A DNA stretch of 64,000 nt, from the NCBI RefSeq assembly GCF_008124885.1, contig NZ_VNHX01000008.1, positions 1 through 64,000 of the forward strand, in the 5' to 3' direction. Positions 1 through 64,000 of this stretch are shown here, piece after piece. The stretch comes from Sphingobacterium allocomposti (GTDB taxonomy: Bacteria > Bacteroidota > Bacteroidia > Sphingobacteriales > Sphingobacteriaceae). Numbering within the stretch: position 1 is the first letter of the stretch; each line of letters begins with the position of its first letter. The notes below the pieces were generated by a model. It saw only the letters and a program-made list of their open reading frames with translations, had not been told where the DNA came from and made no database searches. Both the position numbers and the translations under genes were made by a program.

Positions 1-100
1 CCTATTTTTGACATACAGACACCTTTTTGTGCCTATAGATATAAAAATGTGAAATAATTAAGGGCTACCATTGTTTTTCAACATAGAAGACACCCTCTTT

Positions 101-820
101 TTATGCTTTCAAAGCGGCTAAATATCGTTTGATCGTTTCTTCCAATCCGAGGTACAGCGCATCCGCGATAAGCGCGTGGCCGATGCTTACTTCCAGCAGT
201 CCCGGAATATGCTCGTTGAAATATCGGAGGTTATTAAGATCTAAATCGTGGCCGGCGTTAAGACCAAGTCCGACTTCCCCGGCTTTTTTCGCAGCTTTAA
301 AATAAGGAGCAATAGCCTGCTCATTATCAAAGCCGAATCCGGCTGCGTATGCTTCGGTATAGAGCTCGACCCGATCTGTTCCGGTTTCTGCCGCAGCTTC
401 GACCATATCTTCGTCCGGGTCTACAAAGATCGATACACGGATACCTTGATCCTGGAAACGCTTTACCATGTCGCGTAAGTAATCCCTATGCTTGACGGTG
501 TCCCATCCATGATTTGAGGTAATCTGGTTCAGAGCGTCAGGAACCAAAGTGACCTGTGTAGGGCGATTTGCGAGGACTAAATCAATAAACTTTTGTTCCT
601 GACAATTTCCTTCAATGTTAAACTCCGTGCTTATCTCCGCTTTCAGATCATAAACGTCCTGATAACGGATGTGTCGTTCGTCTGGTCGTGGGTGTACTGT
701 AATTCCCTGTGCGCCGAACCGCTCGCACGCTAGCGCTGCAGCTAGAACATTGGGAACATTGCCGCCTCTGGAATTCCTCAAGGTTGCAATCTTATTAATA
801 TTAACTGAAAGCTTCGTCAT
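101..820 (-). CDS. pdxJ: Pyridoxine 5'-phosphate synthase PdxJ
   Basis: Cytoplasmic enzyme of the DXP-dependent vitamin B6 pathway. It condenses 3-amino-2-oxopropyl phosphate with 1-deoxy-xylulose 5-phosphate to give pyridoxine 5'-phosphate. The 239-residue product has the family's usual length and recognisable PdxJ blocks: an N-terminal [17 protein letters not shown] strand, [12 protein letters not shown], and a C-terminal GLNAGHDL phosphate-site region followed by [11 protein letters not shown]. The ATG at 820 gives a standard PdxJ N-terminus. The gene is monocistronic here and diverges from cdaA across a 309-base spacer. Family identity is seen directly; activity is inferred from the family. 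Confidence 0.96.
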
Positions 821-1129
821 AATGCCCGTCTTTGAGAATATTATACTTATGCCATAAAGGCCACGCTAGAACGCCCTGTGACATGTCTATAACCGTGTGC
901 ACGTAGGCGTCGCACATACAAACCTAAATAAAATGCTTTGTATTTAGTTAAATTAAGTTAGGCAAAATTAGTCAGGTGAGAAAGGGGCGACTCGTATAAG
1001 TTTATATACTTACATGAGTGAGCGAGTTGATAAAGTTAATAAGGTTTCTAACTTTTCTAATCTCTAACCACGAAAAATGGATCACGGGAATCGAGGTGCT
1101 AAAAAAAATTTATAAATTGCAGAGAATAC
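821..1129. other. Intergenic spacer between divergent pdxJ and cdaA
   Basis: This 309-base spacer must hold the promoters of both divergent genes. On the minus strand a TAATTTTG box (963-970) matches the Bacteroidota -7 consensus TAnnTTTG, but I see no TTG at the proper -33 spacing. The rest is AT-rich and I find no gene, hairpin or repeat in it. Confidence 0.4.
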
Positions 1130-1924
1130 ATGGACAACTTTGATCTCAATATTTTAAGCGGCTTTCGGCTATTAGACATCATTGATATTTTCTTGGTGGC
1201 TATTATCATTTATTACATCTATAGTCTGATCAAGGGGACAATAGCAGTGAACATACTAATCGGTGTGGGGCTGTTTTACGGAATCTATCTTGTTGTTAAG
1301 CAGATGGAGATGCGCCTTCTCACGGAGATTTTTGGCGGTTTTATTTCGGTCGGCTCCATAGCACTGATTGTCGTGTTCCAACAGGAAATCCGACGGTTTT
1401 TAATCCATATCGGAAAAAACATATCGCTTCGTCGAAAGAAATTTCTCTGGTCGTTCTTAGGTACCAAGAAAACCTCGCAGGTGGATCATGGGGAACAGTT
1501 GAAACCGATCATAGACGCATGTCGCAGCATGTCGAAGTCGCGTACAGGAGCATTGCTTGTATTTGCCCGTTATTTCGACGAAGAGTATTACCAGTCGAGC
1601 GGCGAATATATCGATGCACCGGTATCGAAACGATTGTTAGAGAGCATTTTTTTTAAGAACAGTCCCTTACACGATGGTGCTGTAGTTATCGTCGATTTCC
1701 GGATCATGACAGCCAGCAGCGTACTTCCTATTTCCGACAGCGAAGATCTTCCCCCCCAATTCGGTTTAAGGCACCGCGCAGCGATCGGCGTTACCGAGGT
1801 CTCTGAAGCTATTGCTGTAATTATCTCGGAGGAAACGGGCGAGATTTCTCTAGCCAAAGATGGCAATATCAACATGAATCTTAGTGCCGAGGAGCTTGAT
1901 AAAATTCTAAGGGAGGAGCTATAG
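1130..1924 (+). CDS. cdaA: Membrane-bound diadenylate cyclase CdaA
   Basis: Makes the second messenger c-di-AMP from two ATP. The 264-residue product has three hydrophobic segments in its first ~90 residues, then a DAC (DisA_N) domain at about 100-250. The catalytic DGA motif is at residues 182-184 in SPLHDGA, and the RHR motif is at 214-216 in LRHRAA. Both are intact, so the enzyme is probably active. CdaA proteins signal in cell-wall and osmotic homeostasis. No CdaR-type partner gene follows, which is usual in Bacteroidota. The start codon at 1130 places the first membrane helix directly after a short N-terminus. Confidence 0.95.
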   Translation: MDNFDLNILSGFRLLDIIDIFLVAIIIYYIYSLIKGTIAVNILIGVGLFYGIYLVVKQMEMRLLTEIFGGFISVGSIALIVVFQQEIRRFLIHIGKNISLRRKKFLWSFLGTKKTSQVDHGEQLKPIIDACRSMSKSRTGALLVFARYFDEEYYQSSGEYIDAPVSKRLLESIFFKNSPLHDGAVVIVDFRIMTASSVLPISDSEDLPPQFGLRHRAAIGVTEVSEAIAVIISEETGEISLAKDGNINMNLSAEELDKILREEL

Positions 1925-2032
1925 ATTGACTTATATTCTTTTTTAGGCCGTTGATCCAGAATTTTATTTACAAAACTTTTGTTTGTCTAGATGATTGTGT
2001 AGTTTTATATGGATAAACCTTAAATTTTGGCT

Positions 2033-2944
2033 ATGCACTTCGACGAACAAAAACCGCTTGATATTGTGTTGAATGACCTATTCAACCATTACCGGTCGCA
2101 CGTGGCAGACGTGTCGACTATCACCAACGCACTTTTGAAGAACGGCGTCATCAATGCACAGGAAGACATTGTCAACGACCATATAGCATTCCGTACGCTT
2201 GGCGTTCCGCACCTCGGTATCCGATCCTTCGAGAAAATCTTTCTAGCTTACGGTTACACGCGTCGCGACTACTATCATTTCGAAGAGAAGAAGCTGCATG
2301 CCTATTGGTATGCTCCGCCGACACCGAACTATCCACGTATTTTCGTTTCCGAGCTTATTGTGTCGGCGCTAAGTTTGGAAGCCCAGCAGATTATACGAAA
2401 ATATACTGCCCCTATTGTAGAAGATCCGGTTGACAAGCTCGATTTAGCAAACGGAGAGGAAGTCGCCTCGTTTCTGCAGACGCCGTTATGGGAGCTGCCA
2501 ACTTCAGAAGAATATAAGCGGTTGCTTGCAGAGAGCGAATATGCGGCTTGGGTTATCTATAACCGATATTACCTCAACCACTATACGATTAGTATCCATG
2601 AACTTCCCGATGGTTATAACACGCTGGAAGAGTTCAATGCATTTGTGGAAAGTCTGGGAATAACGCTCAATACCGCTGGCGGAAAGATAAAGACCAGCGA
2701 AGATGGATTACTCCGTCAAAGCAGTACGGTTTCAACGCTATATAGTGCCTCATTTTCGGACGGAGAAACACTGGAGATTGCGGGAAGCTACGTCGAATTT
2801 GCAGAGCGAGGGCCGCTGCCCGAATTCAGCAAGGTTCCCAAGGGACAACTGAAGCGGGAGCATCGACGGGATGGATTTGAAACAAACAATGCGGATAAGA
2901 TCTTCGAAAGCACCTACACCACACAAATTAAGAAAGATCGCTAG
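2033..2944 (+). CDS. DUF1338 protein, 2-oxoadipate dioxygenase/decarboxylase (HglS) type
   Basis: DUF1338 enzymes of the HglS type are Fe(II)-dependent and convert 2-oxoadipate to D-2-hydroxyglutarate in D-lysine breakdown. The 303-residue product shows the expected metal-ligand regions: His50 in NDHIAFRTLG, a second His in LNHYTISIHEL, and a Glu in SYVEFAERGPLP near residue 247. I chose the ATG at 2033 (MHFDEQKP) over an in-frame TTG six bases upstream. A TAAATTTTG box lies only 3 bases before this ATG. The next gene, 16 bases downstream, is a D-2-hydroxyglutarate-dehydrogenase-like enzyme, which fits the same pathway. The family is clear; the substrate is inferred. Confidence 0.9.
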   Translation: MHFDEQKPLDIVLNDLFNHYRSHVADVSTITNALLKNGVINAQEDIVNDHIAFRTLGVPHLGIRSFEKIFLAYGYTRRDYYHFEEKKLHAYWYAPPTPNYPRIFVSELIVSALSLEAQQIIRKYTAPIVEDPVDKLDLANGEEVASFLQTPLWELPTSEEYKRLLAESEYAAWVIYNRYYLNHYTISIHELPDGYNTLEEFNAFVESLGITLNTAGGKIKTSEDGLLRQSSTVSTLYSASFSDGETLEIAGSYVEFAERGPLPEFSKVPKGQLKREHRRDGFETNNADKIFESTYTTQIKKDR

Positions 2945-2960
2945 CTGGCGGGAAAAGGCT

Positions 2961-5882
2961 ATGGAAGCTAAATTAAAAGCATTGAAGGCGTCTTTGAAGG
3001 GAGACCTGCTGTATGATAAGACGACAAGGATATTGTATGCTACGGATGCTTCTGTCTATCGTGAAATGCCGATCGCTGTAGCCGTGCCTAGAGAGGTAGA
3101 CGACTTAAAAAAGCTTATTACCTTCGCGAAGGAGAATCGTCTCTCTCTGATACCGCGTGCGGCAGGCACTTCGTTGGCAGGGCAGGTTGTCGGAGCAGGA
3201 ATTGTCGTTGACATCTCGAAGTACTTTACCGAGATCATAGCATTGAATACAGAAGAAAAATGGGTTAAGGTGCAGCCGGGCGTTATCAGGGACGAGCTAA
3301 ACAGGTTCCTGCGTCCACATAACTTATACTTTGGTCCGGAAACGTCGACCGCAAACAGGGCCACGATAGGTGGGATGGTCGGCAATAACTCCTGCGGAGC
3401 AAACTCGTTGCTTTACAGAAGCACACGTGAGCACACCTTAGAAATTGAAGCGTTGCTCAGCGACGGTTCCCAGGTCACATTCTCGGCCCTATCGCCGGCT
3501 GAGTTTGACAACAAATGTGAGCTTCGGACGTTAGAAGGAGCGCTGTACCGGCATATTAGAGGCCTTTTGGACGATCCTACAAATCAGAGGGAGATTCGTC
3601 GGGAGTTTCCTAAGCGGAGTATTGACAGGAGAAATACGGGTTACGCCATCGATCTGCTGTTGGATAGCGATCCTTTCACCCCAGGTGGAGACAAGTTCAA
3701 TTTTTGTAAACTCTTGTGTGGATCCGAGGGTACATTAGCTTTTGTCACTTCAATTAAATTGCAGTTGGTAGAGGTGCCGACAAAGCCCTCAGGCCTTCTA
3801 TGTATACATTTTCACAGCATCGAGGAGGCGCTTTTAGCCAATTTAGTCGCCTTGAAACATAGACCGTTGGTCTCTGAGTTGATGGACCGTTATATCTTGG
3901 AATGCACGAAAAATAATCTGGAACAGGCGCAAAACCGGTTCTTTATAGAGGGAGACCCCGCAGCTGTTCTGGTGGTGGAGTACGACGGAGCCGACCACAC
4001 GGAAATCATTGGCAAAGTCCGACGTGTTGAACAGGAAATGAGGGAACAAAGACTGGGATATCACTTTCCGCTTGTGGTTGGCGACGATAAGAAGAAGGTG
4101 TGGAGTCTTCGTAAAGCCGGATTAGGATTACTCACGAATACGCCGGGGGATGCAAAGCCGGTAGCCGTCATCGAGGATACTGCGGTCGCCGTAGAAGATC
4201 TTCCCGAGTACATCAAAGAGTTTAACAGCATTTTGGCCCGCTACGGGTTGTATAGCGTTCATTACGCACACGCGGCCACGGGCGAGCTTCATCTGCGGCC
4301 GGTTTTAAATTTGAAGGATAAAAAGGGGAAAGACCAATTCCGGATTGTAGCAACAGAGATTGCGAAGCTTGTCAAAAAATATCAGGGATCGTTGAGCGGC
4401 GAGCATGGAGATGGACGGTTACGGGGCGAATTTATCCGCTTTATGGTGGGGCCGCACAACTACGCGTTGCTGGAAGACATCAAAAAGACGTGGGATCCCC
4501 ATGGCGTCTTTAATCCCGGAAAAATTGTTGGAACGCCCTCCATGGACACGTTCCTGCGCTACGACGGAGTGCAGCGAAACGAGTCGATACCGACGGTTTT
4601 TCGTTACAATGGGCAACATATATTGCAGCATGTGGAGCAGTGTAACGGATCGGGGGACTGCCGGAAAACAGCCGCTGCCGGAGGGACCATGTGCCCCTCG
4701 TATATGGCAACAAGGAATGAACAGGACGCGACCCGCGCGCGGGCAAACGTGTTACGCGAAATCCTGTCCACTTCTACCAAGGCGAACCCTTTCGATCATG
4801 ACGAGATTAAGGAGGTGATGGATCTCTGTTTGAGCTGTAAGGGATGCAAGTCGGAATGTCCTTCCAGCGTTGATATGGCCAAACTAAAGGCTGAGTTTCT
4901 GCAGGGTTATTACGACGCAAGAGGTGTTCCTTTTAGAAGCTGGATGATCGGACATGTGGACCGCCTGACCGAACTGGTTTCCAATTTTTCGCCATTGTAC
5001 AATTGGAGCATCTCGAATCCGTTAGTAGGAAAAGGAATAAAACGGATGCTAGGCTTTGCGGAGCGGAGGCAATTGCCAAAAATAGCAAATCAGACGTTAT
5101 TCTCGTGGTTTAGACAACGATCAAAGCCGTCACGAGGCGGAGGGTTAAGCAGACCGGTGTATTTCTTTTTTGATGAATTTACCAATTTCAACGATGTTGA
5201 AATCGGGAAAAAGGCGATTCTGTTACTGGAAGGCTTGGGATACGAAGTACGGGCGGTAAAGCATCGTAGTAGTGGCAGGGCACTCATTTCAAAAGGGTTT
5301 CTTCGAAAAGCAAAAAGAATAGCGAATGAGCAGGTGGAAACATTCGCTCCGATCGTTGAAAGCGGCTCATCGCTTGTGGGCGTAGAGCCTTCTGCCATTT
5401 TAACCTTCAGGGACGAATACGTGGACCTGGTTGATGACCATCTGGTAGAACAAGCGAAGCGCGTAGGGAAGCGCGCGTTAACCATTGAGGAGTTCATTTT
5501 TGAGGAGATAATGAGCGGGGCGATTGATACCGATCGATTTTCGGACGCTAAGGCGGAAATACTGCTGCATACGCATTGCCAGCAAAAGGCATGGGGAATA
5601 CAGGATAAAGTCGCTTTCGTATTACAGTTTCTACGAAATCGGGAAGTACATGTTATACCTTCCGGATGCTGCGGTATGGCCGGCTCTTTTGGTTACGAGC
5701 GAGAGCATTATGCTTTGTCGCAGGACATCGGCGAACTTGTTCTATTCCCTTATGTCCGGACGAAAAAGGAGCAGGTTATGGTCGTCGCTCCAGGAACATC
5801 TTGCCGTCACCAGATTTTGGAAGGGACGATGGAACGGGCGTTTCATCCGATAGAGATACTATATGAGGCACTATTAAAATAA
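2961..5882 (+). CDS. FAD-linked oxidase with C-terminal Fe-S domain (YdiJ/GlcD-GlcF type)
   Basis: A fused dehydrogenase of about 973 residues. The N-terminal half is a PCMH-type FAD domain (PRAAGTSLAGQ and GNNSCGANSLLYRSTREH near residues 60-160, then GSEGTLAF) with the FAD-oxidase C-terminal domain (SGEHGDGRLRGEF). The C-terminal half has a ferredoxin-like cluster motif CLSCKGCKSECP and a CCG domain with SGCCGMAGSFGYE. This order matches E. coli YdiJ, a D-2-hydroxyglutarate dehydrogenase of about 1,018 residues, and also D-lactate dehydrogenases. The start MEAKLKALK at 2961 avoids the long overlap with the previous gene that an upstream start would give. The upstream DUF1338 gene favours D-2-hydroxyglutarate as substrate; lactate or glycolate remain possible. 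Confidence 0.9.
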   Translation: MEAKLKALKASLKGDLLYDKTTRILYATDASVYREMPIAVAVPREVDDLKKLITFAKENRLSLIPRAAGTSLAGQVVGAGIVVDISKYFTEIIALNTEEKWVKVQPGVIRDELNRFLRPHNLYFGPETSTANRATIGGMVGNNSCGANSLLYRSTREHTLEIEALLSDGSQVTFSALSPAEFDNKCELRTLEGALYRHIRGLLDDPTNQREIRREFPKRSIDRRNTGYAIDLLLDSDPFTPGGDKFNFCKLLCGSEGTLAFVTSIKLQLVEVPTKPSGLLCIHFHSIEEALLANLVALKHRPLVSELMDRYILECTKNNLEQAQNRFFIEGDPAAVLVVEYDGADHTEIIGKVRRVEQEMREQRLGYHFPLVVGDDKKKVWSLRKAGLGLLTNTPGDAKPVAVIEDTAVAVEDLPEYIKEFNSILARYGLYSVHYAHAATGELHLRPVLNLKDKKGKDQFRIVATEIAKLVKKYQGSLSGEHGDGRLRGEFIRFMVGPHNYALLEDIKKTWDPHGVFNPGKIVGTPSMDTFLRYDGVQRNESIPTVFRYNGQHILQHVEQCNGSGDCRKTAAAGGTMCPSYMATRNEQDATRARANVLREILSTSTKANPFDHDEIKEVMDLCLSCKGCKSECPSSVDMAKLKAEFLQGYYDARGVPFRSWMIGHVDRLTELVSNFSPLYNWSISNPLVGKGIKRMLGFAERRQLPKIANQTLFSWFRQRSKPSRGGGLSRPVYFFFDEFTNFNDVEIGKKAILLLEGLGYEVRAVKHRSSGRALISKGFLRKAKRIANEQVETFAPIVESGSSLVGVEPSAILTFRDEYVDLVDDHLVEQAKRVGKRALTIEEFIFEEIMSGAIDTDRFSDAKAEILLHTHCQQKAWGIQDKVAFVLQFLRNREVHVIPSGCCGMAGSFGYEREHYALSQDIGELVLFPYVRTKKEQVMVVAPGTSCRHQILEGTMERAFHPIEILYEALLK

Positions 5883-5920
5883 GCGTTCAGTCGGAGCTTG
5901 GCGGCGGGTAATTTTTAAAT

Positions 5921-5968
5921 GAACCTCAACGGCTTGGTGGATATATATCTACCAAGCCGTTGAGGTTC
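5921..5968. terminator. Long hairpin between convergent genes (bidirectional terminator)
   Basis: An 18-base arm (5921-5938, beginning GAACCTCAACGG) is the exact reverse complement of 5951-5968, and the 12-base centre is itself nearly self-complementary. It sits between the convergent stops at 5882 and 5984. No long T-run follows on either side, so termination is inferred from the stem and position. Confidence 0.7.
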
Positions 5969-5983
5969 AGGCTGGTTATCACG

Positions 5984-6829
5984 TTAATTTTTTGCTTGCT
6001 CGATTACCTGTGTATTTAGCTTTATATATTCTTCATTGTTGGCAGCCTTTGCCATTGCTACCCCTTCTGTAGCCGTTTTAATGGCGCCGGGTTTGTCGCC
6101 CGCCTTCAGTTGGATCCTAGCTCTCCAATATTTAATATGAGGAGCTTTGGTGTTTCCTTTGTCGGCTTCGGCAGCCCACGCTAGTGCCTTGTTAATGTCG
6201 AGATTGTTGTTATAGTAGTATTGTGCAGCTTGAAAATAAGGCTTTTTTTCACCCTTCATCGCTTCGTCGATAGAGGCCATTATTTCTTTAGATTGATCCA
6301 CCGCTATATGAAATAATACTTTAGTGTTTTCCCAGGCCAATGACAAGTCTGCTCCGTTCGGGGTCACATTTTCGAAAGCCATAGTGAACGTTTCTGTTTT
6401 CTCGGCGGTTTTCCGGGCCTTTGCAGGAAAACGCAGAAAGTCTTCTTCCTGTTTGTATTGGTACGCTCCCCACTGATTAGGGTTTTTGCTAAGGATTATT
6501 GTCCAGTCGCCATCGGTGGGTATACTCAATATTCCATACGTTCCCGCAGGAACTTTGTGGCCCTCAATGGTAACTTCCTCCTCAAACGTAATATTCGGAA
6601 TGGTATTAGCGCCGGTCCGCCAAACCTTGCCAAGAGGCTCCAGCCCTCCAAAGATAACGCGGCCGTTCACATTGGGACGTTGATACACTAAGGTTACTTT
6701 TTTTATACCGATAGCCTGTTCAATTTTGGTTGTACTGCTGGCCTGCGGAAGTTTCACCTGAGCACGCGAGGTTGTCAACCCGCCAAGCAGAACACCGGTA
6801 ATAAGAAGGGTTAAAATTCTTTTTTTCAT
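5984..6829 (-). CDS. Exported DUF2911 domain protein
   Basis: A 281-residue protein of unknown function with a Sec signal peptide (MKKRILTLLITGVLLGG, cleavage after SRA). A DUF2911 domain follows at about residues 25-165 (VYQRPNVNGRVIFG, WRTGANTIPNITF, PAGTYGILSIP). The C-terminal part is helical and TPR-like, carrying alternating Ala/Lys-rich helices. I chose the ATG at 6829 because it places the signal peptide at the very N-terminus; a longer reading frame adds 26 residues with no signal character. Such proteins are common in Bacteroidota and probably periplasmic. The sugar porter gene lies just upstream on the same strand, separated by a terminator-like hairpin. Confidence 0.85.
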   Translation of the reverse strand: MKKRILTLLITGVLLGGLTTSRAQVKLPQASSTTKIEQAIGIKKVTLVYQRPNVNGRVIFGGLEPLGKVWRTGANTIPNITFEEEVTIEGHKVPAGTYGILSIPTDGDWTIILSKNPNQWGAYQYKQEEDFLRFPAKARKTAEKTETFTMAFENVTPNGADLSLAWENTKVLFHIAVDQSKEIMASIDEAMKGEKKPYFQAAQYYYNNNLDINKALAWAAEADKGNTKAPHIKYWRARIQLKAGDKPGAIKTATEGVAMAKAANNEEYIKLNTQVIEQAKN

Positions 6830-6889
6830 AATGATCTTTTTTTGATTAAAGATAAGAAGATTGTTAAAAAATAGTAGCGGAACCTGAAA

Positions 6890-6935
6890 AGACAGGTCTG
6901 CACACACTTCAAAAGCGATATCTGCAGACCAGTCT
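6890..6935 (-). terminator. Hairpin terminator after the MFS porter gene
   Basis: A 13-base arm at 6923-6935 pairs with 6890-6902 with one mismatch and a 20-base loop. On the minus strand it starts 2 bases after the porter stop codon and is followed by a short T-run (TTTT, complement of 6886-6889). It separates the porter from the downstream DUF2911 gene. Confidence 0.6.
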
Positions 6936-6937
6936 GT

Positions 6938-8215
6938 TTATTTTCCTATCGTGTGCCCCTTGGTAGCAAAGAACAGAATATAAAGATACGCCGGAACCAT
7001 CGCATACAAAAAGGCATGTTGGAAATCGATGTGTAACGTGTCTTTTAAAAATCCATATACCAAGGGCCATATGGCTCCCCCTGCAATGCCCATAATCATA
7101 ATGGCCGAGCCGGTCTTCGTGAATCTTCCCAATCCTTTAATCCCGAGAGGGAAAATCGCAGGCCACATTAATGAATTCGCGATTCCCAGTAAAGCAACAA
7201 AAATAAAGGACGTCGTTCCCGTAGTGAATACAGATACGGCCGTAAAAAGAATTCCGACGATCGTACATATGCGTAAAGCAAATTGCTGGGAGACGTATTT
7301 GGGTATAGTGATAATTCCGATTATATAGCCGATCAACATGCAAGACAAGGTAAAGGCCGTCGCGTAGGTCACAAAAAAGTTGTGTACATTCAACTCCCTG
7401 CCGTACACCCCGATAATATCACCTGCCATGACTTCTACTGCTACACAAAAGAATATTGCCAGTGAGCCTAAGAAAAGATGCGGAAACTGAAACACGCTGT
7501 TCTTCTTTGTCCCTTGTATCGAACCGTCCGTTTCTTCCTCTGCATCGACATCGACTTCCGGGAGTTTAGTAAATTTCAGAAAGACGGCGAATGCCACGAA
7601 GATGACCGCTAGCGCGATATACGGAGTATGTACCCGTGATATTAAACTGTCCAAAATAGCATTTTTCTCTGCCATGTCGGCTGTTGATTCCAACTTCTTT
7701 GTAATATTGTCGGCATCTTTTAAAAACAAGGTGCCAAACAAAATGGGTACAATTATTCCGGCGGTTTTGTTGAAAAAGCCGGCAATGGATATACGTTGAG
7801 CGGCGCTATCAATGGGGCCGATAATGCTTAGGTATGGATTTACCGCGGTTTGTAAAAGAGCCATTCCAGATCCTTGTATGAAAATTCCTGTCAGGAACAG
7901 TCCGTAGCTGCGGCTGTCTGCCGCCGGAATGAAGATCAGCGATCCGAGGCCCAAGATAATCAAGCTAACAACCAGCCCGTTTTGAAATCCTATTTTTTTT
8001 AGAATCCAAGAGCTTGGAATAGCGAGGAAAAAGTAGGCGATATAGGACGCAAACGTAACAAAAAAGGCCTGTAAATCGGTCTCAAGATTACAAGCGATCT
8101 TTAGAAAAGGAATTAGCGTGCCATTGGCCCATGTGATAAAGCCAAGGATGAAGAAGAGGGCACAACAGATAGCCATAGGGCGAAATTCTGTTTTCCCGGA
8201 TGGTGTTGAATTCAT
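6938..8215 (-). CDS. Sugar:H+ symporter, FucP/GluP branch of the major facilitator superfamily
   Basis: A 425-residue inner-membrane porter with about 12 hydrophobic helices. The N-terminal block FILGFITWANGTLIPFLK and the block QTAVNPYLSIIGP (with its NPY signature) are typical of the FHS family, which includes FucP for L-fucose and GluP for glucose/galactose. The MFS loop-2 region is WILKKIGFQNG. A central loop rich in acidic residues (VDVDAEEETDG) separates the two six-helix halves. The neighbours give no catabolic gene that would reveal the substrate, so only a general hexose or 6-deoxyhexose role can be inferred. Confidence 0.9.
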   Translation of the reverse strand: MNSTPSGKTEFRPMAICCALFFILGFITWANGTLIPFLKIACNLETDLQAFFVTFASYIAYFFLAIPSSWILKKIGFQNGLVVSLIILGLGSLIFIPAADSRSYGLFLTGIFIQGSGMALLQTAVNPYLSIIGPIDSAAQRISIAGFFNKTAGIIVPILFGTLFLKDADNITKKLESTADMAEKNAILDSLISRVHTPYIALAVIFVAFAVFLKFTKLPEVDVDAEEETDGSIQGTKKNSVFQFPHLFLGSLAIFFCVAVEVMAGDIIGVYGRELNVHNFFVTYATAFTLSCMLIGYIIGIITIPKYVSQQFALRICTIVGILFTAVSVFTTGTTSFIFVALLGIANSLMWPAIFPLGIKGLGRFTKTGSAIMIMGIAGGAIWPLVYGFLKDTLHIDFQHAFLYAMVPAYLYILFFATKGHTIGK

Positions 8216-8659
8216 GGCGTGTTTTCTATTATTAGTTTATGTTTTGTACGATACAGTTGGACGTGCTGTCTCTGTTTTTGTATCTGCAAGACTAATAAAA
8301 TATATTGACATTTTGCGCTGATGAGGCGCCTGTAACAAAAAAATCAACATAAGTGGGTTAAAACCATCTTTAATTTTCGGGGGGATGGGGAAAGGAGCGG
8401 AGCAGTAAGACATTCCTCGATAACAGAGCGCCTATCGCCGACGTGGCAGAAAAGGAATTCATTTGATATGTTTATTATACGGACACCAACACCCCGAAAA
8501 TGTTAGAGAGACTCCGTGGGGCGGAGCCTCTCTAAAACCTAAACCGTATCATAAAACCAATTAATGGTGTATATATAATACAGCGAAGTATGCATATTGT
8601 TTTAATTTTTTTTGAGATAGTTCTTTCTCAAAGAGTCACCTTCCGTTTTGATCAACGAA
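8216..8659. other. 444-base gene-free region upstream of the porter
   Basis: I find no credible coding frame here. The region lies between the start of the porter gene and the stop of the thioesterase gene, both on the minus strand, so it holds the porter promoter and the thioesterase 3' end. Its only clear structure is the hairpin at 8503-8535. Confidence 0.6.
8503..8535. terminator. Stem-loop in the porter upstream region, possible terminator
   Basis: A 14-base arm TTAGAGAGACTCCG (8503-8516) pairs with 8522-8535 with one mismatch and a 5-base loop. It may end the thioesterase/DinB/kinase transcript, although it lies 125 bases beyond the stop codon at 8660. No strong T-run is seen. Confidence 0.45.
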
Positions 8660-9094
8660 TTAAAAGCTACCCCTGTCTATTATAGCTACGGTTAATCTTG
8701 ATACGCAGATTAATGTCTCTGCCTCGTTTCGGATCTTTATGTCCCAGACGTGGCTTTTCTTTCCTATATGTAGTGCCGAGCAGGAAGCATAAACTTTGCC
8801 CTGTGATACGGATTTCAGATGGTTGGCATTGATTTCCATGCCCACCCCTGCAAAGTGCTCCGAATCAACTACTAAGTTGGACGCTACGCTGCCAACAGAC
8901 TCCGCCAGGACGACGGAGGCGCCGCCATGTAAGATGCCAAAGGGCTGCCGTACCATATCCGTTATCGGCATTTCAGCAATTAGCGTGTTATCTGTAATTT
9001 CGGTGGCGCGGATTTGTAGGAAGCCGGTCATATATTTTTTAAATATATGGTTGACTTCTTCCAGGGAATACGCCTTAAACCAGATTGCCGACAT
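8660..9094 (-). CDS. PaaI/MenI-type hotdog thioesterase
   Basis: A 144-residue hotdog-fold protein, the family's normal size. The diagnostic block FGILHGGASVVLAESVGS (about residues 52-69) carries the HGG turn followed by the catalytic acid region of PaaI-like acyl-CoA thioesterases. GVGMEINANHLKSVSQGKV forms the long strand. Its probable role is hydrolysis of an aromatic or dihydroxynaphthoyl-type acyl-CoA in the cytoplasm. The N-terminal 20 bases overlap the end of the upstream DinB-like gene, so the two are probably co-transcribed with the kinase gene before them. The substrate cannot be read from sequence. Confidence 0.88.
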   Translation of the reverse strand: MSAIWFKAYSLEEVNHIFKKYMTGFLQIRATEITDNTLIAEMPITDMVRQPFGILHGGASVVLAESVGSVASNLVVDSEHFAGVGMEINANHLKSVSQGKVYASCSALHIGKKSHVWDIKIRNEAETLICVSRLTVAIIDRGSF

Positions 9095-9617
9095 GTTCTA
9101 CGTTTTCGTTATTGAGATATCGTTCTTTTAAGATGATACGATGGTGCGTAAGGTGTCCTGCGATGACATACAAAAAGGCTTTGACCGTGACAAGTCTGCC
9201 TGAGGCCATCCCTTTCCGCGCCAGCTCCGTTTCGTTAAAGGTTTGAAATAGAATGAGGTTGGCCTTACGTAAATAAGAGAACTCTTCAACGATGCTTTCG
9301 AACGATCGCTCGTTGTGCCGCGCGTTTTGCACAAATTCGTCTTGTTCGAAGGGAGCGAGTTCTGTCATGTCATTCCGCGCAAAACGTAGTGCACGGTAGG
9401 CCATAACACGCTCGGTATCCAATATATGGCATAAAACCTCCTTAATTGTCCACTTATCTTCTGCGTACGCGTAGTCACCCATATCTTCTGGAATAGAGCG
9501 AATAAACTCGGGGAAGGTAAGCAGTTGCTCTTCAAGCTCCTCCATAACAGGGCCAACTACATTCTCAATATAGTCGCTGTAGATCGCTGGATATTCATCA
9601 GACTTGAGTGGGTTCAT
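9075..9617 (-). CDS. DinB-like four-helix protein (DinB_2 superfamily)
   Basis: A 180-residue protein with the DinB_2 pattern: an N-terminal Trp/Lys motif (YAEDKWTIKEVLCHILDTER) and a C-terminal GHLTHHRIILKERY. Together they offer three spaced His residues for a metal site. Members include bacillithiol and mycothiol S-transferases and many proteins of unknown function. It overlaps the thioesterase gene downstream by 20 bases and the kinase gene upstream by 20 bases, so the three form a tight operon. The reaction is unknown. Confidence 0.85.
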   Translation of the reverse strand: MNPLKSDEYPAIYSDYIENVVGPVMEELEEQLLTFPEFIRSIPEDMGDYAYAEDKWTIKEVLCHILDTERVMAYRALRFARNDMTELAPFEQDEFVQNARHNERSFESIVEEFSYLRKANLILFQTFNETELARKGMASGRLVTVKAFLYVIAGHLTHHRIILKERYLNNENVEHVGNLV

Positions 9618-10842
9618 ATCGTAAATTGCTTTTAAGTATTATTCTAAATGTTGTTCCTTTACCTAGTTCCGACTCCTTTACAAATATTTGACCCTGGTGA
9701 TAGTCCACCATACGTTTCGTTAAGCTGAGTCCTAGTCCCCAACCCCGTTTCCTTGTGGTAAACCCCGGTTGAAAAATACTGTCAAAATTCGACTTAGGAA
9801 TTCCTTTTCCTGTATCGCTAATGTCTATAAAAATTTCCTCTTTTGCAATGTTGTCAACGATATTGATGGTTATTTTTCCTTCAGACTCTATCGCATTGAC
9901 GGCGTTTTTCAGGAGGTTTTCGATGATCCAGTCAAACAATTGGACGTTAAGTTTTGCCTCCACCGTTTTGTCGCCTAGGATTTCAAACGTAATCTTTTCG
10001 CTGGTCCGTATACGGAAGTACTGAACAAAATCCTGGACGACCTGATACACGACATGGTTGGTGAGCGTAGGCACCGAACCGATCTTCGAAAACCGGTCGG
10101 CTACAATTTCCAGCCGCTTAACATCTCTTTCCATTTCGTTAAGTATACTGTCATCTTCGGCATCAAACTTGGCCCGAACAAGTTCCAGCCAGCCCATTAG
10201 CGAGGAAATCGGCGTGCCAAGCTGGTGGGCAGCTTCTTTAGCCATCCCTACCCATACCAAATTCTGCTCCGATTTTTTGATAGCGTTGAAGACGGTATAG
10301 GCGATCACTAAAAAGATGGCGATTAACGAGAGCTGGAGATAGGGAAATATACGCAGTTGCCGAAGCGCATCAGAGTCCATGTAGTAGACGGACCATTTTT
10401 CGCCCGTCTCGAGGTGCAGGGCGATGGGTGGATGATTTCGCTTCATCGCGGCGAGCTGCTTTTCAAAGTACACAGGGTCATATTCGAGCTTTTGACTTTC
10501 TGCGGAATCCTTGTGTTCCTTAATGTTCGTTTTAGTGGGATCCAAGCCGCGCCAAAAAATAATGTTTTCCTTATCGTCGGTGATGATGGCCGGAATAGAA
10601 AGGCTATCGCGGACGGCATAAACAAAGCTGATAAATTGGTCGTCGACATCGGGCATTGTAACAATGCTCCGCGTGCTCATGGCCCAAACCTCTGCTTTTG
10701 TACGTTCTGACCGGGAAAGACTTTTGACCAGATAGTTTGTATAAAATAGTGATGCTGCTGCAATAAGTGCGGCAAAGAGAAAGAGGAATACCTTCCAACG
10801 CTGCTGGTTGTTGTACTGATACAGTTGATCCTTATTTGCCAT
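9598..10842 (-). CDS. Two-transmembrane sensor histidine kinase
   Basis: A 414-residue kinase. One hydrophobic segment lies near residues 18-38 (VFLFLFAALIAAASLFY) and a second near 165-185 (LSLIAIFLVIAYTVFNAI), framing a periplasmic sensor of about 125 residues. The phospho-acceptor region is MAKEAAHQLGTPISSLMGW, and the ATP domain shows ENLLKNAVNAI (N box), DISDTGKGIP (G1) and RGWGLGLSLTKRMV (G2). I chose the ATG at 10842 (MANKDQ) over an upstream TTG. No response regulator is adjacent. It diverges from the SusC/SusD pair, which makes a link to nutrient sensing possible but unproven. Confidence 0.9.
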   Translation of the reverse strand: MANKDQLYQYNNQQRWKVFLFLFAALIAAASLFYTNYLVKSLSRSERTKAEVWAMSTRSIVTMPDVDDQFISFVYAVRDSLSIPAIITDDKENIIFWRGLDPTKTNIKEHKDSAESQKLEYDPVYFEKQLAAMKRNHPPIALHLETGEKWSVYYMDSDALRQLRIFPYLQLSLIAIFLVIAYTVFNAIKKSEQNLVWVGMAKEAAHQLGTPISSLMGWLELVRAKFDAEDDSILNEMERDVKRLEIVADRFSKIGSVPTLTNHVVYQVVQDFVQYFRIRTSEKITFEILGDKTVEAKLNVQLFDWIIENLLKNAVNAIESEGKITINIVDNIAKEEIFIDISDTGKGIPKSNFDSIFQPGFTTRKRGWGLGLSLTKRMVDYHQGQIFVKESELGKGTTFRIILKSNLRYEPTQV

Positions 10843-10986
10843 AGCAACCGCAAAATAGGTAAATTTTGTCAATCCTAAAAAGTGGAAGAAGGGACAATCC
10901 GCTCCTATTAAGCCTTCTCGAACTTATGCAAACGCCGTCCCCTGTTTTTAAAGATCTGCTTTTTTAGCTAACCGGAAGTGTGTAAT

Positions 10987-11024
10987 ACACAAACGATTGC
11001 GTAAAAAAGCGCAATCGTTTGTGT
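10987..11024. repeat. Perfect 15-bp inverted repeat between divergent kinase and susC genes
   Basis: ACACAAACGATTGCG (10987-11001) is exactly reverse-complementary to 11010-11024, with an 8-base A-rich loop. Both flanking genes start outward from this spacer, so it does not follow the end of a gene. It could be an operator, a structured part of the susC leader, or an old terminator. Confidence 0.7.
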
Positions 11025-11120
11025 TTAATCTAAAATTTATATTCCGGTGACATAAAGCTAACTTTCGAAGAAAAACGCAGCTATAGCGTCAAATAATCAA
11101 CCTTTAAGTGATAAACATTT

Positions 11121-14100
11121 ATGATAAGCAGATTTACAAATTCGTGGTTTATTCAAGGTAAACGACGGTTCGCCTTACTGTTGGCATCGGGCGCTTTTAT
11201 TTCCCTGCCGGCGGATACGCTTGCGCTAGAAAACGACACGTATACAAGTCCTGCGTTCTATCAGCAATTCGTGCGTGGGACAGTAAGCGACGAAAGGGGA
11301 ACAATTTCAGGGGTGACGGTTGTTGTGCAAGGAAAGCCGGAGGTGACCACTAGTACCGATGAACAGGGCAACTTCAGTATACAGGCGGTTCCGGGTGATA
11401 TCCTCTTGTTTACTGCTGTTGGCTACGAACCCAAGCAGGTGACTGTTTCGGGAAATTCTGTTTCCGTGTCGCTTGCGAGTAGCGCAGACCAACTGGACGA
11501 GGTTGTTGTCGTGGGTTATGGTGTGCAGAAAAAAGAAAGCCTGACGGGCGCTCTGCAGGTCGTTAGTGGCGAAGAGCTACGGGACATCACCAACCCCTCA
11601 GTAGAGAATATGCTGAATAGTAAGGTTGCGGGAGCTTTTGTTGCGCCGGGATCGGGACGTCCTGGTTCAGGCGGTGCGGTGGTTATTCGCGGACAGGCTA
11701 CATTGAACGGAACAACAAGCCCCCTTTGGGTGATAGATGGGGTGATTGTAGGTTCCTCAGCCGGAGATTTGAACCCCGATGATATTGAGTCCATGACCGT
11801 CTTGAAGGATGCTGCTTCTACGGCCATCTATGGTTCACAAGGCGCGAATGGTGTGGTTTTAGTAACGACTAAACGCCCTAAAGCCGGAGCTACCTCGATC
11901 ACCTTTTCCACGCGTATGGGTTTTAATCAGCTGACTAATGGCAACATGGAGGTCATGAACGGTGCAGAGCTCTATGATTACTACGCCTCTTTTGAGAATG
12001 CCGAGACGATCGCTTTTCCCCGTTGGAATGAAGACCTGCGCAATAGTAATTTCGATTGGTGGGATTTGGCAACGCAGAATGGCTTTACACAAAACCATAA
12101 TTTGTCCATTTCCAGTGGGACGGAAAAATTGCGTTCATTCCTGTCCGTCGGCTTATATGACGAGCAAGGTGCAGTGAAGGAGTATGATTACCGCCGTTAT
12201 AATGTGCGCTTAAATCAGGAATACATATTAACGGATTGGCTGACTATTAAGCCGTCGCTTGTCGGTGCCCGTCGTGGTGTGGAAAGTCGGGAGTACTCGG
12301 TGACGGCAATGTATTCCAATCTACCCTGGGATAGTCCTTACGATGAAGAAGGTAACCTTGTCGGACACCGATCGGAAACTTGGGTTAATAGTGCAAATAC
12401 CAACTATTTATACGATTTGCAGTGGAATCATTCCGGCAATACCAATTACGAGTTAATGGGAAATATGGATTTTACAATAAAACTGACTGACTGGCTGACC
12501 TTTAACTCTGTCAATAACTATCGTTATATCCATTATGGAAGCGACGCCTATACCGACCCCCGTTCTAATGGTGGCGAAAATGTAAATGGGCGTATCGCCG
12601 ACTACCGGAGTGAGACCACACGTCGGTATACAAATCAGATGTTTACCGTGGATAAGACATGGGGTGTGCACAGTTTGCAAGCTGTTGCAGGCTATGAATT
12701 TAATGACTACCGGGGAAAAGTGCTGGATGTATACGGTACGGGTTTTATTCCGGGCTTTGAGGTACTGGATGTTGTTGCTACACCGGAACGTACTAAAGGG
12801 AGCATCAACGAGTGGGCCGTACAATCCTTGCTTTCTAAAGCGAACTATGCGTTTGATAATCGTTATTTGATCGAAGGATCCCTTCGTCGTGACGGCGCGT
12901 CAAACTTTGGCGATAATGCCAAATACGGTAATTTCTTTTCGATTAGCGGAGGCTGGAACATCCAAAACGAGGCGTGGTTTAATGCACCTTGGGTGAATAA
13001 TCTAAAGTTGCGTGCATCGTACGGTTCGTCCGGAAATCGCCCCAATTCACTGTATCCACATTTTAACTTGTATTCTGTCGCCGCGTCAGCAAGTTATAAT
13101 GGAGCTCCCGGGGCACTAATCAGTCAGATTGGCAATCCCAATCTGACTTGGGAGAAAACCTTGACCGCAGGGGTGGGACTTGACGCAGCCTTTTTCAATA
13201 ACCGCCTACGAACCACGATCGATTATTACAACAAGAATACGGACAATATCCTTTATAATGTGCCGATCAGCGGTTTGACCGGTGTAACCAGTATCTGGCG
13301 AAATATCGGGCAGATGAATAACAGAGGCATTGAGGTGAGTGTCGGTGGTGACATCGTTCGCAACGAGGATTGGTTATGGTCGTTGGATTTGAATTTGGGG
13401 CATAATCAGAATAAATTGACGGACTTATTCCCTACGCAAAATGCGGACGGCACCTATTCGGTTAAACCTGTTATCGTTGGTGATGGGGCAGGTGTCGCCG
13501 GTTCTGCGCAACGTATTCTGGAAATCGGTAGAGCAATCGACACCTATTATCTGAAAGAGTGGGCCGGTGTCAATACCGAAACTGGGGCGCCGATGTGGTA
13601 TGTTGTGGAACGCGACGAGGACGGTAACGAGCTCTCCAGAGAAACGACCTCGACCTATGCGGACGCTACATTTGAAAAACTGGATCGTGCAGCACCAAAA
13701 ATTTTTGGTGGTTTCCAAACGTCGGTACGATACAAGCAGTTTGATCTAGGTGCCAATTTCGGTTACGCCATCGGCGGTAAGCTGTACAATTACGCGCGTC
13801 AGGAATACGACTCTGACGGAACCTATACGGATAGAAACCAAATGAAATTGTTACCGGGTTGGAGCCGCTGGGAGCAACCCGGAGATGTTGCTACCCACCC
13901 TGTAGCTAAATATAATAACCCCGATCAAGGAAACCTAGTGTCTTCTCGTTATATGGAAAATAACGACTTTTTACGCCTACGCTCGCTGACTGTAGGATAC
14001 AATTGGAAAGTCAATCAATATGGATTTAAGAACGCACGTTTTTATTTTACCGGAGAGAATTTATTTGTGTTAACCAATTACTCCGGCGTGGATCCGGAGA

Positions 14101-14195
14101 TTCCGGCTAATAATGGTGCGGTATTATCCTCTGCGGGACCTGCAGTTTATCCTGCTACACGGAAGTACATGTTTGGTGTGAATGTTTCATTTTAA
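11121..14195 (+). CDS. SusC/RagA-type TonB-dependent outer-membrane transporter
   Basis: A 1,024-residue importer of the SusC family. After an atypically long signal region (RRFALLLASGAFISLPADTLA) comes a carboxypeptidase-regulatory-like domain at about 53-118 (VRGTVSDERGTISGVTVVV). A TonB box region LDEVVVVGYGVQKKESLTGA follows, then a plug domain (VVIRGQATLNGTTSPLWVIDG, DAASTAIYGSQGANGVVLVTTK) and a 22-strand-type barrel ending in Phe (MFGVNVSF). With the SusD-like lipoprotein it would bind and import an oligosaccharide or peptide across the outer membrane using TonB energy. No glycoside hydrolase or anti-sigma factor is adjacent, so the substrate is unknown. Confidence 0.95.
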   Translation: MISRFTNSWFIQGKRRFALLLASGAFISLPADTLALENDTYTSPAFYQQFVRGTVSDERGTISGVTVVVQGKPEVTTSTDEQGNFSIQAVPGDILLFTAVGYEPKQVTVSGNSVSVSLASSADQLDEVVVVGYGVQKKESLTGALQVVSGEELRDITNPSVENMLNSKVAGAFVAPGSGRPGSGGAVVIRGQATLNGTTSPLWVIDGVIVGSSAGDLNPDDIESMTVLKDAASTAIYGSQGANGVVLVTTKRPKAGATSITFSTRMGFNQLTNGNMEVMNGAELYDYYASFENAETIAFPRWNEDLRNSNFDWWDLATQNGFTQNHNLSISSGTEKLRSFLSVGLYDEQGAVKEYDYRRYNVRLNQEYILTDWLTIKPSLVGARRGVESREYSVTAMYSNLPWDSPYDEEGNLVGHRSETWVNSANTNYLYDLQWNHSGNTNYELMGNMDFTIKLTDWLTFNSVNNYRYIHYGSDAYTDPRSNGGENVNGRIADYRSETTRRYTNQMFTVDKTWGVHSLQAVAGYEFNDYRGKVLDVYGTGFIPGFEVLDVVATPERTKGSINEWAVQSLLSKANYAFDNRYLIEGSLRRDGASNFGDNAKYGNFFSISGGWNIQNEAWFNAPWVNNLKLRASYGSSGNRPNSLYPHFNLYSVAASASYNGAPGALISQIGNPNLTWEKTLTAGVGLDAAFFNNRLRTTIDYYNKNTDNILYNVPISGLTGVTSIWRNIGQMNNRGIEVSVGGDIVRNEDWLWSLDLNLGHNQNKLTDLFPTQNADGTYSVKPVIVGDGAGVAGSAQRILEIGRAIDTYYLKEWAGVNTETGAPMWYVVERDEDGNELSRETTSTYADATFEKLDRAAPKIFGGFQTSVRYKQFDLGANFGYAIGGKLYNYARQEYDSDGTYTDRNQMKLLPGWSRWEQPGDVATHPVAKYNNPDQGNLVSSRYMENNDFLRLRSLTVGYNWKVNQYGFKNARFYFTGENLFVLTNYSGVDPEIPANNGAVLSSAGPAVYPATRKYMFGVNVSF

Positions 14196-14208
14196 AAGAA
14201 GAAATCTG

Positions 14209-15909
14209 ATGAAGAAAATAGTAATAGCCTTGTTGGCATCGGCAGTGTTTAGTTCCTGTGATATTGAGCGCCTGCCCTATGGATCGATGGATTCAGGGAG
14301 TATCGTGGAAGATCCGGCATCTTCCCTAGAATCTTTATTAAACGGAACCTACGGGCAGCTGAAGGCCTGGTCGGATCCGATGCATCGTTGTGGGGAGTAT
14401 GCAGGGGATAATATCATGATTCGCGGATCATCGACGGACGCTTTTTATGAATTTCTTTCATATTCCCGTTCACCGAATAATTATCGCTTGACCCAGTTTT
14501 GGGATAGTGGTTATAAAGCCATTGCGCAGGCTTCTAATATCATCAATATGATTGAGGAAGGGCAGAACGCCGAGTTTGATAACAAACTGGGCGAATGTTA
14601 CTATGTGCGGGGCATGATGTATTTCTATTTAGTAAGGGCCTTCGGGCGGCCATATTACCAAAGTCCGGAGACTAACCTCGGTGTCCCCATTGTGAATGGT
14701 ACCCCTGCGAATGTGGTGGATATGCTGTTGCCGGATCGATCTTCGGTGAAAGAAACCTACGAACAGGCGGTGGCAGACTTAAAAAAGGGTGCCGAGCTAA
14801 TGACGATCGACAATGGTCCGGTGTATGCGTCTAAAGGTGCTGCGCACGCTATGTTATCACGTGTTTACCTGTATATGAGTGGTACGTATGGTGCGCCAAA
14901 TAGGGAATATGCCGAGTTGGCGGTAGCTTATGCCGATAGTGTTATCAATGGGGGCGTCTATAGCTTATTGCCGAGAGAGCAGTTTATGGAATACAATACC
15001 TATGCACCAGAAGCAAACCCCGAGACAATTTTTGCCGTGAAGCGGGTGGCTTCGGAGTATTCCGGCTCCGACCATTATTACGGTGTCGGCGGTATGTACG
15101 CGAATATCGGCGGCCAAGGTTGGGGCGAGATGTATGCCAGCGCTAAGTATATCGAGCTGTTGAATGAAACCGGTAGAAACGACTGGCGCCCGGGCCGCTA
15201 TAACATGGTGGATGCACGGGCGGCATTTATCGAGCCGACATATGCGCAGAGTGGTCAGGAAGTATTTCGCTTCATCAAAGAGGACGGCGAAAATGTACTG
15301 AATTATGTTCAAGCTGCTATTACACGGAGCGGAAACACGATTACTTGCACAGAGGATGGACAGACGTATACGCTGACGCCGGTAAACGCAGTGCAGGAGG
15401 TATATAAAATCGTCTACAAAGATGGCAAGACGTATACCGGCGTAATCGACAATTTTATTACGCTTAATCGTGTGTATCCGCAGTTCTATATTGTGAAATG
15501 TTCAAGAGAGGGCGAAGATTCACACTTACATTCGCCAGTAATTAGTCGTTTGGGCGAGGTATACCTAAACCGTGCAGAAGCACTGGCCAAACTAGGCCGC
15601 TACGGGGAGGCTTTAGAAGACCTGAACCTCATTCGCACACGCTCCATTGTGAACGGGGCTTATACGTCCCTCGATGCTTCTAACGCGGCTGAACGTATAG
15701 ATAAGGAGCGTCAGCTGGAGTTAGCGTATCAGGCGGAGCGTAGTTATGATGTGTTCCGTAATGGCAAAGCGTTAACTCGTGAATACCCAGGTCCACATGC
15801 GCAATTTGAAGTAATCCAGCCTACGGATTATCGTGTAACTTATTACATTCCGCAGGATGCCATTAACTCCTATGCTGGGCGATTGACACAGAACCCTACA
15901 TCAAATTAA
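14209..15909 (+). CDS. SusD/RagB-type nutrient-binding outer-membrane lipoprotein
   Basis: A 566-residue lipoprotein that caps the SusC channel. The ATG at 14209 gives a signal peptide with lipobox FSSC (lipid-anchored Cys at about residue 18) and has an AAAAGAAGAA purine stretch before it. SusD-typical segments are LESLLNGTYGQLKAW, YYVRGMMYFYLVRAFG, GAAHAMLSRVYLYMS, and the C-terminal EVYLNRAEALAKLG and RIDKERQLELAYQAERSYDVFR. It starts 13 bases after the SusC stop, in the conserved susC-susD order. The ligand is not predictable from the sequence. Confidence 0.95.
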   Translation: MKKIVIALLASAVFSSCDIERLPYGSMDSGSIVEDPASSLESLLNGTYGQLKAWSDPMHRCGEYAGDNIMIRGSSTDAFYEFLSYSRSPNNYRLTQFWDSGYKAIAQASNIINMIEEGQNAEFDNKLGECYYVRGMMYFYLVRAFGRPYYQSPETNLGVPIVNGTPANVVDMLLPDRSSVKETYEQAVADLKKGAELMTIDNGPVYASKGAAHAMLSRVYLYMSGTYGAPNREYAELAVAYADSVINGGVYSLLPREQFMEYNTYAPEANPETIFAVKRVASEYSGSDHYYGVGGMYANIGGQGWGEMYASAKYIELLNETGRNDWRPGRYNMVDARAAFIEPTYAQSGQEVFRFIKEDGENVLNYVQAAITRSGNTITCTEDGQTYTLTPVNAVQEVYKIVYKDGKTYTGVIDNFITLNRVYPQFYIVKCSREGEDSHLHSPVISRLGEVYLNRAEALAKLGRYGEALEDLNLIRTRSIVNGAYTSLDASNAAERIDKERQLELAYQAERSYDVFRNGKALTREYPGPHAQFEVIQPTDYRVTYYIPQDAINSYAGRLTQNPTSN

Positions 15910-15965
15910 CGTTCGGTTTATAGCAAGGGCTACGGAGCACACGTACCATTTTAGCATGTAGGTCA

Positions 15966-16000
15966 AAAAAACCACGACAGCAGATGCGTCGTGGTTTTTT
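15966..16000 (+). terminator. Rho-independent terminator after susD
   Basis: A 13-base stem of AAAAAACCACGAC (15966-15978) with GTCGTGGTTTTTT (15988-16000) and a 9-base loop, ending in a T6 run. It lies 57 bases after the susD-like stop. Confidence 0.88.
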
Positions 16001-16051
16001 GGTAACCTGAATTTCATTGCTATCCATTTGAAATTTAGTACTATTGAAGTA

Positions 16052-16146
16052 AACCCTGAAGGGTTCGCCTGTTTACAGCAATGTGCCGTTTCATGTTCGA
16101 CCCCGACGGGGTATGTCTTCTTTTCATATGCCCCGATGGCCGCAGC
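16052..16146. repeat. Cluster of three short GC-rich palindromes before gltX
   Basis: AACCC-TGAA-GGGTT (16052-16065), ACCCCG-A-CGGGGT (16100-16112) and GCCCCG...CGGGGT (about 16130-16151) occur within 100 bases of a gene-free 303-base stretch (15910-16212) that otherwise contains only the susD terminator. Their similar cores suggest a dispersed intergenic repeat element. A short minus-strand frame and a plus-strand frame cross the area but look non-coding. Confidence 0.5.
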
Positions 16147-16199
16147 GGGGTATCGCAAATCTGTCGTACAACGATTAGCCAGTTTATGCTATAAATGTG

Positions 16200-16207
16200 T
16201 AATTTTG
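16200..16207 (+). promoter_or_regulatory. TAnnTTTG -7 box immediately before gltX
   Basis: TAATTTTG matches the Bacteroidota -7 consensus and ends 5 bases before the gltX ATG at 16213. Transcription from it would start at or next to the start codon. No matching -33 TTG is seen at the usual distance. Confidence 0.35.
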
Positions 16208-16212
16208 CTGTT

Positions 16213-17736
16213 ATGAGTTCGCAAAAAAAAGTCAGGGTACGCTTTGCGCCGAGCCCTACAGGCGGCCTGCACCTCGGAGGTGTACGTACAGCTTTGTTTA
16301 ATTATCTTTTTGCCCGCCATCACGGGGGCGACTTCGTTTTGAGGATAGAGGATACGGACCAGACGCGTTTTGTGGCCGGTGCCGAAGAATATATAACAGA
16401 ATGTTTAGCGTGGTGTGGCATAACCCCAGATGAAGGTCCAAATGAACCAGGCGCATACGGGCCTTATCGCCAGAGCGAGCGCAAGCCTTCGTACCGTCAA
16501 TATGCAGAACAGCTGGTAGAAAGAGGACACGCCTATTACGCTTTCGACACAACGGAAGAGCTAGAGGCACAACGAAAGGAGCATCCCAATTTCCGATACG
16601 CTCACGAAAACCGATTGACCCTGCGCAACTCGCTTAGTTTGCCCGCCGACGAAACAGCCCGATTGCTGGCGGAAGGACATCCATATACGGTGCGCATCAA
16701 GATGCCCGCTGATGAAACCGTTTATTTTGAAGACTTGATCCGGGGAAAGGTGTCTTTCGATACCGGGCTTGTCGATGATAAGGTCTTATTAAAGGCGGAC
16801 GGAATGCCGACATATCACCTTGCCGTTGTTGTGGACGACCATGCAATGGAGATATCGCACATCTTCCGCGGAGAAGAATGGTTACCTTCTGCCCCTGTTC
16901 ACCTGCTGCTTTGGGAATATTTAGGCTGGAAGGACGAGATGCCCCAATGGGCACATTTACCATTGATTCTTAAGCCGGATGGTAATGGCAAGCTAAGCAA
17001 ACGTGATGGCGACCGGTTAGGCTTTCCGGTTTACGCAATGAATTGGACAGACCCGAAGTCCGGAGAACTGACCAAAGGTTTTCGGGAAATGGGATTTCTG
17101 CCGGATGCATTCGTGAATATGCTCGCCCTTTTGGGCTGGAACGACGGAACGGAGCAGGAGCTGTTCACGCTGAACGAGCTGATCTCCAAGTTTTCAGTAG
17201 ATAGGGTTAGCAAGGCGGGAGCTAAATTCGATTTCGAAAAGGCGAAGTGGTTTAATCAGGAATGGATAAAAGCTTTGGATAATAGCAGCTTGGCGCCGAA
17301 GGTTAAAGACATACTGACGGCTCATGGTGTAGACCATATAGATGCGCAGTACTTGGATGTAGTGCTGACACTGGTCAAGGAACGGCTGACTTTCCTCGAC
17401 GATTTTTGGGCGCAGGCGTCTTTCTTTTTTGTCAGACCGTTGCAATATGATGCCGACGCGATTAAGCCGAAGTGGAGCGCAGATAAGACTAAATTTTTTG
17501 AGAATATAGAGGAAGAGTTTGGACGCCTGGACGAATGGTCGGCGCAGCATATCGAGCCTTCCTTTAAGGAGAAAATAGCTTCGTCGGGCATGAAAGTGGG
17601 CGAACTGATGTTGCCGTTCCGTGTCATGCTGGTCGGTGGGAAGTTCGGGCCTGACGTTTTCAAGATTGCCGAACTACTAGGTAAGGATGAAACCATTGCA
17701 CGTATAAAGACAGCTTTGCCTTATTTTTCGGCTTAG
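16213..17736 (+). CDS. gltX: Glutamyl-tRNA synthetase
   Basis: Class I aminoacyl-tRNA synthetase that charges tRNA-Glu. The 507-residue product has the HIGH-type motif in FAPSPTGGLHLGG at residues 11-23 and the KMSKS-type loop KLSKRDG beginning at residue 260. It also has the RIEDTDQTRF block and a C-terminal anticodon-binding helical cage. Length is normal for a bacterial GluRS. I chose the ATG at 16213 because MSSQKKVRVRFAPSPTGG is the standard N-terminus; an upstream in-frame ATG would add six residues. It is followed after about 118 bases by an exported TIM-barrel protein on the same strand. Confidence 0.97.
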   Translation: MSSQKKVRVRFAPSPTGGLHLGGVRTALFNYLFARHHGGDFVLRIEDTDQTRFVAGAEEYITECLAWCGITPDEGPNEPGAYGPYRQSERKPSYRQYAEQLVERGHAYYAFDTTEELEAQRKEHPNFRYAHENRLTLRNSLSLPADETARLLAEGHPYTVRIKMPADETVYFEDLIRGKVSFDTGLVDDKVLLKADGMPTYHLAVVVDDHAMEISHIFRGEEWLPSAPVHLLLWEYLGWKDEMPQWAHLPLILKPDGNGKLSKRDGDRLGFPVYAMNWTDPKSGELTKGFREMGFLPDAFVNMLALLGWNDGTEQELFTLNELISKFSVDRVSKAGAKFDFEKAKWFNQEWIKALDNSSLAPKVKDILTAHGVDHIDAQYLDVVLTLVKERLTFLDDFWAQASFFFVRPLQYDADAIKPKWSADKTKFFENIEEEFGRLDEWSAQHIEPSFKEKIASSGMKVGELMLPFRVMLVGGKFGPDVFKIAELLGKDETIARIKTALPYFSA

Positions 17737-17853
17737 CTGTTGCCGAAAGGCGACGGGCAGGAATATGGATTACTAAAAGTGTTCATAAGGAAGCTTAATA
17801 AGAAAAATTCTGTTTTATTTCTTACCTTAGAGTTTCTAAACCTTGTCACGATC

Positions 17854-18705
17854 ATGAAAAAAACATCCTTTTTTTTAGTAGCCGCATTGGCCTGCTTAAT
17901 TTTAACGTGTTGCGCGGTCTCTAGGCCAGGGTCCTCGAAACCTGAGGAAAAGCTGAACTGGAAACTTGGCGCGCAGTCGTATACATTTAGGCTGTATACG
18001 TTAGCTGAAGCTTTGGATAAAATTGCTAACTGTGATCTACGGTACGTGGAAGCTTTTCCAGGTCAGGTCGTCGGCGCAGGAAGTGAGGAGAAATTTAACT
18101 ACACATTGTCGGCCGCGGGGAAGACGCTGGTCAGGAAGCTATTAAAAGAGAAGGGGATTACGTTATATGCATTTGGCGTGACGGGCGGCAAAGATGAGGC
18201 TGAGTGGGAGCAGATATTTGCATTTGCCAAAGAGATGGGAATCAAGGTAATCACCTGTGAGCCTCAAGAAGAACACCTCGATATTGTGTCCAAACTTTGC
18301 GACAAGTATAATGTAAAAGCGGCTATACACAACCATCCCAATCCGTCTCACTATTGGAATCCCGACGTTGTTCTCAACGCTCTGAAGGGGAGGAGTGCTA
18401 AGATGGGTGCAGCAGCCGATGTTGGCCATTGGATGCGCTCAGGCCTTGATCCCGTGGCGTGCCTGAAACAGTTAGAGGGGTGTGTTATCCATGCTCACTT
18501 TAAAGACTTGAATGCCTTCGGCGATAAGCGGGCACACGATGTGCACTGGGGGACGGGTAAGCTGCCTATAAGGGAGGTTATCGCCGAATTGAAGCGACAG
18601 AAGTTTGACGGGATGCTTTCCGCAGAATACGAATATAATTGGAAAAATAATGAAAGCGATGTCAAAACGAGCGTAGCGAATTTTCGTAACCTTTTTGACA
18701 AATAA
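17854..18705 (+). CDS. Exported sugar phosphate isomerase/epimerase-like TIM-barrel lipoprotein
   Basis: A 283-residue protein of the AP endonuclease family 2 / xylose-isomerase-like TIM-barrel group. The ATG at 17854 starts a lipoprotein signal peptide with lipobox-like LTCC near residue 20. The barrel follows: LGAQSYTFRLYTLAEAL, VEAFPGQVVG, AIHNHPNPSHYWNP, AADVGHWMRSGLDP, IHAHFKDLN, and GMLSAEYEYNW. The His, Asp and Glu residues in these blocks are usual metal ligands of the fold. Homologous Bacteroidota proteins act on carbohydrates outside the cytoplasm, but I cannot name the substrate. Confidence 0.88.
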   Translation: MKKTSFFLVAALACLILTCCAVSRPGSSKPEEKLNWKLGAQSYTFRLYTLAEALDKIANCDLRYVEAFPGQVVGAGSEEKFNYTLSAAGKTLVRKLLKEKGITLYAFGVTGGKDEAEWEQIFAFAKEMGIKVITCEPQEEHLDIVSKLCDKYNVKAAIHNHPNPSHYWNPDVVLNALKGRSAKMGAAADVGHWMRSGLDPVACLKQLEGCVIHAHFKDLNAFGDKRAHDVHWGTGKLPIREVIAELKRQKFDGMLSAEYEYNWKNNESDVKTSVANFRNLFDK

Positions 18706-18719
18706 CATGTATAGAGAGA

Positions 18720-18739
18720 ACCTTCATGGATGTGAAGGT
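18720..18739. terminator. Short hairpin between convergent genes
   Basis: ACCTTCA (18720-18726) pairs with TGAAGGT (18733-18739) across a 6-base loop, between the stops at 18705 and 18763. It is a weak candidate for a bidirectional terminator. Confidence 0.45.
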
Positions 18740-18762
18740 CTGTCTATCGTACTCATTCTAGG

Positions 18763-20019
18763 TTAAAAGGCGTCCTGGGAGAAGGTCTGGTTGTTTTCCA
18801 ACATGTAGGCCATGGTGCGGATAACCCGATCGTGTTTTTTCACAAACGGGTTATCCTCATTCCAGACATAACCCGCCAATACAGCGCAAATTTTACGTTT
18901 GACATCCGGATTCTCGGGCCTGTGGAAGAATAACGTCTGAAGGTTGCCTGTATACCATTCTTTGACGTATGTGGTAAACACGTCGATGCCCCGCTGCATG
19001 TAGTCGGCAAACTCAATCTGCCAGTTAACTTGTTCGCCCTGCAGCTGCCGATACGCTAGTTTGGCGGCCAGGATTCCGGATTCGGTGGCGAAACATACGC
19101 CCGAAGAAAAGACGGGATCTAGAAATTCAGAACTGTTGCCCGTCAATGCAAAACCGTCTCCAAACATCTTCGTTACTGCCGCTGCGTAATTTTTTAAATG
19201 GATGGGCTCAAATTCAAATGTTGTATTAGCAAACCTCTTGATGTAGAAGTCCGACAGCTGGATCGCTTTTCTTAAAGCGTCTGCTGTTCCCTTGTCGCCC
19301 TTAAGCTGTTCAATAAACGCCGTGTTGGCAACGACGCCGACGCTGGTCATACCGTTCGAAAACGGAATGACCCAAAGCCAGACCTCCGTGTCTAGAACAT
19401 CAAATGAAATCTGCGTTCCTTCGGTGCCTGCCGGCCTGTTGATGTCTTTTACATGGGAGAAAATAGCCGAGTGGGGGCTAAGCTGGGAGGGCTTATCCAG
19501 ATGAAGAAGCCGGGGTAGCACGCGTCCATAACCACTGGCGTCGATCACAAACTTCGCCCGTATCTGCGTTACCACGCCCTGGGAGTCTTCCACCGTTGAT
19601 AGCGAAGTCGAACCGTCGAATGTTATCGACGTCAGAGCCGTTTCAAAAGCAATATCAACTCCCTTTCTTTGTAATTCCTGCGCCATGACATAATCAAAAT
19701 CAGCGCGGGGAATCTGCCACGTCCAGTTCCACCCCTCTCCAAATTTATTGCTGAAATCGAAAATGCTGATTACTTCGCCCTTAATAAAACGGGCGCCAAG
19801 TTTTTTTTCAAAATTTTGCGCCTTAAGTGCATCCAAAAGCCCAGCTTCTTCGAAATGGTCCATTACCCTTGGGATAAGGCTCTCCCCAACAACCAAGCGA
19901 GGAAACCTGGACTTCTCAATAACTTTAATACGTATATTCTTCTGTTGGAGGTAACCTGCTGCCACGCAGCCCGAGGGGCCGGCACCGATTATCAAAATAT
20001 CTACTTCCTCAATATTCAT
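18763..20019 (-). CDS. Halogenase-like FAD-dependent oxidoreductase at the pigment cluster edge
   Basis: A 418-residue flavoprotein. The dinucleotide fold IIGAGPSGCVAAGYL is at residues 10-24, and VVGESLIPRVMDHF at 43-56 is typical of flavin-dependent halogenases and their hydroxylase relatives. The halogenase signature WxWxIP occurs as WTWQIP at 99-104. A Lys pair at 72-73 lies near where halogenases carry their catalytic Lys. It faces the aromatic amino acid lyase gene across a 122-base divergent promoter region. Flexirubins can be chlorinated or hydroxylated on the aryl ring, so ring halogenation or hydroxylation is a reasonable inference. A geranylgeranyl-reductase-like role is less likely. 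Confidence 0.82.
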   Translation of the reverse strand: MNIEEVDILIIGAGPSGCVAAGYLQQKNIRIKVIEKSRFPRLVVGESLIPRVMDHFEEAGLLDALKAQNFEKKLGARFIKGEVISIFDFSNKFGEGWNWTWQIPRADFDYVMAQELQRKGVDIAFETALTSITFDGSTSLSTVEDSQGVVTQIRAKFVIDASGYGRVLPRLLHLDKPSQLSPHSAIFSHVKDINRPAGTEGTQISFDVLDTEVWLWVIPFSNGMTSVGVVANTAFIEQLKGDKGTADALRKAIQLSDFYIKRFANTTFEFEPIHLKNYAAAVTKMFGDGFALTGNSSEFLDPVFSSGVCFATESGILAAKLAYRQLQGEQVNWQIEFADYMQRGIDVFTTYVKEWYTGNLQTLFFHRPENPDVKRKICAVLAGYVWNEDNPFVKKHDRVIRTMAYMLENNQTFSQDAF

Positions 20020-20031
20020 GTAGCAAATGAA

Positions 20032-20083
20032 TTGATATTAAAAATATATTACTTTTGCGGTATTAAAATTCGACACAAAGGTA
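20032..20083. promoter_or_regulatory. Divergent promoter region of the pigment cluster
   Basis: On the plus strand TACTTTTG (20050-20057) matches the -7 consensus TAnnTTTG, with a TTG at 20032-20034 that is closer (15 bases) than usual. On the minus strand CAAAGGTA (20076-20083) reads TACCTTTG. These two boxes would serve the lyase-led operon and the divergent flavoprotein respectively. Confidence 0.4.
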
Positions 20084-20141
20084 AGAGTTAAATTCTTGCT
20101 TTTCTGTGGTTAATCTAAAATTAGAGAGGGAAACATGTAAA

Positions 20142-21659
20142 ATGATCTCAGTCGATAGGAAACTAACATTGTCTCAGTTCTATGAGATAATATTCAATAA
20201 ACAAGAGCTTGAGATAGAACCAGACGTTCTGGACACGGTAGAAGAAAGCCATCTATTCTTGCGGGATTTTGCGCAAAATAAGATTATTTACGGCGTGAAT
20301 ACGGGATTTGGCCCTATGGCGCAATATCGTATCAGGGACGAGGACAGGCACCAGTTGCAGTACAACTTGATACGGAGCCATGCTGCAGGTACAGGCGATC
20401 TGCTACCTCCTATTCAGGTCAAGGCGGCGATGCTTACCCGCCTGTGTAACATTTCGAAAGGAAAAAGCGGCGTACACACCAGTGTCATCAACCTGCTAAA
20501 GGAGTTAATTAATAGAGAGATAACACCGGTGATCTTTGCTCATGGAGGCGTCGGAGCCAGTGGGGATCTTGTACAGCTTGCCCATCTGGCTCTCGTACTG
20601 ATTGGAGAAGGCGAAGTTTTATTCCATGGGGCCCGCCGCCCAACGGCCGACGTATTTGCGGAACAGGGGTTGAAACCTATTGAGGTGGTTGTGCGAGAAG
20701 GGCTGTCCTTGATTAATGGTACGTCTGTCATGACAGGCATCGGTTTGGTCAACTACTTTTACGCGAAAAAGCTTCTGGCCTGGTCCGTTTGGTTGTCCTG
20801 TGCAATGAACGAAATTGTAAAAGCGCATGACGATCACTACTCCATAACGCTCAATGCCGTAAAACTTCACAGAGGTCAGAATGAGATCGCGGGCCGGATG
20901 CGTATGCATCTGGAAGACAGCCCGCTGATAAAAAAGAGAGAAGATGACCTGTATTCGGGGAATAACCAAGAGGAAATCTTTAAAGATAAGGTACAGGAGT
21001 ATTACTCCTTACGTTGCGTTCCCCAGATTCTAGGGCCTGTACTCGAGACGATTGAACAAGTTGGACGGGTGCTGGAAGACGAGTTGAACTCGGTCAGTGA
21101 TAATCCGATAATTTCTGTCGAAGATAAAAACGTCTATCATGGGGGAAATTTCCACGGCGACTACATATCGCTGGAAATGGATAAATTAAAATTGGCCATT
21201 ACGCGGCTAACGATGCTTTCTGAACGGCAGCTTAATTACCTCATGAACACCAAGATTAATGAGATCTTGCCCCCCTTTGTAAACATGGGCAAGTTAGGGT
21301 TTAATTTCGGCATGCAGGGTGCTCAATTTACCGCCACCTCCACGACCGCAGAGAACCAGACCTTGTCGACTTCCATGTACGTGCATAGTATACCGAACAA
21401 CAACGACAACCAGGACATAGTAAGCATGGGAACCAACGCGGCTGTGCTTGCTAACAAGGTCTTGTTGAACTCATTTGAAGTGCTCGCGATACAGATGATA
21501 TCGATAGCACAAGCTGTTGATATATTAAGTTATCAAAATTTTGTATCTTCAAAGACTAAAGCAGTATACGACGAAGTACGCCGTATAGTACCGGCGTTTT
21601 CCGACGATAGGCCTCTTTATCCGGTAATACAAAAGGTTAAAGAATTTTTGATGAGATAA
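20142..21659 (+). CDS. Aromatic amino acid ammonia-lyase (HAL/TAL family)
   Basis: A 505-residue lyase with the self-cyclising Ala-Ser-Gly triad at residues 139-141 (GGVGASGDLVQLAHLAL) that forms the MIO electrophile. The catalytic Tyr lies in YGVNTGFGPM. The substrate-selectivity loop reads RSHAAGTGD, a Ser-His pair. As the first gene of a flexirubin-type cluster it is best read as a tyrosine ammonia-lyase making p-coumarate, the aryl starter; histidine or phenylalanine activity cannot be excluded from sequence alone. I chose the ATG at 20142 over an upstream GTG. It precedes fabG by 2 bases, so the two genes are coupled. Confidence 0.93.
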   Translation: MISVDRKLTLSQFYEIIFNKQELEIEPDVLDTVEESHLFLRDFAQNKIIYGVNTGFGPMAQYRIRDEDRHQLQYNLIRSHAAGTGDLLPPIQVKAAMLTRLCNISKGKSGVHTSVINLLKELINREITPVIFAHGGVGASGDLVQLAHLALVLIGEGEVLFHGARRPTADVFAEQGLKPIEVVVREGLSLINGTSVMTGIGLVNYFYAKKLLAWSVWLSCAMNEIVKAHDDHYSITLNAVKLHRGQNEIAGRMRMHLEDSPLIKKREDDLYSGNNQEEIFKDKVQEYYSLRCVPQILGPVLETIEQVGRVLEDELNSVSDNPIISVEDKNVYHGGNFHGDYISLEMDKLKLAITRLTMLSERQLNYLMNTKINEILPPFVNMGKLGFNFGMQGAQFTATSTTAENQTLSTSMYVHSIPNNNDNQDIVSMGTNAAVLANKVLLNSFEVLAIQMISIAQAVDILSYQNFVSSKTKAVYDEVRRIVPAFSDDRPLYPVIQKVKEFLMR

Positions 21660-21661
21660 AT

Positions 21662-22393
21662 ATGAAGTGTGCATTAGTAACAGGAGGTTCAAGGGGAATT
21701 GGTCGCGCTATCTGCCAGAAGCTGGCGGAGGAACTAAATTATCACGTCCTCATCAACTATCAGGGAAACAAAGATGCTGCGCTGGAGACGCTTGCACTTT
21801 TGGAAGCTACAGGAGCCACGGGAGAGATACTTCAATTTAATGTTGCGGACATACAAGAAACACAGGCAGCCCTGCAAAATTGGAGCGTTAGGAATCCGGA
21901 AGCAGTTGTAGAAGTTATTATAAACAATGCAGGAATAGCCAGAGACGGCTTGTTTATGTGGATGTCTCCGGACGATTGGTCGTCGGTTCTTCAGGTATCT
22001 CTACAAGGCTTTTATAACGTGACAAATTTCTTTATTCAGAAGCTGCTCCGGCAACGGTTCGGACGTATCATAAATATCGTGTCTGTGTCCGGCGTAAAAG
22101 GGACAGCAGGACAAGTCAATTATTCTGCTGCCAAGGCTGGTGTCGTCGGAGCTACGAAAGCATTGGCCCTTGAGGTCGCCAAACGGAATATCACAGTCAA
22201 TGCCGTTGCTCCGGGGTTTATCCACACCGACATGACGGCCGAAATGGACGAGGGTGAGCTGGTAAAGCTGATCCCTGCCAACCGGTTTGGGAAGGCGGAA
22301 GAAGTGGCGGATCTGGTATGTTTTCTAGCTTCTAAAAAGTCAGGATACATTACCGGGGAGGTTATTAATATTAATGGCGGAATTTATTCTTAA
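21662..22393 (+). CDS. 3-oxoacyl-ACP reductase (FabG-type SDR)
   Basis: A 243-residue short-chain dehydrogenase, normal for FabG. The NADPH motif GGSRGIGRA begins at residue 8; NNAG is in IINNAGIARDG. The catalytic Ser and Tyr-x3-Lys are in VSVSGVKGTAGQVNYSAAK, and the C-terminal IKNANGG-like end reads ININGG. It would reduce 3-oxoacyl chains on the cluster's carrier protein during polyene extension. It sits between the lyase and a ketosynthase, two bases after the former and eight before the latter. A duty in general fatty acid synthesis is less likely given the location. Confidence 0.93.
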   Translation: MKCALVTGGSRGIGRAICQKLAEELNYHVLINYQGNKDAALETLALLEATGATGEILQFNVADIQETQAALQNWSVRNPEAVVEVIINNAGIARDGLFMWMSPDDWSSVLQVSLQGFYNVTNFFIQKLLRQRFGRIINIVSVSGVKGTAGQVNYSAAKAGVVGATKALALEVAKRNITVNAVAPGFIHTDMTAEMDEGELVKLIPANRFGKAEEVADLVCFLASKKSGYITGEVININGGIYS

Positions 22394-22401
22394 TCATACG
22401 G

Positions 22402-23625
22402 ATGAGTAAGCGGGTTGTCATAACAGGAATGGGAATATACTCCTGCATTGGAACCAATTTGGAAGAGGTTCGTAATTCCTTGTTTGAGGGGAGGTCAGGT
22501 ATCGTAATCGACAAAGAGCGTATTCAATTCGGGTTTAAGTCACCGCTGACAGGGATGGTCCCGGCACCTGATCTAAAAGCAGTACTTAGCCGTCGTCAGC
22601 GCATAAGTATGGGCGAAGAGTCGGAATATGCGTATCTAGCCACCGTGGAAGCGCTTGAGCAGGCAAAACTTCGGGAAGAAGACATACTCCAGCGCGAGAT
22701 GGGTATCCTCTATGGAAACGACAGCGTCTCTAAAGCCGTTATCGAGACGACCGATATTGTGCGCGATAAACGGGACACCCAGCTGATTGGGTCTGGCGCG
22801 ATATTCAAATCGATGAATTCGACCGTCACGATGAACCTCGCTACGATATTTGGCCTTTCCGGCGTGAATATGACAATCAGTGCTGCTTGCGCCAGTGGAT
22901 CTCATGCTATCGGCATGGGCTTTATGTTTATTCAGCAGGGTCTTCAGGATCTTATCATCTGCGGAGGGGCCCAGGAAATTAATCCGTATGCCATGGCCAG
23001 TTTCGATGGACTGGGCGTATTTGCAACCGATATCGATCATCCAGAGCAAGCTTCGCGTCCTTTCGACAAGAGGCGTACAGGGCTGGTTCCCAGCGGTGGT
23101 GCGGCAACCGTAATTTTGGAAAGTTATGAGTCGGCCGTAAAGCGTGGCGCACCGATAGTGGCAGAGGTGGTGGGCTACGGATTTTCATCGAATGGCGGGC
23201 ATATATCCACACCGAACATTGAAGGACCGGCAAAAGCCATGCGGCGTGCGTTAGTCCAGGCTAACCTGAGACCACAGGATGTAACCTATATCAACGCCCA
23301 CGCTACTTCCACACCCTTGGGAGACGCTAATGAAGCCAAGGCTATTTTAGAAGTCTTTGGAGGCAATCCTTACGTGAGCTCCACCAAATCTATGACGGGC
23401 CATGAGTGTTGGATGGCCGGCGCTTCGGAGATCGTTTACTCCACATTGATGATGCAGCACGGTTTTATCGCGCCAAATATTAATTTAGTTGAACCGGACG
23501 ACGATATAAAGGAATTAAATTTTGTTTCACACGCCATAAAACAAGAATTTGATATATATTTGTCTAACTCTTTCGGATTTGGCGGAACCAACTCCGCATT
23601 GGTGGTCAAGAAATTTAATGAATGA
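22402..23625 (+). CDS. Beta-ketoacyl-ACP synthase, FabF-like, with intact Cys-His-His triad
   Basis: A 407-residue ketosynthase. Catalytic Cys163 is in ISAACASGSHAIG, His300 in NAHATSTPLGD and His334 in MTGHECWMAG, so condensation activity is expected. The C-terminal NSFGFGGTNSALVVKK is the conserved FabF end. In the aryl-polyene pathway this class extends the aryl thioester with malonyl units. It overlaps the start of the acyl carrier protein gene by four bases (ATGA). It is one of three fully equipped FabF-like synthases in the cluster. Confidence 0.93.
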   Translation: MSKRVVITGMGIYSCIGTNLEEVRNSLFEGRSGIVIDKERIQFGFKSPLTGMVPAPDLKAVLSRRQRISMGEESEYAYLATVEALEQAKLREEDILQREMGILYGNDSVSKAVIETTDIVRDKRDTQLIGSGAIFKSMNSTVTMNLATIFGLSGVNMTISAACASGSHAIGMGFMFIQQGLQDLIICGGAQEINPYAMASFDGLGVFATDIDHPEQASRPFDKRRTGLVPSGGAATVILESYESAVKRGAPIVAEVVGYGFSSNGGHISTPNIEGPAKAMRRALVQANLRPQDVTYINAHATSTPLGDANEAKAILEVFGGNPYVSSTKSMTGHECWMAGASEIVYSTLMMQHGFIAPNINLVEPDDDIKELNFVSHAIKQEFDIYLSNSFGFGGTNSALVVKKFNE

Positions 23626-23873
23626 ATAAAGTGAGTATATATCAAAAGATAAATGAAATATTGGTAGATGAGTTTGAGGTAGACGAGGAGGTTATCAGTC
23701 CAGCGGCATCTTTGAAGGAATCACTTGACTTAGATAGTTTAGATTACGTTGACCTCGTTGTCATTATCGAGTCCAATTTCGGCGTAAAACTTGTAGAAGC
23801 AGATTTTGCAGGAATGGTTACCTTTCAGGATTTTTACGATGTCGTTGAACGTAAAATCGCTGCGAAGAACTAA
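23622..23873 (+). CDS. Acyl carrier protein (first of two)
   Basis: An 83-residue acidic carrier protein. The phosphopantetheine attachment Ser lies in LDLDSLDYVDLV (about residue 40). Four predicted helices and the size match discrete type II ACPs. It would carry the growing aryl polyene or the resorcinol precursors. It overlaps the ketosynthase gene upstream and is followed 15 bases later by an acyltransferase gene. Confidence 0.95.
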   Translation: MNKVSIYQKINEILVDEFEVDEEVISPAASLKESLDLDSLDYVDLVVIIESNFGVKLVEADFAGMVTFQDFYDVVERKIAAKN

Positions 23874-23888
23874 TAAATAAGATGACAG

Positions 23889-24776
23889 ATGGGCCAATGG
23901 GACGGAAAATCTAAAGGAACACTCCTTGGCTACAAGATATTTGTATTTTTTATTAAAAAGCTGGGCGTCCGTGCCGCTTATGGATTGCTTGTTTTTGTAG
24001 CATTCTATTATTTTCTCTTTTATCCGAAGAGTTTTCGAAGCGTTTTTTATTATCTACGTCATCGCCATAGCTACTCCTGGTGGCATGCACTGTGGGGCGT
24101 TTACCGCAGCTACTTTGTCTTCGGACAGACAATTATCGACAAGGTGGCCATATCTTCTGGCCTACGGAACAGATTTACGTACGAATTTGATGGCATAGAA
24201 AACCTAAAAGAAGCTTTGTCCGCGCAAAGAGGGGGGATTCTAATTTCTGCACATGTAGGCAACTTCGAAATAGCAGAGAAGTTTTTTGCAGATATAGATG
24301 TCGACTTTAAGATCAATCTGGTCACTGCAGATCAGGAAAGAACGAGCATCAAAAAATATATAGAGCGCATCTCTGAAAAATCCAGCGTCAAATTTATACA
24401 CCTAAAGGAAGACATGTCCCACGTGTTCGAGATTAACGAGGCGCTCTCCAATAACGAACTGATCTGCTTCACCGGCGACCGATATGTAGGTGGAGCTAAG
24501 ACACTTGAAGCTGATCTTCTTGGAGAAACAGCATGGTTTCCCGCTGGCCCTTTTCATATCGCCTCCCGTCTGGCTGTACCCGTGATTTTCGTGTATGTAA
24601 TGAAAGAACCTAACTTGCATTATCACCTATACGCCAGGAAAGCTGAAGACGTGAAAAGAAGAGATCCGCAGTCGTATCTCTCTGCATATACTAGAAGCGT
24701 GGAGAAAATACTGCGCCGGTATCCGTTGCAGTGGTTCAATTTTTTTGATTTCTGGAAGAAAGAGGATGAAACGTAA
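23889..24776 (+). CDS. LpxL/HtrB-like lipid acyltransferase
   Basis: A 295-residue inner-membrane acyltransferase of the lipid A late-acyltransferase family. The catalytic HxxxxE motif is in SAHVGNFEIAEK. An N-terminal hydrophobic helix (YGLLVFVAFYYFLFYP) anchors it, and FTGDRYVGG and AGPFHIASRLAVPV are family blocks. Homologues are found in aryl-polyene and flexirubin clusters, where they are thought to attach or transfer the polyene acyl chain to a lipid or resorcinol acceptor. Its acceptor here is unknown. A 145-base spacer with an unusual conserved segment follows before darA. Confidence 0.88.
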   Translation: MGQWDGKSKGTLLGYKIFVFFIKKLGVRAAYGLLVFVAFYYFLFYPKSFRSVFYYLRHRHSYSWWHALWGVYRSYFVFGQTIIDKVAISSGLRNRFTYEFDGIENLKEALSAQRGGILISAHVGNFEIAEKFFADIDVDFKINLVTADQERTSIKKYIERISEKSSVKFIHLKEDMSHVFEINEALSNNELICFTGDRYVGGAKTLEADLLGETAWFPAGPFHIASRLAVPVIFVYVMKEPNLHYHLYARKAEDVKRRDPQSYLSAYTRSVEKILRRYPLQWFNFFDFWKKEDET

Positions 24777-24921
24777 TACCGATGTACGAAACCGTCAAGG
24801 TTTATTTAAACCACACAGCCGAATGAACAAACCTAATAGCCTCAATCACCGATAACGAGCAAGCTGGATGTAACGAGTTCATCTATGCAATTGAGACAGG
24901 CCTCATAGATAATTTAATCAG
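24777..24921. other. Spacer before darA holding a leader shared with the spacer at 27.9 kb
   Basis: This spacer is long for a cluster of overlapping genes. Its last ~100 bases resemble the spacer before the 28077 gene: AGCCTCAATCACC (24838-24850), a GAG..CAT.TAT.CAATTGAGA block (24874-24895, 18 of 22 identical) and AGATAATT (24907-24914) occur in the same order and spacing. An in-frame TGA interrupts any long plus-strand frame (ATG at 24782), so no intact gene is present. Confidence 0.55.
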
Positions 24922-25827
24922 ATGAAAAAGGTACTTTTCATTTATTTTTCCCAGTCGGGGCAATTGGCAGAGATCGCGCACTCTATCGCTGCTCCCCTAT
25001 TGGATAACGCTGATGTGATGGTCGACTTTTACGAAGTCAAGATGGTTCAGAGCTTTCCTTTTCCATGGACGTCTGAAGCTTTTTTTGATGTCTTTCCAGA
25101 GAGCTTCCAACAGCTGCCGGGAGAAATCCATCCGCCAGACAAAGCCATCTTGGAAACCGATTACGATTTTGTTTTTCTACACTATCAGGTATGGTATCTT
25201 ACGCCCTCTATACCTATTAACTCTTTCTTGAAAAGCAAATATGCGCAGACAATATTAAAAGGAAAACCGGTAGTGACGGTGAGCGGCAGCCGTAATATGT
25301 GGGCACTTGCCCAGGAAAAAGTAAAAATACTGCTGCGGGACGTAGATGCTATATTAGTCGGCAACATTGCCTTGGTGGACAAGCACCACAACCTCATTTC
25401 CGTGATTACTATAGTCGATTGGATGTTCTCTGGCATAAAGCGGCGGGCATATGGGGTCTTTCCAAAGCCAGGAGTCTCCGAAACCGATATTGCGGAGGCC
25501 GGCAAATACGGAAAAATAGTTTTGCCCTATCTGAAAAAAGGTAACTTTGAGGGGATGCAGCGGGAACTCGTTGTGGCCGGTGCCGTGAACTACCGTTTTT
25601 TTCTTGTATCGATGGATAAGAAGGGAAACCGTATGTTCCGAATCTGGTCCTCAATCATCTTACGGAAGCCCGCCAAGCGTAAGCGTTTGCTACAGGCGTT
25701 CAAATATTATGTGATATTTGCCATTTATGGTATATCGCCGATAGTTTACCTCATTGAATTGTTGCTTTATCCCGTTTTATACGTTTTAAAGTATCGTAAG
25801 GAAAAATTGTATTACGAAGGAATCTGA
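24922..25827 (+). CDS. darA: Dialkylresorcinol-condensing enzyme DarA
   Basis: DarA homologues condense a beta-ketoacyl thioester with an enoyl or cyclohexanedione-forming partner on the route to 2,5-dialkylresorcinol, working with DarB. The 301-residue product begins with a flavodoxin-like nucleotide-binding strand (VLFIYFSQSGQLAEIA) and has a GSRNMWALAQE block. The C-terminal quarter is hydrophobic (YVIFAIYGISPIVYLIELLLYPVLYVL), suggesting membrane attachment. The stop is followed after one base by darB, the order seen in characterised dar operons. Recognition rests on the sequence style and the darB neighbour. Confidence 0.88.
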   Translation: MKKVLFIYFSQSGQLAEIAHSIAAPLLDNADVMVDFYEVKMVQSFPFPWTSEAFFDVFPESFQQLPGEIHPPDKAILETDYDFVFLHYQVWYLTPSIPINSFLKSKYAQTILKGKPVVTVSGSRNMWALAQEKVKILLRDVDAILVGNIALVDKHHNLISVITIVDWMFSGIKRRAYGVFPKPGVSETDIAEAGKYGKIVLPYLKKGNFEGMQRELVVAGAVNYRFFLVSMDKKGNRMFRIWSSIILRKPAKRKRLLQAFKYYVIFAIYGISPIVYLIELLLYPVLYVLKYRKEKLYYEGI

Positions 25828-25828
25828 C

Positions 25829-26962
25829 ATGCACGAAGTTTATATCAATAGAGTAGCTAAATTTTTGCCGAATCATCCGGTAAGCAATGATGAAATGGAA
25901 ACCTATCTGGGCAAGATCAATGATAGGGAATCAAAAGCGAGACGGATTGTCCTACGCAATAACGGGATCCAGACAAGATACTATGCTTTGACAGGAAGCG
26001 GGCACCCGACCCATACTAACGCGCAATTAACGGCGAGGGCGATAGAGGGGCTTTTTGATGAACATTTTACTGCGGCCGACGCCGAACTACTATCATGTGG
26101 CACATCATCTCCGGACTACCTGATGCCATCGCATGCAGTTATGGTTCACGGCGAACTGGGAAATCGAAATATGGAAGTCAACTCGGCTGCGGGAAACTGT
26201 TGTGCAGGAATGAATGCGTTGAAATTTGGTTTCCTGTCCGTACGTTCGGGTAACACGAGTAATGCAATCTGCACCGGATCCGAAAGGATGTCTTCCTGGA
26301 TGATAGCGGACCATTTTAGCAAGGAGGTCGAGAATTTAAAACAGCTCGAAGAGCAACCGATTATTGCTTTCAATAAAGATTTCTTGCGCTGGATGTTGTC
26401 TGACGGGGCTGCCGCTGTACTATTGGAGAGGATGCCAAGAGGGGAACAGCCGTTGCGTATAGAGTGGATGGAAGGATACTCTTTCGCACATGAGCTGGAG
26501 GTGTGCATGTATGCGGGAGCTGACAAAGGCGAAGACGGACGTCTGAAATCGTTTTCCGACTATCGTTCTGAAGAATGGTTGTCGCAGTCGATATTTGCCG
26601 TCAAGCAGGATACCAAACTGCTCGACCGTTACATACTCACCAAAGGAGTGGAAAGCATGAAGCACGCGATGGACAAACATGGTATAACACCCGCGGATAT
26701 CGATTATCTGCTGCCACACGTTTCATCGCATTATTTCGTAGAAGGCCTATACGCCGGCTTCGCTGATGCGGGGATTGAAATCGAGCGCCACAAATGGTTC
26801 ATGAATCTGAGGGACGTGGGAAATGTGGGCGCTGGGTCGGTATATCTCATGCTGGAGGAGCTCGTTCGCTCCGGCCGTCTGAAAAAGGGACAGCATGTCA
26901 TGTTATGCGTACCCGAGAGCGCTCGATTTACATACGCCTATGCTTATTTAACCGTTTGCTGA
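25829..26962 (+). CDS. darB: DarB-type beta-ketoacyl synthase III
   Basis: A 377-residue KAS III fold protein that would form the carbon skeleton of the dialkylresorcinol with DarA. The nucleophile Cys125 lies in NCCAGMNALK, His297 in LPHVSSHYF, and the Asn of the triad in RDVGNVGAGSVYL. Length and an N-terminal MHEVYINRVAKFLPNHPV segment match DarB rather than housekeeping FabH. The TGA stop overlaps the ATG of the next hotdog gene. Its position directly after darA makes the assignment strong. Confidence 0.92.
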   Translation: MHEVYINRVAKFLPNHPVSNDEMETYLGKINDRESKARRIVLRNNGIQTRYYALTGSGHPTHTNAQLTARAIEGLFDEHFTAADAELLSCGTSSPDYLMPSHAVMVHGELGNRNMEVNSAAGNCCAGMNALKFGFLSVRSGNTSNAICTGSERMSSWMIADHFSKEVENLKQLEEQPIIAFNKDFLRWMLSDGAAAVLLERMPRGEQPLRIEWMEGYSFAHELEVCMYAGADKGEDGRLKSFSDYRSEEWLSQSIFAVKQDTKLLDRYILTKGVESMKHAMDKHGITPADIDYLLPHVSSHYFVEGLYAGFADAGIEIERHKWFMNLRDVGNVGAGSVYLMLEELVRSGRLKKGQHVMLCVPESARFTYAYAYLTVC

Positions 26963-27384
26963 TGAATTTACCGATTACTGGAGAAACGCTGCTGCGGTTA
27001 ATCCCTCAACGCCAACCAATGGTCATGGTATCCAGCCTGGAGCGCTACACAGAGCTGGAACTCACATCATCCTATGTCGTACAGAAAGGAACCTTATTCG
27101 TCTCGAATGTCCTCGTAGAAAGCGGACTGCTGGAACATATGGCGCAGTCTGTTGCTTTACATACAGGATACAGCTACTTTTTACGGAAGGAAGTTCCCCC
27201 TACAGGGTATATAGGCTCTATGCAACATGTCGAAATCAGTCGGCTACCAAAGGTAGGGCAGACCGTATTTACCGATGTTCATATTGTTCAGGAGTTTATG
27301 GGAGTTACATTAGTGGAAATTATTACTAAATTAGATGGCGAAATAATTGCGAAGGCACAAATGAAAACCGTTATTGCAAAATAG
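26962..27384 (+). CDS. Hotdog dehydratase-like protein with Gln in place of the catalytic His
   Basis: A 140-residue single-hotdog protein. I chose the ATG at 26962, which overlaps the darB stop (TGATG) and removes 56 residues of read-through. In FabZ/ApeP-like dehydratases a His sits in the LPHRxPM block; here the block is LIPQRQPMVMV, with Gln16 at that place. The Glu region VESGLLEHMAQS is kept. It therefore probably lacks its own activity and pairs with the following hotdog protein, as seen for aryl-polyene dehydratase partners. Four bases separate the two genes. Confidence 0.85.
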   Translation: MNLPITGETLLRLIPQRQPMVMVSSLERYTELELTSSYVVQKGTLFVSNVLVESGLLEHMAQSVALHTGYSYFLRKEVPPTGYIGSMQHVEISRLPKVGQTVFTDVHIVQEFMGVTLVEIITKLDGEIIAKAQMKTVIAK

Positions 27385-27388
27385 ATAA

Positions 27389-27850
27389 ATGGGGCAGCAA
27401 CCGCAGAAAACAGGGATCGATATCAAGCTTTTCTTGCCCCATCGTGCGCCGATGCTCATGGTGGATGCGATATTGGAAATCTCGCCAAGTCGTGTGCTCT
27501 GCAGTTTCCGCATTACCGATGACAACATTTTTGTGAAGGATGGCCGCTTTCAGGAAGCCGGACTAATGGAAAATATGGCGCAGACATGTTCGTCGATCGT
27601 AGGACAGACGTTATACGACGACAATTACAATCCTAAATCAGATAGGCGGGTCATCGGGTTTATTTCGGGAGTTAAGCAGATGACTGTTTTTGAACTTCCC
27701 GAAATAGGGGATGAAATATGGACGGAGTCTACACTGACATCACAGTTTGATGGAGAGGACTACGCCATATGTACCATGGCGGTTGAAGCTAAACGGGCTG
27801 ACAGGCTGCTTTCAAGAGCAGAAATCAATTTATTTCTAAAGCACTCATGA
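27389..27850 (+). CDS. FabZ-like 3-hydroxyacyl-ACP dehydratase
   Basis: A 153-residue hotdog dehydratase. His18 in FLPHRAPMLMVD and the Glu in EAGLMENMAQTCSS are the expected catalytic pair. It would remove water from 3-hydroxyacyl intermediates to form the conjugated double bonds of the polyene. It directly follows the Gln-substituted hotdog gene, which suggests a mixed dimer. A 226-base spacer, long for this cluster, comes next. Confidence 0.9.
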   Translation: MGQQPQKTGIDIKLFLPHRAPMLMVDAILEISPSRVLCSFRITDDNIFVKDGRFQEAGLMENMAQTCSSIVGQTLYDDNYNPKSDRRVIGFISGVKQMTVFELPEIGDEIWTESTLTSQFDGEDYAICTMAVEAKRADRLLSRAEINLFLKHS

Positions 27851-28076
27851 ACAGGCTGAAAAACTGTTTTACGGATATATGCAAGAGAACGGTGTGTGAA
27901 ACACGTATAAACTGCTATAAACAAAAGGATATGAATAACCGGGCGCACGGGTTCGTGCATGCTTGAAGATGGACACAAATGGATAATTGATGCAAGCTTC
28001 ATCACCATTGAAATGAAACCGGGGGTGATGAGCCCATTTATACAATTGAGATTAACACTTACAGATAATTGTTCTG
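27851..28076. other. Spacer holding the second copy of the shared leader
   Basis: The last ~90 bases match the darA spacer: AGCTTCATCACC (27995-28006), a GAG..CAT.TAT.CAATTGAGA block (28030-28051) and AGATAATT (28063-28070), ending in an ATG followed by an A-run as in darA. A 48-codon plus-strand frame (ATG at 27959) crosses it and overlaps the next gene, but its codons are not conserved in the first copy. I call no gene here. Confidence 0.55.
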
Positions 28077-28481
28077 ATGAAAAAATCGGAAGTTCCTCAA
28101 GATAATGGCCGCGTGTTTGAAAAAGGCTCACGTGAGCTGTATTACGCTGTAGACGAGAACGGCGAGTATACCACCGCATTAAGCACGGGGTGGGATGCGA
28201 AGAACATAGTGCAGGATCACACCATGCAGGAGATACAGGAGCGTATCGATACGGCCCGCGCAGGCGTTAAAGCAGGGCATGTCAGTCCCATCGTATACTT
28301 TATGGAGCTCCGAAGGATGGATTGGCAGATCGTTTCCGACTACACGGGGATATGGAAATGGCGCGTCAAACGTCACGCTAAACCTGCCGTCTTTGAACGG
28401 CTTTCGGACAAGACGTTAAAAAAGTATGCAGAAGCTTTTGAGATTAGTATAAACGAATTAAGAAACTACAAAGGAAATTGA
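28077..28481 (+). CDS. Uncharacterised 134-residue protein of the pigment cluster
   Basis: I do not recognise a named family. The protein is soluble, with no signal or membrane helix. The N-terminal half includes a strand-rich segment (ELYYAVDENGEYTTALSTGWDAKN). The C-terminal half looks like a helix-turn-helix-like bundle (MDWQIVSDYTGIWKWRVKRHAKPAVFERLSDKTLKKYAEAFEI), reminiscent of XRE-type DNA-binding helices. Its stop overlaps the TTG start of the next gene, so it is translated as part of the operon. It could be a regulator or an accessory factor. The conserved leader sits directly before it. Confidence 0.75.
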   Translation: MKKSEVPQDNGRVFEKGSRELYYAVDENGEYTTALSTGWDAKNIVQDHTMQEIQERIDTARAGVKAGHVSPIVYFMELRRMDWQIVSDYTGIWKWRVKRHAKPAVFERLSDKTLKKYAEAFEISINELRNYKGN

Positions 28482-29476
28482 TACAGTTAGCATTTGAGCA
28501 TCAAATAACAGCCCATTGTGAAAATGGCGTCGCCTCCAACCTGCTAAAAAACAAGGGTCTGGATATCAGCGAGCCCATGGTGTTTGGCATTGGTTCAGGC
28601 CTTTTCTATGTATATCTGCCCTTTTTGAAGGTTAACCACGCACCAGGACTCAGCTATCGGCCTGCTCCCGGTTGGATTTTCAATAGGCTCGCCAAACGCT
28701 TAGGCCTGAAAATAAAAAGGCAAAAGTTCTCCGATAAGAAGAAGGCTCAGCACGTTTTAGATGAAAACTTACGACGTAATATCCCTTGTGGCTTGCAGGT
28801 CGGCGTATACCATCTCCCGTACTTTCCAGAAGATTACCGCTTTCATTTTAATGCTCATAATCTCGTTGTTTACGGAAAAGAGGGCGATCAATATCTTATC
28901 AGCGATCCTACCATGGAAAAAGTTCATAGACTCTCTGAGCCTGAGCTGGAGAAGGTGCGTTTTTCCAAGGGGGTGTTAGCCCCGCGGGGACATATCTACT
29001 ATCCTATCTATATCCCGCCGACGATAGATTGGGAAAAGGCGATAAAAAAAGCCATAAAGAAAACCTGCAATGATATGCTTGCTCCGGTTCCTATTGTAGG
29101 CGTCCGCGGTATGCGGATGGTCGCCAGGGCTATACGGAAGTGGCCCGCCAAAGTCGGAGTTAAAAAAGCGAACTATTACCTCGCCCAGATGGTGCGTATG
29201 CAAGAAGAGATCGGCACCGGTGGAGGCGGATTTCGGTATATATATTCGGCGTTCCTGCAGGAAGCCGGCAAGAAAATCAACCATCCCGAACTTCTTGGAT
29301 TTTCCGAAGAGATGACACATATCGGCGATTTATGGAGAGACTTTGCTGTGGAAGCTTCCCGTGTGTACAAAAAGCGGAGTAATCACGAAGATGTTTATGA
29401 GAAACTATCCGCGGATTTATTGCATTTGGCAGATTTGGAGGAGGCGTTTTTTAAGCGATTAAAGCAGGTGGTGTGA
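28478..29476 (+). CDS. BtrH N-terminal domain protein, papain-like fold acyltransferase candidate
   Basis: A 332-residue protein with a BtrH_N domain followed by a DUF4872-like helical region. BtrH moves an acyl group from a carrier protein to an antibiotic amine. A Cys-His-Asp set can be read: Cys14 in TAHCENGVASNLL, His127 in FNAHNLVVYG and Asp143 in YLISDPT. The start is a TTG (28478) that overlaps the upstream stop as TTGA, with AAAGGAA before it. In this cluster it could transfer the polyene from the carrier protein, for example to form the ester with the dialkylresorcinol; this is inference. It overlaps the ABC ATPase gene by four bases. Confidence 0.82.
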   Translation: MIQLAFEHQITAHCENGVASNLLKNKGLDISEPMVFGIGSGLFYVYLPFLKVNHAPGLSYRPAPGWIFNRLAKRLGLKIKRQKFSDKKKAQHVLDENLRRNIPCGLQVGVYHLPYFPEDYRFHFNAHNLVVYGKEGDQYLISDPTMEKVHRLSEPELEKVRFSKGVLAPRGHIYYPIYIPPTIDWEKAIKKAIKKTCNDMLAPVPIVGVRGMRMVARAIRKWPAKVGVKKANYYLAQMVRMQEEIGTGGGGFRYIYSAFLQEAGKKINHPELLGFSEEMTHIGDLWRDFAVEASRVYKKRSNHEDVYEKLSADLLHLADLEEAFFKRLKQVV

Positions 29477-30225
29477 ACAGGACGGTTATCCATATCGAAA
29501 ATCTTTCCAAGCGATATCGCGACGATGAACGGTGGGCTGTGGCGAATCTAGGCCTTGCTATCGAAGAAGGAGAAATCTTTGGACTGTTAGGGCCGAATGG
29601 AGCTGGCAAAACAACGCTGATTTCCATGCTTTGTGGCTTAATTAAACCTACAGCTGGCTTGGTCAGTATCCTAGGGCTAACGTATCGAACGTGTGGTAGC
29701 AAAATAAGGTCGGCCATTGGCGTGGTGCCTCAGGATTTTGCTTTCTACCCGTCGTTGACGGCCGAGGAAAACTTACGTTACTTTGGCAGCATGTATGGGT
29801 TGAAGGGACGGCAGCTTGACGAAAACGTCAGACAGGGCCTTGAAAGGTTAGGATTGGACTCCTACGGGAAAAAACGCGTAGACACGTTCTCCGGCGGCAT
29901 GAAGAGACGGGTGAACCTATTGGCCGGCGTCCTGCACAAACCAGCGGTACTTTTCCTCGACGAGCCTACGGTAGGGGTAGATCTCCACTCTAAACAGGCG
30001 ATAATGGACTATCTACGCAACCTGAATAAGGAGGGAACAACCATTGTCTATACTTCTCATCATTTGCCGGAAGCTCAGGAATTTTGTTCCCGTGTTGGGA
30101 TTATAGAATCGGGGCAGCTGTGGAGAACGGGCTCGCCGGACGATTTGATTGCTTCGGTACATGGCGCACGTAATTTGGAAGACGTCTTTTTATACGTGAC
30201 AGGAAAGGGATACAGAGATGGCTAA
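29473..30225 (+). CDS. ABC transporter ATP-binding protein
   Basis: A 250-residue ATPase. Walker A is LGPNGAGKTTL (about residues 38-48), the signature is DTFSGGMKRRVNL, Walker B is AVLFLDEPTVGVD, and the switch His is in YTSHHL. It pairs with the permease gene that it overlaps by eight bases. The start is GTG at 29473, overlapping the upstream stop. The pair would be an ABC-2 type exporter moving a pigment precursor or lipid across the inner membrane; direction is inferred from the permease type. Confidence 0.93.
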   Translation: MNRTVIHIENLSKRYRDDERWAVANLGLAIEEGEIFGLLGPNGAGKTTLISMLCGLIKPTAGLVSILGLTYRTCGSKIRSAIGVVPQDFAFYPSLTAEENLRYFGSMYGLKGRQLDENVRQGLERLGLDSYGKKRVDTFSGGMKRRVNLLAGVLHKPAVLFLDEPTVGVDLHSKQAIMDYLRNLNKEGTTIVYTSHHLPEAQEFCSRVGIIESGQLWRTGSPDDLIASVHGARNLEDVFLYVTGKGYRDG

Positions 30226-31498
30226 GCTGTTTGCATCAATTAAAAAGGAACTACTGCTCCTTGGTCGGGACTTTGGTGGACTCGTTATCCTTTTCGTTAT
30301 GCCAATGATCCTGTTGGTTGCCGTTACAATGGTGCAAAAGGGATCATTCGACTCGATTTTAGGAGCGAAGATGGAGGTGCTGCTGGTCGACAACGACAAA
30401 GGTGCAATCTCCCAAAGAATCAAAGACGGATTCAAGGAGTCCGGCGAGCTGACACTTGTCACGTCGTTGGATGGCGGGGTCTTAACCGAGGAAACTGCAA
30501 GAGCCGTTGTACATCGGGGTGATTTCCAGCTGGCGATTGTGCTACCTGAAAACTTAAGTCGCGATCTGCAGGCGCATGTGAAGCACAATGTCGACGAGAT
30601 CCTGTCAGCATTCGATTTTAGCGCGGACTCATTACAGACGTCCGGCGTACCGCCGGAAGAGAAAGAGATTAAACTTTATTTTGATCCGGCGACGCAATCA
30701 TCCTTCAAGACGGCCATAAGGATGACTATTGATAAGCTCGTTTCCAATATTGAAACGAAGACAATCTATGCAACGTTCCAGAATGAACTGGGCGACGCCG
30801 ATAACGCTGCATTCAGCGAGCAGAAATTTATTTCGTTCAAAGAGGTTGTGGAAAGTGCAGGAGGCATGGTGGCGATGCCCAGCGCCGTACAACATAATGT
30901 GCCGGCTTGGGCGCTATTTGCGATCTTTTTTATAGTCGTTCCCTTATCAATAAATATAGTGAAGGAAAAATCGCAAGGAACATTGGTGCGAATTGCAATG
31001 AGCCCCACGCCCTACGGCCTTTTTCTGCTGGGCAAGACTATTGCTTATGCTATAGTCAGTCTGGTACAGTTTTATTTGATGCTGCTTGTCGGCGCGTATC
31101 TTTTTCCACATCTTGGGCTGCACCCCTTTGACGTTCAGGGGAATTTGGGCATATTGAGTGCAATAGCACTGTCGAGCGGGCTGGCGGCCATTGGAATGGG
31201 AATCTTAGTAGGCACCGTGGCGTCAACACAAGAGCAGTCGGCACCGTTTGGGGCGACACTAACCGTTGTATTGGCTGCGGTTGGAGGCGTATGGGTGCCC
31301 GTGTTTATCATGCCGCCCATTATGCAGAAGCTTTCGGCAGCTTCGCCGATGAACTGGGGGCTCAGTGCATTTTACGATGTCCTTCTGCGGCGGGGGCGCC
31401 TGGCCGATATTTTACCTGAGATTATTTTGTTAATTTTGTTTTTCACAGTGACGCTCACTATTGCCATTTTATATGATAAGAAGAAGAGAACGGTTTAA
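30218..31498 (+). CDS. ABC-2 type transporter permease
   Basis: A 426-residue permease. One N-terminal helix (FGGLVILFVMPMILLVAVTMV) leads into a periplasmic region of about 200 residues, and five more helices lie in the C-terminal half (WALFAIFFIVVPLSINIV through ILLILFFTVTLTIAIL). This is the YhhJ/YbhR-like ABC-2 layout of exporters. It overlaps the ATPase gene upstream and, at its end, the thioesterase gene downstream. The substrate is probably a pigment intermediate because of the context. Confidence 0.9.
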   Translation: MAKLFASIKKELLLLGRDFGGLVILFVMPMILLVAVTMVQKGSFDSILGAKMEVLLVDNDKGAISQRIKDGFKESGELTLVTSLDGGVLTEETARAVVHRGDFQLAIVLPENLSRDLQAHVKHNVDEILSAFDFSADSLQTSGVPPEEKEIKLYFDPATQSSFKTAIRMTIDKLVSNIETKTIYATFQNELGDADNAAFSEQKFISFKEVVESAGGMVAMPSAVQHNVPAWALFAIFFIVVPLSINIVKEKSQGTLVRIAMSPTPYGLFLLGKTIAYAIVSLVQFYLMLLVGAYLFPHLGLHPFDVQGNLGILSAIALSSGLAAIGMGILVGTVASTQEQSAPFGATLTVVLAAVGGVWVPVFIMPPIMQKLSAASPMNWGLSAFYDVLLRRGRLADILPEIILLILFFTVTLTIAILYDKKKRTV

Positions 31499-31919
31499 GG
31501 AGAGGTCCGGACTGCATGCAACTATCAGCTTTCCGGTAAGGTTTAGTGAGGTGGATTCGCTTGGCATTGTGTGGCACGGACATTACATCCTGTACTTTGA
31601 GCAGGGAAGGGAAGCGTTTGGGAAAAAGTATGGTATAGATTACCTTACGGTTCAGCGCGAGGGTTTTACAACACCCATTGTGCGGTCTGTCTGTGAACAC
31701 AAACACCCATTACGTTACGGAGAAACGGCCCGGGTGGAGACTTTCTATGTCGATACGCCTGCGGCGAAAATGATTTTTCGCTTCGAAGTATATAATGAGC
31801 AAGACCAGCTTGTCTGTCAAGGGGAAACAGTGCAGGTTTTTCTGGGGCCGGACGGTAGCTTAGCATTGACCATCCCCGATTTTATGGTTGCATGGAAGAT
31901 AAAGGTAGGATTGGGGTAA
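31473..31919 (+). CDS. 4-hydroxybenzoyl-CoA/YbgC-type hotdog thioesterase
   Basis: A 148-residue single-hotdog thioesterase. The family signature with its catalytic Asp is FSEVDSLGIVWHGHYILYFEQGREAF. I chose the ATG at 31473, which overlaps the permease gene by 26 bases; a TTG lies 12 bases further upstream. It may release a stalled or finished acyl chain from a carrier protein or CoA. Its stop TAA overlaps the ATG of the next ketosynthase (TAATG). Confidence 0.88.
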   Translation: MIRRRERFKERSGLHATISFPVRFSEVDSLGIVWHGHYILYFEQGREAFGKKYGIDYLTVQREGFTTPIVRSVCEHKHPLRYGETARVETFYVDTPAAKMIFRFEVYNEQDQLVCQGETVQVFLGPDGSLALTIPDFMVAWKIKVGLG

Positions 31920-33019
31920 TGGATTGGCCATCAGTATATCTGCACGAAGCAAATTGTGTTAGCCCTTTAGGGCTCGACCTGCCCACCAATTGGGAACGCC
32001 TCACCGAAGGCCATATAGGCATTGTGCAAGCAGACATGGGAAAGTGCGGGAATGTCTTCGTCGGAAAGATGGCCGAGGACGCCATTATTCCGCGCGCACC
32101 GACAGCCACAGGCACGCTTCTCGAACACATGATGGAAATAGCAGCCGCGCCTCTAGTGAAAAAATATAAGCCGACAGCCCGCACCGCGCTGGTTCTATCA
32201 ACAACGAAAGGAAACATCTCTCTTCTCGACAGCGGTGACATAGAGGGAGCCAGAGTGAGCGTGCTCGCTAAGAAGATAGCGGCGCGCCTTGGAATTCATA
32301 CCAAACCGGTTGTTGTTTCTCATGCCTGTATTTCAGGGTTGCTGGCCGTGATAGCGGCAAAACGTCTCATCCAAATGGGGCAATACGACGACGCCATTGT
32401 GTTGGCCGGAGACGTGGTCAGCGAATTTGTGGTGTCGGGGTTCCAGGCGTTCCAGGCAATGAGCCCGTTTCCATGCAGGCCATTCGATAAGCGTCGGCAC
32501 GGCGTGTCGCTGGGCGAAGCCGCCGCCTGTGTCTACATGAGCCGGGAGAAAGGTGCTTTCAAGATTCTGGGCGACGGAGCAATAAACGATGCGAACCATA
32601 TTTCGGGCCCTTCCCGTACTGGCGAGGGACTCTGCCGAAGCATCGCAGCGGCGGTCCAAGAAGCAGGTATCGACATAGGTTCCATCGACTATATCTCTGC
32701 CCATGGCACGGCCACGTTGTACAACGACGAAATGGAATCCGTTGCATTTAGCCGTTTAGGCCTCGAGCAGGTGCCCCTTAACAGCCTTAAAGGTTACTAT
32801 GGCCACACGCTGGGCGCGTCGGGGCTTCTGGAACTGGCTGTCACAATGAAATCCATGGAAGAAGGTGTGTTGCTGCCGACGCAAGGTTTTGGAGAGATCG
32901 GCGTATCCCAACCGCTAAATGTGCTGGAGAACATAACAAGGCAGCAGACACGGAGGGCATTGAAAACCGCGTCGGGATTTGGAGGGAGCAATGCCGCGAT
33001 GATTATTGAACGGAGATGA
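31919..33019 (+). CDS. Beta-ketoacyl synthase with intact triad
   Basis: A 366-residue FabF-like protein, shorter than typical (about 410). The ATG at 31919 overlaps the upstream stop; another in-frame ATG at 31892 would add nine residues. Catalytic residues are present: Cys137 in VSHACISGLLA, His262 in SAHGTATLYND and His296 in YYGHTLGASG. The N-terminal region before the Cys is shortened. It would carry out chain extension, perhaps in a complex with the half-length protein that follows. The stop overlaps the next ATG (ATGA). Confidence 0.9.
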   Translation: MDWPSVYLHEANCVSPLGLDLPTNWERLTEGHIGIVQADMGKCGNVFVGKMAEDAIIPRAPTATGTLLEHMMEIAAAPLVKKYKPTARTALVLSTTKGNISLLDSGDIEGARVSVLAKKIAARLGIHTKPVVVSHACISGLLAVIAAKRLIQMGQYDDAIVLAGDVVSEFVVSGFQAFQAMSPFPCRPFDKRRHGVSLGEAAACVYMSREKGAFKILGDGAINDANHISGPSRTGEGLCRSIAAAVQEAGIDIGSIDYISAHGTATLYNDEMESVAFSRLGLEQVPLNSLKGYYGHTLGASGLLELAVTMKSMEEGVLLPTQGFGEIGVSQPLNVLENITRQQTRRALKTASGFGGSNAAMIIERR

Positions 33020-33618
33020 CAGACAATATGTATATAGAAAGGTCCTGTCGGATTTCTGAAAACACGATCTGGCTAGACGGGGCTCCCTACTGGAAAGGGC
33101 TGCCTGCGGCATCGTTTATTGACTTTGCCAAAGAAGCATTTCGTCTTCTAAAGGTGGATTATCCCAAGTTCTACAAAATGGATAACCTCAGCAAACTTGT
33201 GTTTCTAGCGGCCGACTTTCTATTGCAGCAACAGGACAAAGATGGAATAGCGCTAGTGATGGCTAATCGATCGAGTAGCTTGGATACAGATATTAAGCAT
33301 CAGCAAAGTATTCAGGAAAAAGAGTCCTTTTTTCCGAGTCCAGCAACATTTGTGTATACATTGCCGAATATCTGCGAAGGAGAACTCTGTATCCGCCATC
33401 AGCTGATGACTGAAAACATATTTTTAGTAGATGAGTGTTTCCCAACAGAGACGATAGAGATGTACGCAGCGTATCTGCTGCGATCAGGGAAAGCAAAGCG
33501 GGTTATGTGCGGCTGGGCCGAACTTTTTCAGGAAAATTATGATGCCGTTTTGTATCTTGTTGGTCCTAACGGAGAAAAAGAACATACAAAGAAAAATATA
33601 GAAGACTTATTTCGATAA
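33016..33618 (+). CDS. Half-length ketosynthase-like protein
   Basis: A 200-residue protein that matches only the N-terminal half of the FabF fold. VMANRSSSLDTDIKHQQSI and FFPSPATFVYTLPNICEGELCIRHQL correspond to the segments leading to the active site. FLVDECFPTETIEMYAAYLLRSG aligns without gaps to the nucleophile segment of the nearby synthase at 33879, placing Cys141 at the catalytic Cys. The C-terminal half with both His residues is absent and the gene ends normally two bases before the next carrier protein. It is probably a structural partner of a full synthase rather than a decayed gene. Confidence 0.8.
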   Translation: MTDNMYIERSCRISENTIWLDGAPYWKGLPAASFIDFAKEAFRLLKVDYPKFYKMDNLSKLVFLAADFLLQQQDKDGIALVMANRSSSLDTDIKHQQSIQEKESFFPSPATFVYTLPNICEGELCIRHQLMTENIFLVDECFPTETIEMYAAYLLRSGKAKRVMCGWAELFQENYDAVLYLVGPNGEKEHTKKNIEDLFR

Positions 33619-33619
33619 A

Positions 33620-33877
33620 ATGGTAGAGTTAAAAGAAGAATTAAAAGGCAAGATCATCGAGGTGCTAAACCTTGAAGACGTCACAGTAGGTGATATCCAG
33701 GACGGAGATGCGTTATTCGGAGACGGTCTTGGGTTGGATTCCATTGATGCGCTGGAGTTAATTGTTTTGCTGGACAAAGAATATGGTATCAAATTGTCCG
33801 ACCCTAAACAAGGGAAAGCGATATTTAAATCGATAGAAACAATGGCAGCTTATATTTCCGAAAACCGGACAAAATAA
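33620..33877 (+). CDS. Acyl carrier protein (second)
   Basis: An 85-residue acidic carrier protein with the attachment Ser in GLGLDSIDALELIVLL (about residue 39). It differs clearly from the first carrier protein at 23622, so the two may serve different chains, for example the aryl polyene and the resorcinol arms. It lies between the half-length ketosynthase-like gene and a full ketosynthase gene with one- to two-base gaps. Confidence 0.94.
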   Translation: MVELKEELKGKIIEVLNLEDVTVGDIQDGDALFGDGLGLDSIDALELIVLLDKEYGIKLSDPKQGKAIFKSIETMAAYISENRTK

Positions 33878-33878
33878 T

Positions 33879-35075
33879 ATGAACCCGAGGGTCGCGATAA
33901 CTGGTGTAGGTATAATTTCTTCCATTGGCAACTCCGTAGAAGCGAACCTATCAGCTTTGCTGAACAAAAGACCGGGAATTTCCCGTGTTCAGAATTTTGC
34001 TACAACGCAGAAGGACAGTATCTGGGTTGGGGAAGTCAAGCTCACAAACGCCGAGCTGGTTGATATGTTGGGATTGCCCCATTCAAACAATTTTACGAGA
34101 ACCGCACTGTTGGGATGCTATGCTGCAAAACAGGCGGTTCAGTCTGCCGGTATTACCTTGCCGAACGACTACAGAACCGGTATTATTTCTTCCACAAGTG
34201 TCGGCGGTATGGACTATACTGAGCGCTACTTCTATAGGTACCTGGACGACCTCTCGGTGCAGCCCTATATTACTTCCCACGATGCAGGAGACTCCTCTCA
34301 TAAGATCGCGGACTATTTAGGTATCAAAGGATTCGTCTCGACGATCAGCACAGCCTGCTCTTCGGCGGCGAACGCGATTATGATGGGTGCCCGGTTAGTT
34401 CAGGCAGGACGGGTAGACCGTATAATCGTGGGGGGAACAGACGCGTTGAGCAAGTTTACAATTAATGGGTTTAAAACGTTAATGATCCTCTCTGACGAGT
34501 TCTGTAAACCTTTCGACAACAACCGGAAAGGCTTGAACCTGGGAGAGGCCGCGGCTTACCTCGTTTTGGAATCGGAACAAGTCGTCAAGAAAGAAAAGAA
34601 GCAGGTACTGGCCTATCTCAGCGGGTACGGCAATGCGAACGATGCCTTCCATCAGACAGCTTCTTCCGATAACGGAGAAGGGGCTTACCTCGCGATGCGT
34701 AAAGCCCTTGAGGTTGCCGGGCTTTCGCCGGATGAAATAGGGTACATCAATGTGCATGGAACGGCTACACCAAATAACGACCTGTCAGAGGGCAGGGCCC
34801 TGCAAAGGGCTTTCGGAGATTCCGTGCCGCTTTTTAGCTCTACAAAAGCTTTTACAGGGCATACGTTGGCCGCAGCGGCGGCTATAGAAGCCGTGTACAG
34901 TATCTTGAGTATCCGAAACGAAGTGGTGTTTCCCAATCTTAACTTTGACACGCCGATGTCCGAAATTAACCTCGTTCCTCAGACGGAGCTTGTTTATCGG
35001 CCCATAAAGCATGTCTTATCCAATTCATTCGGTTTTGGAGGTAATTGTTCAACACTTATTTTTTCACAGGCTTGA
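33879..35075 (+). CDS. Beta-ketoacyl-ACP synthase with intact triad
   Basis: A 398-residue FabF-like synthase. Cys160 in ISTACSSAANAIMMG, His293 in NVHGTATPNND and His328 in FTGHTLAAAAAIEA are all present. The C-terminal NSFGFGGNCSTLIFS is complete. The next gene encodes a related protein without catalytic residues and its start overlaps this stop, which suggests a KS-chain-length-factor heterodimer like those of type II polyketide synthases. That pair would set the polyene length. Confidence 0.93.
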   Translation: MNPRVAITGVGIISSIGNSVEANLSALLNKRPGISRVQNFATTQKDSIWVGEVKLTNAELVDMLGLPHSNNFTRTALLGCYAAKQAVQSAGITLPNDYRTGIISSTSVGGMDYTERYFYRYLDDLSVQPYITSHDAGDSSHKIADYLGIKGFVSTISTACSSAANAIMMGARLVQAGRVDRIIVGGTDALSKFTINGFKTLMILSDEFCKPFDNNRKGLNLGEAAAYLVLESEQVVKKEKKQVLAYLSGYGNANDAFHQTASSDNGEGAYLAMRKALEVAGLSPDEIGYINVHGTATPNNDLSEGRALQRAFGDSVPLFSSTKAFTGHTLAAAAAIEAVYSILSIRNEVVFPNLNFDTPMSEINLVPQTELVYRPIKHVLSNSFGFGGNCSTLIFSQA

Positions 35076-36130
35076 AAAACAGGGTATTCATAAACGGTAT
35101 CGGCGCTGTGACCCCGCAGGGAATCTGGAGGCCATCCTTTTTTGAGGAGGCAGTGCCCATAGATTCGCCCATCACAGCCGCGATACAGCCTTCGTACAAG
35201 GCGCTGATTCCACCGGCACTAATACGAAGGATGTCAAGAGGAATAAAGATGGGAATATTTGCTGCACAGCAGGCGCTCGATGAGGCAGGGGTTAGCACAC
35301 CGGAGGCCATAATTGTAGGCACAGGATTAGGTTGTTCCGAAGACTCTGAAAAATTCCTTCGTACTATACTTGACAACGATGAACAATTTCTGACGCCCAC
35401 CTCGTTTATCCAGTCCACGCACAATACCGTCGCGGCCCAGATCGCGTTACGTTTGGCTTGTCAAGGGTATAACTTCACTTACGTAAACCGTTCCGTATCT
35501 TTCGAGTCCGGTATGCTGGACGCCATGTTGCAGATCCATTCGGGAGAGGTAGCAAATGTTTTGGTTGGCGGCGTAGATGAAATCTCTGATCATACATATT
35601 CGCTGCTGCAGCGCATTGGCTATATAAAACCCGACGGTGTGAACGAATCGATAAAAACTAGTCAGACACAGGGAGTGAACTACGCCGAGGGAGCTACTTT
35701 CTTTTTGCTGAGCGGTGAGAGAACGGCGGAAAGCTACGCAGAACTCGTCGATGTACATATCATAAACAGCGTTGGAGAGGATGAAATAACTGCCACCATC
35801 AGCGGTTTTCTTCAGGGTAACGGCCTTACGAGCCACGATATAGACATTGCTATATTAGGAATTAACGGAGATAAGGCATTTGACAGCTACTATTTCCCGG
35901 TGCAGGAGCAGCTCACAAATGCTGATGTCTTGTATTATAAACACCTCATAGGTCAGTACGATAGCTGTTCCGCCTTCGCGCCCGCTGTCGCTGCGACGGT
36001 AGCGAAACACGGAGCAGCACAGCCGATACTCCGTTGGCAGGGGCGTCCACAACGTCCAGTCAAGAATATACTCCTATATAATCAGTACCGGGGGAAAGAT
36101 CATTCATTACTTCTTGTCCGCACATGTTAA
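35072..36130 (+). CDS. Catalytically dead ketosynthase-fold protein (chain-length-factor-like)
   Basis: A 352-residue KAS-fold protein starting at a TTG that overlaps the upstream stop (TTGA), the same arrangement as the gene at 28478. All three catalytic positions are altered: Ser (about residue 141, in NRSVSFESGM) replaces Cys; the HGT block reads LGINGDKAFDS; and the GH block reads IGQYDSCSA. The rest of the fold is recognisable (FINGIGAVTPQGIW, VGTGLGCSEDSEKFL). It would act as the partner of the preceding synthase. A longer frame starting inside the upstream gene adds nine residues. Confidence 0.85.
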   Translation: MKNRVFINGIGAVTPQGIWRPSFFEEAVPIDSPITAAIQPSYKALIPPALIRRMSRGIKMGIFAAQQALDEAGVSTPEAIIVGTGLGCSEDSEKFLRTILDNDEQFLTPTSFIQSTHNTVAAQIALRLACQGYNFTYVNRSVSFESGMLDAMLQIHSGEVANVLVGGVDEISDHTYSLLQRIGYIKPDGVNESIKTSQTQGVNYAEGATFFLLSGERTAESYAELVDVHIINSVGEDEITATISGFLQGNGLTSHDIDIAILGINGDKAFDSYYFPVQEQLTNADVLYYKHLIGQYDSCSAFAPAVAATVAKHGAAQPILRWQGRPQRPVKNILLYNQYRGKDHSLLLVRTC

Positions 36131-36897
36131 AGCACGCCGTTTTATTTCCCTTTTTTTTGGTCATAGGCGTGCTGGCGCTGTTGCACGCTATCTGGCAGGG
36201 ATCATTTGGCTGGTTGGCTTTCGTATGCTGTGCGGGAGTGGGCATCACCGCCTGGGGAGCATTCGACATCCGGCTGGGATATTTTACCGAGACATTCTAT
36301 AGAAAAAAACATCTATCATCGAAGTTAGTCGCCCTAACGTTTGATGACGGTCCGACGGCGCACACTGCACAGATATTAGAACTGTTGCAGCAGCACGGAG
36401 CGAAAGCGACCTTTTTCTGTGTAGGGAAGCAGCTATTGGTCTATCCGGAAGTGTTGAAAGAAATCGTACACCAAGGACACACTGTTGGTAACCATACCTT
36501 TTCCCATTCCCGTAGTTTCGGCTTTCTCAACGAAACGCAGGTAAAAGAAGAGATCGGGAGAACCGATGAGGTGATCCGGAACTTGTTGGGACGGTCCCCC
36601 AAATTTTTCCGGCCGCCATTTGGTGTGACTAATCCTTCGGTTGCGAAGGCCGTCAAATACACAAAGCACCAAGTCATCGGATGGAGTAATCGTTCATTGG
36701 ATACCATTACGTTCGACGAAGGAAAAATCTTTGAGCGGGTGTGCAGGAAACTGACACCGGGTGATATTATCCTTTTTCACGATACCTCTCCCCGGACAGT
36801 GGACGTGTTGCGGCGGCTTCTACCTTACTTGCAAAAGGAGGGGTATACCTGCGTTTCTGTCGATGTTTTGTTAAATTTGTACCCGTATGATACGTAA
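36124..36897 (+). CDS. Polysaccharide deacetylase family protein (NodB domain)
   Basis: A 257-residue protein with two N-terminal hydrophobic segments (residues ~4-48) and a NodB homology domain. The motifs are LTFDDGPTAHT with the catalytic base Asp and metal Asp, NHTFSHSR with the two metal His, RPPFG, and DIILFHD. All catalytic residues are present. It probably acts at the outer face of the inner membrane. NodB proteins occur in flexirubin-type clusters, where their substrate is not established; removal of an acetyl or acyl group from an intermediate is possible. It overlaps the genes on both sides. Confidence 0.9.
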   Translation: MLKHAVLFPFFLVIGVLALLHAIWQGSFGWLAFVCCAGVGITAWGAFDIRLGYFTETFYRKKHLSSKLVALTFDDGPTAHTAQILELLQQHGAKATFFCVGKQLLVYPEVLKEIVHQGHTVGNHTFSHSRSFGFLNETQVKEEIGRTDEVIRNLLGRSPKFFRPPFGVTNPSVAKAVKYTKHQVIGWSNRSLDTITFDEGKIFERVCRKLTPGDIILFHDTSPRTVDVLRRLLPYLQKEGYTCVSVDVLLNLYPYDT

Positions 36898-37510
36898 GCT
36901 GATATATTTTTTCTGCTGTATGCTTCCTTACCTCGCCCTGGCGCAGGTGCAGATGTCCCCTGCGGAAGTGTCAGCATTTAAAAAATCTCTTCAGAAAGCG
37001 AAAGAGATAAAAACTTTGGAAACCGATTTCGTGCAGTATAAACATATGAGTTTTATTAAAAAGCCGGTGGAATCTACCGGAAAACTTTATGTTCAGCATC
37101 CCGATCGCTTGAGCTGGTCGTATACAAGCCCGTTTGCATACAAGATGGTGTTTAAGGCGGGAAAGGTGCTCATCAACGATCAGGGGAAAAGACAATCGAT
37201 CGACGTCAGTAACAGCAAGCAGTTTGAGAAAATCAGCCACCTCGTTTCTTCAGCGATCCGGGGAGAGGAATATAATGAAAAGGAGTTTGCCGTTTCTTAT
37301 CTTAAGGAGGCTGGCGGGAGCACGATAAAGCTTGTTCCCAAAACAACGGATACAAAGCGTTATATTAAAGAGATATCCCTGCTTTTCAGCGGGTCCGACA
37401 ACCTGGTTAGGGAAATTATACTCAGAGAGCCTTCGGGAGATTACACCCGCTTTGTCTTAAAAAATAGAAAAATAAATACGAAGTTGCATGATTCGGTTTT
37501 TAATTTTTAG
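36887..37510 (+). CDS. LolA-like outer-membrane lipoprotein carrier protein
   Basis: A 207-residue periplasmic protein with a signal peptide (LIYFFCCMLPYLALAQ, cleavage after LALA) and a LolA fold: LETDFVQYKHMSFIKKPVESTGKLYVQHPDRLSWSY. LolA carries lipoproteins across the periplasm. Cluster-linked LolA paralogues are thought to carry the hydrophobic pigment instead. It overlaps the deacetylase gene by 11 bases and the next lipoprotein gene by 23 bases. Confidence 0.87.
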   Translation: MIRKLIYFFCCMLPYLALAQVQMSPAEVSAFKKSLQKAKEIKTLETDFVQYKHMSFIKKPVESTGKLYVQHPDRLSWSYTSPFAYKMVFKAGKVLINDQGKRQSIDVSNSKQFEKISHLVSSAIRGEEYNEKEFAVSYLKEAGGSTIKLVPKTTDTKRYIKEISLLFSGSDNLVREIILREPSGDYTRFVLKNRKINTKLHDSVFNF

Positions 37511-38111
37511 CTTATACTCCTCATTTCTCCTCGTCTCGTGTGCCGTTTATCGTTATCCTGAAGCAGTCGGCATGCGTGAGTCGGAAATGAAGGAGCTGAA
37601 TACGTACTATATAGACACCACCAAGGCTTTTGTTTATAGGGCAAAGGTGAATGCCTTTAAGCAGGATGTTAATGGAACGCTGCTCGTAAAAGCACTCGCC
37701 GCCGATGAACATCGGATAGCACTGGTTAGTGACTTCGGTCAAACGTTATTTGATTTAACCATTTCTCCCGACAAAGACGTTGTACACTTTATCATGCCCG
37801 ATTTAGATAAAAAGTTTATACGGAAGGAAATTGCAGGGATATTTCGGACGATGACGCAGCGTACATTTGCTTCTTCGGCACTCATGTTTTCAGGAAAGCA
37901 ACATTACCCTGTCTATGTGTCGAACGATAGCTACTATCTGCTCAAACAGCGGGAAGTAGATCGTATAACAAAAACCAAGGGCACAAAGGAGCGTTTTACT
38001 GTCATTTACAACGATGTTAACAGCGGTATTCCCCTTGGAGTAACCGTTGAACATCAACAATTACCGATTACTATTCATCTTTTTTTGGACCGCAACCAGT
38101 CCACTTTATAA
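37488..38111 (+). CDS. Uncharacterised lipoprotein, possible LolB-like partner
   Basis: A 207-residue lipoprotein with a clear signal peptide and lipobox LVSC (Cys about residue 18). The mature part is rich in beta strands (KAFVYRAKVNAFKQDVNGTLLVKAL, HRIALVSDFGQTLFDLTI). LolB is also an outer-membrane lipoprotein that takes cargo from LolA, and this gene directly follows the LolA-like gene, so a LolB-like receiving role is a reasonable inference. I do not see a diagnostic LolB motif. Confidence 0.75.
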   Translation: MIRFLIFSLYSSFLLVSCAVYRYPEAVGMRESEMKELNTYYIDTTKAFVYRAKVNAFKQDVNGTLLVKALAADEHRIALVSDFGQTLFDLTISPDKDVVHFIMPDLDKKFIRKEIAGIFRTMTQRTFASSALMFSGKQHYPVYVSNDSYYLLKQREVDRITKTKGTKERFTVIYNDVNSGIPLGVTVEHQQLPITIHLFLDRNQSTL

Positions 38112-38118
38112 CGGCAAT

Positions 38119-38502
38119 ATGGATACGATATTAGGCGATTTCTACCGCACAGAACAGATTACCCGCACGACAGATACCAGCTATCGTGCAGCGATCCGGC
38201 TTAATGCAGATCATGCTATATTCCGGGGCCATTTCCCCGGAAACCCTGTGACGCCCGGCGTGTGTATGATGCAAATTATTAAAGACCTGTGTGAAGCGAT
38301 CCTTAACAAACCCCTTTTTCTGCTGAGATCTTCCAATGTCAAGTTTATGGCGTTGATCAATCCGTTGGAACATCCGTTACTAACGCTCGACCTGGAGCTG
38401 GTATACGAGGATGAAACACATATTAAGGTGAAAAATGTATCATGCTTTGAGGATACTGTTGCCCTAAAATTAACCAACGTCTATAAAATAGAGCACGAAT
38501 GA
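38119..38502 (+). CDS. ApeI-like hotdog dehydratase
   Basis: A 127-residue hotdog protein. The family block IFRGHFPGNPVTPGVCMMQ holds the catalytic His, and SSNVKFMALINP follows. I chose the ATG at 38119, eight bases after the lipoprotein stop; a longer frame starts inside that gene without support. It resembles the ApeI-type dehydratase of aryl-polyene clusters and would form double bonds in the chain. Its stop overlaps the ATG of the next gene (ATGA). Confidence 0.87.
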   Translation: MDTILGDFYRTEQITRTTDTSYRAAIRLNADHAIFRGHFPGNPVTPGVCMMQIIKDLCEAILNKPLFLLRSSNVKFMALINPLEHPLLTLDLELVYEDETHIKVKNVSCFEDTVALKLTNVYKIEHE

Positions 38503-38984
38503 AATTAGCTGCCTGTATAACCATTTGTCTGCTGGGTTTCCTTGGCATCAACATAGAAGATGTGAGGAGGCAATTTGAGGAAGCAAAAAACTCCAGGGAA
38601 ACGACGGAGACGTTATACACGTCTCTTCAAGGATATACAAAAAACGACCCTGTATTACTGGCGTATAAAGGGGCCTCTCTGATACTGAGAGCGCGCCTCT
38701 TACCTAAACAGGAAGACAAAAGAAAGGCCGTGGTCGAGGGGGTAGCTCTCCTCGACGGGGCTGTGCGGTCAGCTCCGAAGGAGGTGGAGATCAGATTGAT
38801 CCGCTTGGCTATACAGGAAAATGCGCCGAAGGTGATACGGTATAAAAAGAATATGGGAGAGGACAAGCAAATGATTTTAAGTAATTTTGCGGCGCAGCCC
38901 ACGGCAGTAAAGAACCTGGTTAGAAGATATGCACAGCAATCCACACTCTTTACTGCAGAGGAACAGGGAAAATTAGGTCGATAA
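38499..38984 (+). CDS. Uncharacterised exported 161-residue protein
   Basis: A small protein with an N-terminal hydrophobic signal (KLAACITICLLGFLGI) and an all-helical mature region resembling TPR-like repeats (DPVLLAYKGASLILRARLL, AVVEGVALLDGAVRSAPKEVEIRLIRLAIQ). No catalytic motif is visible. It overlaps the dehydratase gene upstream and precedes the glycosyltransferase gene by seven bases, so it belongs to the operon. A scaffold or chaperone role in the periplasm is a guess. Confidence 0.72.
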   Translation: MKLAACITICLLGFLGINIEDVRRQFEEAKNSRETTETLYTSLQGYTKNDPVLLAYKGASLILRARLLPKQEDKRKAVVEGVALLDGAVRSAPKEVEIRLIRLAIQENAPKVIRYKKNMGEDKQMILSNFAAQPTAVKNLVRRYAQQSTLFTAEEQGKLGR

Positions 38985-38991
38985 ACTTAAC

Positions 38992-40173
38992 ATGGTTGGA
39001 AAAGAACAAATAGCAGCGGAAATTGCCCGTCTAGGCATAGTTATTATTATACCGACGTATAATAACGAAAAAACACTATGCCGAATCATAGATGGTGTCC
39101 TTAGCTATACGTCTGCTGTTATCGTCGTTAACGACGGTTCTACCGATGCGACCCGGGAGATTTTAGCGGGCTATGACTTGCCCTATACCCTTCATTTGGA
39201 GCAAAATAGCGGGAAGGGAATGGCGTTGCGGGTGGGCATGCAGCGTGCGCGCCAGTTGGGCTTTTCCTACGCGATAACGATAGACTCCGACGGCCAACAC
39301 TATCCCGACGATATTCCCGTGTTTGTCGAGGAAATCGCCCATGCGGAGAAGGCTGTACTGCTGATCGGGAGCCGTAATATGATGCAGGACACCGTCCCGC
39401 GGAAAAGCAGTTTCGGCAATAAATTTTCCAATTTTTGGTTTTGGTTCGAGACGGGCATTAGATTGTCCGACACGCAGTCGGGTTTTCGGGCCTATCCACT
39501 GCACGCTATATCACAGAAATATTATACCCGAAAATTTGAATTTGAGATAGAAGTTATAGTACGTGCCGCCTGGCGCGGTGTCACCGTAAGGAATGTTCCT
39601 ATAAAGGTGCTATACGACCCTGCGGAACGGGTTTCTCATTTTAGACCTTTCAGAGATTTTGCGCGGATAAGTGTGCTTAATACGGTGTTGGTCTTTTTAA
39701 CCTTTTTTTATATTGCCCCTAGAAACTTCTTTCGAAACTTCAAAAAAAAAAGTCTAACCGAGTTTTTTAAACAGAACGTTCTGGGCAGCGACGACTCGCC
39801 GGAAAAAAAGGCGCTATCAATCGGCCTAGGGGTGTTTATGGGAATAGCGCCGGTATGGGGATTTCAGACGGCCATAACGATAACATTAGCGGTGCTATTG
39901 CGGCTAAATAAGGTATTGGCTTTTGCGTTTTCCAACATTAGCTTTGCTCCCGTTATACCGATAATTATCTATTTTTCCTTGTTGGTGGGGGGGATCGTCT
40001 ATCCGTCAAACGTCATTCTTCAACTAGATGGAATTTCGCTAGAGGCAGTACAGACCCATTTATGGCAATACCTGATTGGTAGTATTTTATTAGCCAGCGT
40101 TATGGCTCTGCTGATTGGGTTTTTAAGCTATTTCCTTTTGAAACGTCAACAGCAATCGATTTCTGCGGATTAA
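38992..40173 (+). CDS. Family 2 glycosyltransferase fused to DUF2062 membrane domain
   Basis: A 393-residue fusion. Residues ~15-240 form a GT-A domain (IIPTYNNEKTLCRIIDG, VVNDGSTDATREIL, and DxD-type TIDSDGQH). Residues ~255-385 form a DUF2062 domain with membrane helices (LGVFMGIAPVWGFQTAITITLAVLLRLNK, SNISFAPVIPIIIYFSLLVGG). The sugar donor and acceptor are unknown; a polyprenyl-phosphate or lipid-linked product is usual for membrane-anchored GT2 proteins. The stop shares a base with the next ATG (TAATG). Confidence 0.9.
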   Translation: MVGKEQIAAEIARLGIVIIIPTYNNEKTLCRIIDGVLSYTSAVIVVNDGSTDATREILAGYDLPYTLHLEQNSGKGMALRVGMQRARQLGFSYAITIDSDGQHYPDDIPVFVEEIAHAEKAVLLIGSRNMMQDTVPRKSSFGNKFSNFWFWFETGIRLSDTQSGFRAYPLHAISQKYYTRKFEFEIEVIVRAAWRGVTVRNVPIKVLYDPAERVSHFRPFRDFARISVLNTVLVFLTFFYIAPRNFFRNFKKKSLTEFFKQNVLGSDDSPEKKALSIGLGVFMGIAPVWGFQTAITITLAVLLRLNKVLAFAFSNISFAPVIPIIIYFSLLVGGIVYPSNVILQLDGISLEAVQTHLWQYLIGSILLASVMALLIGFLSYFLLKRQQQSISAD

Positions 40174-43100
40174 TGGACGGCTTTTTTTACCATATCTACA
40201 GGGCGGTGCAAAAAAACAAGATTGCCGCCTGCGCGATCGCCCTACTGTTCCTGATAGGATGCGGTACACTGGCCCTACGCCTGACATTCGAGGAAGATAT
40301 TACGCAGATCATCCCAAAAGATGAGCGCACCGGCAGGATATCAAAAGCCCTGAAGCAGGTTAATTTTGCGGATAAGATTACGATTTTGGTGGAGAAAGGC
40401 GACACCATCTCTTCGTCTGTATTAACAGAGGCAGCCGCTAAGCTTACCGATTCGTTACAGAGGGATACCCTTTATATAAAACACATCACAGGCAGAATCG
40501 GTACAGAAGAGATGACCTCGGCTTTCGACTTCGTGTATCAAAATCTGCCCTTGTTTCTTGACAGAGAAGATTATACGGTAGTTCAGGACAAGCTGTCGCC
40601 TTCAGCCATCGCTGAACAGGTTGCGCAAAACTACCGCACCCTTATTTCCCCGACCGGCATCATCACCGGCAACTTCTTACAGCGGGATCCGCTAGGCATC
40701 ACAGCACTCGGCCTAAAAAAGATACAACGCCAAGCGGTTGGCGACCGTTTTACGTTATATGACGGATTCATTGTCTCGCGGGACACTACCAAGCTCCTGC
40801 TTTTTTTGGAACCGGTGTATCAGGGAGCCGACACCGAACATAATACGGCGCTTGTCCAGCGGATCCGGCAAGTTTGTGGGCAACTGCAGGCAGCGTACGC
40901 TTCCAGGCTAACGATTTCGTACTATGGAGCCGCACCGATCGCCGTCGCCAATGCGGAGCAGATCAAGAAAGATATCTCGACGACGGTACTCGTCTCGACG
41001 TCTGTATTGATGCTTTTACTGGTATTGTTCTACCGGAATATGTATATTCCTATACTGGTGTTCATACCGACAGTCTTTTCTGTTTTATTGGCTGTAGCCT
41101 GTCTGTATCTATATAAGCCGGTTATCTCCGCTATTTCGCTTAGCATAGGAGCGGTATTGCTTGGAATCACCATCGACTATACACTACATATTCTAACCCA
41201 TTTCAAAAAATCTGGAGACGTACGCGAACTCTACCGTGAGCTGACACGCCCCCTTTTGATGAGCGGCGCGACTAACGCCGTAGCCTTCCTTTGCTTGTTG
41301 TTTGTACACTCAGAAGCACTCGTAGATTTGGGTATTTTTGCATCGATCTGTATTTTTTCATCCGCTATTTTTACACTGATCATTACCCCACACCTCTACA
41401 GACCAAAAAAAGCGATTCAATACCGATCGGTAATAGACCGGCTGGCTTCGTTCCCTTTCGAGAGAAGCAGGATACTTCTAGGATGTTGTCTAGTACTGAT
41501 AGTAGCGAGCTTCTTCACGGGAGGCAGCGTCACTTATAACAACAATATAGCCGATCTTAATTTCGTTCCCGATGATCTTCGGGAGGTGGAAGAGAAACTG
41601 GATCACTTAACGAATGCCTCTTCAAAATCTATCTATCTGGTAGCGACAGGAGCGCATTTTGAAGAGGCTGCGCGGCAGGCGGACAAGCTGGTCCCGCTGC
41701 TAAATGAAGCCAAAAGGCAGGGCGAAATAATCGACTTTTCGGGTGCTAATGCTATGCCGCTCTCCAGGGAGCAGCAGGTGGCTAAAATTGACTATTGGCA
41801 GAGATTTTGGTCTGCGGGCCGGCGTGAACGGGTTATCGGCGGGCTTCAGGAAGCCGGCGAGCAATATGGATTCACGGCAGAAGCACACCGGCCCTTTTAC
41901 GAACTACTGAAATATCAGCATAAACCAGTCACATTGGAGGTGCCTGGCACTCACCAGGTGCTCGGATTGACGGATTATGTCGCGGAACGCGATGGCTTCT
42001 ATACCATAGCAACATTGGTCAAGCTCGATGAATCGAAACGTGAGGCATTCCTAAAGCGGATGACCGCATTTCCTGAAATCCTGCTGATCGACCGCCAAAA
42101 TTTAAATGAAACCTTCCTCGGACAGCTCCGGAATGATTTTAATCGGCTGGTGGGGTATTCTTTTTTCGCTGTGTTATTTATTCTTTGGATCTTTTTCCGT
42201 CGTATAGAGCTGGTTTTGTTGAGCGCAATACCCATCGGACTTACAGGTCTGGTCACTGCTGGCATCATGGGGGCGTTCGGCCTCGAATTCAATATCTTTA
42301 GTGCGATCGTCTGTACTTTGGTGTTTGGACACGGGGTAGATTTCAGTATCTTTATGACAGCGGCCCTGCAGAAGCAGTATAGTACCGGAAAAGACGAGCT
42401 GCAGACTTATAGGACCTCTATCTTACTGGCTGTATTAACGACGATATTAGCCATAGGTGCGCTAATCTTTGCGAAACATCCGGCGTTGCTTTCTATTGCT
42501 TTCGTATCCCTGATCGGCGTTTTTGCTGCCGTCATTATTACGTTCGTCTTCTATCCTTTGTTGTTTCAGTTTTTTATATCCATCCGCGCAAAGCAGGGAA
42601 AATCTCCCTTCACACTAAAAATACTCTTTTTTTCACTGCTGTTTTTTGCGTATTACGGATTAGGCTGTCTCGTACTCTCGATACTTTATAGAGGTTGCCT
42701 CCGTTTTTTTCCTTGGTCGGCCGAAAAAAAGGATGCTGCGTTTAGAAAGACGATGTCTGCCTTTATGAAGTCCGTTCTTTACCTCCATCCGCTGACGAAA
42801 GTCAAGACGCTGAACCCTTACGGAGAGACGTTTGAAAAGCCGGCGGTAATCATCGCGAACCACAGTTCCTTTTTAGATACGCTCTCGCTCGGAATGCTGG
42901 TTCCGAAAGGGATTTTTTTGGTAAACGATTGGGTATGGAACTCCCCCGTTTTTGGCCGGGCCGTAAAAGCGTTAGGCTTTTATCCCGTTAGCAGCGGTCT
43001 GAACGAAGGACTGGGGTACCTGGGTGAAAAGGTTAACCAGGGATACTCATTGATTGTATTTCCGGAAGGTACACGTTCCTATGATAATACGCTAAAGCGG

Positions 43101-43823
43101 TTCCACAAAGGAGCCTTTTATCTGGCAGAGCAATTTGAAATAGATGTACTTCCCGTCTATCTGTTGGGTAATGGCGATGTCCTTCCGAAAGGAGATATCC
43201 TTATCTTTGGAGGAAAGTTGACATCGGTCATCGGTAAACGGATTGACAAATCAGATGAGACCTACGGTGTTGGATATGCCGAGCGTACGAAGCAGATTGC
43301 ACGGGCGTTTCGGAAAGCGTATGCAGCTTGGCGACACAAGGTAGAAGATCGCTACTATTTTCAGAAAAAAATAACACTCGCCTACCTTTATAAGGACGAG
43401 GAGATCGTCGCACGGGTTAAGCGAAATATAAAAGATTTCGCTGCCCTTTACCGGGAGCTGGATCGTTATCTGTCCGACGGATTGAAAGTTTTCCATTTTT
43501 CAGACACCTATGGAGAGCTGGATTACCTGCTGTCCCTATTGAATGGCAATCGTAAGATAAACGGCGTTATCCTTGATGAAGCCAAGAGGGCGGTAGCAGC
43601 GAGTATCTACTGGGTACAGCAGCGGCAAATTCGTTTTCAGGAAACAATAGCCGATCACGTAGAGATTCTTGTGCTCCATCCTGAAATAGAGATCGCGACT
43701 ATTCCTCTCGGGTTGTTGGAATCTGTTAAAGAAATATATACTTTTAAAGAAGAACCTCTGCTGGTAACGGAGGGGTGGACGAAAAGTCAATTGTCAGATT
43801 TACTTATCCGTTATAACCGATGA
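40173..43823 (+). CDS. Fusion of MMPL/RND exporter, PlsC-like acyltransferase and degenerate methyltransferase-like domain
   Basis: A 1,216-residue protein. Residues ~1-810 form two RND halves with about 11-12 membrane helices and two large periplasmic loops (MMPL family). Residues ~860-1050 form a PlsC domain with the NHxxxxD motif in ANHSSFLD (897-902) and FPEGTRS near 963. Residues ~1070-1216 resemble a class I methyltransferase fold (VFHFSDTYGELDYLLSLL, INGVILDEAKRAV), but the glycine-rich SAM motif is degraded. The protein would move and acylate a lipid or pigment at the inner membrane. It overlaps the next gene by four bases. Confidence 0.9.
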   Translation: MDGFFYHIYRAVQKNKIAACAIALLFLIGCGTLALRLTFEEDITQIIPKDERTGRISKALKQVNFADKITILVEKGDTISSSVLTEAAAKLTDSLQRDTLYIKHITGRIGTEEMTSAFDFVYQNLPLFLDREDYTVVQDKLSPSAIAEQVAQNYRTLISPTGIITGNFLQRDPLGITALGLKKIQRQAVGDRFTLYDGFIVSRDTTKLLLFLEPVYQGADTEHNTALVQRIRQVCGQLQAAYASRLTISYYGAAPIAVANAEQIKKDISTTVLVSTSVLMLLLVLFYRNMYIPILVFIPTVFSVLLAVACLYLYKPVISAISLSIGAVLLGITIDYTLHILTHFKKSGDVRELYRELTRPLLMSGATNAVAFLCLLFVHSEALVDLGIFASICIFSSAIFTLIITPHLYRPKKAIQYRSVIDRLASFPFERSRILLGCCLVLIVASFFTGGSVTYNNNIADLNFVPDDLREVEEKLDHLTNASSKSIYLVATGAHFEEAARQADKLVPLLNEAKRQGEIIDFSGANAMPLSREQQVAKIDYWQRFWSAGRRERVIGGLQEAGEQYGFTAEAHRPFYELLKYQHKPVTLEVPGTHQVLGLTDYVAERDGFYTIATLVKLDESKREAFLKRMTAFPEILLIDRQNLNETFLGQLRNDFNRLVGYSFFAVLFILWIFFRRIELVLLSAIPIGLTGLVTAGIMGAFGLEFNIFSAIVCTLVFGHGVDFSIFMTAALQKQYSTGKDELQTYRTSILLAVLTTILAIGALIFAKHPALLSIAFVSLIGVFAAVIITFVFYPLLFQFFISIRAKQGKSPFTLKILFFSLLFFAYYGLGCLVLSILYRGCLRFFPWSAEKKDAAFRKTMSAFMKSVLYLHPLTKVKTLNPYGETFEKPAVIIANHSSFLDTLSLGMLVPKGIFLVNDWVWNSPVFGRAVKALGFYPVSSGLNEGLGYLGEKVNQGYSLIVFPEGTRSYDNTLKRFHKGAFYLAEQFEIDVLPVYLLGNGDVLPKGDILIFGGKLTSVIGKRIDKSDETYGVGYAERTKQIARAFRKAYAAWRHKVEDRYYFQKKITLAYLYKDEEIVARVKRNIKDFAALYRELDRYLSDGLKVFHFSDTYGELDYLLSLLNGNRKINGVILDEAKRAVAASIYWVQQRQIRFQETIADHVEILVLHPEIEIATIPLGLLESVKEIYTFKEEPLLVTEGWTKSQLSDLLIRYNR

Positions 43824-45340
43824 TCTCTGGGGAATGCAAATACGACGTCGTTGTGATCGGCAGTGGCCTGGGCGGTCTGGTCTCCGCCGTGACTCTGGCC
43901 AAAGAGGGACGCCGCGTCTGTGTGCTCGAGAAGAACAAGCAGTTCGGCGGAAATCTGCAGACCTTTTCGCGGAATAAAAAGATTTTTGACACGGGTGTTC
44001 ATTACATTGGCGGATTGGCCGACGGGCAGAACCTGCACCGTTATTTTTCGTACCTGGGGATTATGTCCGAGCTGAAAATTGAACCGATGCCTACCGTGTT
44101 TGACGAGATATGCTTTGGTAATGACCCGAGGTGCTATCCAGTCGCTCAAGGCTATGAGGCTTTTGTCGCGCGCCTCGTGCAGGAGTTTCCAGCGGAAGAA
44201 CAGGCGCTCAGGAAATATGTCGCGGACCTTCAGTATACGTGTGCTGCATTCCCGCTGTACTACGCCGATGAGGGGGAGGGCTATAAGTCGGAAGTGTTAT
44301 ATACAAACGTCACGGAGTATTTTCGGAAGCTGACGTCGGATGAGAAGCTCCGGGCCGTGTTGATCGGAAATAACTTTTTGTATGCCGGCGAGGAAGGAAA
44401 GACACCATTCTATGTCCATGCGTTAGCTGTCAATTCTTACATTCAAAGTGCATATCGATGTGTCGCGGGAGCAAGTCAGATAAGTAAACTACTAGTCCGT
44501 ACTTTGCGGCGGCTCGGAGGCGAGGCCATTAATAGGGAAGAGGTTACGGCCGTCGAAATGCTCGACGGACGGGTGGAGGCAGTTACTACAGATGCCGGCC
44601 GGCGGTATAGCGCCGATCTATTTATAGCAAACATCGACCCGAAAAGAGCTCTTCAGCTTATCGGAAGACCTTACTTTAGAAAAAGCTACTACGATAGAAT
44701 CCAGGAGCTGTCCGTAACTACCTCGTCCTTCAGCTTGCATCTCGTGTTAAAGCCCAAGCAAATTGAGTACCGGAGCAGCAATTTGTACTATCATGATAGC
44801 GTCGCGTCAGTAGGAACTGCGGTGCGCTACCTACCTCATGAATGGCCTACGATGTTTATGCTCTCCATGACGGAAGATCCAGAACATCCGGGCTACGCAG
44901 AGACGTTGACTGTCCTGACGTATATGGACTTCGCCGAAGTGGAAAAGTGGAGCACGACCAGAAATACAGTTCTGGCGCCGACGGACAGAGGACGAGATTA
45001 TCAGCTGTTCAAAAAAGAAAAAATGGAACAGCTTTTAAATAAAGTGGCCTTACGGATAGCAGGCATACAGGACGCGGTGTCATACGCTTATGTCTCTACG
45101 CCACTCTCCTTTCGGGATTACATAGGCGTGCATCGGGGCAACCTATACGGACACGTGAAGGATGCGGCAAATCCTTTAAATACTTTTATTTCACCGAAAA
45201 CAAAAATTGACAATTTTTACTTAACAGGCCATGGTATATATATGCATGGCATTCTCGGTGTTACGGTAGGAGCTATAGCTACCTGCGCAGAGATATTGGG
45301 TAGGTCGTATTTGCTAAAAAAAATAAGAGAAACAAAATGA
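43820..45340 (+). CDS. Phytoene-desaturase-like FAD/NAD(P) oxidoreductase
   Basis: A 506-residue flavoprotein of the CrtI/CrtN-like amine oxidase group. The FAD-binding motif VIGSGLGGLVSAVTLAKEG begins at residue 12, followed by LEKNKQFGGNLQTF. The C-terminal FAD contact is NFYLTGHGIYMHGILGVTVGAI. It might desaturate or saturate bonds in the pigment chain; carotenoid genes crtB and crtE are absent nearby, so a carotenoid role is unlikely. It overlaps neighbours on both sides by four bases (ATGA). Confidence 0.88.
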   Translation: MISGECKYDVVVIGSGLGGLVSAVTLAKEGRRVCVLEKNKQFGGNLQTFSRNKKIFDTGVHYIGGLADGQNLHRYFSYLGIMSELKIEPMPTVFDEICFGNDPRCYPVAQGYEAFVARLVQEFPAEEQALRKYVADLQYTCAAFPLYYADEGEGYKSEVLYTNVTEYFRKLTSDEKLRAVLIGNNFLYAGEEGKTPFYVHALAVNSYIQSAYRCVAGASQISKLLVRTLRRLGGEAINREEVTAVEMLDGRVEAVTTDAGRRYSADLFIANIDPKRALQLIGRPYFRKSYYDRIQELSVTTSSFSLHLVLKPKQIEYRSSNLYYHDSVASVGTAVRYLPHEWPTMFMLSMTEDPEHPGYAETLTVLTYMDFAEVEKWSTTRNTVLAPTDRGRDYQLFKKEKMEQLLNKVALRIAGIQDAVSYAYVSTPLSFRDYIGVHRGNLYGHVKDAANPLNTFISPKTKIDNFYLTGHGIYMHGILGVTVGAIATCAEILGRSYLLKKIRETK

Positions 45341-47010
45341 GGTCGTCCATAGCAATCATCGTAGGACTTCTTCTCTTTTGGTGTGAGGCCTGCGCTCCAT
45401 CGAAGGAAATTCAACGCCACTCCCAAGTGGACGTCGATAGCTATGACACGCTACACCTAGATATAAATACCGACACGCTTCGAGCCTTGGGGGAGAACTA
45501 TTTGGTGAAAGGGCCCTTTGGCAACTGGGAAATGTATTTATCCGGTGAACCAGCGTATGCCGGTGCTGCAATGGGATGCCTCTCCCGCGACCTCTACAAC
45601 AGACAGGAAACGATCTTTATCGACAAGTTGCTGGAAGATGTGCCTTCTATACGGAAACGGAAATGGATCATGGGGTTTGTCCGCTGGTATAACCGCGATT
45701 TAGACCGGCATATTCCTGACTCCTACCTCTCGGAGCTTGGCGCTCTTTCGAACTATCTAAGCGGGGATTACGACTATTTGGGTACTCCCTACCAACGGAC
45801 GCTCTGGATGCATGCTGCACACGATATCGGCCATGTACTCCAAGACCTTGCAGTGGTCGGTTGCTCCTCCTTTGCAGCATGGGACAGCGGAACGGCAGAC
45901 GGAAAGTTATTGATCGGCCGAAATCTGGATTTCTACATGAACGACGCTTTCGCGCAGCAAAAGATGGTTTATTTTGTAAAGCCGTCCGAGGGCATCCCTT
46001 ATATGTCTGTATCTTGGCCGGGGATGGTAGGCGTGCTCTCCGGAATGAATCTTGAGGGGCTGTCGGTGACCTTAAACGCAGGCAAATCATCTATCCCTTT
46101 TTCAGCAAAGACACCCATTTCTTTGGTCGCGCGATCCATCCTGCAGCACGCGTCTAACATCGACGAGGCTGTCCGGATTGCCAGACAGCATAAGGTGTTC
46201 GTTTCGGAATCGCTGATGATTGGAAGCGCTAAAGATGGAAAGGCCGTTCTTATTGAGATATCGCCAAAGCACATCGATGTGGTCGAAGCATGGGGGGACC
46301 GGCTGATATGCACAAATCATTTCCAAGGGCAAGCTTTTTCGAAAGACCGGCGTAATGAAAAGCACATAAAGCGGAGCCATTCCCTTTACCGATACCGGCG
46401 GCTGGAAGAGCTGCTAAACACTAGGGGAAGGCTTTTGCCCGTCGATGCCATCCAGATATTGCGGGATAGATCCGGACATGGTGGCATGTCGATAGGCTTA
46501 GGTAATGATAAAAGCTTAAATCACTTACTGGCCCACCATGGTATTGTATTCCTGCCCGAAGACCGACGTGTTTATGTGTCTAATGGTCCCGGACAAATGG
46601 GACCTTTCGTATGTTACGATCTAAGAGAAGTCTTCCGTGCTGAGCGGGAAGGATATCGATCTTTCGGCATCGACTCCCTGGCCCTACCGGCTGACGACTT
46701 CATCCTGTCAGATGCCTATAGCGGCTTTAAGGAGTTTAGGATCCTGACCGACCGATATTTGGACAAACTTGCCGCCAAAGACGTAGACGACATAACAGAT
46801 GTCGAGGTCGGAAGATACGTGGGGCTCAATCCCGACTTATGGCTAGGGCATGATATTGCCGGCAGAATTTTTTATCTTAAGCAGAATTATACAGAAGCAC
46901 AGACCTTTTTCCGGCAGGCGCTCGATAGGGAGATCCCCACCCAACCGGCAAAGAGATCCGTGCAGAACCACCTAAAACGGGCTACAACGAAATGGAACAA
47001 AAGACGGTAA
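45337..47010 (+). CDS. C45-type NTN hydrolase / acyltransferase lipoprotein
   Basis: A 557-residue exported lipoprotein (lipobox CEAC at about residues 16-19) of the acyl-CoA:6-aminopenicillanate acyltransferase family. The self-processing Gly-Cys pair is G175-C176 in VVGCSSFAAW; cleavage there would free Cys176 as the N-terminal nucleophile. GKLLIGRNLDFYM and VSWPGMVGVLSGMNLEGLSVTLNAG are the following family strands. C45 members form or break amide and ester-type acyl bonds. As the only exported acyltransferase with a full active site here, it is a candidate for joining the aryl polyene acid to the dialkylresorcinol; this is inference. Confidence 0.85.
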   Translation: MRSSIAIIVGLLLFWCEACAPSKEIQRHSQVDVDSYDTLHLDINTDTLRALGENYLVKGPFGNWEMYLSGEPAYAGAAMGCLSRDLYNRQETIFIDKLLEDVPSIRKRKWIMGFVRWYNRDLDRHIPDSYLSELGALSNYLSGDYDYLGTPYQRTLWMHAAHDIGHVLQDLAVVGCSSFAAWDSGTADGKLLIGRNLDFYMNDAFAQQKMVYFVKPSEGIPYMSVSWPGMVGVLSGMNLEGLSVTLNAGKSSIPFSAKTPISLVARSILQHASNIDEAVRIARQHKVFVSESLMIGSAKDGKAVLIEISPKHIDVVEAWGDRLICTNHFQGQAFSKDRRNEKHIKRSHSLYRYRRLEELLNTRGRLLPVDAIQILRDRSGHGGMSIGLGNDKSLNHLLAHHGIVFLPEDRRVYVSNGPGQMGPFVCYDLREVFRAEREGYRSFGIDSLALPADDFILSDAYSGFKEFRILTDRYLDKLAAKDVDDITDVEVGRYVGLNPDLWLGHDIAGRIFYLKQNYTEAQTFFRQALDREIPTQPAKRSVQNHLKRATTKWNKRR

Positions 47011-48299
47011 TAATGGAAAGGCAATCGTCGTATGAAATTAAAGCTTATCAAGAGGAACTGCTAAGACGACAGCTAAACTACCTGAATGAACACTCACCGT
47101 ACTACCAGCGGTTATTCAGTCAACATAGCATTCTTGTCGAGGAAATCTGCACGCTGGAGGACCTTCGGCGCATACCGACAACCTGTAAGGACGATATTCA
47201 ACGGCATAACGACGATTTTTTCTGCGTAGATCGTACCGAGATTATAGACTATTGCTCCACCTCAGGAACGTTAGGGAAGCCGGTGACATTCGGCTTGGTC
47301 GACAGTGACCTTGACCGTTTGGCATACAACGAGATGCGTTCGTTTCAAACCATCGGTGTTCAGCCCGGAGATGTGGTTCAGCTGATGACAACCATGGATC
47401 GCCGGTTTATGGCAGGTCTTGCCTACTTCCTTGGACTGCGTAAATTGGGAGCAGGCGTATTGCGCGTCGGATCGGGCATCCCTCAAATGCAATGGGACGT
47501 TATCCTGCAGCATAAGCCGAAATTTTTGATCGCCGTACCTTCTTTTTTACTGAAGATGATCGAGTATGCGGAACAGCATAATATCAATTGCAGGGAGACT
47601 AGTGTGGAGGCGGTACTATGTATAGGAGAGTCTCTACGGGACGCAGCGTTTAACGACTCCGTGCTGGCAACGCGCATAAAAGAAAAATGGCCACTACAAC
47701 TTTATTCCACTTATGCATCTACCGAAATGGGAGCTGCATTTACAGAATGTTCCGCTTTTCGGGGCGGACATGTGCATGAAGATCTGGTCATTGCAGAGGT
47801 GCTGGACGATCAGGAGAACCCCGCGCCGGACGGTGAAAGTGGCGAACTGGTCGTCACAACATTGGGCGTGCAGGGCGTTCCCTTGCTGCGTTTTAAAACG
47901 GGCGATATCGTTCGCAAACATATTGAACCCTGCAGCTGTGGACGGAATACCTATCGCATCGGACCTGTCGAAGGACGGAAGCAACATATGGTGAAATACA
48001 AGGGGACGACGTTATACCCGCCTGCAATGCACGATCTGCTGGCCGGATTTCCTGAAATCGAGCACCATGTCATTGAAATTACGAGCAACGAGATCGGGAC
48101 AGATGAGATAATTATCTATTTGGGAGCCCAACAGCCATCGGACCAGCTGTTGCAACAGGTAAAAGATCATTTCAGAGCCAAATTGCGTGTCACACCGAGG
48201 GTAGAGTGGCGGCCATCTGAAGAATTACAGAAGGTGATATTCAATCCACTAAGCCGAAAGCCCATAACCTTTATCGATAAAAGGAAATCAGCTGTTTGA
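46992..48299 (+). CDS. PaaK-like AMP-forming aryl-CoA/ACP ligase
   Basis: A 435-residue adenylate-forming enzyme of the phenylacetate-CoA ligase/CoF synthetase group. The P-loop-like motif is YCSTSGTLGKPVTFG, the second motif is LYSTYASTEMGAAFTEC, and LRFKTGDI holds the ATP-ribose Asp. It would activate the cinnamic/coumaric acid starter for transfer to CoA or the carrier protein. The ATG at 46992 overlaps the C45 gene by 19 bases; an ATG at 47013, just after that stop, is an alternative start. It is the last gene of the operon and converges on the helicase gene with only eight bases between the stops. Confidence 0.9.
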   Translation: MEQKTVIMERQSSYEIKAYQEELLRRQLNYLNEHSPYYQRLFSQHSILVEEICTLEDLRRIPTTCKDDIQRHNDDFFCVDRTEIIDYCSTSGTLGKPVTFGLVDSDLDRLAYNEMRSFQTIGVQPGDVVQLMTTMDRRFMAGLAYFLGLRKLGAGVLRVGSGIPQMQWDVILQHKPKFLIAVPSFLLKMIEYAEQHNINCRETSVEAVLCIGESLRDAAFNDSVLATRIKEKWPLQLYSTYASTEMGAAFTECSAFRGGHVHEDLVIAEVLDDQENPAPDGESGELVVTTLGVQGVPLLRFKTGDIVRKHIEPCSCGRNTYRIGPVEGRKQHMVKYKGTTLYPPAMHDLLAGFPEIEHHVIEITSNEIGTDEIIIYLGAQQPSDQLLQQVKDHFRAKLRVTPRVEWRPSEELQKVIFNPLSRKPITFIDKRKSAV

Positions 48300-48307
48300 T
48301 GATCCGC

Positions 48308-51184
48308 TTATCGCAGCAGCTCGTGGATATCTTCTGACGATAACGATTTGATAAAGCTTTCTTCGGTTTTTATGAGCGCTGTGGAGAGTGCTTTTTTGCG
48401 GTTTTGTAACGCAAGGATCTTTTCCTCAACAGTATCTTTACTGATAAACTTATAAATGAATACGTTTTTCGTCTGTCCAATACGATGTGAGCGGTCGATA
48501 GCCTGCTGTTCGACGGCAGGATTCCACCACGGGTCCAAAATAAACACATAGTCTGCCTCAGTTAGGTTGAGGCCGACGCCACCCGCCTTGATGGATATCA
48601 GAAAAATTTTTATACTGCTGTTTTCTTTAAAGGTGGTCACCGGCTCGGAACGGTCCCGTGTGCTGCCATCTAAGTAGGCATAAGGTGTTTTCTTGCTGTC
48701 AAAATATGCTTTGAAGAGCTGTAAGTGTTTTACAAACTGCGAAAAGATCAGAACCTTATGTCCTTCGGCGGAAATCGAATCCAGCATTTCTATTACAGCG
48801 TCAAATTTCCCCGACGGAATATGTTGGCTTTCCTGCAGCATGCTGGGATGGTTCGCGATCTGTCGAAGCTTCGTTAGCCCTTGTAGCAACATGATTTGAT
48901 TCCCTTTTCCATTTTGCATGGTCCCGTCGAGAAACGCATTGCGGTATTCCGATTTAGTGCTTTCATATAGCGCTAGCTGTTCCTCGGACATTTCACAGAA
49001 TATAGTCTGCTCTGTTTTCGGAGGCAGCTCCTGTGCCACCTGGTCTTTTGTCCGCCGCAATATAAAAGGTTTCACCATAGCTTGCAGTCTCAACGCCTTG
49101 GTCTCGTCCTTCTTCTTTTCTATAGGCGTTACGAACTCTTTTTGAAAGTAGCTGTAGGAACCCAGCAAACCGGGGTTGGTAAAGTGCATCTGGGTCCAGA
49201 TATCCGCGACCGAGTTTTCGATCGGCGTTCCACTTAGGGCGAGCTTATGTTTGCTTTTCAGGCTCTTGATACTCTTAAATGATTTGGAACCCGGATTTTT
49301 TATATGTTGGCTCTCATCCAGGATAATGTAATTAAAGAAAAACGAGGCCAATAAAGAAGTGTCGCTGCGGACAATTCCGTACGTGGTAATGACAAGATCG
49401 AAATGTGAAAACCCGAACGCGTCTTTTACACGGTTGTTGCCCGTATGCAGTAGGATACGCAGCTGAGGAGCAAACTTTTCCGCTTCCCGTTGCCAATTGT
49501 AGATTAGCGATGTGGGAAGAATCAGTAGAGAGGTTTTTGGCTGCTCACCGTCTTTTAATGCTTCCTTCTGCTGCTGTAGCAGTGCCAATGTCTGGACCGT
49601 CTTTCCTAGACCCATATCATCGGCAAGGCATCCACCAAACTTATAGCTCTGTAGAAAATAAAACCAGTTGTATCCGGCTCTTTGGTAAGGTCGTAGAGCT
49701 CCCCGGAAATGCGATGGCAGTGGAGCTTCTTCGATCTGTTTAAAATCCAGAAGCCGCTCCAACTTGTGATGAAAAGTGGCCGATATGTGCTCGGTAGCTT
49801 CGTAAAGTAGACCCACATGCGTCTTGCTGAGCTTTAAACCGTCCTTTTTTGTTGCAAATTGAAAAAGATGCTCGTATTGCGCAAACCACTCTTCCGGAAT
49901 AATGGCGATCTCCCCATTTGGAAGAACGAACTCGCGCTCCTTGTTCAATATATGCTCGCGTAGCTCGACAAAAGGAATGGCATAAGGCCCGAAATGTGCA
50001 AAGGCTTTAATGTCAAACCAGTCATTCCCTTCCTCCACGGCTATTTCAAGGGTTGTCCGTCCTATGAAGATACGTTTGTCGCCCTTGGCCTGTGTAATGG
50101 AGAAACCTTTTGACAACAGCTCTTCCTGATGCAGATTGAGCCAGTCAATGATGGAGGAACCCGGGTCATCTAAGACATAGTTGCCAAATAAGACGTCCTT
50201 TTTACGCAATCCCAGCTGCTCGATGAAGGAAGCTTGTTTCTGCTCCCAAACCAACGAGCGCTTGATTCGGTGGAAGACATAATGATCCTCCTGCTCTTGA
50301 TGTTCAAGGCGGACGGTAATAGGATGGTCGGTGCCCGCAGTAAATTCGTATGGGCCGTACGCAAAGGATAGTTGAATAGAAGAGTCTCCCGGTTCCGTAT
50401 AGAACAGTTTTAATAGGGGCTTTGCGTCCTCCCGGTGTGTCCTGATGTCAAAGCCCTCGGCGTAAACGTGATGTTTTTCGATGAGACCAGTGACAAATGT
50501 TTCGAAGTACCGCTTTTCAGTGGCGCGGGGCACGGCAATATAGCGTTTGTTTAAAAAGGGACTTAATTTTTTCCCGTCGATCGCCTGGTCAAAATGGTAA
50601 AGCGTGTTTTCAACCAGGAGCCATGCCTGTTTGTTGACAATAACCTGTGCCCCCTTATACATGAAATCGAGTCTGTTTCCCTTATATTTCAGTGTAGGGA
50701 AATAACGGGTCTCTATCTCGTTCCGGCGAAAATGGAATAAAACCGACGTTGGTTCATCCGCGATATGGAGCTCCTGATCTGCTGGGTAGCCATCTTTGCT
50801 CATTAGAAAAAGAGGTTTATCGCCGATTTTCTCCAGTACCATCAAGATTTTTTGATCTATTTTTGGGCGGATGTAATCATAGATCTTTTGATCAAATACC
50901 TTCCCAAAAAAATCCACAGGACGGATTGCCTTTTTGTGATAGCGCTTGATGATGCTGGTTTGTTCAATCTCGTCAAGCTGTTTAATGAGGTAATAATCTG
51001 TATCGTCGAGAGCGCTGGCGAAGTCGCCGATCGTGTTGGTGAAGATACGTTTATAGCTCAACGAATACTGTCCGTTAGGATTCAGTTGTACGATATGGGG
51101 TTCAATTAAAAAACCCAAATATGGATGTTCCCCTAACGAGTAAACCAGTTTAAACGGTAATTTGCTATCAACTTGTTGCATCAA
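48308..51184 (-). CDS. SNF2-family DEAD/DEAH-box helicase
   Basis: A 958-residue SWI2/SNF2-type ATPase. The N-terminal ~470 residues form the beta-rich region typical of Bacteroidota SNF2 proteins. The ATPase follows with motif I DDMGLGKTVQTLALL (about 520), motif II DESQH (about 620), motif III ALSGTPIEN, and C-terminal motifs KVLIFSQFVKHL and QAIDRSHRIGQ. The full set implies an active DNA translocase acting in DNA remodelling, transcription or repair. It converges on the pigment cluster and appears unrelated to it. Confidence 0.93.
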   Translation of the reverse strand: MMQQVDSKLPFKLVYSLGEHPYLGFLIEPHIVQLNPNGQYSLSYKRIFTNTIGDFASALDDTDYYLIKQLDEIEQTSIIKRYHKKAIRPVDFFGKVFDQKIYDYIRPKIDQKILMVLEKIGDKPLFLMSKDGYPADQELHIADEPTSVLFHFRRNEIETRYFPTLKYKGNRLDFMYKGAQVIVNKQAWLLVENTLYHFDQAIDGKKLSPFLNKRYIAVPRATEKRYFETFVTGLIEKHHVYAEGFDIRTHREDAKPLLKLFYTEPGDSSIQLSFAYGPYEFTAGTDHPITVRLEHQEQEDHYVFHRIKRSLVWEQKQASFIEQLGLRKKDVLFGNYVLDDPGSSIIDWLNLHQEELLSKGFSITQAKGDKRIFIGRTTLEIAVEEGNDWFDIKAFAHFGPYAIPFVELREHILNKEREFVLPNGEIAIIPEEWFAQYEHLFQFATKKDGLKLSKTHVGLLYEATEHISATFHHKLERLLDFKQIEEAPLPSHFRGALRPYQRAGYNWFYFLQSYKFGGCLADDMGLGKTVQTLALLQQQKEALKDGEQPKTSLLILPTSLIYNWQREAEKFAPQLRILLHTGNNRVKDAFGFSHFDLVITTYGIVRSDTSLLASFFFNYIILDESQHIKNPGSKSFKSIKSLKSKHKLALSGTPIENSVADIWTQMHFTNPGLLGSYSYFQKEFVTPIEKKKDETKALRLQAMVKPFILRRTKDQVAQELPPKTEQTIFCEMSEEQLALYESTKSEYRNAFLDGTMQNGKGNQIMLLQGLTKLRQIANHPSMLQESQHIPSGKFDAVIEMLDSISAEGHKVLIFSQFVKHLQLFKAYFDSKKTPYAYLDGSTRDRSEPVTTFKENSSIKIFLISIKAGGVGLNLTEADYVFILDPWWNPAVEQQAIDRSHRIGQTKNVFIYKFISKDTVEEKILALQNRKKALSTALIKTEESFIKSLSSEDIHELLR

Positions 51185-51324
51185 AAACTTTCGGCGCGCT
51201 TAAAAAAAGGCTCTAATATACATAAATCCGCTTACATTCTGGTGCTACTTCGGAAAGAAATATCGGTCTGGGCTATTGCGGGGAAAGTGAGCGGGAGAGT
51301 ACCCCTCTCTGTCTAGAAAGCCGG

Positions 51325-52104
51325 TTACACCTCTCCCGTAAAAACGAAGTCTGCGGGGCCCTTTAGCCGCACGTTGGTGAACGAATCGCCTGCTTTTCTA
51401 AACGCAATATATAGTTGCCCGCCGAGAACACGGATAGGTATCTCAACGTCGCCTTCTAAGTTTTCCCGGATAGCAGCGGCCATTGCGGCGGCGGTGGCAC
51501 CGGTACCGCAAGCGAACGTCTCATCTTCTACCCCCCGTTCGAAGGTGCGTACAAAATAGCCATGTCCCTCCTTTTCAATAAAGTTGACATTAATACCATC
51601 CTCCCGGTAGATTTCGTTATTCCGGATAGCGAAACCCGCCTGATAGACATTCATAGATGCCAGAGCCTGCACAAACTCCACGTAATGCGGAGAGCCGGTG
51701 TTTAATACGTAAGCCTCTCCATCCCGCCGTACCGTAAAAACATCTATCATACCCAGGTCGACCCGGTTGTTAGTGATTACAGCGTCATGTTGACCGTCGA
51801 CTGCCAAAAAGGCAGTTTTGTCGCGCACGATACCCAAGTCCCGGGCAAATGCGACAATGCAGCGTCCCCCATTTCCACACATGGTGCCCTCGCGGCCGTC
51901 TGCATTGTAATAGATCATTTCGAAATCAAAATTTTTTGTATCTTGAAGAAGCATAAGACCGTCCGCCCCAACGCCGAATCGTCTATCACACAATTTTCGG
52001 ACAGCATCATGGTCATCCCTATCAAAAAAACCATGCCTATTATCTATTAAGATAAAGTCATTCCCCGCGCCCTGGTATTTTGAAAATTTGATTTTTCTTG
52101 TCAT
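51325..52104 (-). CDS. dapF: Diaminopimelate epimerase
   Basis: Converts LL- to meso-diaminopimelate for lysine and peptidoglycan synthesis. The 259-residue product has both catalytic Cys residues: Cys76 in MCGNGGRC and a second in FACGTGATAAAM near residue 207, as well as KYQGAGNDFILID at the N-terminus. I chose the ATG at 52104 (MTRKIKFSKYQ), which has AAGGAA just upstream, over a TTG seven codons earlier. A TAAATTTG box (52123-52130, minus strand) lies 18 bases before the start. It diverges from the HtrA gene. Confidence 0.97.
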   Translation of the reverse strand: MTRKIKFSKYQGAGNDFILIDNRHGFFDRDDHDAVRKLCDRRFGVGADGLMLLQDTKNFDFEMIYYNADGREGTMCGNGGRCIVAFARDLGIVRDKTAFLAVDGQHDAVITNNRVDLGMIDVFTVRRDGEAYVLNTGSPHYVEFVQALASMNVYQAGFAIRNNEIYREDGINVNFIEKEGHGYFVRTFERGVEDETFACGTGATAAAMAAAIRENLEGDVEIPIRVLGGQLYIAFRKAGDSFTNVRLKGPADFVFTGEV

Positions 52105-52244
52105 TTCCTTGAAAATATGCCCCAAATTTAATATTCTTGTTACAATTATTAATCCGTTTGTTAAAACATGTTAAAATGTCTTTGGATCGCCAGCAGTTAA
52201 CATTTTTTAACTGCCAAAAGTGAGGAAGCCAATTCTAATGGTAT

Positions 52245-52252
52245 TACATTTG
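52245..52252 (+). promoter_or_regulatory. TAnnTTTG -7 box upstream of the HtrA protease gene
   Basis: TACATTTG matches the Bacteroidota -7 consensus and lies 61 bases before the ATG at 52314. I see no clear -33 TTG at the expected distance. Confidence 0.35.
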
Positions 52253-52313
52253 AACAAACCTTAAAAACTAAAAATATTTTTAAAGATAATAGATAATTAC
52301 AGCAATTAAGAAT

Positions 52314-53849
52314 ATGAAGAAGATAGGAGTGAGTTTATTAACGGCTTTCGTAGGAGGTGCGGTAGCTATCGGAGGTTACAAAATCTTCGAAAATAAACAA
52401 CAGGAAAACATGACCTTCGAAGAGCAGCAAAAAGTTTTTTTTGCGAAAAATCCAGGTAGTGAAATATTGGCATCGACCGGAAATCCGGATTTCACCCAGG
52501 CAGCAGCTGCGGTTTCTCCCGGCGTTGTTCATATCAAAGTAACAATGAGTGCGCGTAATTCGCAACGGGGAGGATCTTCTCCATTCGACTTATTCGAGGA
52601 GTTTTTCGGCATGCCTCAGCAGCGCCGTGCACAGCCTCGTCAGGCGATGGCGTCCGGATCTGGGGTTTTGATATCGCCGGATGGCTACATCGTGACAAAC
52701 AACCACGTGGTCGAAGATGCGGACAAAATCGAGGTGCAGCTGACAGACCAACGTACGTTTGAAGCGAAGGTTATCGGTCGGGATCCCGATTTTGACCTCG
52801 CGCTCATCAAGGTGAGTGCATCGAATCTTCCTTTTGTCAAGTTTGGCAACTCAGACAACGTGCGCATCGGCGAATGGGTACTAGCGGTTGGATATCCGCT
52901 TAGCCTTCAGTCTACAGTTACGGCTGGTATCGTCAGTGCGAAAGGAAGACAGATTGGTATATTGGGCGACCAGGGCCAGTCTCCGTACGGCTATGGACAG
53001 CCAAGTGAGCCTATTGTTCGTACGGCCGTGGAATCCTTCATCCAGACTGACGCCGTAATTAACAAAGGTAACAGTGGCGGGGCATTGGTAAATGCGCAGG
53101 GAGAATTGATCGGTATTAATGCCGCTATTGCGTCTCCGACCGGCGTATATGCCGGTTATGGTTTTGCCATTCCGGTTAACTTGGTAAAGAAAATCGTAAA
53201 CGACTTCAAAGAATTCGGAGCGGTACAACGTGGATACGTAGGCGTGAACTTCCTGGAAATGAACGAGGCGGTTAGGAAACAGTATAACGTAGACGAATTG
53301 AATGGCTTATATGTTGCTGACGTGGTGAAAGATGGAGCCGCAGCTGCTGCAGGAATTAAAAAAGGCGATGTCATCACCAAAGTGGAAGGTAATACCATCT
53401 ATTCATCGTCAGATCTGCAGGAACGTGTCGCTAGATTGAGCCCTGGAGACAAAATTAAATTGACTTATAAGCGGGAAGGAAAAGAAAAAGAGGTAACCGT
53501 GACGTTAAAGGCCCAAGATACGAAAAAAGCCAGCGCCGATGAGGAAACCAGCAAGAGTGCGACAGAGATCTTCAATAAATTAGGAGCTAGTTTCACCCCT
53601 GCGTCCGACGCCGTTAAAAAGAAATATGGTGTAAGTTCAGGTGTTGTTATAACACAGGTGCATAGAGGCGGTATGTTTGAGTATTTCGGCGTAGAAAAAG
53701 GCCTTGTTGTTACCCATGTTAACGGTAGGCCTGTGAACAATGTAGACGACGTCGAGTCTGCCTTATCAAGCACTAGACGGAATATCGTTCGCATAACGGG
53801 CGTGTCAGAGAGTGGAACGGTCGAATTCAACTTCCCAATAGAATATTAA
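52314..53849 (+). CDS. Do-like periplasmic serine protease (DegQ/HtrA family)
   Basis: A 511-residue envelope quality-control protease. An N-terminal hydrophobic segment (VSLLTAFVGGAVAIGGYKIF) acts as signal or anchor. The catalytic triad is His131 (TNNHVV), Asp161 (DFDLALIKV) and Ser254 (NKGNSGGALV). Two PDZ domains follow, at about 300-395 (GYVGVNFLEMNEAV, AAGIKKGDVITKVEG) and 425-505 (GVVITQVHRGGMF). It digests or refolds misfolded periplasmic and outer-membrane proteins. It is monocistronic, with a strong terminator after it. Confidence 0.95.
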   Translation: MKKIGVSLLTAFVGGAVAIGGYKIFENKQQENMTFEEQQKVFFAKNPGSEILASTGNPDFTQAAAAVSPGVVHIKVTMSARNSQRGGSSPFDLFEEFFGMPQQRRAQPRQAMASGSGVLISPDGYIVTNNHVVEDADKIEVQLTDQRTFEAKVIGRDPDFDLALIKVSASNLPFVKFGNSDNVRIGEWVLAVGYPLSLQSTVTAGIVSAKGRQIGILGDQGQSPYGYGQPSEPIVRTAVESFIQTDAVINKGNSGGALVNAQGELIGINAAIASPTGVYAGYGFAIPVNLVKKIVNDFKEFGAVQRGYVGVNFLEMNEAVRKQYNVDELNGLYVADVVKDGAAAAAGIKKGDVITKVEGNTIYSSSDLQERVARLSPGDKIKLTYKREGKEKEVTVTLKAQDTKKASADEETSKSATEIFNKLGASFTPASDAVKKKYGVSSGVVITQVHRGGMFEYFGVEKGLVVTHVNGRPVNNVDDVESALSSTRRNIVRITGVSESGTVEFNFPIEY

Positions 53850-53870
53850 TTTACATACTTTTGGTTACAG

Positions 53871-53896
53871 GGTGGGCTTGATAGCCCACCTTTTTT
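53871..53896 (+). terminator. Rho-independent terminator after the HtrA gene
   Basis: GGTGGGCT (53871-53878) pairs perfectly with AGCCCACC (53883-53890) across a TGAT tetraloop, followed by T6 (53891-53896). It starts 22 bases after the stop. Confidence 0.93.
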
Positions 53897-53987
53897 GTAT
53901 ATAGGTTTTACGCGACAGGGGATCCGGGCATAGCGGGATCAGCATGTGGCAATATGATTTTTGGTATAATAACGTTATTTTAGGGCG

Positions 53988-54425
53988 ATGAAGATTTTAA
54001 TGGTTTGTTTAGGAAATATATGCCGGTCGCCCTTGGCGCATGGCATACTTGCCCACCTTGTTGCCGAATCGGGATTAGATTGGCAGGTCGACTCAGCAGG
54101 GACAGGCGATTGGCATGTCGGGAAGGAACCCGACCGCCGTTCTATCGCCGTCGCACATAAGTACGGTGTTGACATTTCCGCGCAACGCGCCCGATTGTTT
54201 GTATCCGACTTTTTCGACCTATACGACTATATATACGTGATGGACAGGAACAACTACCGTGATGTTCTTGCTAAAGCTAGAAACGCCGCCGACAAAGATA
54301 AAGTACGCATGTTCTTACCGGATGGTATTGTTCCCGATCCCTATTTCGACGAAAACCAGTTTGAGCCCGTATTCCACATGATTGAACAGAGATGCAGGGA
54401 GCTCATTCGAGATCTGGCCAAATAA
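53988..54425 (+). CDS. Low-molecular-weight protein-tyrosine phosphatase
   Basis: A 145-residue phosphatase. The P-loop CLGNICRS puts the nucleophile at Cys7 and the phosphate-binding Arg at Arg13. The general acid Asp is in PDPYF near residue 123. These features and the size fit the Wzb/YwlE group, which removes phosphate from Tyr or Arg residues; no tyrosine kinase or capsule gene is adjacent, so the target is unknown. The ATG at 53988 is the only start that keeps the P-loop at the N-terminus. Confidence 0.94.
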   Translation: MKILMVCLGNICRSPLAHGILAHLVAESGLDWQVDSAGTGDWHVGKEPDRRSIAVAHKYGVDISAQRARLFVSDFFDLYDYIYVMDRNNYRDVLAKARNAADKDKVRMFLPDGIVPDPYFDENQFEPVFHMIEQRCRELIRDLAK

Positions 54426-54429
54426 TCGC

Positions 54430-54437
54430 TACTTTTG
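54430..54437 (+). promoter_or_regulatory. TAnnTTTG -7 box upstream of the gene at 54575
   Basis: TACTTTTG matches the -7 consensus. It lies at the start of a 149-base spacer. A frame from an ATG at 54448 runs 15 codons to a TAG and stays open beyond it until the next gene's start; I treat this frame as non-coding. Confidence 0.35.
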
Positions 54438-54574
54438 CCAAATAAAATGGAAATGTCCGTCATTGAAAACACAGACACGATGACCACGAGGTAGCGTAAG
54501 CGCCTAAAAGAGCAAGTTGCGAATACAACGATCCGGACAAACGCCATAAACATAAACACGAATGAATATTACAT

Positions 54575-54925
54575 ATGAAAGCATCCGAAGTAAATAAAAA
54601 ATGGGCGGAATTGCAGCAGCTCATTGCCCGCGACTTCGACATGGAGCTGCCGGATATAAAGGTTATGCTTTTCCTGATAGGTGTGCAGGAGCTGGGGAAA
54701 GGACCCCAGCAATTTTCAAAAAGACAAAAAGAGGAACTGATGCATATCGCAACCTGCAGGCTATTTAGTGCTATGGGTTTTTACGAGCTCAATGGACTAG
54801 ATGAAGAGGGGTGGCCCCACTGGAAGCTCATCAAGCCGATCCCCAACTATACCTTACTGGAACAGGAGCTCATTCTGAAGTCGTTAATTGTCGATTATTT
54901 TGAGGATACCTATTCCTTATCATAA
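54575..54925 (+). CDS. Uncharacterised 116-residue protein
   Basis: I do not recognise a named domain. The product is soluble and mostly helical (VNKKWAELQQLIARDFDMELPDIKVMLFLIGVQELG). It has a segment FSKRQKEELMHIATCRLFSAMGFYEL and a Trp-containing patch EGWPHWKLIKPIP, and ends in acidic helices. Codon use matches its neighbours. It sits between a phosphatase and a cyclophilin gene with spacers of over 100 bases on each side, so it is probably transcribed alone. Confidence 0.8.
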   Translation: MKASEVNKKWAELQQLIARDFDMELPDIKVMLFLIGVQELGKGPQQFSKRQKEELMHIATCRLFSAMGFYELNGLDEEGWPHWKLIKPIPNYTLLEQELILKSLIVDYFEDTYSLS

Positions 54926-55060
54926 AAAATTGCGTTGACAACAAGGCCATTGAAACCGTAAAGAAGACGGGCTTAGTTTTCTCAATAGGCCAAATTACGG
55001 ATCGACGCTAGGGAAAATCGAAGAATAAACATCCATATTCCTCATGATCATAAAAAATAG

Positions 55061-55822
55061 ATGAACAGATATATGAAATTAAATTTGTTGCTCCTTTGCC
55101 TCTGCTTCTCTGTAAGTGTGTGGGCCAAAACGCCAGCGCACCATTACGTGGTAATCAAAACCGACAAAGGCGAGTGTCTGTTGAAGCTGTACAATGAAAC
55201 GCCGAAGCACCGCGATAACTTCGTAAAGTTGGTAAAAGACGGCTACTACGATGGCCTGCTGTTCCACCGTGTAATCCAAAATTTTATGATTCAAGGCGGC
55301 GATCCGGATTCGCGCTATGCTGCTGAAAAGCAGGCGCTCGGAAACGGAGGGCCGGACTACAGGATTCCGGCAGAGATTCAGGAGGGATTGATACACAAGA
55401 AAGGTACCATCGGCGCCGCACGTGATAACAACCCCGCAAAACAATCGTCTGCCTCACAGTTTTATCTCGTACAGGGACGGGTTTTCTCGCCTGCGGCGTT
55501 AGACTCGTTGGAGCAATTCCGTTTGAATGGTAAAAAGCTTTCCGCTGCCCAGCGCCAGGCTTATAGCACGATCGGCGGAACGCCCCATCTGGATGGTAAT
55601 TATACCGTCTTCGGCGAGTTGCTGAGCGGCGTAGAAGTTATCGATAGCATTGCCGCGGTGGCGACAGACGAACGGGACAGGCCTTTAAAGGATGTGCGGA
55701 TGTCCATGACACTGCTAACACGTCGTGAGGCACTGAACTTAGAGCGCGAAGCGGCAGGACTGAAACCGAAGACCGGCCTCTTAACAAAATTCTTCGACCT
55801 GTTCTCTTCGCGATACTATTAA
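55061..55822 (+). CDS. Exported cyclophilin-type peptidyl-prolyl isomerase
   Basis: A 253-residue periplasmic folding catalyst. A signal peptide (LNLLLLCLCFSVSVWA) is followed by a cyclophilin domain: GLLFHRVIQNFMIQGGDPD includes the catalytic Arg, and QSSASQFYLVQGR and LDGNYTVFGELLSGVEVID complete the fold. Compared with the shortest bacterial cyclophilins it has an insertion before LDGNYTVFG and a C-terminal tail of about 30 residues. An ATG at 55073 would give a tighter signal peptide and is a possible alternative start. Confidence 0.93.
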   Translation: MNRYMKLNLLLLCLCFSVSVWAKTPAHHYVVIKTDKGECLLKLYNETPKHRDNFVKLVKDGYYDGLLFHRVIQNFMIQGGDPDSRYAAEKQALGNGGPDYRIPAEIQEGLIHKKGTIGAARDNNPAKQSSASQFYLVQGRVFSPAALDSLEQFRLNGKKLSAAQRQAYSTIGGTPHLDGNYTVFGELLSGVEVIDSIAAVATDERDRPLKDVRMSMTLLTRREALNLEREAAGLKPKTGLLTKFFDLFSSRYY

Positions 55823-55879
55823 CGGATTGTCTGCGCCGAAGGACTGTGCGCATGATGGTTAAAAAGAACTAAACTACCT

Positions 55880-56644
55880 ATGAGGATTGTTACATATAAT
55901 GTTAACGGATTGCGGGCCGCCCTAAAGAAAGATTGGATAGGATGGGTAAGGTCTGTCGATCCGCATATTATCTGTTTACAGGAGATTAAAGCCACGCCCG
56001 ACCAGATTCCGGAAATCATCTTTCTGGAAGAAATGGGGTATGAACATTACTGGTATCCCGCGCAGAAGAAGGGCTATAGCGGAACAGCTATTTTTACAAA
56101 AATTACGCCGACACATGTTGCTTATGGCTGTGGTCAAGAGGATTACGATTTTGAGGGAAGGATAATCCGTGCTGATTTCGAGGACGTGTCGGTGATGAGT
56201 GTATATTTTCCATCCGGAACTACCGGCGATATCAGGCAGGAATTTAAATACCGGTTCCTCGGCGACTTCCAGGCGTATAGTGACAAGCTACTGCTGGAAA
56301 AGCCGAATCTGGTTATTTCCGGCGACTTTAATATATGTCATAGGGCCATTGATATACATAATCCCAAGTCGAACGCAAACAGTTCGGGCTTCTTGCCGGC
56401 CGAACGGGAGTGGATGGAGAATTTTATCGCCTCGGGATATATAGATTCATTCCGGCACCTTAATCCGGAACCGCATCATTACACGTGGTGGACATACAGA
56501 GCAGGTGCGAGGGCCCGAAATTTAGGTTGGCGGATCGACTATAACATGATTTCGACGCAGTTGAAGGACAGGCTTGTCAACGCCGAAATCTTATCGTCGG
56601 CAGTACATTCCGACCATTGCCCGGTGCTGCTGGAGCTCAGGTAG
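55880..56644 (+). CDS. xth: Exodeoxyribonuclease III
   Basis: A 254-residue AP endonuclease / 3'-5' exonuclease acting in base-excision repair. The conserved blocks are RIVTYNVNGLRAALKKD, CLQEIKATPDQIP (catalytic Glu), GYSGTAIFTK, SGDFNICHRAIDI (catalytic Asp and Asn), and the C-terminal RIDYNMIST and HSDHCPVLLEL. The active site is complete and the length normal. It converges on the histidine kinase gene with 16 bases between the stops. Confidence 0.95.
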   Translation: MRIVTYNVNGLRAALKKDWIGWVRSVDPHIICLQEIKATPDQIPEIIFLEEMGYEHYWYPAQKKGYSGTAIFTKITPTHVAYGCGQEDYDFEGRIIRADFEDVSVMSVYFPSGTTGDIRQEFKYRFLGDFQAYSDKLLLEKPNLVISGDFNICHRAIDIHNPKSNANSSGFLPAEREWMENFIASGYIDSFRHLNPEPHHYTWWTYRAGARARNLGWRIDYNMISTQLKDRLVNAEILSSAVHSDHCPVLLELR

Positions 56645-56660
56645 ACTGCTCGCGGATGCA

Positions 56661-58340
56661 TTATACAGCAGGTGGCGTTCCTGCGGCCGCAGTGGGGATA
56701 TTCCGGCTCATCTTCGATAATATAAGAGAAACAAGCTGCTGTTCGTCGAGCGGCTTCGTTATCACGCCGTCGAAAGCCATTCCGGCGTCCGTGTTGTGAA
56801 CGCTTTCTACATGCATCGTGTCCGAGGTGAATGCGATTATCATCGCTGTTTTAAGGCGATCGTTTTGTCGCGCTTCCTTCAGTACATCCCATCCGTTGAT
56901 GTCCGGCATAAGGACATCCGTAATAACGACATCAATAGAGGTCGACTGCATGAATTTTAAGGCGCTTTCTCCACTGTCAAACGTATATACGTTGGGAAAA
57001 TCCTTAAAATAATGCTTTAAATACAGGATATTTATTCTATTGTCGTCGATAAGGACCAATCGGAGATCTTTGGGCAGATCAGCCAATGTGTATGGTTTCC
57101 GTCTCACCGTGTCCTCACGCATATCCGTAATCGGAATAGTTAACGTAAATGTTGATCCCACCCGGGGCGTACTGACTAGGCTAATGTCGCCATGTAATTG
57201 TTCCGACAACAATTTCGAGATATATAGCCCAAGGCCGAATCCGGTTGATCGGAGTTTATTATCAGCCATGTAGTACTGACGGAAGATATGCTTCTGGTGC
57301 TCGGGCTTTATTCCGATACCCGTGTCTTTGACTTTAACAATTAAGGTGGCGCTTTCCCCACTTCCTTCGATAAACGCGGAAAGCTTTACTGTTCCCCTTT
57401 GTGTATATTTGATGGCGTTGCTTACAAGATTGGAAACGATCTGTTTCAGTCTGAAAGGGCTGCTGTATATTTCCGTCCGCTGGTCGATATTTACTTCCTG
57501 CTCCAGCGCTATTCCCTTTTTCTTTGCCTGATAGACGTACATCCCAACAATATCCTCCAGCAAGCGTTTCGGGCCGAAATACTCATTTTTTACCGCTAGC
57601 GCACCGACTTCCAGCTTGCTTAGGCTCAAGATGTCGTTTACAGAAGTGTTAATAACGGCGATTTCGTGTGCTACGGAATCAAGGTATTCGCGGTTTATGG
57701 TTGGCTTACCTCCATCTTTCTTCAAAATGTCGATGATGCCCATGAGCGAGTTGATGGGAGCGCGTACCTCATGGCTGACGCTCGCCAGCACGCTGGTTTT
57801 TTCTTCAGCAACTCTTGCCGCATATTCTTTTTCGGCCTGCAGCTTCCGCTCGTATTTGGCTGCGTTGTACTGGTAGAACAGAATGAAAACGATCATCAGC
57901 AGCATAATACAAAGCGCTGCGATCAGTTGACGCTCCAACCGTCCGGCATTCTCCTTATGAACGGCTAAATCCTGCTCCTGAGCATTGCGTACGACCGATT
58001 GCTCGCGCTCCTTCAGATTGTCTATCCCGTTTTTTAGGTCGTTCAACAGCCGGTAATTAGCTTGGATAAGCTGGCGTTCTTTCTGGTGGAGAGAGAGAAA
58101 TTTCCCGCGTAGATGGTGTAAATTACGCTGGAAAATTTTTTCATTCTGCGTGACGACGTGCTCAACGTTTCGGTATACCGCGTCCATCTGCTTTACATTC
58201 AGTTGCTCGGCGGTAGAGCGAGAGACGAGCGTATCGTTCTTCGCATTAAATATCCGCTTGAAAAGACCTTGCTTTTTCCGGATGATAGTATCTGCGCGGT
58301 TGTAATTGAGCGAGGTGTCGCTAAGGATTCTGCTTAACAC
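56661..58340 (-). CDS. Hybrid histidine kinase / response regulator, main part (frameshifted from its N-terminus)
   Basis: The open part of a membrane hybrid kinase, 559 residues from a GTG at 58340. It has a periplasmic helical stretch, one membrane helix (LIAALCIMLLMIVFILFYQY, about 135-155), and a HisKA domain with SVSHEVRAPINSLMGIIDIL. The ATPase domain shows NLVSNAIKYTQ and GFGLGLYISKLL. A receiver domain follows with LVLIDDNRINILYL and phospho-acceptor Asp in DVVITDVLMPDINGW. The frame continues open upstream of 58340 and meets the 144-residue frame at 58418-58852, which supplies the missing first membrane helix. The start given is probably not the native one. Confidence 0.85.
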   Translation of the reverse strand: MLSRILSDTSLNYNRADTIIRKKQGLFKRIFNAKNDTLVSRSTAEQLNVKQMDAVYRNVEHVVTQNEKIFQRNLHHLRGKFLSLHQKERQLIQANYRLLNDLKNGIDNLKEREQSVVRNAQEQDLAVHKENAGRLERQLIAALCIMLLMIVFILFYQYNAAKYERKLQAEKEYAARVAEEKTSVLASVSHEVRAPINSLMGIIDILKKDGGKPTINREYLDSVAHEIAVINTSVNDILSLSKLEVGALAVKNEYFGPKRLLEDIVGMYVYQAKKKGIALEQEVNIDQRTEIYSSPFRLKQIVSNLVSNAIKYTQRGTVKLSAFIEGSGESATLIVKVKDTGIGIKPEHQKHIFRQYYMADNKLRSTGFGLGLYISKLLSEQLHGDISLVSTPRVGSTFTLTIPITDMREDTVRRKPYTLADLPKDLRLVLIDDNRINILYLKHYFKDFPNVYTFDSGESALKFMQSTSIDVVITDVLMPDINGWDVLKEARQNDRLKTAMIIAFTSDTMHVESVHNTDAGMAFDGVITKPLDEQQLVSLILSKMSRNIPTAAAGTPPAV

Positions 58341-58417
58341 GGAGTCGGCCCCCAGATAACGGGGGGCGGGGATGGTTGTATTCTTTCTTGTAACGAGAGC
58401 GGGGAGAGAATCCTGCG

Positions 58418-58852
58418 CTATAAAAAGACCAGATCATCAATGTTCTTTTTTAAGTGTGCAAATTCGTCTGCAAGAAGATCTTTCTCCCGAATTGCATCCG
58501 TGCCCTGGAGCAGAGGGTTGTTTTCGATGGGCAGCGCCGACAGAGAATCTATTACATGTTTAATGGTGTCTAACTTACTTTTATATTGCATGTAGGTGGG
58601 CTGGTCGAAGTCGATCGTATAGAGACGGAAAAGGTTATCCGCCTCACCGAATGTGGAGAACAGCCGGTACAGCGTGGCCGATTGATTCTGACTCGATGCA
58701 TAAGCTGCATTCAACTGCCCCTTGACCTTCTGGTAAGTTACGTATTGATAAAAAAAGAGCGCACTCAGATAGCAGAAAAGCGCTATTGCAGCTCCAATCA
58801 AAACCTTTCGTAACAAAAACGTTTTCTTTCCTCTCTTTGACACAGTTAACAA
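58418..58852 (-). CDS. N-terminal part of the same histidine kinase (ends at frameshift)
   Basis: A 144-residue frame with one membrane helix (VLIGAAIALFCYLSALFFYQYV, residues ~17-38) and the start of a helical periplasmic sensor (AYASSQNQSATLYRLF, HVIDSLSALPIENN). It ends DDLVFL then TAG. A -1 shift at the run C-TTT-TTA (complement of 58421-58427) leads without another stop into the kinase frame. Together the two frames give a standard two-helix sensor kinase of about 730 residues. It may be a sequencing error, a mutation or true frameshifting. Confidence 0.75.
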   Translation of the reverse strand: MLTVSKRGKKTFLLRKVLIGAAIALFCYLSALFFYQYVTYQKVKGQLNAAYASSQNQSATLYRLFSTFGEADNLFRLYTIDFDQPTYMQYKSKLDTIKHVIDSLSALPIENNPLLQGTDAIREKDLLADEFAHLKKNIDDLVFL

Positions 58853-58975
58853 ATTTGAAACAAAAATACTTAATTACTATGTAATTGTTTTCCTGCTTCT
58901 TAACGAATGTCCATTTTGTCTGAACCTCTTCTCCCGAGGAGGTCGCTGTGCCTATCGTCCGGCCGGCTTGGTGTA

Positions 58976-59416
58976 TCAGCGCTGAAGGCGGGTGGGTGGG
59001 ATCGTATAGGTCGCCGAGCATTTTGCCGTTTCCTCCACTTTGCAGGAAATCAACCGCACAGGATAGTCTTTCAACTGATCTGGACCAATGTGCTCAACCA
59101 AGTAGCGTGCAATCTGTTCTGCCGTGGGGTTGAACGGGACAATCACTAAGCTATCGCCGGCAACTTCCTGCAACTGAAGAAGCAGCTCGTCGTTCTCCCA
59201 GATCAGGAATTTGTGATCAAAGTTGTCCTCCAGCCATTGACAAAGCGTTGTCTTTATAACGGAAAAATCCACAACGCGTCCAATTTCGTCCAGCTCATCT
59301 GCTGCTAAAGTGAAGTGTATCCGGTAATTGTGTCCGTGCAGAAAACGGCACTTTCCTTCATGCCCCACGACCCGGTGGCCGCAGGAAATATCATGGTAGC
59401 GTTCAGCAACAATCAT
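58976..59416 (-). CDS. queD: 6-pyruvoyl-tetrahydropterin synthase / QueD-family protein
   Basis: A 146-residue T-fold enzyme. Zinc-binding His residues are seen in SCGHRV and FLHGHNYRI, and the catalytic Asp/His region is NFDHKFLI. PFNPTAEQIARYL and the C-terminal VEETAKCSATYT complete the family pattern. QueD makes 6-carboxy-tetrahydropterin for queuosine; this is the most common role in bacteria lacking tetrahydrobiopterin. A TATCTTTG box lies 4 bases before the ATG (minus strand). The lactate-dehydrogenase-like gene upstream ends in its own terminator. Confidence 0.9.
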   Translation of the reverse strand: MIVAERYHDISCGHRVVGHEGKCRFLHGHNYRIHFTLAADELDEIGRVVDFSVIKTTLCQWLEDNFDHKFLIWENDELLLQLQEVAGDSLVIVPFNPTAEQIARYLVEHIGPDQLKDYPVRLISCKVEETAKCSATYTIPPTRLQR

Positions 59417-59420
59417 GACA

Positions 59421-59428
59421 CAAAGATA
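59421..59428 (-). promoter_or_regulatory. TAnnTTTG -7 box immediately before queD
   Basis: CAAAGATA on the plus strand reads TATCTTTG on the minus strand, four bases before the ATG at 59416. A transcript from it would have almost no leader. No -33 TTG is evident. Confidence 0.35.
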
Positions 59429-59471
59429 GGAATAGATTTTGAGTACGGCCGCCGAAAAAAATAGGAAAGCG

Positions 59472-59498
59472 CCGTCTACCTTTTCAAGAGGTAGACGG
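59472..59498 (-). terminator. Hairpin terminator after the FMN hydroxyacid dehydrogenase gene
   Basis: CCGTCTACC (59472-59480) pairs perfectly with GGTAGACGG (59490-59498) across a 9-base loop. On the minus strand a run of seven T residues follows about 10 bases later (complement of the A-run near 59456). Confidence 0.65.
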
Positions 59499-59542
59499 AA
59501 CCTCTGCCGGCCTTTCGCGGCGGCCCATGCAGCCCGGGCCTG

Positions 59543-60712
59543 CTACCGCTTTAACAGACGTCCCGGAAATTCGCTGACATTTTCCAGCGCGAGCTGTTGC
59601 ATGACCTGGTAGAGCTGCGCTTTGAACATGTTAATCGTATGCTCAGCCCCTTCGTCGCCTAAAGCGCCGACGCCATACATAAAGGGCCTTCCCATAAAAT
59701 TAAAATCGGATCCCACAGCGTGCGCACGGCCCAGATCAACACCGGACCGGATGCCTCCGTCAAGCATGATTTTAACCTTCGCTTTGTAAGCAGGGTTGGC
59801 AGCTAGGTGTATGAGCGAGTTGATAGAGGATTCTCCTGCGTCTATTTGTCGACCGCCATGGTTCGAAACGATTACACCGTCCACGCCGATATCGATAGCC
59901 GCCTGCATGTCCTCGTCTGTCGTTATTCCCTTGAGGACCAAAGGGCCTTTCCAGATGTTGCGTATCGCCTTAACTTTTTCGACATTTACCTTTCCTGTGA
60001 ACGTACGGTTCATAAACTGCCCGAGCTGTGTCAGATCCAGCCCTTTTTCCATGTAAGGTCTCAAGGTGGCAAACGAAGGGATGCCATGTTGTAGCGTTTT
60101 AATCCCCCATATGGGGCGCATAAGCGCCTGTACAATGTTGGAAACGTTCATCTTAGGAGGCATCGACAGCCCGCTCTTTATTTCCCGATATCGGAGACCG
60201 AATGAAGGAACGTCAACCAGCACCACCAGCACAGGACACTCTACGTCTTTAAGGCGGCGGAGTATGTCATCCCGTAAGAGGTCCTCTGTAGGATGATACA
60301 ACTGAAACCAAGCCTTTCCATCCGACACTTCGGCAATACGCTCTATACTACTCGTGGATACGGTGCTGAGTGTATAAGGAATGTCGTGTTTCGCGGCGGC
60401 TTTAGCCAGTATCTCCGGAGCATTGGGCCACATGAGCCCCTGTAAACCGATCGGAGAAATACCAAAAGGAGCGCTATATCTACGTCCGAATAGCTCCACC
60501 GACATGTCGATGTCTCCCGCGACATGCAGATATTGCGGTTTCAGAAAAATATCGTCGAAGTCGCTTTCATTTTTTGCCAGATTGAATTCTTCGTTTGCTC
60601 CACCCTCTAAATAATCAAAAGCGAATTTAGGGATCCTCGATTTCGCTTTTGTCTTTAGATCGGCCACAGACGGATACTTCGGATTATATCGATATAAGAT
60701 TTTATTACTCAT
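59543..60712 (-). CDS. FMN-dependent alpha-hydroxyacid dehydrogenase (LldD type)
   Basis: A 389-residue flavoenzyme of the L-lactate dehydrogenase / glycolate oxidase family. FMN and active-site segments are FDYLEGGANEEFNLAKNE, ISPIGLQGLMWPNAPEILAKAA, TLSTVSTSSIE, WFQLYHPTEDL, LVLKGITTDEDM, and VSNHGGRQID with the catalytic His. LDGGIRSGVDLGRA and GRPFMYGVGALGDEG close the barrel. It would oxidise L-lactate or a similar 2-hydroxyacid, passing electrons to the quinone pool. It diverges from metE. Confidence 0.92.
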   Translation of the reverse strand: MSNKILYRYNPKYPSVADLKTKAKSRIPKFAFDYLEGGANEEFNLAKNESDFDDIFLKPQYLHVAGDIDMSVELFGRRYSAPFGISPIGLQGLMWPNAPEILAKAAAKHDIPYTLSTVSTSSIERIAEVSDGKAWFQLYHPTEDLLRDDILRRLKDVECPVLVVLVDVPSFGLRYREIKSGLSMPPKMNVSNIVQALMRPIWGIKTLQHGIPSFATLRPYMEKGLDLTQLGQFMNRTFTGKVNVEKVKAIRNIWKGPLVLKGITTDEDMQAAIDIGVDGVIVSNHGGRQIDAGESSINSLIHLAANPAYKAKVKIMLDGGIRSGVDLGRAHAVGSDFNFMGRPFMYGVGALGDEGAEHTINMFKAQLYQVMQQLALENVSEFPGRLLKR

Positions 60713-60807
60713 GAGAATTACGGCTTAAAATACAGACGCCGAAGATACATACTATTGACGAAAATACCATCCTGTACAGGAGGGTGCGGCGGCAGGCAAA
60801 AATAATT

Positions 60808-60838
60808 TTGGCAGTTACAATAGTTATCCTTATCTTAG
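60808..60838 (+). promoter_or_regulatory. Promoter of the metE riboswitch transcript
   Basis: A -33 TTG (60808-60810) and a -7 box TATCTTAG (60831-60838, one base from TAnnTTTG) are 20 bases apart. The predicted start falls next to the first riboswitch stem at 60843, which supports both calls. Confidence 0.6.
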
Positions 60839-60842
60839 CGAC

Positions 60843-60948
60843 GCTTATAGAGAAAGGCAGAGGGAATAGACCCGCTGAAGCCTTAGCAACCTGTCACTGG
60901 ACAAGGTGCTACATTCTACTCCATAGCGAAGCGCGGAGAAAGATAAGC
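60843..60948 (+). promoter_or_regulatory. SAM-I (S-box) riboswitch upstream of metE
   Basis: The outer stem GCTTAT (60843-60848) pairs with ATAAGC (60943-60948). Inside, the order of conserved S-box segments is clear: AGAGGGA, GACCCGCTGAAGCC, TTAGCAACC, AAGGTGCTA and a purine-rich GGAGAAAGATAAG end. S-box RNAs bind S-adenosylmethionine and turn expression off when it is plentiful, which suits the methionine synthase gene 75 bases downstream. A CACTAG/CTAGTG palindrome (60955-60968) follows, but no T-run, so translational control or Rho-assisted termination is possible. Confidence 0.9.
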
Positions 60949-61022
60949 TGAGATCACTAGTCCTAGTGTCCTTCTCTCCAAGCAGCAGTTTTAAGGAAAG
61001 AAAATTTAACAAGTACACATTT

Positions 61023-63341
61023 ATGTTATTAACAAACAATTTAGGTTACCCACGTGTGGGGGCTTTCCGCGAATTGAAAAAAGCTAATGAGGCATATTGG
61101 GCTAAAAAAATCAGCGCGGAAGAATTATTGCAGGCTGGGCTAAAAATCCGTGAAGGCAACTGGAAGACACAACAGGAAGCAGGCATCGACCTTATTCCTT
61201 CCAATGACTTCTCGTTTTACGACCAAGTCTTGGACTTATCGTTAACAGTGGGTGCTATTCCTGCTCGTTATAACTCATTGCTGGATAAAATCGACCGGCA
61301 GTATAACCTGGACCTATATTTTGCAATGGCCCGCGGTTTCCAGGAAGAGGGAGTTGACGTAACGGCCATGGAAATGACAAAATGGTTTGATACAAACTAC
61401 CATTATATCGTTCCGGAGTTTACGAAAGACCAAACGTTTAAGCTGACATCCGAGAAATTTTTAACAGAATATAAGGAAGCAAAGGCACTGGGGATCGAAA
61501 CTAAGCCGGTGTTCATTGGTCCGATCACATACTTGTTATTAGGGAAGGAAAAAGAAGCTGGATTTAACCGCATCGAGCTGATTGATAGCTTGTTGCCCGT
61601 TTACGAGGAAATCCTGGCTAAGCTGGCTGAAGCGGGAGCACAATACGTGCAGATCGATGAGCCCTTCCTGGCATTAGACATCGACGACTCGACGCGTGCG
61701 TTATATGGAAAGGTGTTTGAGAAATTGGCCGCTGCAGCCAAACATATCAAATTAATCGCTACGACATATTTCGAGGCCCTTCGCGATAACGAAGAGACGG
61801 CGCTCAATCTGCCTGTTCACGCACTTCATCTAGACCTCGTCCGTGGAGAAAACCAGTTAGACACTGTTTTAAGTAAAGTTCCGGCATCACTCACACTTTC
61901 CTTAGGCGTTGTAGAAGGCAGAAATATCTGGAAAAACGATTACGAAAAGTCGTTGGCCAAAATTAACCAGGCTGTGAATGCGTTAGGTGCAGACCGTGTT
62001 TGGGTGGCGCCGTCTTCGTCTTTACTACACGTTCCTTTTGATTTGGATAATGAGGATAACGAAGAATCCCTTCCGGCAGAAGTAAAAAACTGGTTGGCGT
62101 TTGCTAAACAGAAGCTGGCGGAAGTTAAAGACCTCGCCATCTTAGCGCATGGCGAAGTAGATGCAAAGACTGCCGAGCGGTTTGAAGCGAATAAAGCCGC
62201 TGCAGAAAGCCGTCGGACCTCCCCGTTAATCCACAGACCTGAAGTAAAAGAGCGTGTTAACAATATCACTGATGATGATGCGAAGCGTACTTCTCCTTTC
62301 GCGGCTCGTAAGGCGGCCCAGCAGGCGAAATTCAACTTGCCTCCTTTCGCGACAACCACAATAGGATCTTTCCCACAAACAAAGGATGTACGTAAATGGA
62401 GAGCCGACCTTAAAAAGGGACTCATCTCTCAAGAAGAATACGATAAAGAAATCGCAGAGGAAACAGAAAGAACAATTCGCTTACAAGAAGAGCTTGATAT
62501 TGACGTCTTAGTACACGGCGAATTTGAGCGCAATGACATGGTGGAATATTTCGGCGAGCAATTAGCCGGTTACGCTTTCACGAAGAACGGCTGGGTACAA
62601 TCGTATGGATCACGCTGTGTGAAGCCTCCTGTGATCTATGGAGACGTTTACCGTCCCGCTGATATGACAGTCCGTTGGTCCGCCTACGCCCAGTCGTTGA
62701 CGAACCGTCCTGTAAAAGGTATGCTAACCGGTCCGGTAACCATATTGCAATGGTCTTTTGTGCGTAACGATCAGCCTCGCTCTACAACGACCTATCAGAT
62801 TGCGCTGGCAATCTTAGACGAAGTTCAGGCGTTAGAAAAGGCAGGAATCAAAATTATCCAGATTGATGAACCCGCTATCCGCGAAGGTCTTCCGTTGCGT
62901 AAGGCTGACCAGCAAGACTACCTGAACTGGGCTGTACGTGCCTTCCGGGTGTCATCTTCTAATGTAGACGACGATACGCAGATCCATACGCATATGTGCT
63001 ACTCCGAGTTTAATGACATTATCCAGGATATCGCCGCGATGGACGCCGATGTAATTACGATCGAGACTTCCCGTTCTCAGATGGAACTGTTAGACGCTTT
63101 TGCCGGCGACTTCAAGTATCCGAACGATATCGGCCCCGGGGTCTACGACATCCACTCACCCCGCGTTCCGAGCACCGAAGAGATGGTCGATCTATTGCGT
63201 AAAGCAAAAGCGGTTGTCCCAGCTGAACAGCTTTGGGTGAATCCTGACTGCGGATTGAAAACACGTGCATGGCCAGAAACCAAAGCGGCGCTGGAGTCGA
63301 TGGTAGAGGCTGCGAAAATCCTGCGTGCAGAGACCAACTAA
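61023..63341 (+). CDS. metE: Cobalamin-independent methionine synthase
   Basis: Transfers a methyl group from 5-methyltetrahydropteroyl-triglutamate to homocysteine without B12. The 772-residue product has the usual two-domain length: N-terminal NLGYPRVGAFRELKKA, and a C-terminal catalytic domain with TTTIGSFPQTKDVRKWR, the zinc-site regions VHGEFERNDMVEYF, THMCYSEFNDI and NPDCGLKTRAW. I chose the ATG at 61023 over an in-frame ATG at 60966, which lies in the riboswitch leader. Expression is probably repressed by SAM through the upstream S-box. Confidence 0.97.
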   Translation: MLLTNNLGYPRVGAFRELKKANEAYWAKKISAEELLQAGLKIREGNWKTQQEAGIDLIPSNDFSFYDQVLDLSLTVGAIPARYNSLLDKIDRQYNLDLYFAMARGFQEEGVDVTAMEMTKWFDTNYHYIVPEFTKDQTFKLTSEKFLTEYKEAKALGIETKPVFIGPITYLLLGKEKEAGFNRIELIDSLLPVYEEILAKLAEAGAQYVQIDEPFLALDIDDSTRALYGKVFEKLAAAAKHIKLIATTYFEALRDNEETALNLPVHALHLDLVRGENQLDTVLSKVPASLTLSLGVVEGRNIWKNDYEKSLAKINQAVNALGADRVWVAPSSSLLHVPFDLDNEDNEESLPAEVKNWLAFAKQKLAEVKDLAILAHGEVDAKTAERFEANKAAAESRRTSPLIHRPEVKERVNNITDDDAKRTSPFAARKAAQQAKFNLPPFATTTIGSFPQTKDVRKWRADLKKGLISQEEYDKEIAEETERTIRLQEELDIDVLVHGEFERNDMVEYFGEQLAGYAFTKNGWVQSYGSRCVKPPVIYGDVYRPADMTVRWSAYAQSLTNRPVKGMLTGPVTILQWSFVRNDQPRSTTTYQIALAILDEVQALEKAGIKIIQIDEPAIREGLPLRKADQQDYLNWAVRAFRVSSSNVDDDTQIHTHMCYSEFNDIIQDIAAMDADVITIETSRSQMELLDAFAGDFKYPNDIGPGVYDIHSPRVPSTEEMVDLLRKAKAVVPAEQLWVNPDCGLKTRAWPETKAALESMVEAAKILRAETN

Positions 63342-63708
63342 ACGTTAAGATTAGTATTATAAAATAAGGTGAACGGCCCGGCAGTATTCTGCTGGGCTGT
63401 TTACATTTTTGCCGTTTCGTGGCGAGCGAACCAACGCCCCCGATTCCTACTAGGCTAGCAGGTGGCCCGTGCAAGCAACCCGTCTCCCCCGACGCTGCAT
63501 AAAAATGAGCCGCAGCCTCAACATTTTTTATATTCTGTTGTTCTCTATAAAGGAAGAGCTGGTAAATACACGTGTTCGTAGCGACGGCGTTTGAGACGGA
63601 AATTTACAGACGGAATTAATAGGCATAAAGTGCTATGGTTTCTGAAAAATAAAACGATGTTGAGCTCACCCAATCAATGGAATATGCACTTATAAAAACG
63701 GTTATATT
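63342..63708. other. 367-base gene-free region after metE
   Basis: Apart from the metE terminator I see no gene, repeat or clear promoter here. The last ~60 bases must carry the promoter and leader of the small gene at 63709. Confidence 0.6.
63375..63398 (+). terminator. Terminator after metE
   Basis: A 10-bp stem (63375-63384 with 63389-63398, two G-T pairs) closes a TATT tetraloop and is followed by GTTTACATTTTT. It starts 33 bases after the metE stop. Confidence 0.8.
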
Positions 63709-63885
63709 ATGAAAAGATTCTCTCATGTTATGTTGTTTGTCTTCGCTGTGATGACATTAACAAGTTGTGAAGTTATTGGCGGCATATTTAAAGCGGGCGT
63801 ATGGTCCGGCGTTATCCTTGTCGTCCTTGTCATTGCACTTATCATCTGGATCATCGCCCGCATGGCCGGGGGTAGAAGACGCTAA
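63709..63885 (+). CDS. Small lipoprotein-like membrane peptide, 58 residues
   Basis: A short gene with an N-terminal lipoprotein signal (MKRFSHVMLFVFAVMTLTSC; lipobox LTSC, Cys at residue 20). A Gly-rich turn EVIGGIFKAGVW follows, then a second hydrophobic helix (VILVVLVIALIIWIIARM) and a basic tail GGRRR. Very similar small proteins are common in Bacteroidota, often unannotated or mislabelled as an enzyme; their function is unknown. A lipid anchor plus one membrane helix suggests an envelope stress or membrane-associated role, which is inference. Confidence 0.82.
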   Translation: MKRFSHVMLFVFAVMTLTSCEVIGGIFKAGVWSGVILVVLVIALIIWIIARMAGGRRR

Positions 63886-63958
63886 CAGCAGGCGCGCCAA
63901 TTTTTCGTCAGGTATGCACAAAGCTTCTTTAAAATCCTATTTTTAAGTCAAAAAACAG

Positions 63959-64000
63959 ATGTATCGTATCACTTGTCTGGCTTTGATCATTTTGTGTCTT
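63959..64000 (+). CDS. Start of an exported protein gene cut by the window end
   Basis: An ATG at 63959 opens a frame of 14 codons (MYRITCLALIILCL) that runs off the end of the window. The hydrophobic run after Arg looks like a signal peptide. Nothing more can be said about the product. Confidence 0.45.
   Translation, partial: MYRITCLALIILCL

Follow-up and report, generated by a model that had tools for sequence, protein, structure and literature searches.

Does a hybrid sensor histidine kinase of Sphingobacterium allocomposti depend on ribosomal frameshifting, is it switched by phase variation, or is its gene simply broken? The question is raised by a kinase gene that lies in two frames within a stretch of 64,000 nucleotides (hereafter, the window), part of a 4.39 Mb genome available as a 53-contig draft assembly. 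A programmed shift, phase variation and plain mutation had all been put forward in the original prediction, and plain mutation is the one of the three that is supported and survives. The locus is laid out as follows:

58421..58852, minus strand: upstream fragment, a 144-codon open frame that includes the first of the membrane helices and the beginning of the extracytoplasmic sensor region
58418..58427, minus strand: frame break, CTTTTTATAG, with the TAG stop and the repeated TA missing from orthologues (junction compared with 23 orthologues)
56661..58420, minus strand: downstream fragment in the -1 frame, with the rest of the sensor region, the second membrane helix, HisKA, HATPase_c and the receiver domain

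Frames and domains of the split kinase

From 58852 to 58418, the minus strand encodes 144 codons and then a stop, the last codons being GAT GAT CTG GTC TTT TTA TAG (...DDLVFL-TAG, with the TAG at 58418). The start of this upstream frame is uncertain, either TTG 58852 or GTG 58843, and alignment with orthologues begins at about residue 7. The downstream frame has its stop at 56661 and can be followed back, still open, to about 58433; with a one-base step back at the TTA, the reading continues as ...F L I A Q D S L P A L V. Its earliest ATG, GTG or TTG codon is GTG 58340, 78 bases past the stop of the upstream frame, and only ATA, ATC and CTG precede it. At its other end, the kinase gene lies tail to tail with an exodeoxyribonuclease III-like gene on the opposite strand, with 16 bases between the two ends (window 56644-56661).

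The Pfam HisKA, HATPase_c and receiver domains all score above their cut-offs and all lie in the downstream frame, which thus carries in one chain the three domains that define a hybrid histidine kinase. The phosphoacceptor histidine, the ATP-binding motifs and the receiver aspartate and lysine can be read in its translation. For the upstream frame, which contributes the first hydrophobic helix, neither Pfam nor NCBIfam gave a match. Sequence, frames and Pfam domains together confirm the hybrid kinase that had been described from the DNA, split after DDLVFL-TAG and open downstream in the -1 frame. NCBIfam returned only general histidine kinase matches, far under their cut-offs, so that no specific sensor can be named, and a literature search on this kinase in Sphingobacterium yielded nothing relevant.

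Orthologues and the junction

Congeners were defined as members of the genus Sphingobacterium, judged by their named relatives, and 59 of them were sampled. A close orthologue of the downstream part was found in 42 of the 59 (E at most 1e-118), and 40 of these 42, that is 40/59 congeners sampled, encode both parts in one continuous frame (about 700-760 codons). The closest orthologues share approximately 60% protein identity with the window kinase, and a search of 93 congeners found none closer; identity to the closest orthologues is 60-66% for the upstream fragment, compared with their first part, and 57-61% for the downstream fragment. Because orthologues carry both parts in one frame, comparison of sequences confirms that the two frames were one gene, as had been proposed. 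The C-terminal tail of the window kinase is about 12 residues longer than the end of most orthologues.

The kinases of S. chuzhouense (L068), S. haloxyli (L069) and S. gobiense (L070) have the same domain order as that of the window, with 59-61% identity over the kinase part, and share with it the junction residues DLVF-x-AQDSL. These three are read in one frame, whereas in the window two additional junction bases give rise to the stop. The same holds more widely: laid out codon by codon, 23/23 intact orthologues are colinear at the junction and have no extra codon, and the window exceeds every one of them by two bases, which are the second TA. The window reads GTC TTT TTA TA GCG CAG GAT TCT where S. 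chuzhouense (L009) reads GTT TTC ATG GCG CAG GAT TCT. In the orthologues the junction follows the pattern (D/N/Q..)-(L/I)-(V/I)-(F/Y/L..)-(M/F/L/Y)-(A/T/S)-x-D-S, and the difference between them and the window sits in the second TA, not in the length of the T run. Colinearity over the break, with a difference (+2) that is not a multiple of three, is what characterizes a frameshift pseudogene.

A two-base insertion directly after codon 144, the second TA, very probably interrupts the kinase gene, with tandem duplication of TA as its simplest putative origin, and the break is probably recent. Translation from the normal start would stop at the TAG and give a product of 144 residues that has one membrane helix but lacks the kinase. 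The remainder is intact in sequence, but no ATG, GTG or TTG occurs in the first 75 or so bases after the stop, and presumably no functional kinase is made.

The good preservation of both frames would also be expected of two separate, translationally coupled genes. This arrangement is the hardest to credit of those considered here, since the downstream frame has no ATG, GTG or TTG close to the stop (the nearest being GTG 58340), the orthologues are fused, and the sensor region would be split in two.

Proposed recoding and slippage at the T run

In the original prediction, C_TTT_TTA was likened to known slippery heptamers, at which a programmed or tolerated -1 ribosomal frameshift would give a 144-residue product and a second one of approximately 730 residues. 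In favor of such a shift, the -1 frame is open over the break, the remainder is conserved and a T run lies at the break itself. However, C_TTT_TTA departs at its first base from X_XXZ_ZZN, the best-studied -1 motif (as defined in PMC4066793), and leaves the tetramer U_UUA, for which frameshifting in Escherichia coli did not exceed 1.8-3.6 times background even when a strong pseudoknot was present (PMC4066793). Long frames of the window contain the same heptamer in frame at eight further sites, and at least three of these belong to genes that align to a relative without interruption. Neither the frame transition nor the motif is present in any of the 23 intact orthologues laid out, which are two bases shorter at the junction. 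Stimulators of the shift are similarly missing: no Shine-Dalgarno-like sequence was found in the 30 bases upstream of the site, and the fold downstream of it does not stand out (z -0.76, with 41/200 shuffles as stable). In addition, a -1 slip, or one U added in the transcript, restores the frame but adds an isoleucine absent from every orthologue, so that the product would be one residue longer than all of them. Like dnaX and IS3-family elements, which use X_XXZ_ZZN (Sharma et al., 2014; PMC4066793), the window combines a T run at the break with a downstream part in the -1 frame; unlike them, its motif is incomplete, not conserved, without a stimulator and not needed by relatives. A shift of this kind is therefore very improbable.

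Over the whole window, CTTTTTA was counted 27 times, whereas dinucleotide shuffles predict 15.7, and 0/100 shuffles reached 27. The idea that this excess marks a special motif was rejected, since the heptamer, where in frame, belongs to ordinary genes without interruption; the excess is likely a matter of codon usage.

Two further mechanisms were considered, slipped-strand mispairing as a cause of phase variation and transcriptional slippage on the T run. In their favor, the extra TA results in a pair of tandem units, and one added U in the transcript also restores the frame. Slippage-prone runs are typically nine bases long (PMC1088944), however, and five Ts and two TA units are shorter than the run or repeat needed. 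No tandem array was found at the site beyond these, and the repeat is absent here in orthologues. With no repeat for phase variation to act on, this proposal did not hold up, and both mechanisms are judged very improbable as well.

A milder possibility is that the two additional bases really exist and have become fixed in the species, and that weak slippage at U_UUA or initiation near GTG 58340 yields some working kinase, as in a tolerated or 'saved' indel. It is very improbable too, if slightly less so than a dedicated frameshift or a phase-variable switch.

Possible mutation or assembly error, and gene loss in the genus

The locus is thus very probably an ordinary broken gene, in which a recent frameshift mutation or an assembly error interrupts an otherwise single-frame hybrid sensor histidine kinase. 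The orthologue comparison suggested in the original prediction gave intact orthologues, one half of what it had named as counting against itself. The window departs at 2/110 columns that are invariant in the other 23 sequences, and intact orthologues depart at 0 to 6; judged from these columns, the remainder of the gene appears to be without decay, which fits a recent mutation or an assembly error. An intact remainder is, however, also expected of a recoded gene.

Genome surveys have described frameshifted singleton genes, which they ascribe either to mutation by indels or to errors of sequencing (Antonov et al., 2013; PMC3711429). Like those singletons, the window gene has intact relatives and no conserved shift site, and it is broken at this place in one genome only; no difference from them was found.

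Whether the extra TA exists in the living strain is a separate matter. A sequencing or assembly error would leave that strain with an intact gene, and it would account for a singleton break with no decay elsewhere in the gene. Approximately 25 other window genes each align in one frame to one of two related genomes (G014 or G034), an estimate of frameshift frequency that covers only the part of the window colinear with either, and the kinase is the only break among them. As the compared genes are unbroken, the kinase break is an isolated event, which is also compatible with an error. Similarly, Antonov et al. (PMC3711429) expected their BLAST-validated singletons to be mostly sequencing errors, and such surveys class singletons of this sort largely as errors. 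Two observations argue in the other direction. The gain is of two bases outside a long homopolymer, which is not typical of short-read or homopolymer error. The same gene is also broken in other congeners, including two single-contig or few-contig genomes (G016 among them). An error is therefore possible but rather unlikely, and a real, recent mutation in a dispensable gene is the favored, though far from certain, cause of the break.

The breaks in other congeners are independent of this one, lie at other places, include frameshifts and affect at least four genomes. One genome (G035, L112) has breaks in the ATP-binding region and near the N-terminus, another (G051, L113) is broken at two other places, the single-contig genome G016 (L114) is missing about 380 residues, and the fourth (G002, L115) has an in-frame stop in the first, N-terminal part. 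Several of the 59 sampled congeners have no match to the kinase. With breaks at other positions in four or more congeners and no detected copy in several more, the kinase gene is dispensable in Sphingobacterium.

In annotation, this locus is best recorded as a hybrid histidine kinase with a frameshift, neither as two genes nor as a candidate for programmed frameshifting. Past annotation it matters little, the mild interest being that Sphingobacterium has seen several cases of breakage or loss of this sensor kinase. The N-terminal stop is possibly common to G035 and G002.
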